In this document: piece after piece, positions 1-64,000 of the stretch
How positions within the stretch are numbered: position 1 is the stretch's first letter
Layout: every line of letters starts with the position of its first letter
From: Hydrogenimonas cancrithermarum
GTDB lineage: Bacteria > Campylobacterota > Campylobacteria > Campylobacterales > Hydrogenimonadaceae
DNA: 64,000 bases
Direction of reading: 5' to 3'
NCBI RefSeq assembly: GCF_030296055.1
Contig: NZ_AP027370.1
Location: 1,192,501-1,256,500, forward strand
Made by a program: the position numbers and the translations under genes
Notes under the pieces: model-generated
What the model saw: only the letters and a program-made list of their open reading frames with translations
Database searches by the model: none
Told to the model about the DNA's origin: nothing

Positions 1-535
1 TCTGTTCAGCCGGAGTGAGTTTTTCTTTGAGTATTTTGAGACTCTCTTCCGGTGTTTTCGTGCTGACGAACCCCCACCGGTTCAGAATGCGGTGAACATG
101 GATGTCCACCGCCACGGTTTCCACTCCGAAAGCCGATTCGAGGATGATGTTGGCAGCCTTCGGGCCGATTCCCTTGATTCCCAGCAGTTCCGCCTCGCTT
201 CGGGGTACCTCTCCTTTGAATCGTTCCAAAACGGTATGCGAAATATCCAGAATCGTCTGGGCCTTTTTACGATAGAACCCGACAGGATAGATCACTTTTT
301 CGATCTCTTGCCGGCTCAATTTCACCATCTTTTCAGGCGTGTCGGCCAGCGCGAAGAGCTTCTTGTCCGCAGCCAGCGTCACCTCGTCTTTGGTCCGAAA
401 ACTGAGAACAACAGAGATCATGATCGTATAGGGCGTTCGTCTGTATCCTCTCTCGAACCGTTTGGCGGGGGCATCCCAATCTTCATAGGCTTCCTCGAGA
501 AGCTTTACCGCTTTAGCAAAATTTATCTTATTCAT
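1..535 (-). CDS. nth: Endonuclease III (base-excision repair glycosylase/AP lyase), 3' end outside window
   Basis: The 178 visible residues carry the helix-hairpin-helix segment GIKGIGPKAANIIL (about 119-132) with the catalytic-type Lys126, followed 18 residues later by Asp144 in VAVDIHVHR. This is the same Lys/Asp spacing as in E. coli Nth. The family removes oxidised pyrimidines from DNA and cleaves the abasic site. The early motif LSFRTKD is the variant common outside the enterics. The reading frame runs off the left edge, so the C-terminal [4Fe-4S] cysteines cannot be checked. The ATG at 535 is the only good start, and the gene is divergent from the following lipoprotein gene. Confidence 0.9.
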   Translation of the reverse strand, partial: MNKINFAKAVKLLEEAYEDWDAPAKRFERGYRRTPYTIMISVVLSFRTKDEVTLAADKKLFALADTPEKMVKLSRQEIEKVIYPVGFYRKKAQTILDISHTVLERFKGEVPRSEAELLGIKGIGPKAANIILESAFGVETVAVDIHVHRILNRWGFVSTKTPEESLKILKEKLTPAEQ

Positions 536-618
536 AAACGCATTATAATTCAGCTTTAATAAATATTCTTGTAACATTGGAGCAAACGGGGAGAGATTTC
601 TATCGAAAAGGGAATATT

Positions 619-1023
619 ATGGTAAAAAAAACGGTACTGGTTCTGGCAGTCGGGAGTCTGCTCTTTACGGGGTGTGCACAGAAAAACCTTGAAGGTACGG
701 CCATATCGGGAAGCGGAACGGAAATGATGATCGAAAAGCGGTTGGAGCACCGTGTCGATGCGGAAAAACTCAAAAATGCCATCGTCAAAGCGGCCAAAAG
801 TATCGGTTGGATGACGACACCGCTGGGTGAACGCAAAATCATCGCCGAAAAGTATTTCAGTGAAACCAAAAACATCGCTGCGGAGATCAGTCTCGGTGCC
901 GAAGGCTACACGATCGAATACAGCAGCGGACAGAATGTTGAAAGCGAAGCGGCGGACCTTCTCGAAGATCTCGAAAATGCAATCGAGAAGGAACTGAAAA
1001 AAGAGAGTGAACACGGCCACTGA
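619..1023 (+). CDS. Small predicted outer-membrane or periplasmic lipoprotein, function unknown
   Basis: The 134-residue product begins MVKKTVLVLAVGSLLFTGC, a type II signal peptide with lipobox LFTGC (Cys about 19). It should therefore be lipidated and anchored in the envelope. The rest is a mixed alpha/beta domain of about 115 residues with no catalytic motif I recognise and a charged C-terminus ending in His-Gly-His. An upstream in-frame ATG at 577 exists, but the AAAAGGGA ribosome site and the signal peptide favour the ATG at 619. It converges with the SulP gene, and a hairpin covers both stop codons. Confidence 0.75.
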   Translation: MVKKTVLVLAVGSLLFTGCAQKNLEGTAISGSGTEMMIEKRLEHRVDAEKLKNAIVKAAKSIGWMTTPLGERKIIAEKYFSETKNIAAEISLGAEGYTIEYSSGQNVESEAADLLEDLENAIEKELKKESEHGH

Positions 1024-1035
1024 GAAAATCTCAGT
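1019..1035. terminator. Perfect hairpin spanning both convergent stop codons
   Basis: ACTGAGA-AAA-TCTCAGT gives 7-bp perfect arms with a 3-base loop. It contains the TGA of the lipoprotein gene (1021-1023) and the TGA of the SulP gene (1031-1033, minus strand). Only a short T-run follows on the plus strand, so termination activity is uncertain. Confidence 0.4.
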
Positions 1036-2533
1036 ACACCTTTTGATACTCTTCATGGTTGACCGCGACCTTGTAGGTCGGGTCGTCCTCTTCATAGGTA
1101 CAGTATTTGCCCGCACGCTTGAGCAGCTTCTTGCAATCGTCACTCAGATGGCGGATCGTAAGCTTCTTGCCTGCTTCCTCGTAGCGGCGTGTAATCTTGT
1201 CGATCGCCTCGACACCACTTGAGTCCATGACGCGGGCGCGCTTGAAATCCATCACCACTTCATCGGGATCGTTTGCTACATCGAACTGATCCAAAAAACC
1301 CTGAACCGAACCGAAAAAGAGCGGACCGTCGAATTCGTAGATTTTGCGCCGTCCCTCGACATAGGTACGCGTATAGACACGCGCATGCTGCCATGCAAAG
1401 ACGAGCGCCGAAATGATGACACCGATGATGACGGCCATCGCCAGATCGGTGAAGATCGTGACGATCGTGACGGTGGCGAGAATAAAAGCGTCGGTTTTCG
1501 GCATCCGGCGCAACCGGTCGATACTCGCCCACTCGAAGGTCTCCACACTCACCATAAACATGATCCCTACGAGTACGGCGATCGGAATCTGCCCGATATA
1601 ATCGCTCAGCGCCACGACAAAGAGAATGAGTAAAACCGCCGCCGTCACCCCGGAAAGGCGCCCACGTCCGCCGGAAGTGAAGTTGATGATACTCTGTCCG
1701 ATCATCGCACAGCCCGCCATACCGCCGAAGAGACCGCAGGTTGCGTTGCCTGCACCAAGTGCCACTGCCTCTTTGTTCGCGTTGCCTTTCTCACCGCTCA
1801 TCTCATCAAGTACCGAAAGGGTCAACAGCGACTCGATCAGGCCGACAGCCGCCATGACCGCCGCATAGGGGAGCACAATCTTGAAGGTTTCGAAACCGAG
1901 CGGAACCTCCGGCCAGTGAAAACTCGGAAGGTCCCCTGCAATGCTTCCAAGGTCGGCCACACGTTTGGTATCGAGGTCGAAGATAACGGTGATGAGGCTC
2001 AAGACGATGATCGCCACCAAACCCGCCGGGACCGCTTTCGTGATTTTGGGCAAGAAAACCATCGTCGCCATCGTCGCGAAGACGAGGATATACATCACCG
2101 GCCCTTCCCCTTCGAACATCGGCAGCTGCGCCAATGCAATGACGATCGCCAGGCCATTGACGAACCCGAGAATCGCCGGCTGCGGTACGAGCCGGATAAA
2201 TTTGGCCAGCTTCATCAGCCCGAACGCCACCTGGATAAGCCCCGTCAGAATCGTCGCGAAAAAAAGGTACTCCACGCCGTGTGACGCCACCAGTGCGACC
2301 ATAACGACGGCGACACTACCTGTCGCACCGCTGATCATCCCCGGTTTTCCGCCAACAAGCGCGGTAATGAGTCCCAACAAAAAGGCCGTATAGAGCCCGA
2401 CAAGCGGAGATACGCCTGCAATCAGCGAAAAAGCGATCGCTTCGGGAACCAGCGCAATCGCAACGACAGCACCCGAAAGAACGTCGTTTTTGACACTGTG
2501 GCCCGAATAGGCTTTGAGTAGTTGTGCGAACAT
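1031..2533 (-). CDS. SulP/SLC26-family anion transporter with STAS domain
   Basis: The 500-residue protein opens with the family signature DVLSGAVVAIALVPEAIAF. About 11-14 hydrophobic segments fill residues 15-390, and a C-terminal STAS domain follows (about 400-490, including VVMDFKRARVMDSSGVEAI). SulP proteins are inner-membrane transporters of sulfate, bicarbonate, dicarboxylates or related anions. The sequence does not settle the substrate. In an autotrophic campylobacterotal host, bicarbonate (BicA-like) is as likely as sulfate. It is a single gene divergent from nifS, and the start is MFAQLLKAYSG at 2533. Confidence 0.88.
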   Translation of the reverse strand: MFAQLLKAYSGHSVKNDVLSGAVVAIALVPEAIAFSLIAGVSPLVGLYTAFLLGLITALVGGKPGMISGATGSVAVVMVALVASHGVEYLFFATILTGLIQVAFGLMKLAKFIRLVPQPAILGFVNGLAIVIALAQLPMFEGEGPVMYILVFATMATMVFLPKITKAVPAGLVAIIVLSLITVIFDLDTKRVADLGSIAGDLPSFHWPEVPLGFETFKIVLPYAAVMAAVGLIESLLTLSVLDEMSGEKGNANKEAVALGAGNATCGLFGGMAGCAMIGQSIINFTSGGRGRLSGVTAAVLLILFVVALSDYIGQIPIAVLVGIMFMVSVETFEWASIDRLRRMPKTDAFILATVTIVTIFTDLAMAVIIGVIISALVFAWQHARVYTRTYVEGRRKIYEFDGPLFFGSVQGFLDQFDVANDPDEVVMDFKRARVMDSSGVEAIDKITRRYEEAGKKLTIRHLSDDCKKLLKRAGKYCTYEEDDPTYKVAVNHEEYQKVY

Positions 2534-5004
<2,471 letters not shown>

Positions 5005-5012
5005 CAAACCTT

Positions 5013-5051
5013 CCGAAGGTGGAGTTTTTCTCCGCCTTCGGCCCCTCTTTT
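5013..5051 (+). terminator. Intrinsic terminator after nifU
   Basis: CCGAAGGTGGAG-TTTTT-CTCCGCCTTCGG forms a 12-bp stem with one G-T wobble. It is followed by CCCCTCTTTTT and lies 9 bases after the nifU stop. Confidence 0.85.
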
Positions 5052-5100
5052 TCCACTATAATACTCCAGATGGAATACCCACGCTTTTTACCGACATCAC

Positions 5101-5124
5101 AAATCTCGCCTTCAGGCGAAATTT
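5101..5124. repeat. Inverted repeat in the leader of the following small gene
   Basis: AAATCTCGCC-TTCA-GGCGAAATTT has 10-bp arms with one mismatch and a tetraloop. It lies downstream of a TATAAT-like box (5057-5062) and upstream of the 67-codon gene at 5183. It could be an mRNA leader hairpin. There is no T-run. Confidence 0.45.
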
Positions 5125-5182
5125 CAGTGAAAGGAATTGCTTCGTGGACACTTGTCTCCGTGAAGAGAGGAGAGACCAAACA

Positions 5183-5386
5183 ATGAAAAAGAATATAGGA
5201 ATTTTTTTGCTATTCGCCAGCATGGCGCTTTTCTACTGGGGCTATCACGAGTCGCAGCTTGTCAGCGAACCCGTTGCCGGTCTTTTTCAAAAGGACAACG
5301 GGACACGACATATTCTCTACATCAACATGCTTGCCATAGCTGTTCTGCTGGTAGGGGGCTACCTGTCGATGGATGAATACAGGTAA
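5183..5386 (+). CDS. Small two-helix membrane protein, unknown function
   Basis: The 67-residue product starts MKKNIGIFLLFASMALFYWG. It has a first hydrophobic helix at about 4-21 and a second at about 46-62, joined by a polar loop. A GAGGAGAG ribosome site lies about 9 bases before the ATG at 5183; an upstream ATG at 5144 lacks one. I recognise no family. It may be a small inner-membrane protein or an accessory subunit. It is isolated between the nifU terminator and the convergent PilZ gene, and the start is reasonably secure. Confidence 0.6.
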   Translation: MKKNIGIFLLFASMALFYWGYHESQLVSEPVAGLFQKDNGTRHILYINMLAIAVLLVGGYLSMDEYR

Positions 5387-5392
5387 ACCGTT

Positions 5393-6523
5393 TCACCCCT
5401 GATAAAAGTTGAGTACCATCTTCTGCATGATCGTGATGAGACGGGTCTGCTGCAAGGCGATGTAGCTCTCGATCTTCTGTTTGAAAAAGTGGTTGGGATA
5501 GATCGAAAAGATGAGCTGGCCATCTTTTTTCGCCCGAAGGAGCGCCGAAATACGGATATGCGTTTTTCGTTTTTCGCGTTCGGGTAGATCGAACGACAGA
5601 ACGACATGCCGGTTCTCCTCCTCAAAACATAGCTTTGCCAGATTCTCATCCTCCAGCTTGACCGCGACGGAGTTGACCGCCAGAGAGTGGACGGTTCCGA
5701 TAAGCTCCTCCCCGTTGGCGCACTCGATCGAGACCTCGATCCGCTCATCGGGCGTCACGCGGATGTTTTCGCGGTCCACAGGCGATTTATCGATAAATCT
5801 CAAATTGGTCAGCACGACCTCCGCACGATTGGGAACGGCATTGACGATATCGGCTTTGATCGTATCGGGCAGCAGCGGATGTTTTAGAAAGGTAAAGGGT
5901 TCACTCTTCAAAAAAGCGGCCCTGGCAAGCGACGTTTTGATTCGAAGCACCCCGTTTTGATAAGAGAGCACCTTCACCTCTTCGCTGAGCGGCATGCCAT
6001 TGTAGAAGTTGTAGAGGGTTATGGCGTCATACTCGTCGAAAAAGTTGGCAAATATCTCCTCTTCCCCTCCTTCGGTGCAAAAATCATATTTCGCCGTTCC
6101 ATAGCATATCTTGCCATTGCCGATCGCTTCGGCCCGGGAGAGATAACGCCGAAGACGTGCGATCAACGCGTCATAATCGTCCTGCTTGTCGATCATCGTC
6201 AACGCGCCGTAGGCGATCCCGACATCGAGCTCTTTTTTCAGCATCTCCTGCAGATTCTTTACCATCTGCACACACCGGTGCAGCTGCATATCTTTGATGA
6301 ACGTCAACAGCGTTCCTTCGTCACAAAGCATAAGCGGTGCAAAGTCCGTCTGCTCCTGGAGTATCATAACGAGACTTTCGACCCTCTCATCCGAGAGTTC
6401 AGGCAGGGCCGGCGCCAAACACAAAAGTGCCATCGGAACGCCGCTTTTTTCGACGAATCTCAGATGGGATCCGATAATCCCCCGCTCCATAGCTTTTTGG
6501 TTTATGCGCGCCACCCGGTTCAT
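5393..6523 (-). CDS. PilZ-domain protein, likely c-di-GMP responsive, with degenerate N-terminal domain
   Basis: In this 376-residue protein, residues 251-350 (from RENIRVTPDERIEVSIEC) look like a PilZ fold with VNSVAV in place of the usual D/NxSxxG. Residues 165-245 resemble an N-terminal PilZN/YcgR-type domain. The first 130 residues look like a degenerate GGDEF or sensor fold without a GGDEF motif. PilZ proteins bind c-di-GMP and modulate motility or attachment. The incomplete motif makes ligand binding uncertain. The start at 6523 overlaps the hemJ stop as ATGA, so the longer frame from 6616 is rejected. Confidence 0.6.
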   Translation of the reverse strand: MNRVARINQKAMERGIIGSHLRFVEKSGVPMALLCLAPALPELSDERVESLVMILQEQTDFAPLMLCDEGTLLTFIKDMQLHRCVQMVKNLQEMLKKELDVGIAYGALTMIDKQDDYDALIARLRRYLSRAEAIGNGKICYGTAKYDFCTEGGEEEIFANFFDEYDAITLYNFYNGMPLSEEVKVLSYQNGVLRIKTSLARAAFLKSEPFTFLKHPLLPDTIKADIVNAVPNRAEVVLTNLRFIDKSPVDRENIRVTPDERIEVSIECANGEELIGTVHSLAVNSVAVKLEDENLAKLCFEEENRHVVLSFDLPEREKRKTHIRISALLRAKKDGQLIFSIYPNHFFKQKIESYIALQQTRLITIMQKMVLNFYQG

Positions 6524-6954
6524 ATCGGTTTGACCACCACCATGATGACGATAACGATCATCAGTATGGTCGGGACCTCGTTGTAGGCACGGAAAAATTT
6601 TCCGCTTTTGGTGCATGTGCCTTCATGCAGACGCTTTTTGAGCCAACCGAGCGAAAAGTGGTAGGCCACCAGCAGCAGCGCCGCCGTCAACTTCACATGC
6701 AGCCACATCCCGGTTTGAAAAAGCTCCGGTGCCAGTGCGATCATCGCGCTTCCGCTAACAATCGTCGCCCACATCGCCGGAACGCCGATAAAGTGGTAGA
6801 GCTTGTTCTCCTGGATCTTCACCACTTCGATAAAGCCTCCGTTGTCGGCATGCTCCCGGTGGTAGACATAGAGCCGCGGCTGATAAAAGAGCATCGCCAT
6901 CCAGCTGATGAAACTCATCACGTGAAATGCCAATATCCATGTATAGTATTCCAT
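6520..6954 (-). CDS. hemJ: Protoporphyrinogen oxidase HemJ
   Basis: The 144-residue membrane protein has four hydrophobic helices. It carries the conserved early histidine in LAFHVMSFISWMAML and the MWLHVKLTAALLLVAYHF segment typical of HemJ (UPF0093). HemJ oxidises protoporphyrinogen IX in the heme pathway of bacteria lacking HemG and HemY. Heme supply suits a window so rich in cytochromes. The gene follows the 77-residue membrane protein directly and overlaps the PilZ gene by four bases. Confidence 0.88.
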   Translation of the reverse strand: MEYYTWILAFHVMSFISWMAMLFYQPRLYVYHREHADNGGFIEVVKIQENKLYHFIGVPAMWATIVSGSAMIALAPELFQTGMWLHVKLTAALLLVAYHFSLGWLKKRLHEGTCTKSGKFFRAYNEVPTILMIVIVIMVVVKPI

Positions 6955-7188
6955 CTACTTTTCCCTTTCCAATATCTTCCCGAGAAGCCCGACAAACAGA
7001 CGGATCATCAGCAGAAGCAAATAGACACCGGCCGTGATATAGATCGGATGCAGCACTCCCAGAGGGCTTCCCGACAACGCGCTCAGGTGCGCAACCGGAT
7101 GGTCCATCCACTCCTTGAAGTGCATCCCGAGCGCGAGAAGTACAAACAGCCCAAAAAAGACAACAAGCTCTCTTTTCAACCGCTTCAT
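6955..7188 (-). CDS. Small two-helix membrane protein upstream of hemJ
   Basis: The 77-residue product has a basic N-terminus (MKRLKREL), a hydrophobic helix at about 8-22 and a second at about 49-68 (YITAGVYLLLLMIRLFVGLL). An AAGGGA ribosome site precedes the ATG. Its stop abuts the hemJ start, so it is co-transcribed with hemJ and the PilZ gene. I recognise no family, and a role in heme supply is only suggested by position. Confidence 0.6.
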   Translation of the reverse strand: MKRLKRELVVFFGLFVLLALGMHFKEWMDHPVAHLSALSGSPLGVLHPIYITAGVYLLLLMIRLFVGLLGKILEREK

Positions 7189-7263
7189 TCACATCCCTTG
7201 GTCAATGATTTTTTATACGGTAGCATTTAGCGCGTTAGTTTCTCTTGAATCGATTAAAGTACT

Positions 7264-8424
7264 CTACCGCCATTTAGGATAGATGTGCATTTTGAGCGCA
7301 TCTTTGAAGGGAACATCCGGCAGCCGGATGGCATCGTCTTCGATACGGCCTTTGAGAATATCCGGATGGCATGCGTCACAGCTGTACTTCGAATCGACCG
7401 CTTTCGATTTGAAAACTTTTGTGGGAATCTCTTTGTGCCGCTTTCTCCAATAGGGTGTCCGTACGATCGAAAGTACGTTTTCTCTGCCTTTTACCGAGGC
7501 GAGAACCTTGACGGCCGCTTCCCGTGTGGAGCGTTCGGCACTGTGCCGAAGAAGATAGGCACGGATCGTTTCGGCATCTTCGGTATCGAGATCGAGTTCC
7601 TCTCCATAGTGATCCTCCGGTGTATCCATAATGATTTTCCATGACTTTTCCGGAAGAAGGTAGGCAGGAAAGACGATATGGCAATCCCCGCACTCCAGCG
7701 CCAGTACAGGTTGCGCCTTTTCATAATCGATATCCGCAAAGCGGCTTTTCACCAATGCATTGTCAGGGGTATGAACGATATAGTAGTAGATCCATACCGA
7801 GCCGAAAAGAAAAAAGGCGGCAAAAAAATTCTGTTTCCAGTCGAGATGGACATCGATTCCCTCGGTATCGTACTTGTATCCCGTGAACATCGACCAGATG
7901 ATCCCCGTATGGTGATAGAGTTGCTCGAAGACCACACCCCCGATATGAATCATCACGACCGCGAGCAGAAGGTAAGCCGAAAAGGTATGGATCAGGCCAA
8001 TCTGATCCATATAACCGAAAAAGTAGGGGTTCAGAAACGATACGATGCCTCGCCCTTCCTGAATCCCATAGAGCAGAAGTCCGGTCATACCGAGAAGAAA
8101 CCCCAATACCAGCATCACCATCGCACCCCAGCTCGAGGCAGGATTGTGTCCGGGTGTCTTCTCCTTCTGGCCGAAAAGATGGAGTATGTAGTTGACGAGA
8201 TGATCGCCTTGGAAATCGAAACAGCGGAAGTTGGAATAGAGTGGACCTATGATGCCCCAGGAGAGCCGGAAAAGTGCCAGAAGTAGAAAGACCATGCCGA
8301 ATGCCACATGCAGTGTCAAGAGGTTTTCGAACCAGACCAACACGAATGCGGCAAAGAAAGAGAGGGCATAGAGCCAGTGAAATGTACGGATACATAGCGG
8401 CCAGACATAAATCTTTCGTTTCAA
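7264..8424 (-). CDS. Cytochrome b561-like membrane domain fused to a diheme cytochrome c domain
   Basis: Residues 8-220 form a four- to five-helix b-type cytochrome with candidate heme histidines in RTFHW (16), LTLHV (39), LIHTF (146) and VMIHI (160). Residues 225-386 are a periplasmic domain with two c-heme sites, CGDCH (245-249) and CDACH (349-353). The arrangement suits electron transfer between quinone and periplasmic partners. It is the last gene after psrABC and the Tll0287-like gene (35-base gap), so it probably serves that system. Domain assignments are clear; the partner is inferred. Confidence 0.75.
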   Translation of the reverse strand: MKRKIYVWPLCIRTFHWLYALSFFAAFVLVWFENLLTLHVAFGMVFLLLALFRLSWGIIGPLYSNFRCFDFQGDHLVNYILHLFGQKEKTPGHNPASSWGAMVMLVLGFLLGMTGLLLYGIQEGRGIVSFLNPYFFGYMDQIGLIHTFSAYLLLAVVMIHIGGVVFEQLYHHTGIIWSMFTGYKYDTEGIDVHLDWKQNFFAAFFLFGSVWIYYYIVHTPDNALVKSRFADIDYEKAQPVLALECGDCHIVFPAYLLPEKSWKIIMDTPEDHYGEELDLDTEDAETIRAYLLRHSAERSTREAAVKVLASVKGRENVLSIVRTPYWRKRHKEIPTKVFKSKAVDSKYSCDACHPDILKGRIEDDAIRLPDVPFKDALKMHIYPKWR

Positions 8425-8459
8425 TCACCCTCCCTCGCCGATCTGGCAGATTGTGTAGA

Positions 8460-9047
8460 TTATTCCAAATCCTCCGGTGCGGGGAACTCCACGACGATCG
8501 CTCCGCGCAAATCGCCGGAATGAAACCCGTACCCTCTGTCTTGCGGATATTTTTTTGCGAAATAGTTTACAATTTTGGGATCAATCGCCGCTTTGTCGCC
8601 ATGGCACTTTTTACAGGCTCGGCTATTCATTATCAAAGGAGCATAAAGTTTGAAACTCCCGTCCTCTTTCGCTTGCACGACAGTTTTCGGCATGAACGCT
8701 CCGGCTTTCGCCATCATATCCAATGCCTTGAGCATCATCTCTTCATCCTTTTTCGGCGCATTTTTCGGATTTCTGTTGCCAAAACTGATGCGTTTGACAT
8801 GCAGATCGATTCCATATTTTTCCCCAATGGCTTCAATATCTTTAAAAGAGTTTTCGGCACAATATTCGGCCATCGCTTCGAGCCCGCCGCTCTTTTTAGC
8901 CTTTTTCAATTTGCGTTTCATCGTCTTTTTGATCTCTTTGACAATTTTCCCGCCAATCTTCTCGACATCCTTCAGCGAATACTCCGTCGCGCCGGCGATA
9001 CCGACAATCAACACCGAAAAAAGCAACAGCCGTAATAATCCTCTCAT
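8460..9047 (-). CDS. Periplasmic Tll0287-like (DUF3365) monoheme protein
   Basis: The 195-residue product has a signal peptide (MRGLLRLLLFSVLIVGIAGA), a lysine-rich helix (34-53) and one c-type heme motif, CKKCH (145-149), near the end, followed by GYGFHSGDLRGAIVV. That layout matches Tll0287-like domains, which sense redox or small ligands through heme. AAGGAG lies 5 bases before the ATG at 9047; the longer frame from 9071 is rejected. It sits 52 bases after psrC. It could act as a redox or sulfur sensor or as an electron carrier for the reductase. Confidence 0.75.
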   Translation of the reverse strand: MRGLLRLLLFSVLIVGIAGATEYSLKDVEKIGGKIVKEIKKTMKRKLKKAKKSGGLEAMAEYCAENSFKDIEAIGEKYGIDLHVKRISFGNRNPKNAPKKDEEMMLKALDMMAKAGAFMPKTVVQAKEDGSFKLYAPLIMNSRACKKCHGDKAAIDPKIVNYFAKKYPQDRGYGFHSGDLRGAIVVEFPAPEDLE

Positions 9048-9099
9048 TCCTACTCCTTCAGGCCGACCCACCCCAACAGGAGCCGATCGGCGATATTCA

Positions 9100-10281
9100 T
9101 TAATGGTGTTCCGGCATGCTGTCCAGATCGAAAAGTTTCGTGCCCAGGAAATAGAGAATCAGACACAGACCGATCCCTCCGAATCCGATCATCATCTCGG
9201 TCAATGACGGAAAATAGTCGACAAAGGAGGGCGGCAGTTGATACTCTCTGATTTTCAGCGTCTGCATCGGAAAGAGCTGCGCATCGTGCACCAGGTCGTA
9301 ACGCATATAGAAGATCCCGATCATTCCGATGAACGATGCCCAGACCATGCTTTTGATCGCCGTACCCTTGCTCTTGAGAATGACCAGAAAAGGTATCACC
9401 ATACCACACAGAACCTCTCCGAGCCAGAACGATTTGGTATGCAGAATATGCATGATGGTATCGGCACGCTCAGGCATTCCACCATAGACTCCAGTCAACA
9501 TTTTCCATGTTTCGAAAAACATCAAAATTGCGAGTAGCAACCCCTGTATTTTAGCGAAATTCGTCAAAGCTTTCGCTACATCTTCAGGGAACGGTTGCCC
9601 GCGATATTTGTATCCGTACATCAAAAAGATCAGATAGATACCGGTGATGAACGCCGTCAAAATGAAATAGGTCGGATAGAAAACACCGTTCGCGACAACA
9701 CGCGCATTCAGGAAACCGAAAACACCTCCGAGGTTGGAGTGTGCCGCAAGACCGACCAGCAGCCCGATCAAACCAAAGATTTTCGCACGCTTCATATCGT
9801 TGCGCATCAGGAAGACAAACTCGATGACCATGAAAGTGAGGTAGATACCGTAGAGTGTACCCATCCACCAGATGGCCGATGTAAGGCCCGGACTGATCAC
9901 ATTGTAGATCATCATTCTGACCGGATGCCCGATCTCGAACGCGATGACGGCAAAGCCGGAAAGGATCGTGATGATCGATCCGAAAATCGCACGTTTGCTG
10001 ACGGCCATATAATCTTTGAAACCGAAAACGTCACCGAACGATCCGACGATACAGAGCCCCGTACTCGAAACGACGAAAAAGATATACATCGCGATCAGAA
10101 GCCCCCATGGATGCTCACGTGTAACACCATAGGCGTGATGTCCATGCACCAGATAGATCATGACACCGATCAGAAAGAGCGCCGTAAGCACAATGGCGAC
10201 CAATGCCATAAATTTATTTTCAGGTACCAGCAGCTCTTTGAGAGACAATTTTCTATACGGAATAATTTTTTGCAAATCCAT
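9100..10281 (-). CDS. psrC: NrfD/PsrC-type membrane anchor of a molybdoenzyme
   Basis: The 393-residue polytopic protein has about nine to ten hydrophobic helices, beginning near residue 28 (FMALVAIVLTALFLIGVMIYL). Length and helix pattern are closer to HybB/DsrP-type NrfD members than to the shorter classical PsrC. The family anchors a periplasmic PsrAB-like dimer and exchanges electrons with menaquinone. It follows psrB with a 10-base gap. The C-terminus (SMPEHH) is short and polar. The family call is firm; the exact substrate of the complex is not. Confidence 0.82.
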   Translation of the reverse strand: MDLQKIIPYRKLSLKELLVPENKFMALVAIVLTALFLIGVMIYLVHGHHAYGVTREHPWGLLIAMYIFFVVSSTGLCIVGSFGDVFGFKDYMAVSKRAIFGSIITILSGFAVIAFEIGHPVRMMIYNVISPGLTSAIWWMGTLYGIYLTFMVIEFVFLMRNDMKRAKIFGLIGLLVGLAAHSNLGGVFGFLNARVVANGVFYPTYFILTAFITGIYLIFLMYGYKYRGQPFPEDVAKALTNFAKIQGLLLAILMFFETWKMLTGVYGGMPERADTIMHILHTKSFWLGEVLCGMVIPFLVILKSKGTAIKSMVWASFIGMIGIFYMRYDLVHDAQLFPMQTLKIREYQLPPSFVDYFPSLTEMMIGFGGIGLCLILYFLGTKLFDLDSMPEHH

Positions 10282-10291
10282 TATCCACCCC

Positions 10292-10855
10292 TTAAATCAA
10301 ATAGAAGAGTTTGGGTTTGGTACCCAGATGGGTTTTGAGCGTAAAATGTTCTCGCTCCCTTAAAACCTGACTGATTTCGCTGTTCGGATCGTCAAGATCA
10401 CCGAAAATACGTACTTTTGTCGGACAGGTTGCCTGACATGCCGTCGTTACCTCTCCGCGAGCCAAACGCGTATCCGAGCAGAAGTTACATTTGTCGACCG
10501 TAACAGTACGGTCGTCGACATAGCGTGCATCGTACGGACAGGCATTCATGCAGTAGCTGCAGAGAATACATTTATCACTGTCGACCCGGACAACACCGTT
10601 TTCATCGTAGTAGGTCGCATGCGTTGGGCATACCTCTTCACACGGAGCATTGTCACAATGCTGGCATTGGCTCGGCATGAATGTATTGGAAGCGATGCTC
10701 AGCAGAGGAAACTCCCCTTCGATCTCCTTGACACCAACCCAGATGCGGTGTTTATCCGCTCCGAGCAACACACCGTTCTCCTCCTTGCATGCCACTTCGC
10801 ACGCCTTGCAGTTGATGCAGTTTTTGTAATCCAGGGCCATTCCATATCGTGCCAT
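10292..10855 (-). CDS. psrB: Four-cluster [4Fe-4S] electron-transfer subunit (PsrB/PhsB type)
   Basis: The 187-residue ferredoxin-like subunit has four cysteine clusters: CINCKACEVAC near residue 13, CQHCDNAPCEEVC near 64, CILCSYCMNAC near 97, and CNFCSD with CQATC near 125-140. This is the DMSO/polysulfide reductase B-subunit pattern that wires the molybdopterin subunit to the membrane anchor. It has no signal peptide, consistent with export together with the Tat-tagged A subunit. It lies 3 bases after psrA. Confidence 0.9.
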   Translation of the reverse strand: MARYGMALDYKNCINCKACEVACKEENGVLLGADKHRIWVGVKEIEGEFPLLSIASNTFMPSQCQHCDNAPCEEVCPTHATYYDENGVVRVDSDKCILCSYCMNACPYDARYVDDRTVTVDKCNFCSDTRLARGEVTTACQATCPTKVRIFGDLDDPNSEISQVLREREHFTLKTHLGTKPKLFYLI

Positions 10856-10858
10856 TTC

Positions 10859-13258
10859 TTACACCTTTCTTATTTCAACATTGGTTTCATGCATTGCCGC
10901 ACCGCCATACACCGGTTCTACGGCATCTTCAATCACGGCATTGTCGTTACCGCCACTGCGATACGCCCAGGTCAGAGCCTCCGACTCTTCACCGAAGCCG
11001 TGAATGAAAAAGACCTGATCGGGTGCGATCTTCTCCGTCGGATACGCTTTGATGCGCGTTTTTCCGGCACGACTGGAGACTTCGATCAGATCGCCGAACC
11101 TGATCCCCATCTTTTTCGCGACACGTTTGTTGATCCAGATGTAGTTTTCATGGATCAGGTCGTGCAGCATCGCATTGTTGGCCGTACCGCTCTGCGTGAA
11201 CTGTGCATGACGCCCCGTCAGCATCCTGAATTTTCCTTCCGGGACGGTGTATTCGTACTCTTTGCGCCAGGTCGGCATCGGGTCGACACCCTTCTTGGCT
11301 ATACTTCTGAGATTGCACTCCACCTTTCCTGAAGGCGTTTTCGGTGCACCGCCCTGAACGGAGTAGGCTTTTTTCTCCTCCGGGTAGTAGACATGTTCAT
11401 TGACCGAAACCTGCTTGAAATACTCTTCGATTTTCGGGTAGAAGACACCGTGCTCTTTCAACGCTTCGTAGGCGCCGGGATAGCCGGAGACCGCATGCTC
11501 GTTCAACTCTTCCTGGCTCTGCTTGAACGGAATCGTCAAGTCGTACTCTTTGTAGACATCCTCTTCTCCCCTATCGGCAATCTCGTCCTGCACATCCTCA
11601 TCATACTTTTTCGTAATTTCGAAGAGCGGTTTGGAGATCTTTTCAGTCAATCCTCTCAAAATCTCGATGACCGGCTTGGTTTCGAACATCGGATCGATCA
11701 CTTTGTTTCGCACAGCGATCGCCGGTTCGGCACCACCGAACGTTTTGACAGGATCGGTTCGCTCGAGATAGGTGCACTCCGGCAGTACGACATCGGCGTA
11801 CATCACAGTATCGCTCGGCATCGTATCGATCGTAACGATTAGATCGAGCCCTTTGAGGAATTTGGCGGTCTTCGCGGTATTGGGCATATTCATCATCGGA
11901 TTGTGTTTGTAGACGAACAACCCTCTGACGGGATAGAGGCTTCTGCCCTCCAACACCCTGTTTCTGAAAGGAACCCATCCGCCGCCGCCGGAGACGATGG
12001 CGCAGTCGGCATATCCCGGTTTGCCTTTGGTACGGTCGACATCCACGCCCTCTGCCTGTGCGTACATCGGTGCGACCGTTTCATGCCCTTTGAGAGGAAG
12101 TTTCTTTCCGAAAATCAGTCCCCCTTTCGTATCGATACCGCCACCGAGTGCCTGGAAAATCGCCATGGCACGTCGAAGCTGGAAGTCATTTTTCGCAAAG
12201 GTACTTCGCCGTCCCGGATAATAGACCGCTTTTGGTGCATACGCCATGAAGTCACGTGCGATTTCATAGATATCTTTGGCGGCAATTCCCGTAATCTTCT
12301 CTGCCCATTCCGGCGTATATCCTTCGGCATAGATATGGTTTTTGTAAACATCGAAAGATTTGAAATATTTTTCGACATACGCTTTGTCGTAGAGTTCTTC
12401 GTTCAAAACGACATAGGTAAGCGCGAGAACGAACGCCAAGTCTGTACCCGGTTTGATTGGAAGCCACTTGTCCGCTTTCGCCGCAGTATTGGTGAATCGC
12501 GGATCGATGCAAATCAGTTTGGCACCGCGTCCCTTCGTCCGCTTGAAGAAATCCATCGTGTCGGGTGTAACGATCGCTTCGGCACGGTTGGCTCCCGCCA
12601 TGATGATATACTCCGCATTCTCGAGATCCGCCTGAGGGTACGTTCCCAGTGTGACGCCATAGCCTGAAACCACGGTCCTGAGACAGAGCGAGGCATGATT
12701 GAGCCAGTTGGAGGAGCCGAAACCTGTATAGAAGTTTTTAAAGGTATGTTCCGCCATACCTTCACCGGCACAGAAGACAAATGTCGAACGGTTGTCCTTC
12801 TCTTCCTCCAAAATCTGCTTCATCCCTTTGAACTTGTCGGTACCATTCCAAATCGCATCGTACGCTTCATCCCACGTCACGCGTTTGAATTTTCCCTCTC
12901 CTTTTTCGCCGATACGGATCATCGGGTACTTCAGCCTATCAGGGTCATAAAGTGCCTGGATACCGGCATTCCCGCGTGGACAGAGCATATTGCGCGACTT
13001 CGGGAACATCGGATTGGGGTTCAATTTTGTGACAACACCGTCTTCGACACGTGCAATCGCCGCACATTTGTTGACACACATTTCGCACAGGGTCGGAACG
13101 AGCACAGCCTTGCCCGTTCCTGTCTTCGTTGTAATAGAGAGCTCACCCTTCTCTTTCTCGTTGGAAAAAAGGTTGCTCGGCGCCATCGACATCCCGCCCA
13201 GTACGGTCATGGCGACGCTTCCTTGCAGAAAGCGTCTTCTGGAAACTTCGACCGCCAT
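10859..13258 (-). CDS. psrA: Molybdopterin oxidoreductase catalytic subunit (polysulfide/thiosulfate reductase PsrA/PhsA type)
   Basis: The 799-residue subunit has a Tat signal (SRRRFLQGSVAMTVLGG), an N-terminal [4Fe-4S] site (Cys58, Cys61, Cys65, Cys93) and, after HASLCL, Cys193 at the position of the Mo-coordinating cysteine of Psr/Phs enzymes. The C-terminal MGD-binding domain begins near MLTGRHAQF. The enzyme should face the periplasm and reduce polysulfide, sulfur or thiosulfate with electrons from menaquinol. Substrate cannot be read from sequence. First gene of the psrABC operon, with a perfect palindrome just upstream. The mod and moa/moe genes in this window supply its cofactor. Confidence 0.88.
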   Translation of the reverse strand: MAVEVSRRRFLQGSVAMTVLGGMSMAPSNLFSNEKEKGELSITTKTGTGKAVLVPTLCEMCVNKCAAIARVEDGVVTKLNPNPMFPKSRNMLCPRGNAGIQALYDPDRLKYPMIRIGEKGEGKFKRVTWDEAYDAIWNGTDKFKGMKQILEEEKDNRSTFVFCAGEGMAEHTFKNFYTGFGSSNWLNHASLCLRTVVSGYGVTLGTYPQADLENAEYIIMAGANRAEAIVTPDTMDFFKRTKGRGAKLICIDPRFTNTAAKADKWLPIKPGTDLAFVLALTYVVLNEELYDKAYVEKYFKSFDVYKNHIYAEGYTPEWAEKITGIAAKDIYEIARDFMAYAPKAVYYPGRRSTFAKNDFQLRRAMAIFQALGGGIDTKGGLIFGKKLPLKGHETVAPMYAQAEGVDVDRTKGKPGYADCAIVSGGGGWVPFRNRVLEGRSLYPVRGLFVYKHNPMMNMPNTAKTAKFLKGLDLIVTIDTMPSDTVMYADVVLPECTYLERTDPVKTFGGAEPAIAVRNKVIDPMFETKPVIEILRGLTEKISKPLFEITKKYDEDVQDEIADRGEEDVYKEYDLTIPFKQSQEELNEHAVSGYPGAYEALKEHGVFYPKIEEYFKQVSVNEHVYYPEEKKAYSVQGGAPKTPSGKVECNLRSIAKKGVDPMPTWRKEYEYTVPEGKFRMLTGRHAQFTQSGTANNAMLHDLIHENYIWINKRVAKKMGIRFGDLIEVSSRAGKTRIKAYPTEKIAPDQVFFIHGFGEESEALTWAYRSGGNDNAVIEDAVEPVYGGAAMHETNVEIRKV

Positions 13259-13284
13259 ATCTCCTCCTTTTTAATAATTAAATA

Positions 13285-13313
13285 ATAAATAAGATATATT
13301 TAATCTTATTTAT
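13285..13313. promoter_or_regulatory. Perfect 11-bp-arm palindrome upstream of psrA
   Basis: ATAAATAAGAT, a 7-base spacer, then ATCTTATTTAT, centred about 40 bases before the psrA start. Perfect arms in an otherwise AT-rich spacer suggest a dimeric regulator site. The regulator is unknown. Confidence 0.55.
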
Positions 13314-13680
13314 AATCTCAACTTAAATTTTAGTACAAATAAGCTTATACTATTCTTCTTATAACTTTTATCAAAAAAATTGATTATATAGAAAATTATT
13401 CAAAAGAATTCTTGATCAAAAGAATGACAGTTTTCAAAATTATTTATGAATAAACCGATATCAACGAAACATCATCGCTTTAAACTCGAAAAGAAACCGT
13501 TGGCGACGAGGCGAATCTTCGCGAAGACGGGCCACTTGTCGTACATGCATGCACTCTCTATCAGAACATCACGTCAAGAATGTGCGAATGAGGATGATTT
13601 TTAGTAAATGGTATGTATTCCGCTACGACGTCCGGATACTCTCAAAACTACCGGTAGTATCCACCGCATAACATAAAACA

Positions 13681-13719
13681 TAAATAAAAATAAACGCGGC
13701 AGTTCATCAGGACTGCCGC
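13681..13719 (-). terminator. Intrinsic terminator after the cytochrome c gene
   Basis: Read on the minus strand, GCGGCAGT-loop-ACTGCCGC (13712-13719 with 13696-13703) forms an 8-bp perfect stem. It is followed by a T-rich run (complement of 13681-13694). It lies 18 bases after the stop of the gene at 13737. Confidence 0.8.
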
Positions 13720-13736
13720 TGGTTGAGGGAAAATCG

Positions 13737-14084
13737 TTATTTCGCGTGGGGATTGAAAGAGTAGTAGAGATATTTTGCCATGGACTGAGGATCGACTTTG
13801 ATACCCTTCTTTCTTTCGAGTACTTTTAAGTTATGGGCCATTGCTTCATGCTGGGTGCCCTCAAAACTTTTCTCTTCGACATCCATCAAATCGTCGAAGA
13901 GTTCATTGATATCCTTGTCGTTGAGTGCCGGTCCTTTTTTTGCCGGATTTCCCTCTCCGTTTGAACCATGGCATTTTTTACAGAATTTCGCATAGATCTG
14001 TGCATTACTCATCTCGGCTGCCATCGCGCCGGCACTCAGTGCCGTCAAACATGCAACCGCTCCAACTATTTTACTGATTCGCAT
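13737..14084 (-). CDS. Small periplasmic cytochrome c, probable partner of the adjacent sulfide dehydrogenase
   Basis: The 115-residue product has a signal peptide ending near SAGAMAAE and one heme site, CKKCH, near residue 36, followed by a class I cytochrome c fold that includes PAKKGPALND. AAGGAG precedes the ATG at 14084; the ATG at 14138 is rejected. It lies 70 bases downstream of the Tat-exported flavoprotein gene, the arrangement of flavocytochrome c sulfide dehydrogenase. It therefore probably accepts electrons from sulfide oxidation. No axial methionine is certain by eye. Function is inferred from context. Confidence 0.8.
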   Translation of the reverse strand: MRISKIVGAVACLTALSAGAMAAEMSNAQIYAKFCKKCHGSNGEGNPAKKGPALNDKDINELFDDLMDVEEKSFEGTQHEAMAHNLKVLERKKGIKVDPQSMAKYLYYSFNPHAK

Positions 14085-14154
14085 CTTTTCTCCTTCTTCG
14101 GAAATATTTTTCATTTTAACGTTCAATCGTGTAATCATCGTGAATGATGTTCTC

Positions 14155-15645
14155 TTACATCAAGCCCCGCATCATCAGATTCCAATACATCGGCTTGAGC
14201 ATATAGAGGTCGAAAGCCCACCAAATCCATCGCGGTTCGCTCGGGTCGAGAGGGAAAGAGGGAGCAGGACCGTCATAGTTGAACTCCGCCAGCATGATTT
14301 TGCCATACTGTGTCTTGAGAGGGCAGACGGTATATCCATCAAATTTGGCAGTCGGTTCTTTGCCCTCCATCACGGCGATCAGGTTGTCTTGCAGAACCGG
14401 TCCATGGTGACGAGCCGATCCACCCGTTTTTCCGAGAGGAATTCCCAGAATATCTCCGATTCCGAAAACATTTTTGTATTTGATGTGCTGGAGCGTGTAG
14501 CGGTCCGCCGCCATCCATCCTTTTGCCGTTCCCTTCTGCCATCCGATCGGAGAATTCGCGACGGCGTCCACCGCTTTCATCGGAGGAACGATATGGATAA
14601 AGTCATATTTCATCTGCACTTTTTTGACCATCGGGATAACCTCGAACTCTTCGAGGTCCTCGTCCCACTCCCCTTTTTCGAGATAGTGGTAATTGTATGT
14701 CGCCATCTTTTTATCTGCGTCGATTCCGATCAGGTCGTAGCCGAATGCATCTTCGATGTTGCCGTAATCGACGGTGAGTTTCAGAAGTGTCTGGTTGTAG
14801 GATTTGATACCGAAAAGCTTTCCACCCTTTTTCGTAAAGGTGAATTTCGCATTGTCGTGGATATCCTTTCCTCCGAGCGGGCTGTTGCCGCGAAGCATAT
14901 CGTCACACAGATAGAGGATCTTCTGGGGTGCACCACCACACTTGATCGGCGTACTCGGCTGCGTACAGATGATCTGCAGCGGGTTGCCCGAATCTCTCTT
15001 TTCGGCCGCAGCGCGTACCTGCTTGAACCACTCCCATGTTGCGGTACCCCCTTTTGCCGTTCCGGCTTTCGGATCATTGAGGTAGACACTCGAAATCCCT
15101 TTCTGGCCGACGAGCTCGGGAGACATTCCCTCGATACGCTCGTAATCGTACTGCAGGCCCGTCGCGACCACGAGAAAATCGTAGTTTATTTTTCCGTTTT
15201 TCGCCGTTTCGACCAGATTGCTGTCAGGATCGAACGTTTTGACTTCGTCTTTGACCCATTTCACACCATCGGGCATCAGATCGCTGTTGGGCTTCTTGAT
15301 ATCCTCTTCCGTATAGAGGCCGGCCGCCATGAAGACCTGGCCCGGCTGGTAGAGATGAACGTCGTTCGGAGCGATCAGAACGATCTCGGCATTGGGAGCC
15401 GCTTTTCTCAGACGTGCCGCCGCCATGATACCGCCGGCTCCGCCACCGACGATAACGATTTTGGCCTTCTTGTCGCTGGAAGCCATCGCCGCCGTCGCCG
15501 CACTCGCGGAAGTGGGTGCCGTTCCCATCATAGTCGCCGCACCGCCGAGTCCCATCAGTTTTAGAGCGTCACGCCGGCTCATGCCATCTTTTTTCATGAG
15601 TTCCTCGATAACCTCTTGGCTATGTTTTAACATTTTTTTATCCAT
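14155..15645 (-). CDS. Tat-exported FAD-dependent sulfide dehydrogenase (FccB/SQR family)
   Basis: The 496-residue product has a Tat motif SRRDALKLMGLGG (23-35) and a dinucleotide-binding start KIVIVGGGAGG (62-72). Cys236 (IKCGGAPQK) and Cys441 (TVCPLKT) are a likely redox pair near the flavin. The second nucleotide-binding region includes VFGIGDILGIPLGKTGGSA. The last 25 residues are rich in Trp, Tyr and Met, resembling the membrane-binding tail of sulfide:quinone reductases rather than classical soluble FccB. It should oxidise sulfide in the periplasm, passing electrons to the neighbouring cytochrome c or to quinone. Confidence 0.82.
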   Translation of the reverse strand: MDKKMLKHSQEVIEELMKKDGMSRRDALKLMGLGGAATMMGTAPTSASAATAAMASSDKKAKIVIVGGGAGGIMAAARLRKAAPNAEIVLIAPNDVHLYQPGQVFMAAGLYTEEDIKKPNSDLMPDGVKWVKDEVKTFDPDSNLVETAKNGKINYDFLVVATGLQYDYERIEGMSPELVGQKGISSVYLNDPKAGTAKGGTATWEWFKQVRAAAEKRDSGNPLQIICTQPSTPIKCGGAPQKILYLCDDMLRGNSPLGGKDIHDNAKFTFTKKGGKLFGIKSYNQTLLKLTVDYGNIEDAFGYDLIGIDADKKMATYNYHYLEKGEWDEDLEEFEVIPMVKKVQMKYDFIHIVPPMKAVDAVANSPIGWQKGTAKGWMAADRYTLQHIKYKNVFGIGDILGIPLGKTGGSARHHGPVLQDNLIAVMEGKEPTAKFDGYTVCPLKTQYGKIMLAEFNYDGPAPSFPLDPSEPRWIWWAFDLYMLKPMYWNLMMRGLM

Positions 15646-15717
15646 ACCATAACTCCTGTTTTTGTAACGAATGTTAATATTATATTCATACTAGGTAAAA
15701 ATTATCTTATTTCTTCA

Positions 15718-17295
15718 TCAATGTATTTTATCGATGAGCATCTGAACCGACCGTTTGTTGTTGAATTCATTGATCTGCAAAGAGCCCGTAACTGCGACTT
15801 TCTGACCGATTTCGACCATTTTTTCGTATCCAAATTGAATCGCCTGGAGCTTTCTATCCGAACTTCCGAGAATCAGTTTCAGATGATTTTTTTCTGCACC
15901 GATCACTCTTGCATCAATTATACTGATATCTTTAATAAGAAATCTTGGCTTGATATTGGCCTCACCATAAGGCTCGAATCTGGAGAGAATCTCCATCAAC
16001 TCCCAATCCACTTCGGTGATGGGGAGTTCTCCCATCAGATGCTCTTTCGGAAAGAAGAGTTCCGGATCGAGCGCAGAAGCCGTTTTACACAATGCGGCAC
16101 GGAAAGCATCCACCCTCTCGGCATCGAGCCTCAATCCGGCCGCCATTTTATGCCCTCCGAAACCATCGAGATATCCGCTGCAATCGTCGAGAAGGGAAAA
16201 AAGGTCGACCTCGCCGATACTTCTGCCGCTTCCTTTGGCCACACCATTCTCTATGGAAAGGACGATGGCCGGCTTTTTGAAACGATCCACCAGTCGGGAT
16301 GCCACGATACCGACGACACCGTCGTGCCACCCCTCCCCTGCCACGACGATGACAGAATCGGACGGATTGGCCATGGCGAAAGCTGCTTCGGTCGTCTCCG
16401 TTTCGATTCGCCTTCGCATCTGGTTGAGATTGTCGAGCTCCATCCACTCCCTGCTCGCATCGCTGAGCGTTTTGGCTCTCAAAAACCTCAGCGCGATCGA
16501 CGCATCCTCCATTCGTCCTGCACTATTGATGCGGGGAGCGATGCCATAACCGATATCTTCTGCACCGAAACGGCTCTTGCCAAGATAGGCGCGTACCGCT
16601 TCGAAAGCGGGGCGCTGCGATATCGAGAGCATCTCGATCCCCTTTTTCACGAGTGGCCGGTTGATCGATGTCAGCGGCATCACATCGGCGACGATCGCCA
16701 ATGCGAGCAGATCGAGAAATCTCCCCATCCTAAGATCGAGGCCCAACCGCTGTTTCAGCGCACCGATCAGAAACCATGCCACCTGCGCCCCACAGATTTC
16801 GGGATAGGCGAAACTGCACTCCTCTTTTTTTGGATTGACGATGGCATAGGCATCGGGAAGCGTTTCGGAAGGGGTGTGGTGGTCCGTAATGATCAAATCG
16901 ATACCGCGCCTTCTGCAAACCTCCGCCGCATCGATCGCGGTGATGCCGTTGTCGACAGTCATCACGACATCCGCATCGACCCTCTCCAGGATTTTCGGAG
17001 AAATGCCGTATCCGTCACGGAACCGGTTGGGGATAATCACTTCGACCGGATATCCGATGATTTCGAAAAACTCCTCCATCAGTGCCGAAGAGACGACACC
17101 GTCGACATCGTAGTCGCCAATGACGACGATGCGCTCTTTGCGTTCGATCGCCTTCACGATGCGTTCGGCGGCACGTTCCATGTCGTGAAGTTCGAAAGGG
17201 CTGGGGAGCTCTTTGAGGGTTTTGAAGCCATCATCGAATCGCGCCGCGAGAAGTGCGGCGATCTTCGCTTTTGTCAAACGCGGCAGATTACTCAT
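15718..17295 (-). CDS. recJ: Single-stranded-DNA exonuclease RecJ
   Basis: The 525-residue DHH-superfamily nuclease has the motif series [17 protein letters not shown] near residue 57, [11 protein letters not shown] near 112 and ITDHHTPSE near 136. A DHHA1 domain with [11 protein letters not shown] sits near 375. It degrades 5' single-stranded ends in recombination and repair. Its start overlaps the pyrG stop by 8 bases, so the two are translated together. RecJ in this phylum is slightly shorter than the 577-residue E. coli enzyme. Confidence 0.94.
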
Positions 17296-18922
17296 TCTCG
17301 GCGTTTTTCGCCGTCAATGCCGCATTGGCAAATGCGAGGATGGAAGGGTTGGGATTTTGCAGGCGCGAAGTGAATTCGGGATGAAACTGCACACCCAGGA
17401 ACCATGGATGCTCTTTCACTTCCACAGCCTCGATCAGGCCGTTGGATTCACCGGAAACGATCATGCCCGCATTTTCGAGTCGCTCGCGGTAAGCCGGGTT
17501 CGCTTCGTAGCGATGGCGGTGGCGCTCGTAGATGATCTTTTTGCCACCGTAAGCCTCAAAGAGTTTCGTCCCCTCCTTGATCTCGCATGGGTAGGCACCC
17601 AGACGCATCGTGCCACCAAGCGGGCTTTTGTGGGTACGCACCTGTTTCTCTCCGGACTGGTCGATGAATTCGTCGATCAGATAGATAACCGGCTCTTTGG
17701 TTTCGGGATCGAACTCGACCGAGTTGGCCTCTTCGATACCGAGGACGTTGCGTGCGTACTCGATAAGGCTGAGCTGCATGCCCAGACAGATTCCGAGATA
17801 GGGAATCTTGTTCTCCCTGGCATGGCGAATCGCCATTATCTTTCCTTCGACACCCCGAACACCGAAACCGCCGGCGACCAGAATGCCGTCCACTTCGCCG
17901 ATCGTCTCCTCGATCCCCTTCTCCTCGACATCTTCACTGTCGACCCAGTGGATGTTGATTTTCGTATCGAGTGCCGCACCGGCATGGATCAGCGCTTCGG
18001 TCAAAGATTTATAAGACTCTTTGAGATTCAGATATTTGCCGACGAAAGCAATCGTGATCTCGTCACGCGGCGCGATGATACGCTTGACCAGAATGTCCCA
18101 CTCTTCCATATTGGGTTCTTTGTCGGCCAGGTGGAAACGTTTGGTCAGCGGATGCATAATCCCGTCTTTGAGGAAGTTGAGCGGCACCTGATAGATCGTC
18201 GGCGCATCCATACACTCGATGACGCTGTCCATATCGACGTCGCAGCTCATCGCGATCTTGCGGCGAAGCTCTTTGGGCAGCGGTTTTTCACAGCGCGCGA
18301 TGATCATATGCGGGGTGATACCGATACGGCGGAGCTCCTGCACACTGTGCTGGGTCGGCTTCGTTTTCAGTTCGCCCGCCGCTTTGATGTAAGGCACGAG
18401 CGTGACGTGGATGTTGATGACACGTTCACTACCGAGTTCATGCTTGATCTGACGGATCGTCTCGAGAAACGGCAGCCCCTCGATATCGCCGACCGTTCCG
18501 CCGAGCTCCACGATCAAGACGTCTTTGCCTTTTCCGGCATCGAAGATGCGCTGCTTCACTTCACCGACAATGTGCGGGACAACCTGGATCGTCTTGCCCA
18601 GATACTCCCCTTTGCGCTCCTTCGTCAAAACGGTATGATAGATCTGGCCGGTCGTGAAGTTGTTCTTTTTGCTCAGATCGACGTTCAAAAAGCGTTCGTA
18701 ATGCCCCAGGTCGAGGTCTGTCTCCGCGCCGTCTGCGGTGACGAAAACCTCGCCGTGCTCAAGTGGGCTCATCGTGCCCGGGTCCATATTCAGATATGGA
18801 TCCATCTTCAGAATGGAGACATCGAGTCCCGTCTGCTTCAGAAGCGTTCCCACGCTCGCTGCCGTGATCCCTTTTCCAAGAGAGCTGAGAACCCCACCGG
18901 TTACAAAGATATATTTGGTCAT
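17288..18922 (-). CDS. pyrG: CTP synthase
   Basis: The 544-residue enzyme begins [18 protein letters not shown], the synthetase signature. Its C-terminal glutaminase domain contains the nucleophile loop [10 protein letters not shown] near residue 380 and the His-Pro-Glu motif in QFHPEF. It aminates UTP to CTP using glutamine. GAGG lies five bases before the ATG. The pyrG-recJ pairing is common in Campylobacterota. Length and motifs are complete. Confidence 0.97.
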
Positions 18923-18967
18923 GTACGCCTCGCCATAAAGTAGTTGGGTTATTTTAACAAACCGCCA

Positions 18968-19438
18968 CTAAGAGACGCCTTGCACAAAAAGCAGCCAGTA
19001 GACGCCAAGCCCCATCAGCGATGTAAGGGCCATGCCGACAAAAACCCACCGGCCGATACGTCTATGGGCAGCGAACATCGGCTGCCGCTGTCGAAACGTT
19101 TTGAGCGAACGGATCACCAAGTAACCCCACGCGACAACGGCAACCAGTGCAACGGTGACATGGACGACCATGTAAAGTGCCATGGCCGTTTCGGGTATCG
19201 ATGTCCGGGCGATGTAGTATCGATATCCGCCATCGATGCGCACGCCCACTTCGAAAAAGAGCACCATCGCCATTGTCGCTGCGAACAGTGCTGTCTGCAT
19301 ATGGGCATGCAGACGCAACCGCCGTCGGACCGCAAGCATGACAGCACCGCCCATCAGCAACGGAAGCAGTGTAAAATAGAGTGTCGCCAAATCCATGTAA
19401 AACGGTGCAGCGGTACCGAAAAATCCCGTTTCGAACAT
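18968..19438 (-). CDS. DUF420-like four-helix membrane protein
   Basis: The 156-residue product starts MFETGFFGTAAPFYMDLATL. It has four hydrophobic helices (about 12-32, 44-63, 82-106 and 130-150), with histidines at LRLHAHMQ and MFAAHRRIG. The layout resembles DUF420/CtaM proteins, which are linked to heme-copper oxidase maturation in Gram-positive bacteria; whether that holds here is unknown. The start 2 bases after the Kef-type gene stop implies co-transcription, so a longer frame from 19522 is not used. Confidence 0.65.
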   Translation of the reverse strand: MFETGFFGTAAPFYMDLATLYFTLLPLLMGGAVMLAVRRRLRLHAHMQTALFAATMAMVLFFEVGVRIDGGYRYYIARTSIPETAMALYMVVHVTVALVAVVAWGYLVIRSLKTFRQRQPMFAAHRRIGRWVFVGMALTSLMGLGVYWLLFVQGVS

Positions 19439-19439
19439 C

Positions 19440-21062
19440 TCAACTCTTCGGCTGCGCGATGCCGAGCCGGCACCGCATCGCTTCGGCAACGAGCAGCCTC
19501 GCCATCTCCCTGCTTTCGACAAGGATATGGTCGATATTCAAATCACGAATCATCTCGGCTTCCTCTTCGCAGTGCACCTTGACAACGACATTTGCATGTG
19601 GCGCGACCTGCATCAGCGCTTCGCAGATAAGACGCAGATGCCGGATATGGTCGACGGCGACGATCACGGCGCTCGCACGTCCCACGTCGAAATGTTTGAG
19701 AACCTCTTCGTTCGCAGCATTGGCGAAGAAGATCGGTTCGCCCATCTTCCGTCCCCACTCCATTCTCTGAATGTCATGCTCGAGAATCAGGTAGGTCACC
19801 CCCTGGCGCTTCAGTTCCACCGCCACCTTCCGCCCCAACGGTCCGAACCCGCAGACGATGACATGGTCGGAAAATCCCGTCGATTCAACCTTGACGATCT
19901 CCGGTTCCGGTTCGGGGATGAACCTGTCCGCAATGTCACGGACACGGCTCAGAATGAAGACGGAGAGGATCATCGAAATCACGACGGCACTGAGCAGGAT
20001 CTGCGTCTGTGTATTGCCGATGAGCCGATTCGCCTGCGCCAGGGCGAAGACCGCCAGGGCGAATTCGCCTACCTGTGCCAGTGCCAGCGCCGTTTTGAGC
20101 GCGACACGGGGGCGTGTGAAAAAGCGCATGAAAAGAAAAATGACCCCGAATTTCACGACCATGACGACAAGTGCCACCAGAAAAATTGTGACGATGCTGT
20201 GTGCGACCTCCTGCAGATCGATCTGCATACCGACCGTAACGAAAAAGAGTCCCAGAAGCAGATCACGAAACGGCACCAGTTCCGCTTCGATCTGGTACTT
20301 GTAGTGTGTCTCCGCCAGCATCATCCCCGCCAAAAAAGCGCCAAGCGAATAGGTGAACCCGAACAGATGTGCCAGCTCCGCCGATCCGACCACGAGAAAG
20401 AGTACCGTGCCCAGGAAAATTTCCGACGAATTGGCCCGCGTCACCCACCCGAGCAGCCATTCGATCATATACTTCCCGACCAGGTAGATGATGATCCCCA
20501 CGACCACCGCATCGAGCAGGATGGTTTTGAGCATCGCGAAGATATCGCTGTTTTCGGAGGAGAAGATCGTCACCGTCAACAAGATCGGGATAACGGCCAG
20601 ATCCTGAAAAATGAGAATCCCGACCGCTTTGCGGCCATACGGGGTCTGCACATCGCCGCTTTCGTTCAGTGCCTTCAGAACGATCGCCGTGGAAGAGAGC
20701 CCAAGCGCCAATCCCGTAATGATCGCACCCTCGGCAGCCATACCGAAAAGATGGGCCGCCAGCCCAAAGAGCAGAGCACTGAAACCCATCTGAAGCGAAC
20801 CGTAGAGCATCACCTCTTTGCGCATCGCCACAAGCTGGCGGAACGAAAACTCCAGCCCGATCGTGAACATCAAAAAGACGATGCCGAATTCGGCGATCTC
20901 GCTAAGTTCATGATAATGGTCATGATGAAGAGCGAATACCGCAGAGATTGCGATACCCGTCGCGATATAGCCGATGACAGTGGGGATACCCACGCGTTTC
21001 AAAAGAGAGTTGATGGCCACCGAAAAAAAGATGCCCGCGAGAATGATCGGTAGATAGGTCAC
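19440..21062 (-). CDS. Kef/CPA2-type monovalent cation:proton antiporter with TrkA-N domain
   Basis: The protein is about 540 residues. Twelve or so hydrophobic segments include the family motif RVGIPTVIGYIATG near the start and GLALGLSSTAIVLKAL in the middle. A cytoplasmic Rossmann-type RCK/TrkA-N domain follows near residue 400 (DHVIVCGFGPLGRKVA). KefB/KefC-type proteins exchange K+ or Na+ for H+. The start is uncertain: GTG at 21062 has AAAAAGG six bases upstream, and another GTG at 21089 would add nine residues. It is coupled to the DUF420 gene. Confidence 0.85.
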   Translation of the reverse strand: MTYLPIILAGIFFSVAINSLLKRVGIPTVIGYIATGIAISAVFALHHDHYHELSEIAEFGIVFLMFTIGLEFSFRQLVAMRKEVMLYGSLQMGFSALLFGLAAHLFGMAAEGAIITGLALGLSSTAIVLKALNESGDVQTPYGRKAVGILIFQDLAVIPILLTVTIFSSENSDIFAMLKTILLDAVVVGIIIYLVGKYMIEWLLGWVTRANSSEIFLGTVLFLVVGSAELAHLFGFTYSLGAFLAGMMLAETHYKYQIEAELVPFRDLLLGLFFVTVGMQIDLQEVAHSIVTIFLVALVVMVVKFGVIFLFMRFFTRPRVALKTALALAQVGEFALAVFALAQANRLIGNTQTQILLSAVVISMILSVFILSRVRDIADRFIPEPEPEIVKVESTGFSDHVIVCGFGPLGRKVAVELKRQGVTYLILEHDIQRMEWGRKMGEPIFFANAANEEVLKHFDVGRASAVIVAVDHIRHLRLICEALMQVAPHANVVVKVHCEEEAEMIRDLNIDHILVESREMARLLVAEAMRCRLGIAQPKS

Positions 21063-21201
21063 GACACGCCTTTTTGCTGAGGATATCACTCTTTTGATCG
21101 ATTATATCAAAGGTGGCGCAAAAGGGTATGCAAAAGGTCGTTCAGTCCGCCGAAAACAAGCGGACCGAAAAAGAGGAGTCGAAAAAATTTTGGAGAACGG
21201 A

Positions 21202-21594
21202 TCAGGCGTTTTTGAGTGCTTTCGCCCATGATTCCATCGCATTGTTCGCCTGCGGATTGGGCGCTTCCATGAAGATGACGACAAATTTGTCACCCATATC
21301 GCTGACGCCGATGGAACGCGGGCGCACAGCCATCACTTCCGGCGTCGGAAGCTCCTTGCCAAAGCAGAAGACAATGTTTTTCGCCCCTTTGATCTTTTCG
21401 TTGATCTCGCCTTCGGCCAAACCGCTGGTATGGGCATAGTGATCGAATGTCGCGATGTAAGCCGCAACCGGATGCTCCTCGATTTTCGCTTTGAAGTAGT
21501 CGATCACATCATCGACCGTTTTGCATGTCGTCTCCTCTTTGTCGATGATCAGTTCGAAAATCGGATACTTCTCTTTGAATACTTTCTGGGTCAC
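21202..21594 (-). CDS. Conserved small cytoplasmic protein, DUF6858-like, unknown function
   Basis: The 130-residue soluble protein starts at GTG with AAGGAG seven bases upstream. It has no signal peptide or membrane helix. It is an alpha/beta protein with a central segment NIVFCFGKELPTPEVMAVRP and conserved-looking histidines near residues 41, 52 and 54. I associate it loosely with a campylobacterotal family of unknown function (DUF6858). It stands alone between the Kef gene and modC. No catalytic motif is evident. Confidence 0.6.
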   Translation of the reverse strand: MTQKVFKEKYPIFELIIDKEETTCKTVDDVIDYFKAKIEEHPVAAYIATFDHYAHTSGLAEGEINEKIKGAKNIVFCFGKELPTPEVMAVRPRSIGVSDMGDKFVVIFMEAPNPQANNAMESWAKALKNA

Positions 21595-21677
21595 TGGTAG
21601 CTCCTTCTATTTGATTTTGGGGAGTTTATTCTATCCTTATCTATATTCAAAGAAAATAATTGTCATAAGTTCGTTTT

Positions 21678-22577
21678 TTAATCTTCAGAATTGCCTTTGG
21701 CTGTTTCCGCCCTGAAAATCATCGGGTGGAAGGCTTTGGAGACGATCTGGATCCGGCTGCCGATACGCAGTCCTTCGCGTTCACGCTCTGTAGCCATGAT
21801 TTTGACGATCTGCGTTCCGACGGCAACGGTCAGCAGATAGACCATTTCGCACGGTTCGATGGCGAGCACTTCACCAACGAATTTGAAGCTGCTGCTGATG
21901 CGCTCTTTGACAAAGACCTCCGAAGGGGTGCCCACCTCTTTTATCTCTCCGCGCTCGAGGCGATAAACGCTCCCGCAGAGGCGGAAGATTTCGCTCGGAT
22001 CATGACTCACAAGGATCGTTGTCAGTTTGAACCGCTTATGGATCTCGGCAAGCTCGTCCTGGAGTCTGATACGCATCGCATGATCGAGTGCCGAGAGCGG
22101 TTCGTCGAGCAGAAGCAGGCGGGGGCGGCGCACCAGTGCACGCGCCACCGCAACACGCTGCTGCTGGCCGCCGGAGAGCTGTGAGGGGAGGCGATCGGCG
22201 AGCTCACGCAACCCAATCGTTTCGATAAGCTCATCGACAATCACGGGATTCTCCCCTTTTTGCAAGGCAAAGCGAAGATTCTCCGCGACCGTCATATTGG
22301 GGAAGAGCGCGTAATCTTGAAAAACGAATCCTATTTTGCGTTTTGCGGGCGGCAGGTCGATCTTTTTTCGACTGTCGAACCATGTTTCGCCGTCCACGAC
22401 GATGCGGCCGGCATCGGGTGTTTCGAGCCCTGCGATCATCCGCAGTACCGTCGTCTTTCCGGCTCCGGACTCACCGAAAAAAGCGACGAACTCGCCATTC
22501 TCGATGGTTGTCTTAATGCTGAGCTCCAGCTCTCCTTCGGTAGAGAGCAGCTTTTTTTTGAGTGCAAGTTCTATCAT
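21678..22577 (-). CDS. modC: Molybdate ABC transporter ATP-binding protein ModC
   Basis: The 299-residue ATPase has Walker A GESGAGKTT near residue 37, the signature LSGGQQQRVAVARAL near 130 and Walker B RLLLLDEPLSALD near 150. A C-terminal TOBE/Mop domain (about 235-290) matches ModC and the molybdate-regulated group. It energises ModB. The ATG at 22577 lies 2 bases after the modB stop; a longer open frame running through modB is only an overlapping frame and not a fusion. Confidence 0.92.
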   Translation of the reverse strand: MIELALKKKLLSTEGELELSIKTTIENGEFVAFFGESGAGKTTVLRMIAGLETPDAGRIVVDGETWFDSRKKIDLPPAKRKIGFVFQDYALFPNMTVAENLRFALQKGENPVIVDELIETIGLRELADRLPSQLSGGQQQRVAVARALVRRPRLLLLDEPLSALDHAMRIRLQDELAEIHKRFKLTTILVSHDPSEIFRLCGSVYRLERGEIKEVGTPSEVFVKERISSSFKFVGEVLAIEPCEMVYLLTVAVGTQIVKIMATEREREGLRIGSRIQIVSKAFHPMIFRAETAKGNSED

Positions 22578-22579
22578 CG

Positions 22580-23254
22580 TTACATCTTTTGCATGAACGA
22601 ACGGTTCACGAGATAGACCACCAGCAGAATCGAAAAGGTGACTGCAAAGAGGATCAGTGCGTAGTGGTTGGCGATATCGTAGTTGAGTGCCTCGACTTCG
22701 TCGTAGATGGCGATGGAGGCGACGCGCGTTTCGCCGGGGATGTTGCCGCCGATCATCAAGACCACGCCGAATTCTCCGACCGTGTGGGCGAAGGTGATGA
22801 CGATGCCCGTCAATAGCGAGGGTTTGATATTGGGCAGCAGCACGCGAAAGAGGATGGACGTGCGGGATTTGCCGAGCATCTGCGCCGCTTCGGTGAGCGA
22901 TTTGGGCAGATTCTGCAGGCCCGCCTGGATCGGGTGCACCATAAAGGGAAGACTGAAAATAGCCGAACCGAGCACTAGTCCCTCGAAAGTGAAGGGGAGA
23001 CGAAAACCCAGCACCTCTTCGCAGAATTTTCCAAAGGCGTGTTCGCTGCTGAACGCCACTAGTAGATAAAAACCCAGTACCGTCGGCGGCAGAACCAGCG
23101 GCATACTGACGACGGTTTCGATGATCGGCTTGAATCGTGAGCGGGTCGAGGCGAGAAAATAGGCGAGCGGCACGCCGATAAAGAGCAGAATGATCGTCGT
23201 GACGACGGCAAGCTTGAACGTCAACGCCATCGTCGTCCAAAACTGTGCATCCAT
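22580..23254 (-). CDS. modB: Molybdate ABC transporter permease ModB
   Basis: The 224-residue permease has five to six hydrophobic helices. It carries the permease loop EAAQMLGKSRTSILFRVLLP near residue 142, which contacts ModC, and the ModB-typical PLVLPPTVLGFYLL. It moves molybdate or tungstate across the inner membrane. The ATG at 23254 shares its A with the TGA of the preceding Mop gene; a TTG one codon earlier is possible. It is followed almost directly by modC. Confidence 0.92.
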   Translation of the reverse strand: MDAQFWTTMALTFKLAVVTTIILLFIGVPLAYFLASTRSRFKPIIETVVSMPLVLPPTVLGFYLLVAFSSEHAFGKFCEEVLGFRLPFTFEGLVLGSAIFSLPFMVHPIQAGLQNLPKSLTEAAQMLGKSRTSILFRVLLPNIKPSLLTGIVITFAHTVGEFGVVLMIGGNIPGETRVASIAIYDEVEALNYDIANHYALILFAVTFSILLVVYLVNRSFMQKM

Positions 23255-23658
23255 CAATCACTCTCCATCAGCGTTATTTCGTTGGCTTTGACCAGCGCCG
23301 TGACGCGGTCACCGACTTTCAGTTCCATCGCTTCACAGGCGCGGCGGCTGATGATCGAAACGATCGTATCGCCCGCGTAAGCCAGCGTCACCTCCGCCAG
23401 CAGATCGCCGAGGACGATCTTTCCGATACGACCCTCAAAACGGTTACGAAGACTCAAGGCCCCGCTGAAACCTTTGGCGAGCGCCACTTCGCTCTCCTTG
23501 AAAAGCACCCAGACATCGCTGCCGACCGCCACACCCGGATTTTCGTTGGGTTTCCCGAGCATAAACGCCGTCAAACCCGTGTTGCCGCATGCGATATCCA
23601 CCTGTGAAAGTTCGCCTGAACATTGTATCGCGGTGACGCTGCCTTTCAAGCGGTTCAT
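23254..23658 (-). CDS. Two-domain Mop/TOBE molybdate-binding protein inside modAB
   Basis: The 134-residue product is composed of two Mop-like beta domains (about 1-66 and 67-132). The second includes LSLRNRFEGRIGKIVLGD and VGDRVTALVKANEITLM. Such molbindins bind molybdate or tungstate and buffer the cytoplasmic pool. Its ATG overlaps the modA stop (ATGA) and its stop overlaps modB, so it is translated in step with the transporter. The first domain is diverged and has lost much of the Sarn motif. Confidence 0.75.
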   Translation of the reverse strand: MNRLKGSVTAIQCSGELSQVDIACGNTGLTAFMLGKPNENPGVAVGSDVWVLFKESEVALAKGFSGALSLRNRFEGRIGKIVLGDLLAEVTLAYAGDTIVSIISRRACEAMELKVGDRVTALVKANEITLMESD

Positions 23659-24404
23659 GGTGTGATATAGCCGTATGTTTTGAAAATTTTTCTGCCTTGT
23701 GGGCTGAAAAGAAAGTCGTAAAAGGCCCGGACGGCGTTGGGATGGTTTTTCTCGCCGTGCTTGAGGATCACGACGCCCTGCTGGATCGGGGAGTAGAGTG
23801 CGGGATCGACATCGACAAAGCTACCTTTGCCTGCCACCTTGGGCGAAAGCACGACCGATTTGGCCGTCATACCGATATCGGCGGCTTTGGAGACGATGTA
23901 CTGATTGGTCTGCGATACGCTCTCCGCATAGATCAGTTTGGATTTGACTGCATCGTAAACACCTGCATTCTGCATCGCTTTGAGTGCCTGAATGCCGTAG
24001 GGGGCGTTTTTGGGGTTGGGGATGGCGATGCGTTCGGCCGCAGGATTCGTCAAAGATTTCAGACCCGCTTTCGTATCGATCGGTTTGAGCGTCCAGATGA
24101 CCAGTGAACCGTAAGCGTAGACCCTGGGTTCGGTGACGGCGAACCCATGTTTACGCAGGTACTCGGGATACTTCATATTGGCGGACAAAAAGAGGTCGAA
24201 AGGCGCGCCGCTTTTGATCTGTGCGGTCAGTTTCCCCGAAGAGGAGATGACGGTACGGACCGTAATCCCGGTCTCTTTCTCGAATGTTTTTTGCAGTTCG
24301 GCCATGGCGAACTGGACGTTGGCCGCCGTGGCAACGGTGATCTCTTCGGCGACGGCACCCATGGCGGCCAGTGAAACCAAAAATAGCAACAGACTCTTTT
24401 TCAT
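23655..24404 (-). CDS. modA: Periplasmic molybdate-binding protein ModA
   Basis: The 249-residue solute-binding protein has a cleaved signal peptide (MKKSLLLFLVSLAAMGAVAEE). It shows the ModA landmarks VATAANVQFAMAEL near residue 22, ISSSGKLTAQI near 50, GAPFDLFLSA near 63 and NAPYGIQALKAM near 130. It captures molybdate or tungstate for ModBC. AAGGAG precedes the ATG at 24404; the longer frame from 24458 is not used. It is four bases after the upstream Mop gene. Confidence 0.93.
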   Translation of the reverse strand: MKKSLLLFLVSLAAMGAVAEEITVATAANVQFAMAELQKTFEKETGITVRTVISSSGKLTAQIKSGAPFDLFLSANMKYPEYLRKHGFAVTEPRVYAYGSLVIWTLKPIDTKAGLKSLTNPAAERIAIPNPKNAPYGIQALKAMQNAGVYDAVKSKLIYAESVSQTNQYIVSKAADIGMTAKSVVLSPKVAGKGSFVDVDPALYSPIQQGVVILKHGEKNHPNAVRAFYDFLFSPQGRKIFKTYGYITP

Positions 24405-24408
24405 GATA

Positions 24409-24837
24409 TCACTCCTTGTCGGTTGCCAGAATGACGCTGCCGGCTTTAAATACGGCACAAACTTCGCTGCCGCCCTCGATCTTCATGGCCAAAGCCGATT
24501 CGCGGGTCACGATTACGCTGATGACGTCGCCGTTGGCTGTTTGCAAGATCACCTCGGTATTGACTGCCCCCTCTTTGACGGCACTGACGGTCCCGCAGAT
24601 TTTGTTGCGCGCGCTGATCGAACGGACGGACGGTTCGGCCAGCATAATCCACGACGCTTTCAAGATCGCCAGGCATGGTTTGCCGGGGGCGAGCCCGAGA
24701 GATTCCGCGCTTTCATCGGTGATGATGGCACACAGGGGCGTTCCATTCTCGAGCGCCATTTCGACTTCAGTGTTGACCGCGCCCCGTTTCAGGCCGGTCA
24801 CGGTGCATTTGAACGCATTTCTCGCGCTGATTTTCAT
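24409..24837 (-). CDS. Di-Mop molbindin-type molybdate-binding protein
   Basis: The 142-residue protein is a tandem pair of Mop domains. Each begins with the conserved ISARN (MKISARNAFKCTV and SISARNKICGTV), includes GAVNTEV and ends in an ILA/MLA strand. Molbindins of this type assemble into rings that store molybdate. AAAAGGAG precedes the ATG. It is the first gene downstream of the ModE box, followed by modA, and is therefore probably molybdate-regulated. The family assignment is clear. Confidence 0.88.
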   Translation of the reverse strand: MKISARNAFKCTVTGLKRGAVNTEVEMALENGTPLCAIITDESAESLGLAPGKPCLAILKASWIMLAEPSVRSISARNKICGTVSAVKEGAVNTEVILQTANGDVISVIVTRESALAMKIEGGSEVCAVFKAGSVILATDKE

Positions 24838-24917
24838 GGAACACTCCTTTTAGAAAAGGTAGTTCGGTCGAAGTTGCAGATGCATAAAAGAGCCCCTGAA
24901 AAAATGGAACCATCGAT

Positions 24918-24941
24918 CGTTATATTTAAATATATACAACG
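24918..24941. promoter_or_regulatory. ModE operator in front of the mop-modA operon
   Basis: A 24-bp palindrome running CGTTATATT... to ...ATACAACG, with outer arms CGTT/AACG and an alternating TA core. It is close to the known ModE consensus CGTTATATA-N-TATATAACG. It lies 81-104 bases before the mop start and overlaps -10-like sequence, fitting repression by molybdate-bound ModE. Confidence 0.8.
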
Positions 24942-24987
24942 AAATTGTAATAATCTGCTACATAATTTTCGCTTAAAGCCATCTGTT

Positions 24988-25767
24988 TCAGCGCGCCAAA
25001 AGCACGTGTGAGGATTGAAAGACGGCGTAGGCTGTATCGCCTTCGCAAAACTTCAGTTCATTGAGCGATTCGGAGGTAATGACGGCGGTAATGGTATTGT
25101 CGCCTTGAAGCTGGAGTGTGACTTCGGAAAGCAGACCGTCGTTTTGGATGCTGACGATGGTGCCCTTCAGGCAATTTCTGGCACTGAGTGTCGGCGGTTC
25201 GGTCGCCAGAAGCACCCAGTTGCTTTTAATGAGCGCGAATAAATCTGTGCCGACGTCGATTCCCATGGCTTTGGCGCTTTTATGGGTGATTGAGGCATAG
25301 ATGGTCTCTTTTCCGCCAAGCGTCAATTCGACTTCACACGTCACGGCGGAACTCTTCATTGAAGTTACCGTGCCGTGGTATTGATTGCGCGCACTGGTCT
25401 GCAGGGTCAAACGGCGTCCGAATGACAGAAGGTTTTCAAGGGCGTCTCCTTGTTCACCGAGCAAGTCGAAGAGCTTTTGCTGCAGTGTGGAGATCTCTTT
25501 GTACATACGGATATACTCGTGCCCCTTGGCGGTTAGACGCGTACCGCCGCCCCCTTTACCGCCGGTTTCTCGGACAACGATCGGCTCCGCACTGAGATTG
25601 TTCATCTCGTTGACGGCATCCCATGCGGCTTTATAGCTCATTTTCATCGCTTTGGCCGCTTTGGAAATCGACCCATAGCGGTCGATCTGCTCGAGAAGTT
25701 CGATGCGCCCTTTTCCGAAAAAAGCCTTTTGTTCGTTTTCGAACCAGAGGTTGCTTTTGATTTTCAT
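24988..25767 (-). CDS. modE: Molybdate-dependent transcriptional regulator ModE
   Basis: The 259-residue regulator has an N-terminal winged helix (about 1-110) with the ModE hallmark GSISKAAKAMKMSYKAAWDAVNEMNN and the wing GGKGGGGTRLT. Its C-terminal half holds two Mop domains beginning TSARNQYHGTV (near 130) and LSARNCLKGTI (near 198), which bind molybdate. It should repress molybdate uptake genes through the box at 24918-24941. The ATG at 25767 is chosen from family alignment; the upstream extension to 25995 is non-homologous. Confidence 0.93.
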   Translation of the reverse strand: MKIKSNLWFENEQKAFFGKGRIELLEQIDRYGSISKAAKAMKMSYKAAWDAVNEMNNLSAEPIVVRETGGKGGGGTRLTAKGHEYIRMYKEISTLQQKLFDLLGEQGDALENLLSFGRRLTLQTSARNQYHGTVTSMKSSAVTCEVELTLGGKETIYASITHKSAKAMGIDVGTDLFALIKSNWVLLATEPPTLSARNCLKGTIVSIQNDGLLSEVTLQLQGDNTITAVITSESLNELKFCEGDTAYAVFQSSHVLLAR

Positions 25768-25832
25768 GGGGTCATTATAGCCTTGCAACCCTTCAAAAGC
25801 CCCACGTGCGCGGAGCCTTCGATCAAAAAGAG

Positions 25833-27017
25833 TTACATTCCGGGGATACGCGGAATTTTGCCCAGTTTGGAGTTGCGGCAGTACCAGCCCCACCCTTTTT
25901 TCAGCCAGTGGCCGATCACGGGCATCGGAATCATTTTGCCACCCTTGTTGTCGCGGTAAACAAACGCGGCACCGTCCCCACTGTCCATGACGCAAAGTAT
26001 ATTGAGATGATCGAGATACCCTTTACGCTCTTCGCTCCCCTTTGCGATCGCATCGATGTTGAACGCGACATTGCGCGCCATCACTTCGGCGATATGCCCC
26101 TGTTTCGCACGCCAGTCCGGACCATCGAGCGCGACCGAGTCACCAATGGCGAAGACATTGTATTTTTCCGGTGTCTCATCGTAGTCATGCATCACTTCAC
26201 AATAGTCGTTGACTTTGATCAGCCCCGCTTCGTTGAGCGGCAGATCGGAGTTTCTGAAAACGGGATGGCCGTCGCCCGCGGGAATGAACATCGTAAAATC
26301 GCTCTCGAGTTTGCTATCGTCTTCGAAAACGATACCGTCCGCTTCGAAACGCTTGATCTTTTTGCCAAAATGTTTATGAATATTGAGTTTGTTGAAAAAC
26401 AGATCCATCATTTTGAGAGCCTGCGGCCCCATCCGCGCACCCGGTTTTTCCATCGGTGCAAAAAAAGTCAGCTCGAACTTGTCCCGAATCCCTTTCTTTT
26501 TCAATTCGTTATGGACATTGAAAAGCACTTCGAATGCCGGACCGCCCCGCACGTTGCTCGGATCTTTCGGATTGCCGCCAAATCCCATCGCGATCTTTCC
26601 ACCCCCTTTTTCTATCAACGCATCGATACGCTCCTTGATTTCGAGCGACTCTTCGGGTTTACCGCAGATCGAGAGGAAATGCTCGCTCCCTTCGTGTTTC
26701 ACTTTGCCGCTACCGATTGCGATAACGAGATACTCGCAGCGGTATTCGCCGTTGGCGCAGACAACACGCCGCTCTTTGGAGTGGATCTCCTTCACCTCAT
26801 CGATGATCAACTCGAATCCATGAGCCTCCTGCAGATCTTTGAGCGGAACGCAGATATCTTCGAACTCCGCTTCACCCGTTGGGATCCAGATCGATGTGGG
26901 ATAGATGTAGAAATAGTCCCTATCGGAAATCAGAGTCACCGAATACCCTTTTTTGCGAAGAAAAATCGCCGCTTCCACACCAGCGAATCCTCCACCAAGA
27001 ATCAAAACCTTTTTCAT
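25833..27017 (-). CDS. FAD/NAD(P)-dependent oxidoreductase, sulfide:quinone reductase-like
   Basis: The 394-residue protein has the N-terminal FAD motif KKVLILGGGFAGVEAA, the NDH-2/SQR landmarks YLVIAIGSG near residue 95 and FAIGDSVAL near 295, and cysteines in SICGKP (about 120) and ILCVMD (about 355). There is no export signal, so it should bind the cytoplasmic face of the membrane. The C-terminus is basic (WLKKGWGWYCRNSKLGK). It is the last gene of the ccoNOQP run, 15 bases after the NifX-like gene. Sulfide or another thiol donor is likely, but NADH is not excluded. Confidence 0.72.
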   Translation of the reverse strand: MKKVLILGGGFAGVEAAIFLRKKGYSVTLISDRDYFYIYPTSIWIPTGEAEFEDICVPLKDLQEAHGFELIIDEVKEIHSKERRVVCANGEYRCEYLVIAIGSGKVKHEGSEHFLSICGKPEESLEIKERIDALIEKGGGKIAMGFGGNPKDPSNVRGGPAFEVLFNVHNELKKKGIRDKFELTFFAPMEKPGARMGPQALKMMDLFFNKLNIHKHFGKKIKRFEADGIVFEDDSKLESDFTMFIPAGDGHPVFRNSDLPLNEAGLIKVNDYCEVMHDYDETPEKYNVFAIGDSVALDGPDWRAKQGHIAEVMARNVAFNIDAIAKGSEERKGYLDHLNILCVMDSGDGAAFVYRDNKGGKMIPMPVIGHWLKKGWGWYCRNSKLGKIPRIPGM

Positions 27018-27032
27018 CGCACTTCTCCTTTG

Positions 27033-27383
27033 TCAGTGATGCGTAAACCGCATGACATTTTCGATCGTAATCTCTTCAAGTTCATCGTTTTTCAATTTAT
27101 CAAGGGCTTCCGAAACGAGGATGCGCCCCTCTCCCGGGTAGTAGAGGCGGACACCCGCATCCTTCAGAAACATGAATGGATTGCCCCCGATATGAGGGGT
27201 GACGATCTCTTTGACACCATTTTCGATAAGCCAGGCAACCGTCTTCGGCCCGGCACCCGCGAAGGGGTTTTCACGAATCACGACCTTTCCGTTTCCATCG
27301 GCGAAGACAAACCACTTCGCCTTCCCGAAAACCGTGGTCAGCGGCGGATCCTCTCTGTTCATCTTTACCGGCATCGCGACCAT
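27033..27383 (-). CDS. NifX/NifB C-terminal-like (dinitrogenase cofactor-binding) domain protein
   Basis: The 116-residue single-domain protein of the NifX/NafY/NifB-C fold (IPR003731-type) contains GAGPKTVAWLIENGVKEIV near residue 43 and HIGGNPFMFLKDAGVRLYY near 64. Homologues bind iron-molybdenum or iron-sulfur cofactor precursors; free-standing relatives outside nif clusters are poorly understood. It sits between ccoG (4-base gap) and the SQR-like gene. No nitrogenase gene is present in the window, so a role in metal or Fe-S handling for respiration is possible but unproven. Confidence 0.75.
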   Translation of the reverse strand: MVAMPVKMNREDPPLTTVFGKAKWFVFADGNGKVVIRENPFAGAGPKTVAWLIENGVKEIVTPHIGGNPFMFLKDAGVRLYYPGEGRILVSEALDKLKNDELEEITIENVMRFTHH

Positions 27384-27387
27384 GAGG

Positions 27388-28842
27388 CTACTCCGCCTTT
27401 TTCAAATGTTTTTGCGCGATGTCCCAACGGGGATAGACGAAGACTGTATGGCGTTCGACGACGATCTTTTCGGGATCGTCCACCGCATAGGCTTTGATCG
27501 TGATCGGAATCGGCGTATCTTTTCGCGTATCTTTCGCCAGCGGCTTGGTCGCCTCCAGCTGTACGATCTTTTTCGCTTTCTTGCCTGCCGCCAGTTTGAA
27601 CGGCTTACTCGGCTTGACGATCTTGATCTCCGGGTGTCCCTCCACTTCGAAGTAGTACGTGTGCTCTTTGCTATCCGTATTCTGGAAGAGGAACGTATAG
27701 TCGTTGACGATCCTTCCGTCATGGGTGAACCGGTAGAGTTGTGCCGTCTTGTTGATATTGAGCAGCATATGCTCTTTTTTGGTCCCCATCACCAGCAGCG
27801 CGACGAAGACGATCGTCAGGGCCACGGCGTACGCGATCGTCCGCGGCCGTATGTAGTGGGTCTTTTCACCCTGTTCGATCTCTCTCGGGGAACTCCACAC
27901 CACGAGGCTCGGTTTACCCAGTGCGCCCATCACTTTGGTACAGGCGTCGACACATTCGAGGCAGTTGATACATTCAAGCTGCATCCCCTGGCGGATATCG
28001 ATATGGGTCGGGCAGACCTTCACGCAGCTTTCACAAGCCGTACACTCCGCCTCGGGCTCTCTTTCATGCAGCTCTTTGACGTTGTGAACCAGCTTTTTCG
28101 CATCCTGCCCCTCATGGTCGTAGATATGCCCTCCGCGGTGCACATTGTAGATCGCCATGATCGTATCGTCGTCGTACATGACCGACTGCACCCTGCTGTA
28201 GGGGCAGATATAGACACAGAAATTCTCTTTAAGCCACACCACATCGACGATCAGAAACAGCGCGATACCGATCCAGAAGCCGATGAGCACGGGGTGCTCA
28301 CCGGGGTTCTGGATATACTGGAAAAAATCCTCCGGCGGAACGAAGTACCAGACGAAGTCCGCGGCCGCAATGAGGGCCAGCACGGACCACAACCCGATCG
28401 CGATCGCCTCTTTCGCCTTGTTCTCCGGTTTGGACCAGTCGGGCTCTTGCTGTTTGTTCGTGATACGTTTACGCAGGTGCAGCAGTTTCGTCTCGAACAG
28501 GTCACGGTAGATGACGCGGAAAATCGTCTGCGGGCACGCCCATCCGCACCAGACGCGTCCTCCGAGCGTCGTCATGAAAAAGATCCCCAAAAACAGCAAC
28601 ATCAACAGAAACGGCATCAGGTAGAGCTCCTGCATATCGAAGCGCACGAACAGAAAATGGAGCTGCTTGTGGTCGAAGTTCAGCAGGAAAAAGTGGTTGC
28701 CGTTGATCTTGATGAACGGCAGCACGAGTGCAACGATCGTTACGATACCGAAGAGCCAGTACCGCTTTATTCGGTACGGTACCCAGTTCTTCAGGTACTC
28801 TTTGGCTCTGTTTCTCTTTTTTGCACCCACCGCTCCCGTCAT
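27388..28842 (-). CDS. ccoG: Cytochrome c oxidase accessory protein CcoG
   Basis: The 484-residue membrane ferredoxin has several transmembrane helices, the N-terminal WCGWACPQTIFR motif and a polyferredoxin segment CTACESCVKVCP with CINCLECVDAC (about 225-275). A C-terminal periplasmic Ig-like domain follows. CcoG helps assemble cbb3 oxidase, reported to act in copper reduction for the CuB site. TAAGG precedes the ATG. It lies downstream of the DUF4006 gene in the same run as ccoNOQP. Confidence 0.93.
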   Translation of the reverse strand: MTGAVGAKKRNRAKEYLKNWVPYRIKRYWLFGIVTIVALVLPFIKINGNHFFLLNFDHKQLHFLFVRFDMQELYLMPFLLMLLFLGIFFMTTLGGRVWCGWACPQTIFRVIYRDLFETKLLHLRKRITNKQQEPDWSKPENKAKEAIAIGLWSVLALIAAADFVWYFVPPEDFFQYIQNPGEHPVLIGFWIGIALFLIVDVVWLKENFCVYICPYSRVQSVMYDDDTIMAIYNVHRGGHIYDHEGQDAKKLVHNVKELHEREPEAECTACESCVKVCPTHIDIRQGMQLECINCLECVDACTKVMGALGKPSLVVWSSPREIEQGEKTHYIRPRTIAYAVALTIVFVALLVMGTKKEHMLLNINKTAQLYRFTHDGRIVNDYTFLFQNTDSKEHTYYFEVEGHPEIKIVKPSKPFKLAAGKKAKKIVQLEATKPLAKDTRKDTPIPITIKAYAVDDPEKIVVERHTVFVYPRWDIAQKHLKKAE

Positions 28843-28852
28843 TGCCTATGCC

Positions 28853-29116
28853 TTACTTCTCGAATTTATATTTGTGGAGGGTATCTCCACCCACCGGATT
28901 ACCGTGGATAATGACATGCGTCTCGTTCTCGAGGTTAGGTCCAACCATTTTAATACCGAGAGGATCAACGATCTCATACGACTGCTGCGCCGTTGCCTGC
29001 TGTGTAGCGATTGCAGCATAGGTCAATCCCGCAAGCGTTGAAAGCAATATTCCCGTCGCAATCAAAAATCCGGTAATTCCGTGAATTCCGAATGGGCTTC
29101 CTTGTTTTTCCATCAT
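28853..29116 (-). CDS. DUF4006-type small membrane protein of the cbb3 locus
   Basis: The product is 86-87 residues. A single hydrophobic helix GITGFLIATGILLSTLAGLTYAAI lies at about 13-36, followed by a polar tail. This matches the DUF4006 proteins that sit beside ccoP in Campylobacterota. It probably associates with, or helps assemble, the oxidase. Two adjacent ATGs are possible; AAGGAG spacing favours the second (29113). It lies 7 bases after ccoP. Confidence 0.75.
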   Translation of the reverse strand: MMEKQGSPFGIHGITGFLIATGILLSTLAGLTYAAIATQQATAQQSYEIVDPLGIKMVGPNLENETHVIIHGNPVGGDTLHKYKFEK

Positions 29117-29123
29117 TTACTCC

Positions 29124-29942
29124 TTATTCGCCACGTGAAAGGCTGAGGATATAGGTACCGACAGCTTTTTCTTGAATCGGTGTCAATCGGCCTTTGAAAC
29201 TGACCATCGTACCGATAAAACCTTTTTTACCACGGTTGAGTACATCCGCGACAAAGTCAGGGGTTCCGTATTTGGACAAATCCGGTGCCATACCGCCCAT
29301 ACCTTTTCCGTCCGCTCCATGACATCCTGCGCATGTCGCGAACTCGGCAGGCTGCTCGCCTTTCATGCCATTGGCGACATACTCTGCAACTTTCTGAGCC
29401 GCGTCACCACTAAGCATACCGGCTGGCATTTCCCCCATAGGATATCCAAGACCTTTCGATCCGTTTTTGATCGTCTCAAGAACTCCTGCAGCGGATCCCC
29501 ACACAGTCAAGTCTGCCGCTTTGCCACCCATACCATCACCGGCAATACCATGACACGGTGCACACTGAACGAGGTAAACACCTTCACCCATCTCCTGAAG
29601 AGTCTGGCTGTCCGCGCTGGCCCATTTGCTTTCGAATCTTTGTGTATGTGCAGCGACCTCTTGATTGTATTCACCGATCTGGGAATATCCGTCGACAGGA
29701 TATCCTGCAATCATATACCACATGCCCCAAATGATCGTACCAAGAAACGTATAGGCCCATCCAGCAGGGAGTTCGTTCTTGTATTCACCAATGCCATCCC
29801 AATTCTCTTCGGCAAGCTCACCCGTCGACTTCTCCGTCTTCATCTGTTTGATATATTTACCAGCGACGTAAATAGTCAGGATGAGGATAACGGCTGCACC
29901 GATCAGGGCGAGCTGATTGACATTATCGCTTAACCAGTTCAT
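29124..29942 (-). CDS. ccoP: cbb3-type cytochrome oxidase diheme subunit CcoP
   Basis: The 272-residue subunit has an N-terminal helix near residues 10-27, a second near 60-75 and two cytochrome c domains with CAPCH (about 132) and CAGCH (about 205). It carries electrons from periplasmic cytochrome c to CcoO. It starts four bases inside the end of ccoQ (ATGA overlap). Size and two-heme layout are standard. Confidence 0.96.
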   Translation of the reverse strand: MNWLSDNVNQLALIGAAVILILTIYVAGKYIKQMKTEKSTGELAEENWDGIGEYKNELPAGWAYTFLGTIIWGMWYMIAGYPVDGYSQIGEYNQEVAAHTQRFESKWASADSQTLQEMGEGVYLVQCAPCHGIAGDGMGGKAADLTVWGSAAGVLETIKNGSKGLGYPMGEMPAGMLSGDAAQKVAEYVANGMKGEQPAEFATCAGCHGADGKGMGGMAPDLSKYGTPDFVADVLNRGKKGFIGTMVSFKGRLTPIQEKAVGTYILSLSRGE

Positions 29943-30163
29943 TTTTGCTCCTTGTTTTCATTCATCTCATCAGAATTCTCATTGGGTTCAACTGGCTTAC
30001 TGTCGAGTTCATCGTCCAGCGCCAGATTCCCATATTTCTCATAATTTCTCGTGCCTTTTTTTTCGGCACGGTAGAGATGCAGGATATAGGCGTAAAGAAC
30101 CACCACCAAAAAGACGGTGAAGAAAAAGTATCCAAATGCCTGCAATTCTCTAATATTTTCCAT
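29939..30163 (-). CDS. ccoQ: cbb3 oxidase small subunit CcoQ
   Basis: The 74-residue product has one membrane helix (FGYFFFTVFLVVVLYAYILHLY) and an acidic C-terminal tail. Position between ccoO and ccoP, size and topology identify CcoQ, which stabilises the oxidase complex. It overlaps ccoP by 4 bases and is slightly longer than many CcoQ proteins because of the Asn/Glu-rich tail. Confidence 0.85.
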   Translation of the reverse strand: MENIRELQAFGYFFFTVFLVVVLYAYILHLYRAEKKGTRNYEKYGNLALDDELDSKPVEPNENSDEMNENKEQK

Positions 30164-30171
30164 GCCGATCC

Positions 30172-30837
30172 TTAATGAAGGCTGTTCAGATATGCGATCA
30201 ATGCAACGATTTCAGGAATTTCACCACGTGCTACCGCATCTTTGACATCCTGATTTTTCATGTCGTCAGCAACCTTTTTCGCCTCTTCGAGCGCCTCTTT
30301 TTTCGCCTCTTCCCATGTCCCGAGTTTAGTATGGCCCGGCTTGTCATAAGGGACGTTGAAAACTTTCTTGACCGTCAATGCTTCCGCATAAGCCGTCTCA
30401 AGATCGACATTTTGATGAAACATATGTTTATATGCTGGCATGATGGAACCAGGAACGACAGATGTCGGTTCCCACATGTGGTTCTCGTGCCAATCAGTCG
30501 TACGATACTCGCCAACACGGTGAAGGTCCGGACCTGTACGTTTTGAGCCCCACAGGAACGGTCGATCATACGCATACTCCCCACTTAGGCTGTACGGACC
30601 GTAACGGTCGGTTTCAGACTTGAATGGACGGATGAGCTGTGAATGACATGCATTACAGCTGTCTTTGATATAGACATGGCGCCCTGCAAGCTGAAGCAGT
30701 GTATAGGGTTGTTTACCTGCCACTGGACGGGAAGCCTGTGCAAAATCAGGCACGATCTCGATAAGTCCAGCGAACGCGATGACGAGGAACAGAACTACCG
30801 AAAAGAAAAACGGTCTTTTTTCTAGCCAATGAAACAT
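30172..30837 (-). CDS. ccoO: cbb3-type cytochrome oxidase monoheme subunit CcoO
   Basis: The 221-residue subunit has an N-terminal membrane anchor (FFFSVVLFLVIAFAGLIEIV) and one heme site CNACH near residue 62 within the conserved KDSCNACHSQLIRPF. SIMPAYKHMF supplies the axial methionine region. It passes electrons from CcoP to the CcoN active site. It lies 12 bases after ccoN and 8 bases before ccoQ. Confidence 0.96.
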   Translation of the reverse strand: MFHWLEKRPFFFSVVLFLVIAFAGLIEIVPDFAQASRPVAGKQPYTLLQLAGRHVYIKDSCNACHSQLIRPFKSETDRYGPYSLSGEYAYDRPFLWGSKRTGPDLHRVGEYRTTDWHENHMWEPTSVVPGSIMPAYKHMFHQNVDLETAYAEALTVKKVFNVPYDKPGHTKLGTWEEAKKEALEEAKKVADDMKNQDVKDAVARGEIPEIVALIAYLNSLH

Positions 30838-30849
30838 TCTACCCTCCTC

Positions 30850-32313
30850 TTATGCGCCCATAGGCGATGCAAATGCAGGCTCTTTTTCAAGCACTTTGTC
30901 GCTTTGCATTGTTTTAACGAAGTTGTAAGCCCACATAAAGAGACCCACAACAAACAGCAGGCCGCCGATTGCACGAATCGTATAGTACGGATGCAGTACG
31001 GTGACCGTATCGATAAATGAATATGCCAGGTTTCCATATTGGTCGACCGCTCGCCACATCATACCTTGCGTAATACCAGCAATCCACATACTGGAGAAGT
31101 AGAGAACGATACCTGTCGTTTGAATCCAGAACTGCATCTCCATCAGTTTTTTACTATAAATCTCACGCTTGTAGAAACGCGGAGCCATATGGAGTGATGC
31201 GGCGATAATCATAAATGCAACCCAACCGAGTGTACCGTCATGAACGTGTCCCGGAATCCAGTCAGTGAAGTGTGCGAGTGCATTGACCGACTTGATCGCC
31301 TGAATCGGACCTTCGAGTGTCGAAAGCATATAGAATGTCGAAGCAAGGACCATGAACTTGATAAGCGGAGACTCTTTCAACTGGTTCCATTCACCCTTCA
31401 TCGTAAGAAGCATGTTGATCGCAGAACCCCATGAAGGCAGGATTAGAATAACCGAGAAAATAGATCCCATTGTCTGCATCCAGTCAGGCACTGTCGAATA
31501 GATCAAGTGGTGTCCACCAGCCCACAGATAGACGAACATCAATCCCCAGAAAGAGAGCAGTGAAAGCTTGTAAGAGAAGACAGGCTGACCGGACTCTTTC
31601 GGAAGGAAGTAGTAGATGATCGCGATGATCGGCACGGTAAAGACGAATGCGACCGCATTGTGTCCATACCACCACTGAACGAGTGCATCATTGGTACCGG
31701 AGTACATGGAAACGGAGTGCATCCAGCTACCCATACCTGTCACGAAATAGGTCGGGACTTCCATGTTGTTGAAGAGATAGAGCATGGCAACACCGAGGAA
31801 TGTCGCAATGTAGTACCACATGGAAATGTAAAGTGTTTTCTCACGTCGCATACCGATGAGACCGAACATCGCAGTACCCCAAAGAACCCAGACTACGACG
31901 GTCAACAGGTCAAGAGGCCACTCCATTTCGGCATACTCTTTGGATGTCGTAAATCCGAGAAGCTCGGAAACGACCATCCATGCAGCGAGCGCGAGGTAGA
32001 GCCAGAAATGAAGTTTTCCGACGCCATGAACGAATTTCGATTCGGCGATGGAAACTTTCAGAACACGCTGTGCTACATAGTAGAAAGTCGCGAAAATACC
32101 GCTCAGCGTAAAGCCGAACGCCACCACATTCGTATGGATCGGTCGAAGACGGCTGAATGTTCCATACTGGCCGAACAGATTGTTCAGTTCAGGGAACGCC
32201 AGTTCAAACGCGATATACGTACCAATTGTCATACCGACAATACCGAAAGTAATGGCCAGATAAGTGAACCATTTCGCGACGGTATAGTCGTATTCCAACG
32301 CTGCATTTTGCAT
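30850..32313 (-). CDS. ccoN: cbb3-type cytochrome oxidase catalytic subunit CcoN
   Basis: The 487-residue heme-copper oxidase subunit has 12 membrane helices. Heme and CuB histidines are visible in RPIHTNVVAFG, QWWYGHNAVAF, AGGHHLIY and WIPGHVHDGTLG. It is the high-affinity terminal oxidase used by microaerophiles. AAAGGAGG lies 5 bases before the ATG, one of the strongest ribosome sites in the window. First gene of the ccoNOQP run, with a repeat-rich promoter region upstream. Confidence 0.97.
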   Translation of the reverse strand: MQNAALEYDYTVAKWFTYLAITFGIVGMTIGTYIAFELAFPELNNLFGQYGTFSRLRPIHTNVVAFGFTLSGIFATFYYVAQRVLKVSIAESKFVHGVGKLHFWLYLALAAWMVVSELLGFTTSKEYAEMEWPLDLLTVVVWVLWGTAMFGLIGMRREKTLYISMWYYIATFLGVAMLYLFNNMEVPTYFVTGMGSWMHSVSMYSGTNDALVQWWYGHNAVAFVFTVPIIAIIYYFLPKESGQPVFSYKLSLLSFWGLMFVYLWAGGHHLIYSTVPDWMQTMGSIFSVILILPSWGSAINMLLTMKGEWNQLKESPLIKFMVLASTFYMLSTLEGPIQAIKSVNALAHFTDWIPGHVHDGTLGWVAFMIIAASLHMAPRFYKREIYSKKLMEMQFWIQTTGIVLYFSSMWIAGITQGMMWRAVDQYGNLAYSFIDTVTVLHPYYTIRAIGGLLFVVGLFMWAYNFVKTMQSDKVLEKEPAFASPMGA

Positions 32314-32362
32314 GCAAACCTCCTTTGATTTATTGTCTTGACAGAACTCAAGAGAATATTAC

Positions 32363-32423
32363 AGTGACATCATAGTGACATTTTTATGAAGATAGGCTTA
32401 AAATCTGTTAACCTTGAATTAAC
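32363..32423 (-). promoter_or_regulatory. ccoN promoter region with two sets of 11-bp-spaced direct repeats
   Basis: On the minus strand two TGTCAC copies lie 11 bp apart (complements of 32374-32381 and 32363-32370), just before a TAATAT box. Farther upstream two GTTAA copies are also 11 bp apart (complements of 32419-32423 and 32408-32412). One-turn spacing is typical of OmpR/PhoB-family response regulators, and TGTCA-N6-TGTCA resembles a Pho box. The regulator is not identifiable here. Confidence 0.45.
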
Positions 32424-32463
32424 TTTTTTATTAAGGCAGATTTTATTAATGTGGTATTTTTCC

Positions 32464-32482
32464 GTCAGGGGAGTGCCCTGAC
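32464..32482. repeat. 7-bp hairpin after the TonB receptor gene
   Basis: GTCAGGG-GAGTG-CCCTGAC lies 9 bases beyond the receptor stop. On the minus strand it is followed by GGAAAAAT rather than a T-run, so it is more likely a 3'-end hairpin than an efficient intrinsic terminator. Confidence 0.45.
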
Positions 32483-32490
32483 AAGAGGTA

Positions 32491-34506
32491 TTAAAATTGA
32501 TAAGTTAGATTGCAGTAGTAGTAGCGGCCCGGTTCGTTCAAAAGCATTGGCTCATCATTCGTGCCCGTAACCAGGATCATGTCGGCATAAGTGTTTGTGA
32601 TTGCATATGTGTGATCCAGTATATTGTCGATACCAGCCGTAATCTCGAAATGTCGGCTTACGTCTTTTCTTAATTTAAAATTGAAAACCGCATACCCTGG
32701 AAGCTCCTGTTCTCCATTTTCGTAATCGACATCTTTCCATCGACTCGCAGCGATCATACTCAGCCTCATCGTCAATGAATCGTCATAATCATAACCCAAG
32801 GCGATATTCGCCTTCAATGGCAAAATATTCGGCATATTCATTCCGCTTTGCCCTTCCAGAGGATTCTCTTTCTCACCGCGTTGATACGCAACACCGAAAT
32901 CGGTGTAAAGCTGTTCTGTAATCAAATATGTACCGTCAAAAGAGACACCATATAATGTAGCATCAACATTTTCATATTTATTCGTTGTCTTCTCTTTATT
33001 GAAAGCAATAAAGTTATCTAATTTGCTATAAAAACCTTTAAGCCGTAAATGCGCCGAATCGAACAGATCTTTTTCGATTCCTATATCCACTTGATAGTTG
33101 GTTGTCTGATCGAGATCCGGTGTTCCTATATAAACGCCGGTTTTATCCTGAAAATAGAGTTCTTTGCCATCGGGAACACGGGAAGATTTTCCGATTCCTG
33201 CGAAAATTTTCGTACTTTCATCCATAGAATAGGTTCCAAAAACAAAAGCATTTACGGCAGTATAGTCGTTCGAAGCGGCCGTAGGGTCTTCGTTGCTTAC
33301 AGAAGTGTCGTCATATCTCAACCCCATTTGAAAATCCATGCTTCCGAAACGTTTGTCATACTCCGCAAAAAGCGCACCGTTTTTGGTTTCGGCATAATTG
33401 ATACTGTAAATAGGAGTGGGAATACCGTTTTTGACATAGCGCCCATCCCATTTTCTTTTACTGGCATCGATACCATAAGTCAGTATACCTTCCGCAAGAT
33501 CCATTTTGTTTTTGATTTTACCACCATAGATACGGGAGTTCATCACATTCTCAAATACCGTATTCGTCATAACGGCAGAAACTCTGTAATATGTACCCAT
33601 CGGATGGTAGACCCATGAGTTGTAAAATTCGAAATCGAGCTCTTTTGAAAAATATCCAAGATTCTTGACAACGTATTTTGCATTGAAAAGGTTGGAATCA
33701 TCTTTAAGCGCATCCATCGGGGAGTTGGGATACAAAACATCTTCACTACGATTTGCCGTATAGCTAAGTTTCAATTCCTGATTATCTGTAATGTTTGCAA
33801 ATAATTTCAGCATCGCCGTTTTTTTATTATACGCATCCATATCGTGATAAGGTGTAGAATATTTTCTTCCACCCTGGTCCGGATTGTCCGCGATATAGGC
33901 ATCGACCTGTTCGGCAAGTGTAAGGCCATCTCCATCTTCATATTGGCCACTGCTTTCCGTGGAGGCTCCGACAAATACACGGAACTTCTCGTTTCCTCCA
34001 CTTGCCTGAACTCCGATCTTTCTATATCCCCAGCTTCCGATATTCAAGTTTCCTTCACCGTGGAACCCCTGCTCCGGTTCAAGCGTCTCGACCTCGACGA
34101 GCCCGCTGAGCGTTCCGAAATTCTCCACATCGTAAGGTCCCTCTTTGACAACGATCTCTTTCACGTTGTTGGCGAGGACATGGGAAAGAGGAGGGTCCAT
34201 GCGGTTGGGGCAGCCCCCATAAATTTTTCCGCCATCGATCAATACATTGATATCGTCTTTGCGCATACCGCGTATGATAATATCGTTGGCGATACCGCTC
34301 CGCCGGATCAACTGAATGTCTGGATCCAATTTGTAAAGTGAATCTGCCAGATCGGCGGAACGAACCTCTTCACCGGCGACATCTTTGACGATCGTCATAT
34401 CGACCGTCTCTTCGACTTCGATTGTTTCCAGTGCCACATCTTCGGCATACAAAGAGAGTGACGCCGCCAACGAAATAGCACCGATGCTCAAGACTTTTTT
34501 CATCAT
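32491..34506 (-). CDS. TonB-dependent outer-membrane receptor, OprC/NosA-like copper receptor
   Basis: The 671-residue receptor has a signal peptide (ends near LYAED), a plug domain (about 30-145) and a 22-strand-type barrel ending in aromatic YYYCNLTYQF. The plug carries GGCPNRMDPP with a CxxxM pair Cys99/Met103, and the barrel has HPM at 301-303. Cys-x3-Met plus His-x-Met is the copper-binding set of Pseudomonas OprC. Residue identities are visible; copper as substrate is inferred from them and from the neighbouring cbb3 genes. Repeated GTTAA sequences lie upstream. Confidence 0.8.
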   Translation of the reverse strand: MMKKVLSIGAISLAASLSLYAEDVALETIEVEETVDMTIVKDVAGEEVRSADLADSLYKLDPDIQLIRRSGIANDIIIRGMRKDDINVLIDGGKIYGGCPNRMDPPLSHVLANNVKEIVVKEGPYDVENFGTLSGLVEVETLEPEQGFHGEGNLNIGSWGYRKIGVQASGGNEKFRVFVGASTESSGQYEDGDGLTLAEQVDAYIADNPDQGGRKYSTPYHDMDAYNKKTAMLKLFANITDNQELKLSYTANRSEDVLYPNSPMDALKDDSNLFNAKYVVKNLGYFSKELDFEFYNSWVYHPMGTYYRVSAVMTNTVFENVMNSRIYGGKIKNKMDLAEGILTYGIDASKRKWDGRYVKNGIPTPIYSINYAETKNGALFAEYDKRFGSMDFQMGLRYDDTSVSNEDPTAASNDYTAVNAFVFGTYSMDESTKIFAGIGKSSRVPDGKELYFQDKTGVYIGTPDLDQTTNYQVDIGIEKDLFDSAHLRLKGFYSKLDNFIAFNKEKTTNKYENVDATLYGVSFDGTYLITEQLYTDFGVAYQRGEKENPLEGQSGMNMPNILPLKANIALGYDYDDSLTMRLSMIAASRWKDVDYENGEQELPGYAVFNFKLRKDVSRHFEITAGIDNILDHTYAITNTYADMILVTGTNDEPMLLNEPGRYYYCNLTYQF

Positions 34507-34597
34507 TCGGTTCCTTCAGATAAAGTACCGCTTCAATAAAGGGAGTAGAAGTGGAGTTTTATGAAGCGGTTCTGAAAGGAAATTATAAAACAGTGTT

Positions 34598-34614
34598 GTT
34601 AAGTTAATGTTAAC
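34598..34614. promoter_or_regulatory. GTTAA repeat cluster upstream of the TonB receptor
   Basis: Three GTTAA copies start at 34598, 34603 and 34609 (plus strand), so the first and third are 11 bp apart. The same 5-mer at 11-bp spacing occurs upstream of ccoN. Candidate regulator site in the 133-base spacer between carA and the receptor gene. Confidence 0.35.
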
Positions 34615-34630
34615 TACAAGAAGCGATGGA

Positions 34631-34650
34631 AGCGGAGTGCTATCTCCGCT
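34631..34650. repeat. Hairpin containing the carA stop codon
   Basis: AGCGGAG-TGCTAT-CTCCGCT, a 7-bp perfect stem whose loop includes the minus-strand TAG of carA (34640-34642). No T-run follows, so termination is uncertain. Confidence 0.4.
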
Positions 34651-35776
34651 CGATCATTTGAAGGAATTCGCCGAAAACGTATCGGCTCTCATGTGGCCCG
34701 GGTGACGCTTCGGGATGGTGTTGTACCGAGATGATCGGGCTCTCTTTGTACCGAACCCCTTCGATCGTCCCGTCGAAGAGATTGGTATGGGTCACGTCGG
34801 CGATTTCGGTGATGGAATCGGGAACGTTGTAGTTATGGTTCTGTGCGGTAATCTCGACAACACCCGTCTCGACATTTTTGACCGGATGGTTTCCACCGTG
34901 GTGGCCGAACTTCAGCTTGAAGGTATCGTACCCGTGCGCGATGGAGAGAAGCTGATGCCCGAGACAGATACCGAACATCGGCACTTTCGCCTCGATAAGT
35001 TTTCGGATTTTCACCTGCTCCTCTTTGAGGATCAGTGGGTCTCCGGGACCGTTGGAGAGAAAAAGGCCGTCGATATCGCCGCTTTCGTAGCGCGCGATCA
35101 GTTCATCGGCATCGACCGTGTTGGGTACCACTTCGACGGCCATACCGGCCTGTGTGAGCTCGTTGAGGATATTCCGCTTGACTCCGAAATCGAGCGCGAC
35201 GATTTTCGCTTTCGGTTCGGGAGCTTCGTTGTAACGGTAACGCGAGGCATCGTACTGGCCGGTTTTGTGGAGGTAGGGCTCTTTTGTGCTGACAGCTTCG
35301 ATATAGTTGACCTCACTGATATGCGGCGCATCGGAAAGCATTCGTGCAAGCTCCTCTTTTTCGCATACCTCGGTCGATGCGATCATCATCATCGCACCCT
35401 CTTCCCGAAGCATTTTGGTCAGAAACCGCGTATCGATATCGCAAATACCGAGGATTCCGAAACGATTCAGAAGTTCATGCAGCGGCTCTTCGCTCCTGAA
35501 ATTGGAAGGCTCCTCCTGGTATTGCCGGACGATAATCCCTTTGCACCACGCCGCTTTCGACTCCATGTCTTCCGCGTTGCAGCCGACGTTTCCGATCTCG
35601 GGCATCGTGAAGGTAACGAACTGTCCGGCATAGCTTGGATCGGTTACGATCTCCTGATACCCCGTCATCGAAGTGTTGAAAACGATCTCACCGACGCGCG
35701 TTCCTTCGGCACCGAAGCTCTTCGCTTCCAAAAAAGTTCCGTTTTCCAGATAGATATAGATTGGTTGCAAAGTCAT
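34640..35776 (-). CDS. carA: Carbamoyl-phosphate synthase small (glutaminase) subunit
   Basis: The 378-residue subunit has the CarA N-terminal domain (YIYLENGTFLEAKSFGA, TSMTGYQEIVTDPSYAGQ) and a C-terminal class I glutaminase with nucleophile loop FGICLGHQLL near residue 260 and HHPEASPGPHE near 345. It supplies ammonia from glutamine to CarB for arginine and pyrimidine synthesis; carB is not in the window. It starts one base after the DUF507 gene stop, a pairing frequent in this phylum. Confidence 0.96.
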   Translation of the reverse strand: MTLQPIYIYLENGTFLEAKSFGAEGTRVGEIVFNTSMTGYQEIVTDPSYAGQFVTFTMPEIGNVGCNAEDMESKAAWCKGIIVRQYQEEPSNFRSEEPLHELLNRFGILGICDIDTRFLTKMLREEGAMMMIASTEVCEKEELARMLSDAPHISEVNYIEAVSTKEPYLHKTGQYDASRYRYNEAPEPKAKIVALDFGVKRNILNELTQAGMAVEVVPNTVDADELIARYESGDIDGLFLSNGPGDPLILKEEQVKIRKLIEAKVPMFGICLGHQLLSIAHGYDTFKLKFGHHGGNHPVKNVETGVVEITAQNHNYNVPDSITEIADVTHTNLFDGTIEGVRYKESPIISVQHHPEASPGPHESRYVFGEFLQMIERR

Positions 35777-35777
35777 A

Positions 35778-36329
35778 TTACATCATCCCCCGTTTGCGAA
35801 GCTCCTCTTCGTAGAGGCGCTCGAAAATAAGATCGTACTCTTCGGTACCCGGATGCAGCTCGCGCTTGTAGTGCGACATTTTCTCGAGTACCGCATCTTC
35901 GATCTGCTCGAACGATTTCATATAATCTTCTATCGCTTTGAAGATCACCCCGCGCACCTGATTTTCACTCACCGTATAGTCGATGAGATCCTCTTCCCAG
36001 AGCTCGTTCAGAATCTTGTGCGAAAGGTCGCTGTAGCGTTCTTCATTATTGAGGATGACACCATATTCCGGAGCCAGCTTCTTTTTGATCATCCAGAAAA
36101 GCTGGCGTACATCGGCCCGCATGAACTCGATCTCGTCCTCTTTCTCTTCCAGCAACTCGTTGACACGCTCTTCGAGTGCGCGCTCGTTCTTGATATCCGC
36201 TTCGATCACCTCTTTGGCTTTTTCGATCACCGGTTCAAGTCCCCGCTTGATCTCCACAAAAGGTGCGTTCGCCAGATCGATCCCGATTTTGTTGGCTATA
36301 TAGGGAGCATGGGCTAAATTCAACTTCAT
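35778..36329 (-). CDS. DUF507-family protein, unknown function
   Basis: The 183-residue acidic helical protein opens MKLNLAHAPYIANKIGIDL. It contains LFWMIKKKLAPEYGVILNNEERYSDLSHKIL, matching DUF507. The family has no established function. A long charged helix occupies about 30-75. It is cytoplasmic, with no signal or membrane segment, and is directly followed by carA, so the two form an operon starting after the 129-base spacer that follows motE. Confidence 0.8.
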   Translation of the reverse strand: MKLNLAHAPYIANKIGIDLANAPFVEIKRGLEPVIEKAKEVIEADIKNERALEERVNELLEEKEDEIEFMRADVRQLFWMIKKKLAPEYGVILNNEERYSDLSHKILNELWEEDLIDYTVSENQVRGVIFKAIEDYMKSFEQIEDAVLEKMSHYKRELHPGTEEYDLIFERLYEEELRKRGMM

Positions 36330-36458
36330 AACGCGCCTTTGTCCTGCCCGCTTCTAAAGATACGGGCATAATTTTTTGATAGTTTATCGAAAGATATGTA
36401 AGAGATTGATGAAAGTTTGATAGTGAGTCATGGAAAAGGCCGAAAAACGCTCCATTTT

Positions 36459-36971
36459 CTACTTTTTCATATCGCCTTCAAGCAGCAGCGTGATCTTTGA
36501 AGCCTTTTGCGGATTCATTTTCGAAAGAATCTGGCCGACCGTTTTCGGCTTGAGAGTAGCGAGAATGCGAGCTGCCTCTTTCGGTTCCATCTGTTCGAGA
36601 ATCTGTGCCGCGGCGGAGGCTTTCATCTTTGCATAGGTCTGGGAAACTTTGCCCGCTTTGGCCTCTTTGATCGCTTTGAGCAACGCTTCGTTTTGCGCAA
36701 TGAGCTCTTCGATCGCTTTGCGCTCGGCTTCGAGTTTTTCACGTGTCGCATTGAGCTCACGCTCCTTTTGCCTCAGCATCTGCTCTTTGCGTTTGAACAT
36801 CGATTCCGTCGCATCTTTGAGTGCTTCATACGCCTGACGCGCTTCATCGATCTCTTCGAGTTTGAGCTCGAGCTCCTGTTTGCGCTCTTCAAATATTTTG
36901 TTGCACTCCAGAAGTTGAGAGGTCTGGGCGAAGAGTATCATCGGCAGCAGCATAAAAAAGAAGCTCTTCAT
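36459..36971 (-). CDS. motE: MotE-like periplasmic motility chaperone (MgtE-N-type domain)
   Basis: The 170-residue product has a signal peptide (MKSFFFMLLPMILFAQ), a long coiled coil (about 22-115) and a C-terminal compact helical domain with repeats MEPKEAARILATLKP and MNPQKASKITLLLE. The MgtE-N-like end and export signal match the MotE/PDP proteins that assist the flagellar stator in Campylobacterota. It overlaps the fliJ-like gene by 4 bases, which supports a flagellar role. The gene symbol is by analogy. Confidence 0.72.
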   Translation of the reverse strand: MKSFFFMLLPMILFAQTSQLLECNKIFEERKQELELKLEEIDEARQAYEALKDATESMFKRKEQMLRQKERELNATREKLEAERKAIEELIAQNEALLKAIKEAKAGKVSQTYAKMKASAAAQILEQMEPKEAARILATLKPKTVGQILSKMNPQKASKITLLLEGDMKK

Positions 36972-37408
36972 TTCCGCTCCTTCTTTCCCATATCCCGGTC
37001 ACGCCAAAACCGCTGCGATGCAATTTCGTCAAGCCGCCCCGCTTCGTCGCGCTTCCGCTTCGCCATCATCTTTTGTATCGCTTGCGATTCGATACTCTTG
37101 GCCTGTTCGTAAGCGATATGTGCCGCTTTCAACAACTTTCTCTTCTCCTCTTTGAAGCGCCTTGCCGCATCGATCCGATACTCGAGCGCCTCGAGCGCAG
37201 ACTTGATCGCACGTTTTTGATCGAGTAGAGCAGCGAGCTGCCTACCGGTCCCCGAAGCTGGCGGTTCGATCGCTCGTTCGTCGGAACGCAGTGCCTCCTT
37301 TTCGTCCAACAGCCGGATAAGCGCTCTCCCGGCTGCCGCCATTTCCTGTTCCGCACGTTCGAACTGCTGTCTTCTCAGTTTTGTCAACGCACGGTAATTT
37401 TTCGACAC
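36968..37408 (-). CDS. fliJ: FliJ-like flagellar export chaperone
   Basis: The 146-residue, highly charged, helical coiled-coil protein has no signal peptide (RALTKLRRQQFERAEQEMA at the start, CxxC-free throughout). Size, coil pattern and coupling to a MotE-like gene fit FliJ, the stalk protein of the flagellar export ATPase. Sequence conservation in FliJ is low, so the call rests largely on context. It lies 16 bases after purA. Confidence 0.65.
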   Translation of the reverse strand: MSKNYRALTKLRRQQFERAEQEMAAAGRALIRLLDEKEALRSDERAIEPPASGTGRQLAALLDQKRAIKSALEALEYRIDAARRFKEEKRKLLKAAHIAYEQAKSIESQAIQKMMAKRKRDEAGRLDEIASQRFWRDRDMGKKERK

Positions 37409-37424
37409 GAGAGAGGCCTTACCC

Positions 37425-39537
<2,113 letters not shown>

Positions 39538-39541
<4 letters not shown>

Positions 39542-40650
39542 AGCGTCTCGTTTGCGTAGTAGACTTCGTTGAAGACTTTCGAAGCCAGGCCGTCGTAGGG
39601 ACGGCGGTCGAGTTTGTCATAGGCCCACTCGATCGCGTTGACAACCCAGGCACTCTCGTAGACCGGGATCAGCCCCATCTGATTGATACGGAAGAGCTTG
39701 CCCTTGAGGTGATCCTGACCACCCGCGATATTGACGCCGAACTCCGTTTTGAGAATGGAGCGAACGGCATTGGCCTCCTCGTCGTAGACCGCACTCATGG
39801 AGAGCGCCGGTGCCTTGGGGTAGAGCTGGCATCCGATCGCCTCCAATGCCGCACGTGTCGCCAGCGCACGTGCCTTCGTATCACGGTAGAATGCGTCGTA
39901 CCCTTCCGCCTCGATGAGCTCGAGCATCTTGTTCAGCCCGATGATCAACGTTGTCGGTGCCGTGTAGGCAGTAGTGTTCTGGCGCTGCTTCTTGATTTCG
40001 GATGCGAGGTTGAAGTAGTAGCCGCTCCCTTCGCCGATCTTTTTGACCGCCGCGTCGCTGAGGCCGATCATCGCCATCCCCGGCGGCAGCATCAGCGCTT
40101 TCTGGCTTCCGGCGATCAGCGCGTCGATGCACGTCGTATCGATCGGCTCTACACCTACGGCTGTGATACCATCGGCGATCACCATGATCTCAGGGTTGAT
40201 CGCTTTGATCGCCGCTGCAATCTCTTCGACCGGGTGGCGCAGACCCCCCGCACTCTCGCTCACCTGGATACAGAAGGCGTCGATAGCGGGATCGTCCGCC
40301 AGGGCCGCCTTGACATCCTCTACATTCGCTGGAGTATCCCAGGCATATTTGAGCTCCACATGCTCCAGGCCGAACGCCTGGACGATCTTTCCGAAACGCT
40401 CACCGAACTTTCCGGCATTGACCGTCAGCGCTTTTTTTGTGCATAGATTCGACACACACGCTTCCATCGCACCCGTACCGCTCGATGCAAGCATGACACA
40501 CTCGTCCATGCCGAAAAGGCGCATCAGCCGTGTTCGTGCCTCTTTGAAGATCGCTTCGAATTCGGGAGTTCTATGGTGAATCGTGGGGCCTGCCATCGCC
40601 ATGCGGACAGCTTCGGGAACCGGCGTCGGGCCGGGAGTAAAAAGCAGCAT
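39538..40650 (-). CDS. Class V aminotransferase (alanine/serine-glyoxylate aminotransferase family)
   Basis: The 370-residue PLP enzyme begins MLLFTPGPTPVPEAV and contains HHRTPEFEAIF, a phosphate-cup glycine loop ASSGTGAMEA near residue 56 and the PLP lysine in AGSQKALMLPPG near 184. This subgroup includes serine-glyoxylate and serine-pyruvate aminotransferases and the SerC-like enzymes of some autotrophs. The amino donor is not readable. It is the first gene of the run aminotransferase-hisZ-purA, with an ATGA overlap to hisZ. Confidence 0.85.
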
Positions 40651-40723
40651 ACGCCTACCTTTAAAACAGAAATTTTGGGTGATTATAGCAAATGTCTACT
40701 GAAAGGAGCGTGACCGGTAAAGA

Positions 40724-40747
40724 GGGCCGCAGAAACGGCAGCGGCCC
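40724..40747 (-). terminator. Hairpin after the YceI gene
   Basis: GGGCCGC, a 10-base loop, then GCGGCCC: a 7-bp perfect GC stem 16 bases beyond the YceI stop. On the minus strand it is followed by TCTTTACC. Likely terminator, although the T-run is short. Confidence 0.55.
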
Positions 40748-40763
40748 GACAAAGCATAAAAAA

Positions 40764-41315
40764 CTATTGACAGCGTCTCTTCGTCTTGATATCGAACGCG
40801 ATCTTCACATCCTGCCAAGTTTTTCCTTTGTGAAGGTCGTAACAGGCTTTGTTGATGCTTTCCAGCGATGGCAGCATATCGAAATCGCCCAGATCGAGGT
40901 ACCCTTCCGCCTGGACTTCATCTTCGTCGAATTCGACTTTCATCGGAACGATCTTCGTGATACCGTTCATCGTGACTTCGACATTCGCCACATCTTTTTC
41001 GATGCTCTTGATTTCGGCCGTAATCGTCTCGACACCCTGTATATGGAAGAAAAACTTCACCAGCTTGGCATCACGCCCCTTGTTTTTGGAATCGACACTC
41101 CGCGTATCGATCACCACTCTCGCACCCTCGAGCAGCCCTTTTTCCGTCTTGTCCGGCATCGCGTTCAGTTTGATCGCGTCGAACGTTCCGCCGACTCCGA
41201 TTTTGAGCGGTGTTTTGTAGGCTTTCCACTCGACGTCGATATCTTTGACACTGTAGGTACATTCACCTGCGAAAAGTCCCACCGCCATAACGATTCCCAT
41301 CACAAAATATTTCAT
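40764..41315 (-). CDS. Periplasmic YceI-like lipid-binding-fold protein
   Basis: The 183-residue product has a signal peptide (MKYFVMGIVMAVGLFAGE) and a YceI-type beta-barrel with the landmarks VEWKAYKTPLKIGVGGTFDAIKL and VTMNGITKIVPMKVEF. YceI proteins bind isoprenoid or lipid ligands in the periplasm. A cysteine in the mature N-terminus (GECTYSV) and one near the end (NKACYD) could form a disulfide. AAGGA sits 5 bases before the ATG at 41315. The homology is fair, not strong. Confidence 0.72.
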   Translation of the reverse strand: MKYFVMGIVMAVGLFAGECTYSVKDIDVEWKAYKTPLKIGVGGTFDAIKLNAMPDKTEKGLLEGARVVIDTRSVDSKNKGRDAKLVKFFFHIQGVETITAEIKSIEKDVANVEVTMNGITKIVPMKVEFDEDEVQAEGYLDLGDFDMLPSLESINKACYDLHKGKTWQDVKIAFDIKTKRRCQ

Positions 41316-41389
41316 CATCTTCCTTGTTTTATCGATCGAGATATTGCATGGTACTACGATTTGGATGGATGCACCTTTAAACAAAAAAA

Positions 41390-42985
41390 CTATTTCCGCG
41401 CATCGACTCCTTTGGCGCGGATCTTTCTCCCCTCTTCATACCAAACCTGCCGGACAAGCCTGCTGCGCCACCTGCCGTCGACGCGTTCTATGTCGTAACC
41501 TTCCCGGTACAAAAGTTTTCCGGAGGGAAGATAGTCCGTCCGTTCGAGCAAAAGCTCCCTTCGGGTTTTGTCTCTGTCGATTTTTCCGAGAGAAACGAGC
41601 TCCACCGTTCCGCCTCCGGGAAGAAAGTGGGTCGTAATGATCTTGGCGGGGCTGAGCCTGTTTTTCAGATAGATGAAATGCTTGTGCATGCGCATCTCTC
41701 CGATGTCGGAGAAGTGCCAGATGTTGGAAGGGACCGGTATAAAATGGCCGGGTTTGTAGTTGATCAAACGATACTCCATAATCAGCGGTTCGCCGACAAA
41801 CGAATAGAGTTCGACGGGATAGTAGCTCTTTCCGTCGCTCAGGTAGAGAATCCTCGACGAAAGAGACTCCTTCGCTTCCATTCTGAATCCTTCCGGAAGC
41901 GGCAGAATCTCCGTCTCGTTTCGATCGCGGATCCGCAGAGGAAGCTTCAGGCCGTGAAGCGAGCCAAGCGCTTCCAGCGAAACCCGCATGGGGCCCGGCA
42001 GCTGTGTCGGAGCACGAAAGATTCCGCTATCCTCATCACGAAGCGATCCTCTTCTTTTCCTGGATACCTCCGGCAGATCGAAAGAAGCTGCCGTCTGCGC
42101 GACGATTCGTGATGCGAAGTCGACTTTCTCGTTCAGACCGAAACGCTCCAGATTTTTCTGCAGAAGTACACGGTTGAGTTCATAGCTCCTTTGCAAAGCG
42201 GCGTGTTGCGCGGAAGAGGTGCCGATTTTCGAAGTTCGGTTCTCCTCGGGCAGGGAAGCCGCAGCGGCCGCCGGGGATGCCTTCGCTACAGAAATTTCCG
42301 CAGGGGCCTGCTTGTTTTCATAGAGCCATTTGGCTGTCAAAAAACCGCTCATGAAGATGAAGGCCACCGTGACCGCCGCACCGAGGATGTAGGCATACCG
42401 CTTCAAGGAATCCTCACTGGTCGGGTTTTTCGGCGGAATCGGTGCTTGCGGCGATTCGCTCTTTTTGCGATAGGCCAGGTACTTTTCAAGCAGATAGTCC
42501 CGTTCGGTCGCCAGACTCTTTTTGCCGAAATATTTCGAAGCGATGTCGGAAGGGAGATAGGCGTTTAGCAGCAAATCATATACCTTCTCGACAATCTTGA
42601 CGTTGGACATCAGGGGAATGTCGTTGGCGACGAAATGCGATACCAGCCCCAATGCACGCTTCTCGCTGGCACCCCACGATTCATGCTTCAAGACGCGCTG
42701 CAGATCTTCCGTATTGGAAAATAGGGCGATAATCCGCTCCATTTTCGTCTGCAGAGGAATACCTTCTTCCGCATCCGCTTTTTCTCCATCCAAATGAATC
42801 CGCAAAATCGCATGTGCCCATGCGATGAGATTTTCATCGGGTGTGGAGTTTTGGAGTGTTCTGGAAGCATCGAGAAGCAGATACGCCTCTACACCGCTCA
42901 GAAGATAGCGCCGTTTTATCTCGTCCACCTCTTTTTCGGAGGGGATGGTCTCCATAAGGAATTTTACTTTTTCATCGAACGTCAC
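41390..42985 (-). CDS. Large single-pass membrane protein of unknown function
   Basis: About 531 residues. A helical cytoplasmic domain (about 1-190) is followed by one hydrophobic helix YAYILGAAVTVAFIFMSGF (198-216), an Ala/Pro-rich linker and a predicted periplasmic domain rich in beta strands (about 310-531), with a His-containing stretch EMRMHKHFIYLKN. I recognise no domain. GTG at 42985 has AAGGAAG upstream; a GTG at 43006 is an alternative. It lies between ciaB and yceI on the same strand, with 99- and 74-base gaps. The protein looks genuine by codon use and length. Confidence 0.7.
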   Translation of the reverse strand: MTFDEKVKFLMETIPSEKEVDEIKRRYLLSGVEAYLLLDASRTLQNSTPDENLIAWAHAILRIHLDGEKADAEEGIPLQTKMERIIALFSNTEDLQRVLKHESWGASEKRALGLVSHFVANDIPLMSNVKIVEKVYDLLLNAYLPSDIASKYFGKKSLATERDYLLEKYLAYRKKSESPQAPIPPKNPTSEDSLKRYAYILGAAVTVAFIFMSGFLTAKWLYENKQAPAEISVAKASPAAAAASLPEENRTSKIGTSSAQHAALQRSYELNRVLLQKNLERFGLNEKVDFASRIVAQTAASFDLPEVSRKRRGSLRDEDSGIFRAPTQLPGPMRVSLEALGSLHGLKLPLRIRDRNETEILPLPEGFRMEAKESLSSRILYLSDGKSYYPVELYSFVGEPLIMEYRLINYKPGHFIPVPSNIWHFSDIGEMRMHKHFIYLKNRLSPAKIITTHFLPGGGTVELVSLGKIDRDKTRRELLLERTDYLPSGKLLYREGYDIERVDGRWRSRLVRQVWYEEGRKIRAKGVDARK

Positions 42986-43084
42986 ACTTCTTCCTTTTCG
43001 AACCACGACGACAGCCCAGAGGAGTGTCGGGATTGGAATTTCAGAAGTGTATCAGCCATGAACTAAAAAAAACTTTTATTGCTG

Positions 43085-44944
43085 CTATGCTTCCTCGAAT
43101 GGCATCGTCTCCTGCCCAATTTCCAGATAGCGGTTCCAGTAGTGGTCGACAAAGGTACGGACCGTTTCATTTTTGGGCAGCCAAACACCATCTTTTTTCT
43201 CGACATAACTCGCCAGGAATCCACCTGCATCACGTTTGGGAAGGTAGAACCCGTGCACGAGACGGATATAGCGTGCCCGATAGAGCGCTTTTTGCCTGCG
43301 ATAGGCTCCGTCACTCAGATCGATCGAGAGTTTTTCGCCGTCGAACCCCAGTACTCCCGCTTCGAAGAGAATGTCGAGATGCAGCAACCCTTCGACATAA
43401 TAGGGCTCCACCTCGCCCGTCTTGCGCCAGCTCATCAGGCTTACCGCACGGGCCACCGTATCGCGCAGGATCTCCTCTTGAAGCGTTTCGTCTTCGTGCA
43501 TGAAAAATGCCATCAGCCCGCCTGTCGTCGCCTTGAACTCTTCGACGTTTTTATAGTTCCCGCTGCCGTTCATCTTCGTTTCGGTATCGTCGTCGACCCA
43601 GAGTACGTGGCCGTACTCGTGGCCAATCGTCGTGATCTCGTAAACTTTGTGCCAAAGTTCCGGTTTTTCAAGCATCACGGTACGCTGATGCAGAACAAAA
43701 TCATCACCGAAGGTTTCGCGCGCAATGCGCATCACCGGACGCGCCTTTTTGGATTCGAGCACGTTGTCGGCGAACGCGAATATCTTTTTGCCGAGTTCAC
43801 GGCTCACCTCCGTGTCGTTGGGGACCACCTGCGCCGAGAAGAGCCCCTGGAACTCCGCTCCGTAAAAGAGTGCCGGAATGCCGATGTAGAGCTGCGTACG
43901 CTCCACCTGCCTTGCACAGTTTTCATTAACCTCTCTTGCCTCTTCGCCAAATTCGTGGGCCAGCGCTTCGCTCATCTCGAGGATCCGGGCGGGGATCTTC
44001 GTCTCCTGCATCAGTTTCGGCGATGCCAGCCGGACGTCCCATTCCAATGCCACTGCCTTGCGGTAGTGATCTTCATAATACTCGAGAGGATGGCCGATCT
44101 GGATCGGTGCCGTGATCGCCATCCATTTTCGGTCTACTTCGGCCCACTTTTTGATCAGCCCTTCGGTTTCGGTATGGGAAAAAGCGTCGATAAGCGCATC
44201 GATATAGGCGAGCCACTCGGCCTGCTGGCCGAAGACCTCATCCTCCATCGTCGCCAATACGCCGCGCATATTGGTCAACTTGTTCACAACCTCCTGCACC
44301 TCCATCCGAAAGGCTTTCGCGTAAGGGACGCTTTTAAATCCTTTGCGCGTCTTCTTGAGTACCGAATAGCAGCGGTCGCCCACACACCCCTCTTCACGAA
44401 GATCGAGCAGATCTTCGGACTCCAGCATCTCGTAAATCTTCTCTTCATCCCCATTGAAGAGCTCGAAGAGTTCACGGTTGACACCGTGGATAATATGTGC
44501 CGTCCAGGCGCTCTGCCATGTGCTCATCGCTTCACCCACCCGGTGCGCCTCTTTCAAAATTTCGCGATAAAACGGTGTCAACAGCGCTTCATCCTCGATC
44601 CAGTCGAGCAGCTCCAGATGACGTTTCAGGTAGAAGTCGGCCACCATCTTGTAGGCACTCTCTTTCGCTTCGATGATCGCCTTTTCCTCGCGCCCCTCTT
44701 TTTCCAGCACCTGGGCCAGTGCATCGTCACGCAGGCCGATCAATCGCGTCAGCGCCGCCATCCGGGTCTCCGGCGTCTCGGGCAACTCGAGGCGTCTCAG
44801 GAAATCACCGATCCATGCCTCCGCCTCGGCATGGCCGCTCCCGAGCAGATCGTAGTAGCTTCCCAGCTCTTTTTGCCGCCGCAGGATTTCGTTATAGAGT
44901 GTTTGAAGATCCTCCATAAAGACCTCGTAGTAAGTTTCACGCAT
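43085..44944 (-). CDS. ciaB: CiaB-family protein with zinc-metallopeptidase-like HExxH motif
   Basis: The 619-residue cytoplasmic-type protein has no signal peptide. Length and overall pattern match CiaB, first described as a Campylobacter invasion antigen but widespread in free-living Campylobacterota. Near residue 440 it has [15 protein letters not shown], an HExxH zinc site followed by acidic residues, which suggests peptidase activity. AGGAG lies 5 bases before the ATG at 44944. It overlaps rdgB by 8 bases. The host-invasion role should not be transferred to this organism. Confidence 0.8.
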
Positions 44945-45539
44945 GCTGACTCCTGAGCATTTCAATAATCGGTTTCGCCAGTTTCAATGCCTTACTGCGG
45001 TGCGAAAGCTCTTTCTTGATCGCCGGATCGAGCTCCCCGATCGTTTCGTCGAACCCTTCGGGAACGAATATCGGATCGTAACCGAACCCCCCTTCGCCCC
45101 GCGGCGTGTCGATCGCCTTTCCGTGCATCCAACCGTGCACCACATATTCGGCATTTGGCGCGACGATGGCAATGGCTGCCGTATAGAAGGCCGGTGCCTC
45201 CTTCATGCCTCTCTTTTTCAATTCATCGACCAGTTTGCTCAGGTTATCCTTGTCGCTGGCACCTGCACCTGCATATCGTGCACTGTAGATACCAGGTTCA
45301 CCGTTCACGGCCGGTACGGTAATCCCGCTGTCATCACTGATGACGATCGCGTCGTCTCGTCCGAGCTTTTCGAAGATCGTCCTGGCTTTGATCAATGCGT
45401 TTTCGGCGAAGGTCGAACCGTTCTCCTCGATCTCCATCGGTCCGAGAAGTTCGCTGAAGGGGACCACTTCGTCCTTTTCGAAGAGCGACTGAATCTCTCT
45501 TACTTTACCCTTGTTTGAAGTGGCGAGTATAATTTGCAT
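44937..45539 (-). CDS. rdgB: RdgB/HAM1-type non-canonical purine NTP pyrophosphatase
   Basis: The 200-residue enzyme starts [17 protein letters not shown]. It carries SGSTFAEN-type [13 protein letters not shown] near residue 48, [25 protein letters not shown] near 66 and [13 protein letters not shown] near 146, with SHRSKAL near the end. It hydrolyses ITP, dITP and XTP to keep the nucleotide pool clean. AAGGA lies 8 bases before the ATG at 45539; the longer frame from 45593 has no homology. Coupled to ciaB. Confidence 0.95.
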
Positions 45540-45605
45540 TCTTTTCAATCCTTTTTTAATGATAGGAGTATAATTTTTGCAAAATTCTACCATAAGGAAA
45601 ACAAA

Positions 45606-46934
45606 GTGAAAGAGATTTTCAAGAAGGTACTCCCTTTAAGTCTCATCGTCGCGCTGAGATTTTTCGGTCTCTTCATCGTATTGTCGGTACTATCGCAGTA
45701 TGCGGTGGAGCTTCCGGGCGGTACGGCGTTTCTCGCCGGTGTCGCCGTCGGCGGATACGCCCTCACCCAGGCGGTACTGCAGGTTCCGTTCGGCGTGCTG
45801 AGTGACAAGATCGGGCGTAAAAAGACGCTGCTCATCGGTCTGCTCATCTTCGCGGCGGGATCGGTCATCTGTGCCGTCGCCGACAACATCTACATACTTC
45901 TGCTCGGGCGGTTCCTCCAAGGAGCCGGTGCGATCGGTTCGGTCGTCACGGCGATGATCGCCGACCATGTCCGTGAAGACCAGCGCGCCCATGCGATGGC
46001 TGTCATGGGAATGACGATCGCGATGAGCTTCGCCGCAGCGATGATCATCGGACCGATCATCGGCGGGTTCTACTCCGTCAGCGCCCTCTTCTGGCTCACG
46101 GCGATTCTCGCGATTCTGGCCCTTGCGATTCTCTTCACAGCCGTTCCGGAACCCCCAAAGATCATTCACAGCTACTCCGAAGAGGAGGCGAAGATCAAGC
46201 ATGTCTTCAAAGACAAAGACCTTGTACGTATGTATATCACATTCCTCTTTCACAGTTCGACGATGGCGATCGCCTTTTTCCTGATTCCACTGGTGATGAA
46301 GCAGAAGTTCGGCCTGGAACCGGAGAGCTACTGGAAAATCTACCTGCCGGCCGTCTTCTTCGGCATCATCGCCATGGGGCCGGCGGCGGTATTCGGCGAA
46401 AAATATGGCAAAGGCAAAGAGGTCTTTCTGGTCTCCATCGCATTCATCGCCGCCGCCTTCGCTCTGATGGGATGGAGCAGTTCGGTCGTCTGGTTCGGCG
46501 TGGGTGCCACCTTCTTCTTCATCGGATTCAACATGTTCGAGCCGCTGCTGCAGAGTTTCGTCAGCAAGTTCGCAAAAGTCCATCAAAAGGGTGCGGCACT
46601 GGGTGTGGCCAACACCTTCGCCTATGTCGGGATCTTCCTCGGCGGTGCGATCGGCGGCTGGCTCTACCAAAAATTCGGCGCAAGCGGTGTTTCGATATTC
46701 GTCCTGTTCCTCACCATTTTCTGGGCGCTCTGGATCTTCACGATGCGAAGCCCCGGCGTGCGCGACAACCTCTTTTTACCGTATGTGGAATATGATAAAG
46801 AGAAAGTAGACGGGTTGAAACTGATCAACGGCGTGACCGATTTCTACCTCAACGAAACCGAGCAGATCATCGTCGTCAAATTCGACAACGAGATTGTCAG
46901 TGCGGAAGTGATCGAAACGTTTTTGAAGAAGTGA
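45606..46934 (+). CDS. Major facilitator superfamily transporter with a C-terminal soluble domain
   Basis: The protein is 442 residues from a GTG start with AAGGA seven bases upstream. Twelve membrane helices include the MFS loop [16 protein letters not shown] near residue 66. After the last helix a 50-residue soluble tail ([18 protein letters not shown] onward) has the strand-helix order of a heavy-metal-associated fold but no CxxC pair. Substrate is unknown; the closest pattern is the drug/multidrug or sugar-efflux group. It is divergent from rdgB and is followed by a hairpin. Confidence 0.82.
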
Positions 46935-46940
46935 GAAATG

Positions 46941-47079
46941 GGTGGGCTTTGCCCACCGTCAGTATTGGGTGTTGAGGATTGAGTATTGAGCGTTGAGGGT
47001 TGAGAATTTAACTTGACCGGAGCTCGGCGAGCTACGCTCGCCTACTTCTCACTTCTCACTTCTCACTTCTCACTTCTCA
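46941..47079. repeat. Composite repeat island: two hairpins and two heptamer tandem arrays
   Basis: In order: hairpin GGTGGGC-TTT-GCCCACC (46941-46957); about four to five NNTTGAG heptamers (about 46969-47004); hairpin GGCGAGC-TAC-GCTCGCC (47026-47042); five exact ACTTCTC heptamers (47044-47078). The last heptamer runs into the moeA stop codon (TGA, 47077-47079). The island separates the MFS gene from moeA. It could be a mobile or slippage-prone intergenic repeat. Confidence 0.75.
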
Positions 47080-48285
47080 CTTCAGCGAAACCACCCGCAC
47101 ACGGTCACCCGCCTCTTTGTCACCCTCATCGGCATTCAGCCACAATAACCCCACGTCTCCCAGCATATTGGTCATGATGGCACTGCTGCCGCTGCGTTTT
47201 CCTTCGAAGTCGCACAGATACTCGCCATCTTCGAGCCACAAATTGCACGCTGCGAACTCCGTTTTGTTCTTCGTCTTCTTTCTGTAACCGTCGAGAATGC
47301 GGGCCGTCACGACCGGTATCGTGTATTCTCGCCCCTGCAAACGATAGAGAATCGGCAGGACATAGAGGATAAAAGTGACGGTGGAGGAGTAGGCGAAGCC
47401 GGGGAGTGCCACGATGAATTTATTACCTCTTTTCGCCACCATAATATGCTGCCCCGGTTTGATCAGCACCCCCTTGAAAGCGACATCGCACCCAAGCTCG
47501 TCGCGTATGACATCCTTGACGAAATCGTAGTCGCCTACGCTCACACCGCCGGTGGTGACGACGATGTCGGCACTTCGAAGTGCCTCTTTCATCGCGAAGG
47601 TAATGGCGGCACGCTCATCGTGGACGCTACCCATTTGCACCGGCTCCCCGCCGTGCTGTTTTACGAGCGCTTCAAGTGTGTAGTTGTTGGAACTTCGAAT
47701 CTGCGCGGGGTTGTCACTGCACTCGCCAAGTTCCAGTACTTCACTGCCCGTGGCGAGAATGGCGACTTTGGGCTTTTGTACCACCAAAGGGGCCACGACG
47801 TTGAGGCTCGCCATAACGCCAACCTCGGCAAAGCCGATCGTACTCCCCTTTTTGACGAGTACTTCGCCTCTTTTGAAGTTCTCACCGACCGGTCGGACCG
47901 AAAAGCCCTCCGGCACCGGTTCATCGATACGTATGGCACCCCCTTCGACCGTCACATTTTCAATGGGAATCAGTGTATCGGCCCCTTCCGGCATCAGTGC
48001 ACCCGTAAAAGTCTTTATGGCCGTTCCGGGTACGACACGCAATCCTTCCGTATCGCTGCCGGCGGGATTCTCTTCGATAATCTCCAGCCGCCCCAGAGAT
48101 TGGTCGCTTCCGATAATCGCATACCCGTCCATCGCCGAAGTCGGATACTCCGGGGAGTTCTCCTGCGCGACGATATTTTCCGCCAGCACACGCCCCTGCG
48201 CGTTCGGCAGATAGACCTTCTCCACGCCGACCGCTTCGACAATCAGGCTATTCAACTTCTCCATTGATTCTTCGAAATCTATCAT
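47077..48285 (-). CDS. moeA: Molybdopterin molybdenumtransferase MoeA
   Basis: The 402-residue enzyme has the MoeA landmarks SPEYPTSAMDGYAI near residue 44, GVMASLNVVAPLVVQKPKVAILATGSEVLE near 150, TTGGVSVGDYDFVKDVI near 243 and KPGQHIMVAKRGNKFIVALPGF near 278. It inserts molybdate into adenylated molybdopterin. It follows moaE with a 77-base gap in the moaD-moaE-moeA run, serving molybdoenzymes such as the Psr-type reductase. The ribosome site is weak. The stop codon lies at the edge of a tandem repeat. Confidence 0.95.
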   Translation of the reverse strand: MIDFEESMEKLNSLIVEAVGVEKVYLPNAQGRVLAENIVAQENSPEYPTSAMDGYAIIGSDQSLGRLEIIEENPAGSDTEGLRVVPGTAIKTFTGALMPEGADTLIPIENVTVEGGAIRIDEPVPEGFSVRPVGENFKRGEVLVKKGSTIGFAEVGVMASLNVVAPLVVQKPKVAILATGSEVLELGECSDNPAQIRSSNNYTLEALVKQHGGEPVQMGSVHDERAAITFAMKEALRSADIVVTTGGVSVGDYDFVKDVIRDELGCDVAFKGVLIKPGQHIMVAKRGNKFIVALPGFAYSSTVTFILYVLPILYRLQGREYTIPVVTARILDGYRKKTKNKTEFAACNLWLEDGEYLCDFEGKRSGSSAIMTNMLGDVGLLWLNADEGDKEAGDRVRVVSLK

Positions 48286-48362
48286 GATAATGTTGCCTTT
48301 TTAATTTCGGGATGTAAAACACGTGCAATTTATCTGCAATCGGACACCCACAAAGGGGCTGC

Positions 48363-48803
48363 TCATTTGAGCAAAAGCCCACTGCCATTCATGGGGGTCG
48401 AGCGTTTTTCGGCATAGATACGTTTGCCGTCGATCACGTCATATTTCCAGATCGGAGCGTTGGCTTTGAAATCTTCGACGAAGGCATCGAGCATCTCGAG
48501 TGCCACACGCCGCTTGGGACTGAAAATGGCGCAGGCGAAGGAAGATTTATGCACCGGAACATCGCCTTCGCTATGGGCCATCGCGAGCAACGCACCCTCT
48601 TTGGCCAGTTTCTCTTTCCATCTGCCGAACCACTGTTCGAGCACCGGACGGTAAATATCGAAACTCAGCGCTTCGATACCCCCTTCTTCACGGATCGTTC
48701 CAACGAAACTCACCATCGCACCGAAGTTTTTGTCGTGCTCCGCATCGTACCAGCGGCTCAGCAACTCCTCGACATCGATCGGTCCTTTGTATATCAACAC
48801 CAT
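48363..48803 (-). CDS. moaE: Molybdopterin synthase catalytic subunit MoaE
   Basis: The 146-residue subunit contains GAMVSFVGTIRE near residue 28, LAMAHSEGDVPVHKSSF near 93, FSPKRRVALEML near 114 and the lysine region IWKYDVIDGKRIY near 127, which belongs to the MoaE active site. It converts precursor Z to molybdopterin using sulfur carried by MoaD. It lies 3 bases after moaD. Confidence 0.94.
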   Translation of the reverse strand: MVLIYKGPIDVEELLSRWYDAEHDKNFGAMVSFVGTIREEGGIEALSFDIYRPVLEQWFGRWKEKLAKEGALLAMAHSEGDVPVHKSSFACAIFSPKRRVALEMLDAFVEDFKANAPIWKYDVIDGKRIYAEKRSTPMNGSGLLLK

Positions 48804-48806
48804 CGC

Positions 48807-49031
48807 TCACCCGCCGCATACCGGAGGAAGAAGCGATATTCTATCCCCCTCTTTCAATTCGATATCGAGCGTGTTGACCATCGTGTCGTTGACGGCGACG
48901 GCGGACTGCTCGAGCCATTTCGCGATCTCGGGGTCCCTCTTCAGGACTTCGGCCACATCGGCGAGTGTTTTGGCGTCTATTTCGATCGGGGCTTTGCCGA
49001 TTGGCCCCAAAAATTCCACTTTGACCATCAT
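48807..49031 (-). CDS. moaD: Molybdopterin synthase sulfur carrier MoaD
   Basis: The 74-residue ubiquitin-like protein ends in the essential Gly-Gly (LPPVCGG), which becomes the C-terminal thiocarboxylate. It has the usual VEFLGPIGK start and EGDRISLLPP strand. It donates sulfur to MoaE. Two adjacent ATGs exist; GAGGGA spacing slightly favours the second (49028). Its minus-strand TATAAT (complement of 49054-49059) overlaps the divergent mqnA promoter. Confidence 0.92.
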   Translation of the reverse strand: MMVKVEFLGPIGKAPIEIDAKTLADVAEVLKRDPEIAKWLEQSAVAVNDTMVNTLDIELKEGDRISLLPPVCGG

Positions 49032-49046
49032 TTTCCCTCAATTTTT

Positions 49047-49075
49047 TGGAACGATTATAGCACAGTGGGTATAAT
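49047..49075 (+). promoter_or_regulatory. Promoter of mqnA, predicted leaderless transcript
   Basis: TATAAT at 49070-49075 ends six bases before the mqnA ATG (49082), with a weak TTGGAA at about 49046. Transcription starting about 7 bases after the -10 box would begin at or next to the start codon. No ribosome site precedes the ATG. Confidence 0.55.
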
Positions 49076-49081
49076 GGCACT

Positions 49082-49747
49082 ATGATTTTTGGAAAAATAG
49101 AATATCTCAACCTGCTGCCCTTTCATCTCTTTTTGAAACGCGCTTTACGCCACGGTATAGAGAAGAAAGCGTGGCAGAAACGCGGTTCGGTCCCCTCCCG
49201 GATCAACCGTGCATTCGAAGCAAGACGGGTCGATGCGGCCGTCATCTCCAGCATCAAAAGCAGAGGAAGAGAATGCACCGATTTCGGTATCGTCGCTGAC
49301 GGCGAGGTGATGAGCGTTCTCGTTCTGCCGGGAAAAAGCCGCCGAGACACGGATTCGGACACATCCAACGCGCTGGCGAGCCTTCTGGGGATCGAGGGAG
49401 AGGTGATGATAGGGGACAAGGCACTGCGATATCGGCTCGCCAATCCGGGCGAAGGTATCGACCTCGCCGAAGCATGGAAAGAGCGGACTGGCCTCCCTTT
49501 TGTTTTCGCGAGGTTGTGCGCCCATTCCAGACATATCCGGCGTCTCAGACGGCTGACGCAACGCTTTTTCACCTCTCCTCCAAAAATTCCCTACCGAATC
49601 CTGAGGAGAGAGGCGAAGGCCCGCGGATTGAACGCTGCGGAACTTCGGAATTATCTGAATAAAATCTACTACCGGCTTGGCTGGCGGGAAAAAAGGGCGC
49701 TCAAACGCTTTTTACGAAACGAACGAAGAGGCAGAAGAAAAAGATGA
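49082..49747 (+). CDS. mqnA: Chorismate dehydratase MqnA (futalosine menaquinone pathway)
   Basis: The 221-residue product begins MIFGKIEYLNLLPFHLFLKRAL, the MqnA/MqnD periplasmic-binding-like fold. It continues with SRINRAFEARRVDAAVISSIKS and GEVMSVLVLP. In Campylobacterota MqnA dehydrates chorismate in the futalosine route to menaquinone. The C-terminal 60 residues are very basic. It appears to be leaderless and overlaps the cytochrome c peroxidase gene by four bases (ATGA). Confidence 0.85.
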   Translation: MIFGKIEYLNLLPFHLFLKRALRHGIEKKAWQKRGSVPSRINRAFEARRVDAAVISSIKSRGRECTDFGIVADGEVMSVLVLPGKSRRDTDSDTSNALASLLGIEGEVMIGDKALRYRLANPGEGIDLAEAWKERTGLPFVFARLCAHSRHIRRLRRLTQRFFTSPPKIPYRILRREAKARGLNAAELRNYLNKIYYRLGWREKRALKRFLRNERRGRRKR

Positions 49748-50691
49748 AAATGAAATATACGCTTCTTTTTATACTTTTGATAGGAGGTGCGCTTCATCTA
49801 TCGGCGGACGAACCGATTCAACCCATCCCTAAAACCATTCCCTACGATCACAAAAAAGCGGAACTCGGCAGGCTGCTTTTCATGGATCCGATGCTCTCTT
49901 CCGACGGTACGGTTAGCTGCCACAGCTGCCACGATTTCGACCATGGCGGAGCGGACCCGAGACCCGTTTCGATCGGCGTACACGGGAAGCCCGGCAATGT
50001 CAACGCCCCGACGGTCTTCAACAGCTACTTCAACTTCCGCCAGTTCTGGAACGGCCGCGCCAAAGACCTGAAAGACCAGGCCAACGGACCGCTCCACAAT
50101 CCCGTCGAGATGGATATGATTCCCAAAGAGATCGAAACCTACATATCGAAAAACGGATACTACAACAGACTCTTCCGCGAAGTTTTTCACTCCGAACCCT
50201 CCTACCCGAAAGCGCTCGAAGCGATCGCGGAGTTCGAAAAGGCGCTCATCACGCCCAATTGCCGTTTTGACCGATACATGAGAGGAGAAATTGAACTCTC
50301 CGCTATGGAGAAAAAAGGGTACAGGCTCTTCAAAACCCTCGGATGCATCACCTGCCACAACGGAATCAACGTCGGAGGCAACAGCTACCAGAAATTCGGT
50401 CTCATCTTCCCTTACGTCTGGAGAGCGGAAAATCCCGACAGATATGCCATCACCCACGATCCGAAAGACAAGAATGTCTACAAAGTCCCGACGCTCAGAA
50501 ACATCGCGCTCACAGCCCCCTACTTTCACGACGGGAGCGCGAAGAGTCTCGAAGAGTCTCTTCGTAAAATGGGCCACCACAATCTCGGTTTCGAACTGGA
50601 AGAGGAGGAGATCACGGCTCTGAAAGCTTTCTTGAACGCTCTCACCGGCGAAAAACCCGCCATTTTGCGAGAGGGCGGGCGAAAGCGATGA
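49744..50691 (+). CDS. Periplasmic diheme cytochrome c peroxidase family protein
   Basis: The 315-residue product has a signal peptide (ends near LHLSADE) and two heme sites, CHSCH (59-63) and CITCH (201-205). LGRLLFMDPMLSSDGTVSC and APYFHDGSA are typical of bacterial CcpA/MauG-family proteins. It should reduce hydrogen peroxide with cytochrome c electrons. It lies between mqnA and the GGDEF-EAL gene with 4-base overlaps at both ends. The MauG-like oxidase alternative is less likely. Confidence 0.9.
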   Translation: MKMKYTLLFILLIGGALHLSADEPIQPIPKTIPYDHKKAELGRLLFMDPMLSSDGTVSCHSCHDFDHGGADPRPVSIGVHGKPGNVNAPTVFNSYFNFRQFWNGRAKDLKDQANGPLHNPVEMDMIPKEIETYISKNGYYNRLFREVFHSEPSYPKALEAIAEFEKALITPNCRFDRYMRGEIELSAMEKKGYRLFKTLGCITCHNGINVGGNSYQKFGLIFPYVWRAENPDRYAITHDPKDKNVYKVPTLRNIALTAPYFHDGSAKSLEESLRKMGHHNLGFELEEEEITALKAFLNALTGEKPAILREGGRKR

Positions 50692-52814
50692 ACCGGCTCT
50701 TCGCGAAAGTTGGCATCGCCCTGACGGCCGCGCTGCTCGGCATCGGCATCATCCTCTATCAGCAAAATTCTCTCAAAGAGAGTTTCGGTCGGATCGAATC
50801 GACCAACCAGACCTTCCAGAAACTCCATACCGACATCGTGACGCTCCAGCATACGGTTCTTCAGGCCAACTATTTTCTCTATTTCAACACCGACAGGATT
50901 CTTCAGGAGAGCAAAACCATCACAAACGAACTCCAATCGCTCGAAAAAAAGATCCGTGACAACGCCGACTACTATCCCTATACCCTTCACCATTTGCGAA
51001 AGACCCAAGCGCTTTTCGCAAAGCGGGTCGAAACGATCCACGATTTTCTGACCCTGAACGCCTCCTTGAAAAACAGTTTCGTCTATCTGCCGACACTGGC
51101 ACGCAAAGCCTATACGCTCTTCGATATCACGAAACCGCTGGACCGGGAAATCATCCTGCTCCTTTCGAAAATCAACACCAGCCTTTTTCTCGCGAAAAAC
51201 GCGCTCGACGAATCGTTCGTCGAAGAGCTGCACACGTACGAAAAGGAGCTGGCCGGCTATCTGAGACGTATCGGCGAGAAACGGAAAGCGCGTCTGCTGG
51301 AAGCCTCATACAGGCATCTCAATGTCTTCGTCTCCTATTTTCCGAGGTTTCATAAAGAGTTGAACGAAATTCTCGACAAATCGATGGTGCACAGCCTCGA
51401 GAAGACCTTCCGTCTCTTTTCGAAAGAGAGCAAAAAGGAGCTGGACCACATCAATACGATTGGAAACGTTTTCCTGCTCATCTATCTCGGCACCATTCTG
51501 GTCGTGATCTATTTCATTATCCATTCCGAAAAAGAGAATATCCGGTTGAAGAAGATGCGCGATTGGCTGGAAAAGTCGCTCGTGACCGATCCGCTTACGG
51601 GCCTTTTGAACAGAGAGGCGTACCATCACCGTAAGAACCTTCTATCGAAACCCGCACTGATTTTGCTCAATATCGACCGCTTCAAACATATCAACGAGTT
51701 TTACGGCGCCGCCATCGGCGATGCCGTCTTGCAAGAGTGCACCAAACGACTCAAAACCCTCCTTCAGACATCACAGAAAGCGTCTCTCTACCGTCTGGGA
51801 GGAGACGATTTCGGCGTTTTGTTCGAGTATGAAAACCAGGATGAGATCGAAGCGCTGATCGGAGAGATATTCGACAGCTGCGACAACACCTCCTTCGAGA
51901 TAAACGGACTCGTTATCGATATCTCCATGTCCGCAGGCGCCAGCACGGCAAAAGAGCGCCTCCTGGAAACGGCGGACATGGCCCTCAAGGCGGCCAAATC
52001 ATCCAGGCGTAGCCGCTATCTGATCTTCAATCCCTCCATGGACGTCTCCGAAACGATCGCCCGCAACATCCATGCCATTCAACAGCTCAAAACCGCCATC
52101 GCGAATGATGAAATTTTCCCCTATTTCCAGCCGATCGTCGATCTCGAAAGCGGAAAAACGGTCAAATACGAAGCCCTTGCACGCATGCGAACCGCGAGCA
52201 AAGAGGTTCTCACACCCTACCACTTTCTCGAAGCGGCGAAACAGGCGAAACTGAGCGGGACCATCACCGCAACCATTCTGCGCCAGACACTCGAAACGGC
52301 GCGCCAAAGCGGCGCGCACTTCAGCGTCAATATCTCGTCGGGAGATATCGCGAGCAGCTACGATAAAAAGATCATCTGTGGTCTTTTGCATGAATACGAA
52401 GAGATTGCGGACCGGATCACTTTTGAGATACTCGAAAGCGAAGAGATCGAGGATTACGAACTGGTGGCCGATTTTCTCAACCGGGTCAGACATCACGGCT
52501 GCAAGATCGCCATCGACGATTTCGGAAGCGGCTACTCCAATTTCGAAAAACTGCTGCAGCTCGATATCGATTTTCTGAAAATCGACGGTTCACTCATCAA
52601 AAATATCGACCACGACACCCACGCCGAACTCATCGTCCGAACCATCGTCGAATTCGCCAAAGGCGCGGGCATCGAAACGGTCGCGGAGTTCGTCCACTCC
52701 GAAGCGGTATTGAGAAAGGTGAAAAGCCTGGGCATCGGGTTTGGACAGGGCTTTTTTCTCGGCAAGCCACTCCCTTTTTCGGATTGTCCGGAGTGCCAAA
52801 TAAAAGATTCATGA
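50688..52814 (+). CDS. Membrane sensor with GGDEF and EAL domains (c-di-GMP turnover)
   Basis: The 708-residue protein has an N-terminal helix (about 8-24), a 235-residue helical periplasmic domain and a second helix (about 261-280). A GGDEF domain follows (TDPLTGLLNREAY near 299, RLGGDDFGVLF near 370; no RxxD inhibition site just upstream). The EAL domain (YEALARM near 494) retains the Asn, Glu, Asp-Asp (IDDFGSGYSN near 609), Lys and Gln residues of active phosphodiesterases. Net activity may be c-di-GMP hydrolysis. ATGA-coupled to the peroxidase gene. Confidence 0.88.
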   Translation: MNRLFAKVGIALTAALLGIGIILYQQNSLKESFGRIESTNQTFQKLHTDIVTLQHTVLQANYFLYFNTDRILQESKTITNELQSLEKKIRDNADYYPYTLHHLRKTQALFAKRVETIHDFLTLNASLKNSFVYLPTLARKAYTLFDITKPLDREIILLLSKINTSLFLAKNALDESFVEELHTYEKELAGYLRRIGEKRKARLLEASYRHLNVFVSYFPRFHKELNEILDKSMVHSLEKTFRLFSKESKKELDHINTIGNVFLLIYLGTILVVIYFIIHSEKENIRLKKMRDWLEKSLVTDPLTGLLNREAYHHRKNLLSKPALILLNIDRFKHINEFYGAAIGDAVLQECTKRLKTLLQTSQKASLYRLGGDDFGVLFEYENQDEIEALIGEIFDSCDNTSFEINGLVIDISMSAGASTAKERLLETADMALKAAKSSRRSRYLIFNPSMDVSETIARNIHAIQQLKTAIANDEIFPYFQPIVDLESGKTVKYEALARMRTASKEVLTPYHFLEAAKQAKLSGTITATILRQTLETARQSGAHFSVNISSGDIASSYDKKIICGLLHEYEEIADRITFEILESEEIEDYELVADFLNRVRHHGCKIAIDDFGSGYSNFEKLLQLDIDFLKIDGSLIKNIDHDTHAELIVRTIVEFAKGAGIETVAEFVHSEAVLRKVKSLGIGFGQGFFLGKPLPFSDCPECQIKDS

Positions 52815-52942
52815 TTTTCAGCTAAAATCACCTATACGCGATAGAATCTGGATGTTTCATTTTCCGCCCTCAGACAGAGCCAAACGAATGGAAGCTTCAC
52901 CGAAGCCGGCTTTGTCAAAAAATTTCAGACAAAAGGTAAACC

Positions 52943-55900
52943 ATGGATTTGGATCAACGATACGCCAATACCTGCCTACAGATACTAAGAAGTGACGACC
53001 TCACGCTTCCGGAGACGATCGAAAAAGAGCTTTCAACCCACCCCTTCGCAGCGGAGTTTATCGAAGACGAGAATGGTGCGCTCTATCTGAAGATCTACAG
53101 CACACACCATTTTATGTTGACGCAGATCGTACCACTTCTGAAAAATATCGGTCTGGCCGTCCACAGTGAAATCACCTACGAAATCCCTTTCGGAGAAAAA
53201 AAGATATCGGTCAGCCGCTATCGGATCGGAAACGAGCGTGTCGACGATATCAAGCGGACGAAAAAGAATATTCTCGAGCTTCTGGAAACGATGCTCTGCC
53301 ACCCGAAACTCCCCAACACACCGCTTTTGCAGCTCACTCTGCTCGAAAATTTTTCCCCCCGGGAACTCGAGTTGCTCAACGCACTGATCGATTTCGAAAA
53401 CCAGTTGGTCCTCTCCTTCAACCGCGTGACGATCACCGATGTTCTCATCAAACATCACCAAATCACCAAATCGCTTCTGACCTACTTCTATTTGAAATTC
53501 AACCCTGCCCTCAAACGCAGAAAAGAGCAGATGAACGAGAGCGAAAAGAGGATCGAAAAGATGCTCCATCCCATTACCCACATCACGGAAGATATGGTCA
53601 TCCGTATGCTCTTCGAGATGATCCGACAGATGGTAAGAACCAACTTTTTTCTCGAAAAGGAGACGATCGCATTCAAAACACACACGGATCGAATCCAAGG
53701 CAAACTGGAGGGGATCCAGCCCCACATCGAAGCTTTCGTCCACCACTATCGTCTCAGCGGGGTCCATCTACGCATGGGAAAAGTGAGCAGGGGGGGAATC
53801 CGCTGGAGCGATCGATTCGAAGATTTCCGCGTCGAAATCCACTCTTTGATGCTTACGCAGGAGGGGAAAAATGCCGTCATCATTCCCCGTGGTGCAAAAG
53901 GAGGGTTTATCATACGTCTTCCGAGAGAAGAGATCGACCGCAATACTTTTAAACATTTCTACGAACTCTATATCGATGCCCTACTCGACCTTGTCGACAA
54001 TCAGGAGGAGGGAAGAACGATCGTCAATCCGAAAATCGTCCGATACGATGGAGACGACACCTATCTTGTCGTCGCGGCCGACAAAGGAACCGCCCATATG
54101 AGCGATACCGCCAACGCGATCGCGCTAAAAAGAGCGTTCTGGCTGGGCGATGCGTTTGCGAGCGGAGGAAGCAACGGATACAACCACAAAGAACTCGGCA
54201 TTACCGCCAAAGGAGCGATGCGTTCCGTGGAGCGCTTTTTTATCGAACGGGGCATCAACTTCTACGAAACACCGATAACCGTCGTCGGCATCGGGTCGAT
54301 GAATGGGGATGTCTTCGGCAACGGTATGCTGCTGAGCCGCCATTTCAGGTTGCTGGCGGCCATAAGCCATAACGAAATCTTCATCGATCCAGACCCCGAC
54401 CCGGAGATCTCCTACCAGGAGAGAAAACGCCTCTTCGCCGCGAGCCCCAAAGGGGGATGGCGATACTACGATCCTGAAAAGATCAGCGAAGGTGGCGGTG
54501 TCTTCGGACGCGACGAAAAGGAGATCCTGCTTTCGAACGCGATGCAGAAACTCTTCCGGACGACACGCCAGAGTATGAGCGGTGAAGAGATCGTGCAGGC
54601 CGTCTTGCGCTTGAAAGCGGATATGCTCTTCAACGGTGGCGTCGGAACTTACGTCAAAGCGAGTTGGGAGAGCAATCTCGACGTCGGCGACAAAGCGAAC
54701 GAAAATGTCCGCATCGACGCGTCCGACCTGAAGGTTCATGCCGTTTGCGAAGGGGGAAATCTCGGATTCACGCTTCCTGCACGGATCGAATATGCGAAAG
54801 CGGGCGGCTTCATCAATCTCGACGCCATCGACAACTCCGCCGGCGTCAATACCAGCGATTACGAGGTCAATCTGAAAATCACGCTCGGTGCACTTGTAAG
54901 AAAGGGACAGCTGGACGACAAGAGCCGCCTCGAAGCGCTACAGCACCAGGCGGAAATGGTCACCAACAGGGTACTCTGGACCAACTACCACCAGTCGCTC
55001 GCCATTTCACTCGACTATCGCCGAAGCCAGCGCGATATGGTGCCGTTTCTACAGGCGATCGCCCTGCTCGAACGCGAACTTCCCGTCTTCAGCCGAAAAC
55101 AGTTCCACATCCCCAAAGACGAAAAAATCGAGCAAGTACTCGATTCAAACCAGGGGCTCGTTCGTCCCCTACTCGGCACACTTCTCTCCTACGCCAAAAT
55201 ATTTCTGAAACGCCAGCTTCTCGAAAGCGACCTACTCGAAGAGTCGTTCGCCCAGGAGTACCTGCTCAAATATTTCCCAAAAACCTTTACCACCATCTAC
55301 GAAGACGAAATACTCGGCCATCCCCTAAGGCGCGAAATCGCCGCTACCGTTATGGCCAACAGGGTCGTCAACAATGCAGGGGTCACCTTCGTCAGCGATT
55401 TCGACGAACTCGGCAACGAACGTTTCGTATCGAAAGTCAAAAGTTATCTGATATGCAACCAACTCTTCGGCTCCAACGATATCCGGTTCGAAATCTTCCG
55501 TCACGATTATGCGATGGAGGCCCAAAAGCAGTATGAACTGCTCTTCGAAATCGAGACGACGCTGGAGTTCAGCGTCAACTGGATGATACGCCATCTCTCA
55601 CCCGAGCAGATCCATGCGCCGACACTTCTTCGGTACAAGAGCGAACTGGCGACCCTGATGGAGATGACACCGGATGAAAACATCGTTCCGATCGTCAACG
55701 AAAAGAGCCCGATCAACCGCTTTTTTCACCATCTTCCCTACATGAAATTCACTGTTGCCGCGATCATTCTGCATGAAAAGAACCACCGCCGCTTCGACGA
55801 AACGGCGAAGCTGATGTACGCCATCATCAAAGAGCTTCATATCAACGAAATCATGGAAGCACTGGAAAATTACCGTCCGAAAAACAAAGAGGAGCATACG

Positions 55901-56152
55901 ATCAAAAAGCAGCTCGAAGAGTTCATCGAGTTCGCCGTCACCTCTCTGAGCGAAAAAGTGATCCACTACCAGAGAAAGAACGAAACGATGGAAGAGGCAC
56001 TCAAAAGCTACCTTCACGATTGCGAAGAACGGTACACTTTCCTTCAGGAGAGTTTTGGAAAATTCATGGAACAGCCCGTCATCGAAAGGCTCGAGGATAT
56101 CGCGATCCTCGTCAACAGCCTGATCCAGATGACCGTGGAGAATCCCATTTAA
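52943..56152 (+). CDS. NAD-specific glutamate dehydrogenase, 115-kDa class
   Basis: The 1069-residue enzyme has an N-terminal regulatory region of about 250 residues. The catalytic Glu/Leu/Phe/Val dehydrogenase core begins with RMGKVSRGGIRWSDRFEDFR near 273. The lysine motif IPRGAKGGF sits near 313, followed by DNQEEGRT and GSNGYNHKELG, then NAD-binding segments around 565-640. It oxidises glutamate to 2-oxoglutarate and ammonia. AAGG lies six bases before the ATG. It is much longer than the 450-residue hexameric form. Single gene after a 128-base spacer. Confidence 0.88.
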   Translation: MDLDQRYANTCLQILRSDDLTLPETIEKELSTHPFAAEFIEDENGALYLKIYSTHHFMLTQIVPLLKNIGLAVHSEITYEIPFGEKKISVSRYRIGNERVDDIKRTKKNILELLETMLCHPKLPNTPLLQLTLLENFSPRELELLNALIDFENQLVLSFNRVTITDVLIKHHQITKSLLTYFYLKFNPALKRRKEQMNESEKRIEKMLHPITHITEDMVIRMLFEMIRQMVRTNFFLEKETIAFKTHTDRIQGKLEGIQPHIEAFVHHYRLSGVHLRMGKVSRGGIRWSDRFEDFRVEIHSLMLTQEGKNAVIIPRGAKGGFIIRLPREEIDRNTFKHFYELYIDALLDLVDNQEEGRTIVNPKIVRYDGDDTYLVVAADKGTAHMSDTANAIALKRAFWLGDAFASGGSNGYNHKELGITAKGAMRSVERFFIERGINFYETPITVVGIGSMNGDVFGNGMLLSRHFRLLAAISHNEIFIDPDPDPEISYQERKRLFAASPKGGWRYYDPEKISEGGGVFGRDEKEILLSNAMQKLFRTTRQSMSGEEIVQAVLRLKADMLFNGGVGTYVKASWESNLDVGDKANENVRIDASDLKVHAVCEGGNLGFTLPARIEYAKAGGFINLDAIDNSAGVNTSDYEVNLKITLGALVRKGQLDDKSRLEALQHQAEMVTNRVLWTNYHQSLAISLDYRRSQRDMVPFLQAIALLERELPVFSRKQFHIPKDEKIEQVLDSNQGLVRPLLGTLLSYAKIFLKRQLLESDLLEESFAQEYLLKYFPKTFTTIYEDEILGHPLRREIAATVMANRVVNNAGVTFVSDFDELGNERFVSKVKSYLICNQLFGSNDIRFEIFRHDYAMEAQKQYELLFEIETTLEFSVNWMIRHLSPEQIHAPTLLRYKSELATLMEMTPDENIVPIVNEKSPINRFFHHLPYMKFTVAAIILHEKNHRRFDETAKLMYAIIKELHINEIMEALENYRPKNKEEHTIKKQLEEFIEFAVTSLSEKVIHYQRKNETMEEALKSYLHDCEERYTFLQESFGKFMEQPVIERLEDIAILVNSLIQMTVENPI

Positions 56153-56170
56153 AAATGGGGAGATACGCCT

Positions 56171-57454
56171 CTATTCGCAGGGATCGGCGAGTATGAGTCC
56201 GATATCGGCGGCGAGCTTGGTGCGGTATTTGCAGTAGTCGAAACTCTCCACCTGCGCCACACCCTCTTCCACCGCCGCTCTCGCCACGGCCGCGGATTCC
56301 CAAAGCAATACCCGCTTGTCGAACGGTTTGGGGATCAGATAGTCGGGGCCGAAAGCGAGCTCCTCCCCACCGTAGGCATCTTTGACATATTGGGGAACCG
56401 GCTCTTTCGCCAGATCCGCAAGCGCTTTGGCCGCCGCCATCTTCATCCCCTCCGTGATCGCCGTCGCACGGACATCGAGCGCGCCTCGGAAAATGAAAGG
56501 AAATCCCAAAACGTTGTTGACCTGATTCGGGTAGTCGCTGCGGCCCGTACCCATCATCGCATCGTCACGCACTTCGGCGACCACTTCGGGCAAAATCTCC
56601 GGTACGGGATTCGCCAGGGCGAAGATGATGGGATCGGGTGCCATCGAAGCGACCATCTCTTTGGTCACGAGCCCCGCCCGAGAAAGGCCCAGCACCATGT
56701 CGGCACCGCGCATCGCATCTTCGAGGGTTCTGTCGGTGGTATCGAGTGCGAACTCGGCTTTGTAGGGGTTCAGGTCGTCACGTCCGCTGTGGATGACCCC
56801 TTTGGAGTCGAGCATCACGATCTCTTCGGCACCGAGCTGGCGGTACATCTTCGCACATGCAATACCCGCGGCGCCTGCACCGATGACGACGATCTTCATC
56901 TTCGAAATATCCTTTCCCGTCAACTCCAGTGCGTTCATGAGCCCCGCGCTCGTGATGATCGCCGTACCGTGCTGATCGTCGTGCATCACCGGAATGTTGG
57001 TAATTTTCTTCAGCTTCTCCTCGATTTCGAAACACTCCGGGGCTTTGATATCTTCGAGATTGATCCCGCCGAACGTCGGTTCGAGCGCTTTGCAGATCGC
57101 GATCAGCTTCTGCGGATCTTTTTCGTCGATCTCGATGTCGAAAGCGTCGACATTGGCGAACTTCTTGAAAAGGACCGACTTTCCCTCCATCACGGGCTTG
57201 CTCGCCCAGGGTCCGATATCGCCGAGTCCCAGCACCGCCGTTCCGTTCGTGATGACGGCGACGAGATTGGCTTTGTTGGTGTAGCGGTATGCCAATGCCG
57301 GGTCCTTCTCGATCGCCAGGCACGGCTCCGCCACGCCCGGAGTGTAGGCCATCGAAAGGTCTCGGGCGCTGTCGCAAGGCTTGGTGATCGCGATACCGAT
57401 CTTGCCGCCTTCATGGTATTTTAGGACTTCGTCTTTTGTGATGCTATGAGGCAC
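56171..57454 (-). CDS. maeB: Malic enzyme, short MaeB-type form
   Basis: The 427-residue enzyme has the malic enzyme signature ([16 protein letters not shown] near residue 37, [13 protein letters not shown] near 70, [12 protein letters not shown] near 155) and an NAD(P) motif [16 protein letters not shown] near 190. It lacks the C-terminal phosphotransacetylase domain of long MaeB. It decarboxylates malate to pyruvate. Cofactor preference cannot be settled by eye. Its start overlaps the gltX stop by 11 bases. Confidence 0.93.
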
Positions 57455-58847
57455 TGGATTCCTTTATGGTGTTCAATAGTTTTTCGATGCGCGCAACGGT
57501 CTCTTGTTTGCCGACGATACTCATCACATCGCTCAGATCGGGGCCGCCGAGGCGACCGATAAGTGCGACGCGAAGCGGCATGCCGATCTTGCCGAAACCG
57601 ATCTCTTTTTCCTTGACGAAATTCTCCATCAGTGCATGGTAATCGGTCGGAAGATGCAACTCTCCGGCGGCATCTTCGATTTTCTGCACAAACGCTCTGA
57701 GAATCTCGGCGGCATTGCCTTTCATCGCCTTCTTGAGCGCTTTTTCATCGTAGCTTTCAGGTGTTTCGATCACCTCTTTGATCTGCTCCGCCATCTCTGC
57801 CAGCGTTTTGCATCGCTCTTTGAAAATGTCGAGCAGAATCTCGCGCTTGTCGTGGCTGAGCAGATAGAGGCCGAAATCTTCCAGCAGTTTCGCCAGACGC
57901 TCGTTGGAGCTGTTTTTGATGTAGTGGGCGTTGAGCCAGAGCAGCTTGTCCGGGTTGTACTGCGACGCGGAGGCGTTGATATCGGTCGGATCGAAGTGCT
58001 CGAGCATCTCCTCCATACTGAAAATCTCCTGGTCGCCGTGACTCCATCCCAGGCGTACGAGGAAGTTGAGCAGCGCTTCGGGAAGATAGCCGGCACGCTT
58101 GTAGTCCATGACATCGGCCGCGCCGTCGCGTTTGGAGAGCTTCTTTCCCCCTTCGCCCAGGATCATCGGCACATGATAGAAACGCGGCAGTTCGAAGCCG
58201 AGCGCTTCGTAGACGATGATCTGCTTGGGCGTGTTGTAGAGGTGGTCGTCACCGCGGATAACGTCGGTCATCCCCATCAGCGCGTCGTCGATCGCGACAA
58301 CGAAGTTGTAGGTCGGAGTCCCGTCGCTTCGGGCGATGATGAAGTCATCGACTTCATCGGCTTTGATCGTGATGGTCCCTTTGATCCCGTCTTCGAAAAC
58401 GATTTCGCCCTCCAGCGGCGCCTTGATGCGCACGACCGGTTCGACCCCCTTCGGCGGCGTTCCGGTGAAATCACGATAGCGCCCGTCGTAGCGCGGCCGC
58501 TCTTTTTTCGCCATCTGCTCTTCGCGGAGCTTGTCGAGCTCCTCTTTGCTCATGTAGCAGTAGTAGGCCTTCCCCTCGTCGAGCAGCTTCAGGATGTAGC
58601 TTTTGTAGAGGTCGAACCGGTCGGACTGATAGACGGGTTCGCCGTCGTAGTAGAGGCCGACCCAGTCGAACGCCTCGAGGATCGCTTTCGTCGCTTCGGC
58701 CGAGTTGCGGCTCTGGTCGGTATCTTCGATACGCAGCTTGAACTCCCCGCCGTTCCTCCGTGCCCAAAGATAGTTGAAAAGTGCGGTTCTCAGCCCGCCG
58801 ATATGCAAAAATCCCGTTGGTGACGGGGCAAAACGTGTCACTACCAT
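57444..58847 (-). CDS. gltX: Glutamate--tRNA ligase
   Basis: The 467-residue class I synthetase has [21 protein letters not shown] with the HIGH-type HIGG motif at the start, [11 protein letters not shown] near 215 and the KMSKS-type KLSKRDG near 248. It charges tRNA-Glu. Many Campylobacterota carry two GltX paralogues, one charging tRNA-Gln, and this sequence alone does not decide which is present. AAAGGTGG precedes the ATG at 58847; the longer frame from 58997 is rejected. Coupled to the malic enzyme gene. Confidence 0.95.
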
Positions 58848-58945
58848 AATTTGTCCACCTTTGAAAATAGTTGGGCCATTATAGTTTCTTTTAGATAAAA
58901 AGCTGATACAATATCGGCTATAACTATTGTGAGGTATCCACCGAG

Positions 58946-59788
58946 ATGATAAAACCGTTACGCCTTCTCCTTTCGGCATGTTTGATTTCCGCCACAACGA
59001 TCTACGCCGGCCTTGTGGACGCCATCAGCATCGTTGTCGACGACCAGCCCATCACCCTGTACGAGATCTACAAAGCCCAGAAACAGCTGGGTCTGTCGAA
59101 AGAGAAAGCGGTCGAATACCTGATCAAGCAGCGCCTCAAAGACGAGGAGCTGAAGCGTCTGGGCATTCAGGTCGACGATTTCGACGTCAATCAGGAGATC
59201 GAACGCATTGCGCAGCAGAACAACATCGACTCGCTGAAGATGCGCACGATCCTGGCCAATCAGGGGGTCGACTGGGACGCATACAAAAAGAGGGTCAAGG
59301 AGAAACTGCTGCAGGAACGGCTCTACCGCCAGATCCTCAGCACCAAAATCCAGCCGCCGAGCGATACGACACTCGAAGAGTACTATCGTCTGCACATCGA
59401 CGAATTTTCCATCCCTGAAGCGATACGCGCGATCCAGTACTCCGCCCCTTCCAGGCAGGCACTTCAAAAGGCGATGAAAAATCCGATGGCGGCCGTTCCG
59501 GGCGTCACCCAGACCGCCCAGACGATCCCCACGAACAAGCTCGACCCCCAGCTCCTCTATCTTCTGACACAGACACCCAAAGGGCAGTTCACACAAATCA
59601 TCCCCGCAGGCGGGCAATTCGTCACATTTCTGATTCAGGAGCTCGTCAACCCAAGGCCGCTTCCGTTCGAACAGGTCAAGCAGAAAGTCTATGCCAAATG
59701 GATGGAGGAGAAACGCAAAGAGGCGATCGAAAGCCACTTTGAAAAACTCCGCGCCGCCGCCAACGTCAAAATCCTTCGCGCTCCCTGA
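58946..59788 (+). CDS. SurA/PpiC-type periplasmic chaperone
   Basis: The 280-residue product has a signal peptide (LLLSACLISATTIYA). A SurA-N-like helical domain (about 25-130) includes DAISIVVDDQPITLYEIYK and EYLIKQRLKDEELKRLG. A region related to parvulin (about 150-245) follows, then a C-terminal helix that would pack onto the N-domain. Relatives assist outer-membrane protein folding. The isomerase core is poorly conserved, so it may be a chaperone without isomerase activity. It lies six bases before an outer-membrane protein gene, a sensible pairing. Confidence 0.75.
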   Translation: MIKPLRLLLSACLISATTIYAGLVDAISIVVDDQPITLYEIYKAQKQLGLSKEKAVEYLIKQRLKDEELKRLGIQVDDFDVNQEIERIAQQNNIDSLKMRTILANQGVDWDAYKKRVKEKLLQERLYRQILSTKIQPPSDTTLEEYYRLHIDEFSIPEAIRAIQYSAPSRQALQKAMKNPMAAVPGVTQTAQTIPTNKLDPQLLYLLTQTPKGQFTQIIPAGGQFVTFLIQELVNPRPLPFEQVKQKVYAKWMEEKRKEAIESHFEKLRAAANVKILRAP

Positions 59789-59793
59789 CCGTC

Positions 59794-60555
59794 ATGATCC
59801 GGCATCTGCTCACGGCACTGCTCTGCCTTTTCGCCGCTCCCCTTTTCGCCTATGTCGATATCTCTCCCATCGAAATCGGGGAGCATCCCGGAACAAGCGG
59901 TTCACTGGCCCTTTCGCTCTCCAACCAGCGCGGCAATACGGAAAAAACGGAGATAGGGCTCGATCTCGACCTTCGCTACGACAGCAACGCCAGCTATGCC
60001 ATCTGGGCGCTTGGCGGCTACAACTACACCGACACGCTCGGAGCGCAGATCGAGAACAAAGGATTCGCCCACCTGCGTTATCTTTACAAAATCAGTGATC
60101 CGTTCTATGCCGAAGCCTATATCCAGACCGAAAGCAACAAACTCAGAGAGATCGAGAACCGATCGCTGGCAGGAGCGGGGGTTCGCTACCGGTTCTATGA
60201 CGACAGAACCTATGGGCGTATCTACTTTGGGATGGGCCTGCTCTACGAACGGTTGCGATTCAGCAATCCGGAGATCGATCCGGACGAATACAATACCCGT
60301 TTCAGCGGCTACCTCCACTACTCAAAAAACTTTTCCAACAAAACGGAGATCAACGCCTATCTCTTCTATCAGCCAAAAATCGATGCATGGGAGGACTATA
60401 CGGTCCACTCCATCGCGGAACTGCAGACACCGATCTTCGAAAATTTCTACCTCCTGCTTCGCCTTATCAACAATTACGACTCCACGCCGCCCAAAAACAA
60501 CGATGTCAAAACATACGACGTAGCGCAGAAAGTTTCACTGATGTGGAAGTTTTGA
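59794..60555 (+). CDS. DUF481-like outer-membrane beta-barrel protein
   Basis: The 253-residue product has a signal peptide (LLCLFAAPLFAYVD). Alternating hydrophobic/polar strands throughout include GSLALSLSNQRGNTEKTEIG, typical of the YdiY/DUF481 family, and it ends in the beta-signal-like VAQKVSLMWKF with a terminal Phe. A monomeric outer-membrane barrel of unknown transport role. It follows the SurA-like gene by five bases, so chaperone and client may be made together. Confidence 0.75.
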   Translation: MIRHLLTALLCLFAAPLFAYVDISPIEIGEHPGTSGSLALSLSNQRGNTEKTEIGLDLDLRYDSNASYAIWALGGYNYTDTLGAQIENKGFAHLRYLYKISDPFYAEAYIQTESNKLREIENRSLAGAGVRYRFYDDRTYGRIYFGMGLLYERLRFSNPEIDPDEYNTRFSGYLHYSKNFSNKTEINAYLFYQPKIDAWEDYTVHSIAELQTPIFENFYLLLRLINNYDSTPPKNNDVKTYDVAQKVSLMWKF

Positions 60556-60580
60556 GAGAAAAGAGAGCGACAGAGTAACG

Positions 60581-60605
60581 AAAAAAACGGCCCGAAAAGG
60601 GGCCG
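60581..60605 (-). terminator. Intrinsic terminator after accC
   Basis: On the minus strand CGGCCC-CTTTTC-GGGCCG (complement of 60588-60605) forms a 6-bp GC stem. It is followed by seven T (complement of 60581-60587) just after the accC stop. Confidence 0.75.
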
Positions 60606-60609
60606 CTTC

Positions 60610-61947
60610 CTACATGTGGGATTCGAGGTATTTGGTATCGAAGCGGTTTTCGATGAAATCGGGGTTGCGCATCATACGGCGGTGAAAATCGATGACGGTT
60701 TTGACGCCACCGATCTCGAACTCGTCCATCGCACGGCGCATCTTTTTGATCGCACGGGCACGGTCTTTGTCCCATACGATCACTTTTCCGATCATCGAGT
60801 CGTAATGCTGCGGGATAATGTAACCCGCATGGGCATGGCTGTCGATACGCACATCTTTTCCGCCTGGCGCGATCCATTTGCTGATCTTTCCGGGACAGGG
60901 GATGAAGTTGACCGGATCTTCGGCCGTGATGCGGCACTCGATCGCGTGACCCTCGAGTCGTACGTCGCTCTGGTCGAAAAGCCTCTCCCCTTCGGCGATG
61001 CGGATCATCCATTCGATGATGTCGATGCCGCTCACCATCTCGCTGACGCAGTGCTCTACCTGAAGACGGGTGTTCATCTCCATAAAATAGAAGTTTTTGT
61101 GTTTGTCGACCAGAAACTCGAAGGTTCCTGCACTCTCGTAGCCGATATGCTTCGTCGCCTTGACCGCCGCTTCATGCAGCTTCGCCCGCGTCTCGTCATC
61201 GAGGAACATCGCCGGCGACTCTTCGATCAACTTCTGGTGACGTCGCTGCATCGAGCAGTCACGTTCGCCGATATGAACGGCATTGCCGTGGCTGTCGGCA
61301 AGCACTTGGACTTCGATATGGCGCGGATTTTCGATAAATTTCTCCATGTAGATCGTCCCATCGCCGAATGCCGTGATCGCTTCGCTTTCGGCCGCGAGGA
61401 AGGCGTTCTCGACATAGCTCTCGTCTTCGACGACACGCATCCCGCGGCCGCCGCCGCCGGCTGCGGCTTTAAGAATAACTGGGAAACCCATCTCTTTGGC
61501 GAGTTTTTTCGCCTCTTCGACCGTTTCGACGGCCCCGTCGCTTCCCGGGATGACCGGAACGCCCGCCTCTTTCATCACCTGCTTCGCTTTGCTTTTGTCG
61601 CTCATCAGTGCCATGACGTCGACGCTGGGGCCGATAAACTTGATATCGTGAAACTGGCAGATCTCGACGAAATTCTGGTTTTCGCTCAAAAAGCCGTAAC
61701 CGGGAAAGATCGCGTCGCACTCGCTCACTTCCGCCGCCGCGATGATCGCCGGAATATGCAGATAGCTCTCGCCGCTTTTTGCGCCGCCAATGCAGATCGT
61801 CGCATCGGCAAGCCGCAGGTAGCTGGCATCTTTGTCGGCCGTGGAGTATACGGCGACCGCCTCCTTGCCCATCTCTTTGATCGTTCGAATCGCCCGAAGC
61901 GCGATTTCACCGCGGTTTGCGATCAGGATACGTTTGATTTCAGCCAT
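60610..61947 (-). CDS. accC: Acetyl-CoA carboxylase biotin carboxylase subunit
   Basis: The 445-residue enzyme has the ATP-grasp landmarks: KRILIANRGEIALRAIRT at the start, KAAAGGGGRGMRVV near residue 158, HIEVQVLADSHG near 208 and EMNTRLQVEHCVSEM near 285. It carboxylates biotin on AccB in fatty acid synthesis. It lies four bases after accB and ends at a terminator. Complete length. Confidence 0.96.
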   Translation of the reverse strand: MAEIKRILIANRGEIALRAIRTIKEMGKEAVAVYSTADKDASYLRLADATICIGGAKSGESYLHIPAIIAAAEVSECDAIFPGYGFLSENQNFVEICQFHDIKFIGPSVDVMALMSDKSKAKQVMKEAGVPVIPGSDGAVETVEEAKKLAKEMGFPVILKAAAGGGGRGMRVVEDESYVENAFLAAESEAITAFGDGTIYMEKFIENPRHIEVQVLADSHGNAVHIGERDCSMQRRHQKLIEESPAMFLDDETRAKLHEAAVKATKHIGYESAGTFEFLVDKHKNFYFMEMNTRLQVEHCVSEMVSGIDIIEWMIRIAEGERLFDQSDVRLEGHAIECRITAEDPVNFIPCPGKISKWIAPGGKDVRIDSHAHAGYIIPQHYDSMIGKVIVWDKDRARAIKKMRRAMDEFEIGGVKTVIDFHRRMMRNPDFIENRFDTKYLESHM

Positions 61948-61951
61948 CGGC

Positions 61952-62410
61952 TCAGACCTTCTCTACCAGGAAAAGCGGCATGTCGTACTCGACCGGCTGG
62001 CCGTCTTCCACCAGGATATCGAGTATTTTGCAGTCGAACTCCGCCTCGATTTCGTTCATGATCTTCATCGCCTCGATGATGCAGAGCGTCTGACCTTTGC
62101 GAACGACATCGCCGATGTTGACAAACGGAGGGGAGTCCGGTGAAGGTGAGCGATAGAAGGTACCGACCATCGGAGAGGTGATGTAATCGGCATTTTCCGG
62201 GATGCTCTTCTCACTCTGCTCTGTCGGAGCGGGGGCTGTTGCGGCAGGCGCCGGAGCGGCCTGTACCTGCTGTACCGGTGCCGCTGTGGCCGCCACGGCC
62301 GCACCGCCTTTTTCGAGTGTCAGCGCAAAATCGCCGTCTTCGACTTTCAGCTTGCTCAAATCACTGCCGTTAAATACTTTTATCAGATCTTTTATCTCTT
62401 TCAGATTCAT
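61952..62410 (-). CDS. accB: Biotin carboxyl carrier protein of acetyl-CoA carboxylase
   Basis: The 152-residue carrier has an N-terminal helix ([18 protein letters not shown]), an Ala/Pro-rich linker (about 40-75) and the biotinyl domain with the modified lysine in [15 protein letters not shown] near residue 118. GGAG lies six bases before the ATG at 62410; the frame from 62455 lacks one. It forms the accB-accC operon and is divergent from dcd. Confidence 0.95.
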
Positions 62411-62475
62411 CACATTCTCCAAAAATTTAAAGTAAGGTGTAATATAATAACACATCTATATTTAGAGGATGATTG

Positions 62476-63042
62476 ATGGGGCTCAAGAGCGATACGTGGA
62501 TACGTGAAAAAGCACTGAAAGAAAAGATGATCGAACCGTTTTGTGAAGATCAGGTGGGCAAAGGGGTCGTCAGCTACGGCCTCAGCAGTTACGGCTACGA
62601 CATACGCGTCAGCGACGAATTCAAAATCTTCACCAACGTCAACGCCGAAGTGGTCGATCCAAAACACTTCGACGAGCGAAACGTCGTCGATTTTCAAGGC
62701 GACATCTGTATCGTGCCGCCCAACTCCTTCGCGCTCGCGCGCACCGTCGAGTATTTCCGCATTCCCCGTAACGTCCTGGCGATCTGCCTGGGCAAAAGCA
62801 CCTACGCCCGCTGCGGTATCATCGTCAACGTCACGCCGTTCGAACCCGAGTTCGAAGGCCACATCACGATCGAAATCTCCAACACGACACCGCTTCCGGC
62901 CAAAATCTATGCCAACGAAGGGATCGCACAGGTACTCTTTTTCGAAGGTGACGAGATGTGCGAAACGAGCTACAAAGACAAAGCCGGCAAATACCAGGCA
63001 CAGACCGGCATCACGCTGCCGCGCATATTGAACGAAGATTGA
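62476..63042 (+). CDS. dcd: dCTP deaminase
   Basis: The 188-residue trimer-forming enzyme has [14 protein letters not shown] near residue 35, [27 protein letters not shown] near 88 and the catalytic-region glutamate in [18 protein letters not shown] near 122. It deaminates dCTP to dUTP for thymidylate synthesis. ATG at 62476 is chosen over a TTG one codon earlier. Its stop overlaps the next gene by four bases (TTGA). Confidence 0.95.
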
Positions 63043-63554
63043 GACAGACACTCATTCTGCTTCTTGTCGCACTCTTTGTCGCGGCCGCTTTCTACCTCAA
63101 CCGCTCGCGCCATCTCTCCAAAACGGAACACCGCCACGAAACGAAGCGCGAAGCGGCCGAATGTTCGGTGTGCAGAGAAAAAGAGAGTAAAAAGACACTG
63201 GAAGAGCTGCGCTCCGTCGCCTACCTGGAACGCTACATCGAAAATGTCATCAACAACGGCTCGTCCCAAAAACTCGGGTACGCCTACGGCGACATGCAAG
63301 CCGGTTTCGCCGATCCGGAGGCGGCCAAAAAGATCGCTGCCTACGTCGTCACTCTGGCAGGTCTGAAACCGACCCATCCCGAGTGGGTCAGGGAAGGACA
63401 CACCTTCTATGTCAGCAACTGCGGCGGATGCCACGGCGAAGACGGCAAAGGTGTCCACGGAACCTTCCCCGACCTGACGCGCCATCCGCTGCTGGGAATC
63501 GAAAAGCGCATCCGCGAGGCCGAGAAGCTGCGCTCATCCTCACCGAAAGAGTGA
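63039..63554 (+). CDS. Membrane-anchored monoheme cytochrome c
   Basis: The product is 171 residues from a TTG start that overlaps the dcd stop. An N-terminal anchor or signal helix ([20 protein letters not shown]) is followed by a polar region with an extra CSVC motif near residue 44 and, near the end, a cytochrome c heme site CGGCH (128-132) in [13 protein letters not shown]. It probably shuttles electrons in the periplasm. No clear ribosome site; the start is inferred from the helix and the overlap. Tail-to-tail overlap of 15 bases with the next gene. Confidence 0.75.
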
Positions 63555-64000
63555 AGCGAGCCTCTTCCAGTCGATCTTTTTCATCAGATCGAGCGCCTCT
63601 TTCCAATCCATGTTCTGGAAGTTCCCTCCCAGCACGGCGTTGTCCGCCAACCGGACGACGATGCCCCCCGAACGCTCTTTTTTGTCGTAGGAGATACCGA
63701 CCTGGAATCCGTCGATCGTTTCGAGTTTCACCAGCGCCTCGTCGTTTTCTATCGTGGTGCCGGCGGCGTAGGGTCCCCACATCATCATCGCCTGCATGCC
63801 GCTCACCACGGTCACTTCCAGGCTGCTGTCGCCTTTGGTATAGGTTTTGGCGGCCGTCACCACTTCGCCCATCATCGGGTTGACCATCTTCATCCCCTCA
63901 CATTTGGTGAGGGACCATCCGGGAATCTCTCCCAACTCTTCGCACAGCGTCTTGTAGTTCGGAAGATTCGCACCCAGAGCCAGTGTGGCGCCGAGGGCCA
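63540..64000 (-). CDS. Probable exported protein of unknown function, 5' end outside window
   Basis: The frame is open to the right edge. The last visible upstream residues (ALGATLALGANL) look like the end of a signal peptide, so this is probably an exported protein with about 140 mature residues, including Met-rich NPMMGE and MQAMMMWG stretches and a C-terminal helix ([16 protein letters not shown]). I recognise no family. A TTG at 63935 could serve as an internal start, but the continuous upstream frame argues for a longer gene. The 3' end overlaps the cytochrome c gene. Confidence 0.6.
   Translation of the reverse strand, partial: ALGATLALGANLPNYKTLCEELGEIPGWSLTKCEGMKMVNPMMGEVVTAAKTYTKGDSSLEVTVVSGMQAMMMWGPYAAGTTIENDEALVKLETIDGFQVGISYDKKERSGGIVVRLADNAVLGGNFQNMDWKEALDLMKKIDWKRLASLFR

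Follow-up and report, generated by a model that had tools for sequence, protein, structure and literature searches.

The gene arrangement in the window, by which we mean the whole 64,000-nucleotide stretch of Hydrogenimonas cancrithermarum DNA that was analyzed, raises the question of whether the genes for a NifX-fold protein and an SQR-like flavoprotein form the tail of the cbb3 oxidase operon. A sequence-only reading had proposed that they do, and the gene order and gaps that it described are indeed present: on the minus strand, a gap of 4 bp separates ccoG from a downstream ORF of 116 amino acids, and a gap of 15 bp separates the latter from an ORF of 394 amino acids. A promoter scan of positions 25600 to 29200 returned one site, which is fewer than in shuffled sequences, and none on the minus strand, and thus weighs neither way on an internal promoter.

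All of the following window genes lie on the minus strand. The cbb3 locus starts with a gene for a TonB-dependent receptor (32491 to 34506), whose score of 166 bits against the TonB-copper model TIGR01778 is below the equivalog cut-off of 472. This gene is followed by ccoN (30850 to 32313; TIGR00780, 676 bits), ccoO (30172 to 30837; TIGR00781, 288 bits), ccoQ (29939 to 30163; TIGR02736, 96 bits), ccoP (29124 to 29942), a gene for a small DUF4006 protein (28853 to 29116; PF13179, 74 bits), and ccoG (27388 to 28842). The match of ccoP to TIGR00782 (132 bits) is below the cut-off of 180, and its position and sequence are kept in relatives. The product of ccoG matches TIGR02745 with 514 bits, versus a cut-off of 317, and includes a 4Fe-4S dicluster domain (PF13746, 164 bits). 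The 116-amino-acid protein encoded next (27033 to 27383; nifX) has the single-domain NifX-type fold that had been proposed for it, as judged from profile matches, its predicted fold, and a Pfam match to PF02579 (Nitro_FeMo-Co) of 42.1 bits versus a cut-off of 26.3; no NCBIfam family matches it. The gene for the SQR-like flavoprotein (25833 to 27017; sqr) is followed by a mod operon (TIGR00637, TIGR00638, and TIGR01256) with the order modE (24988 to 25770), Mop, modA, Mop, modB, and modC, ending near position 21678, and then by a gene for a DUF6858 protein (21202 to 21594; PF21651, 208 bits), a recurrent neighbor of sqr, nifX, and cydAB in relatives. In the relative G212, the mod operon is absent from the place between sqr and the DUF6858 gene, and it therefore looks inserted in the present genome.

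The answer to the question begins with the finding that the whole window lies within a head-to-tail duplication of 111,017 bp in the assembly (G000:C1:1108881-1332340). When the chromosome is compared with itself, positions x and x + 111,017 are identical over 1108881 to 1221323 except for one base, which is located inside ccoG. Two identical nifX matches and three copies of ccoG, the latter evenly spaced at about 111 kb, are present in the genome, and we refer to these ccoG genes from left to right as copies A, B, and C, wherein B is the copy in the window. Window positions 1 to 28823 recur to the right, on the copy C side, at a distance of 111,017 bp and with 1 mismatch in 28,823 bp, and positions 27398 to 64000 recur at the same distance to the left, on the copy A side, where they are identical at that offset. 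Copies A and B are the same to the right of 27398 and differ to the left of it. Copies C and B are the same to the left of 28823 except at 28582, where B carries the base of A. The interval that must hold the crossover is therefore 27398 to 28581. The ccoG gene of the window is thus a hybrid that forms the inner joint of the duplication, with its start (the N-terminal part of the protein) from copy A and its end from copy C.

The two outer copies reveal the parental arrangements. At the left outer locus, the order is TonB receptor, ccoN, ccoO, ccoQ, ccoP, DUF4006, ccoG, a gene for a 232-amino-acid protein without a Pfam match, ccoH (FixH), rplM, and rpsI. At the right outer locus, a divergent moaC is followed by a resolvase-domain gene that we call recS, and then by ccoG, nifX, and sqr. 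The assembly therefore has parental ccoG repeats on the outside, the hybrid at the inner joint, and two identical head-to-tail units. The two ccoG genes are long, near-identical repeats in direct orientation, such that unequal recombination between them could have made the joint and yielded the tandem duplication, or an assembly loop could have passed through them. We favor an explanation wherein the window holds a recombination joint between twin ccoG genes, and wherein recS-ccoG-(nifX)-sqr is an accessory oxidase module, and we assign this combined reading a probability of about 0.72.

The alternative that survives best concerns the duplication itself, which might be an assembly artefact created when a 111-kb loop between two ccoG repeats was walked twice. 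Outside ccoG, the 111-kb units are without a single base of difference, and contig ends in fragmented genomes of the same genus often fall inside ccoG, which indicates that this gene acts as an assembly repeat. However, the assembly consists of only 3 contigs, and long reads capable of spanning a 1.4-kb repeat were probably used. Moreover, bacteria commonly undergo tandem duplication between direct repeats. We therefore regard an artefact as a serious possibility, albeit one that we somewhat doubt. The contamination estimate for the genome of 4.42% is, in our reading, about as expected from 111 kb of duplicated markers. Regardless of whether the duplication is real or an artefact, the placement of nifX and sqr is not that of an ancestral cbb3 operon tail.

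This conclusion is consistent with the arrangement in relatives, where the order cbb3-ccoG-nifX-sqr occurs in none of the readable genomes and is thus unique to this assembly, at the duplication joint. A strain-specific order is the outcome that the sequence-only reading had itself given as a disproof. G074, G212, G145, and G125 carry the cbb3 locus and the recS cluster at separate places, and none of these genomes has cbb3 genes joined to ccoG-nifX. The cbb3 locus ends in ccoG in the first three of these genomes, and in the DUF4006 gene in G125, which has one ccoG only; the operon end seen in relatives is ccoG, the gene for the 232-amino-acid protein when present, and ccoH. Elsewhere in the genome, all four carry moaC-recS-ccoG-(nifX)-sqr, with ccoG and sqr kept without nifX in G074 and G125. 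An apparent absence of nifX from the rest of the genus was rejected as a sampling effect, given that four further Hydrogenimonas members (G212, G207, G211, and G201) carry the gene. Apparent frameshifts affect ccoG, sqr, and the adjoining transporter gene in the cluster of G145 (L299:9800-15100), while the ccoG of its cbb3 operon is intact, which reflects either errors in sequencing or decay of the cluster.

The same separation is observed in a second family, f9. Both of its genera that have nifX carry recS-ccoG-nifX-sqr, and a second ccoG is present in the cbb3 operon in G013, G036, and G057. In three genomes of the f9 genus g13, cydA and cydB come next after the cluster, and in the one genome that was read in detail, a DUF4492 gene separates sqr from cydA. 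The gene recS adjoins ccoG in all 30 recS loci read, and families f4 and f1, the latter being that of the present genome, have moaC in divergent orientation to recS. The conserved unit is thus recS-ccoG-(nifX)-sqr, wherein nifX is optional. Accordingly, the ccoG-nifX-sqr order emphasized in the sequence-only reading is conserved in two families, but its ccoG is the second, recS-linked copy and not that of the cbb3 operon. The apparent cbb3-ccoG-nifX-sqr operon is a misplacement by the duplication joint, and reasoning from operon structure at this site would tie two genes to the wrong promoter. What is left of interest is the homogenized ccoG pair and a set of oxidase-linked NifX-fold and SQR-like genes. 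Separately, a TonB receptor gene is located upstream of ccoN in relatives as well as in the window, in both families (L129, L131, and L223), and its resemblance to copper receptors suggests that copper uptake is tied to the oxidase.

The likeness of the two ccoG copies extends beyond this genome. We compared the pairs from six genomes of families f1 and f9 (e.g., loci L127 and L008). Within-genome identity in f1 is 99.2% for copies A and C of the present genome, 98.9% in G074, and 99.4% in G212, and ranges from 97.4 to 99.4% in f9, whereas identity between species is approximately 68 to 86%. A maximum-likelihood tree places the members of every pair as sisters, with support of 100/100 in all six cases, and topologies in which a family's three cbb3-locus copies group together are rejected, with p-AU values of 9e-107 and 3e-5. 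Gene conversion, which would keep the two genes alike, is apparently the simplest reading of these homogenized pairs, and a less likely cause is that recent duplications landed repeatedly at the same pair of sites. The proteins otherwise resemble known CcoG/RdxA/FixG proteins (TIGR02745), with a full-length match above the equivalog cut-off and with copy A inside the cbb3 operon, an arrangement shared with many other bacteria. The difference is the second copy, which is tied to a resolvase-fold gene and nifX-sqr and is near-identical to the first. Our literature search found nothing on ccoG together with gene conversion. The homogenization of two respiratory assembly genes inside genomes of two families is a clean case of this process, and the present joint illustrates how a false operon can arise when a repeated gene evolves in concert.

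Although the cbb3-operon tail is not what links nifX to an oxidase, the broader idea of a module coupled to oxidases is partly upheld by a class-wide recurrence of NifX-fold genes beside terminal-oxidase genes. A profile of the NifX-fold group matched in 68 of 397 genomes of the class, and 58 loci were read. Within 3.5 kb of these 58 loci, we observed cydAB in 28, ccoG in 13, DUF134 in 29, sqr in 14, and DUF6858 in 11, after checking the identity of cydA and cydB. Either cydA or ccoG is present within this distance of the NifX-fold gene in 18 of 22 genera, representing seven families, whereas we estimate from genome length that about 1% of randomly chosen positions would be as close to one of these genes. 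In many Campylobacterota genera, the NifX-fold gene adjoins cydAB, often with a divergent DUF134 gene (L055, L056, L057, and L260-L292), and DUF6858 genes recur near sqr, nifX, DUF134, and cydAB (window 21202 to 21594; L055, L277, and L130). Neither NifX-fold (Nitro_FeMo-Co) proteins with cytochrome bd nor DUF134 with NifX was found in the literature searched.

These genes might instead be neighbors without a shared function, given that nifX is optional and that sqr is often elsewhere; indeed, sqr is not adjacent to ccoG in the loci read from families f5, f7, f8, and f10. We consider mere proximity unlikely, because gene order is conserved in two families and because NifX-fold genes are repeatedly located next to oxidase-linked genes in seven.

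An equally unlikely possibility, in our view, is that the cluster serves sulfide oxidation or protection, with the flavoprotein a true SQR that shields the oxidase. The 394-amino-acid protein is of the FAD-dependent oxidoreductase type, in agreement with this part of an earlier SQR/NDH-2 assignment, as indicated by a Pyr_redox_2 match of 70 bits. By profile, SQRs are its closest solved structures, with that of Aquifex (3hyv) first at an E-value of 1.8e-38, and cytochrome bd, which tolerates sulfide, lies beside nifX in relatives. However, scores against NCBIfam SQR models are far below their cut-offs, with a weak match to SQR_III_seleno (NF049943) of 76 bits versus 525, and the redox cysteine pair of SQR (Aquifex Cys156 and Cys347) is incomplete. 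The protein keeps Cys118 and Cys342, the latter aligning with Aquifex Cys347, but the position of Cys156 is occupied by Arg157, which is invariant in 13 of 13 aligned homologues. The replacement of one redox cysteine of solved SQRs by an invariant arginine weakens the earlier suggestion that the cluster detoxifies sulfide for the oxidase. Compared with SQRs (3hyv, 3h8l, and 3kpk) and NDH-2, the protein thus shares the FAD-binding two-Rossmann architecture and two of the three SQR cysteines, and differs in its arginine and in its family scores. On this sequence evidence, it is an SQR-like, predicted flavoprotein rather than an established SQR. An AlphaFold model of the protein, computed from four sequences, reached a pLDDT of 40 and was left out of the evidence.

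The product of recS has a resolvase N-terminal domain and an HTH_7 domain, like the serine recombinases (e.g., gamma-delta resolvase). Unlike these enzymes, it keeps Arg8 but does not conserve the catalytic Ser10 or the DRLGR arginines, and its gene is beside ccoG in every locus read. The lack of these catalytic residues leads us to read RecS as probably a regulator.

Proteins of the CcoG family reduce Cu(II) through two Fe-S clusters, and their physiological electron donor is unknown (PMC7558416). Quinol-dependent Cu(II) reduction is supported by NDH-2 in Escherichia coli (PMC7558416), and about half of cbb3 activity is lost in a ccoG mutant of Campylobacter jejuni (PMC8267372). We propose that the recS cluster would serve as an accessory module of high-affinity terminal oxidases, wherein CcoG, a predicted cupric reductase, would act in oxidase maturation by reducing Cu(II), the SQR-like flavoprotein would connect the quinone pool with CcoG or with an oxidase by electron exchange, and the NifX-fold protein would take part in this pathway by binding a metal or a metal-sulfur cluster. 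An accessory redox or metal role of this kind is probable, with every biochemical role read from gene neighborhood. As a minority hypothesis, the SQR-like flavoprotein could feed electrons to CcoG, for which it is a natural candidate donor by its place beside ccoG. Two genomes of family f5 have the SQR-like gene and lack both ccoG and ccoN, and the flavoprotein therefore cannot serve CcoG only. The more specific notion that the NifX-fold, SQR-like, and DUF6858 proteins make up an uncharacterized bd/cbb3 module in Campylobacterota, in which the SQR-like protein is the missing quinone-pool electron donor of CcoG, seems improbable as a whole. Even so, the recurrent proximity of NifX-fold genes to cydAB and ccoG, observed in seven families, provides a candidate set for the electron source of CcoG, as well as for the role of nitrogenase-type cofactor-carrier folds where nitrogenase is absent.

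Nitrogenase is indeed absent from the present genome, as had been stated from the window, in that the nifH model TIGR01287 has no match, whereas this search detects nifH in named controls and in 4 of the 20 genomes to which it was applied. No nifH was found with this model in any Hydrogenimonas or f9 nifX carrier searched, and the PF00142 matches in the present genome are weak, partial, and not NifH. The NifX-fold protein shares its Pfam family with NifX/NafY carriers, and NafY (1p90) and NifX (9ian) are among its weak fold matches, but general PF02579 proteins are closer. By profile and predicted fold, the closest are TM1816/TM1290, MTH1175, PH0822, and the orange protein (ORP) of D. gigas, which are alike in length and in their single-domain fold; structures of TM1816, TM1290, and MTH1175 are among the profile matches. 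The predicted model has a moderate pLDDT of only 65, and thus fold matches support the family and not details. Ankyrin-repeat matches in the structure search look like repeat-driven chance and were set aside. Compared with other small PF02579 proteins, this group is distinguished by its location beside ccoG or cydAB and, in the f1 and f9 members, by an invariant His64 and a C-terminal His116.

That the NifX-fold protein handles molybdenum or an ORP-like Mo-Cu-S cluster, thereby linking Mo and Cu homeostasis, is rather far-fetched. In favor of this idea are its fold match to the ORP structure 2wfb, the mod operon downstream of sqr both here and in G013, and the divergent position of moaC relative to recS in f1 and f4. 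However, of the 58 nifX loci, only a few have mod genes nearby and most have oxidase-linked genes nearby, and moaC adjoins recS also where the cluster is without nifX. A third PF02579 gene of the genome (L010:4259-5943) is divergent from a DUF134 gene and is followed by a gene for a DsbD_2-type membrane protein.
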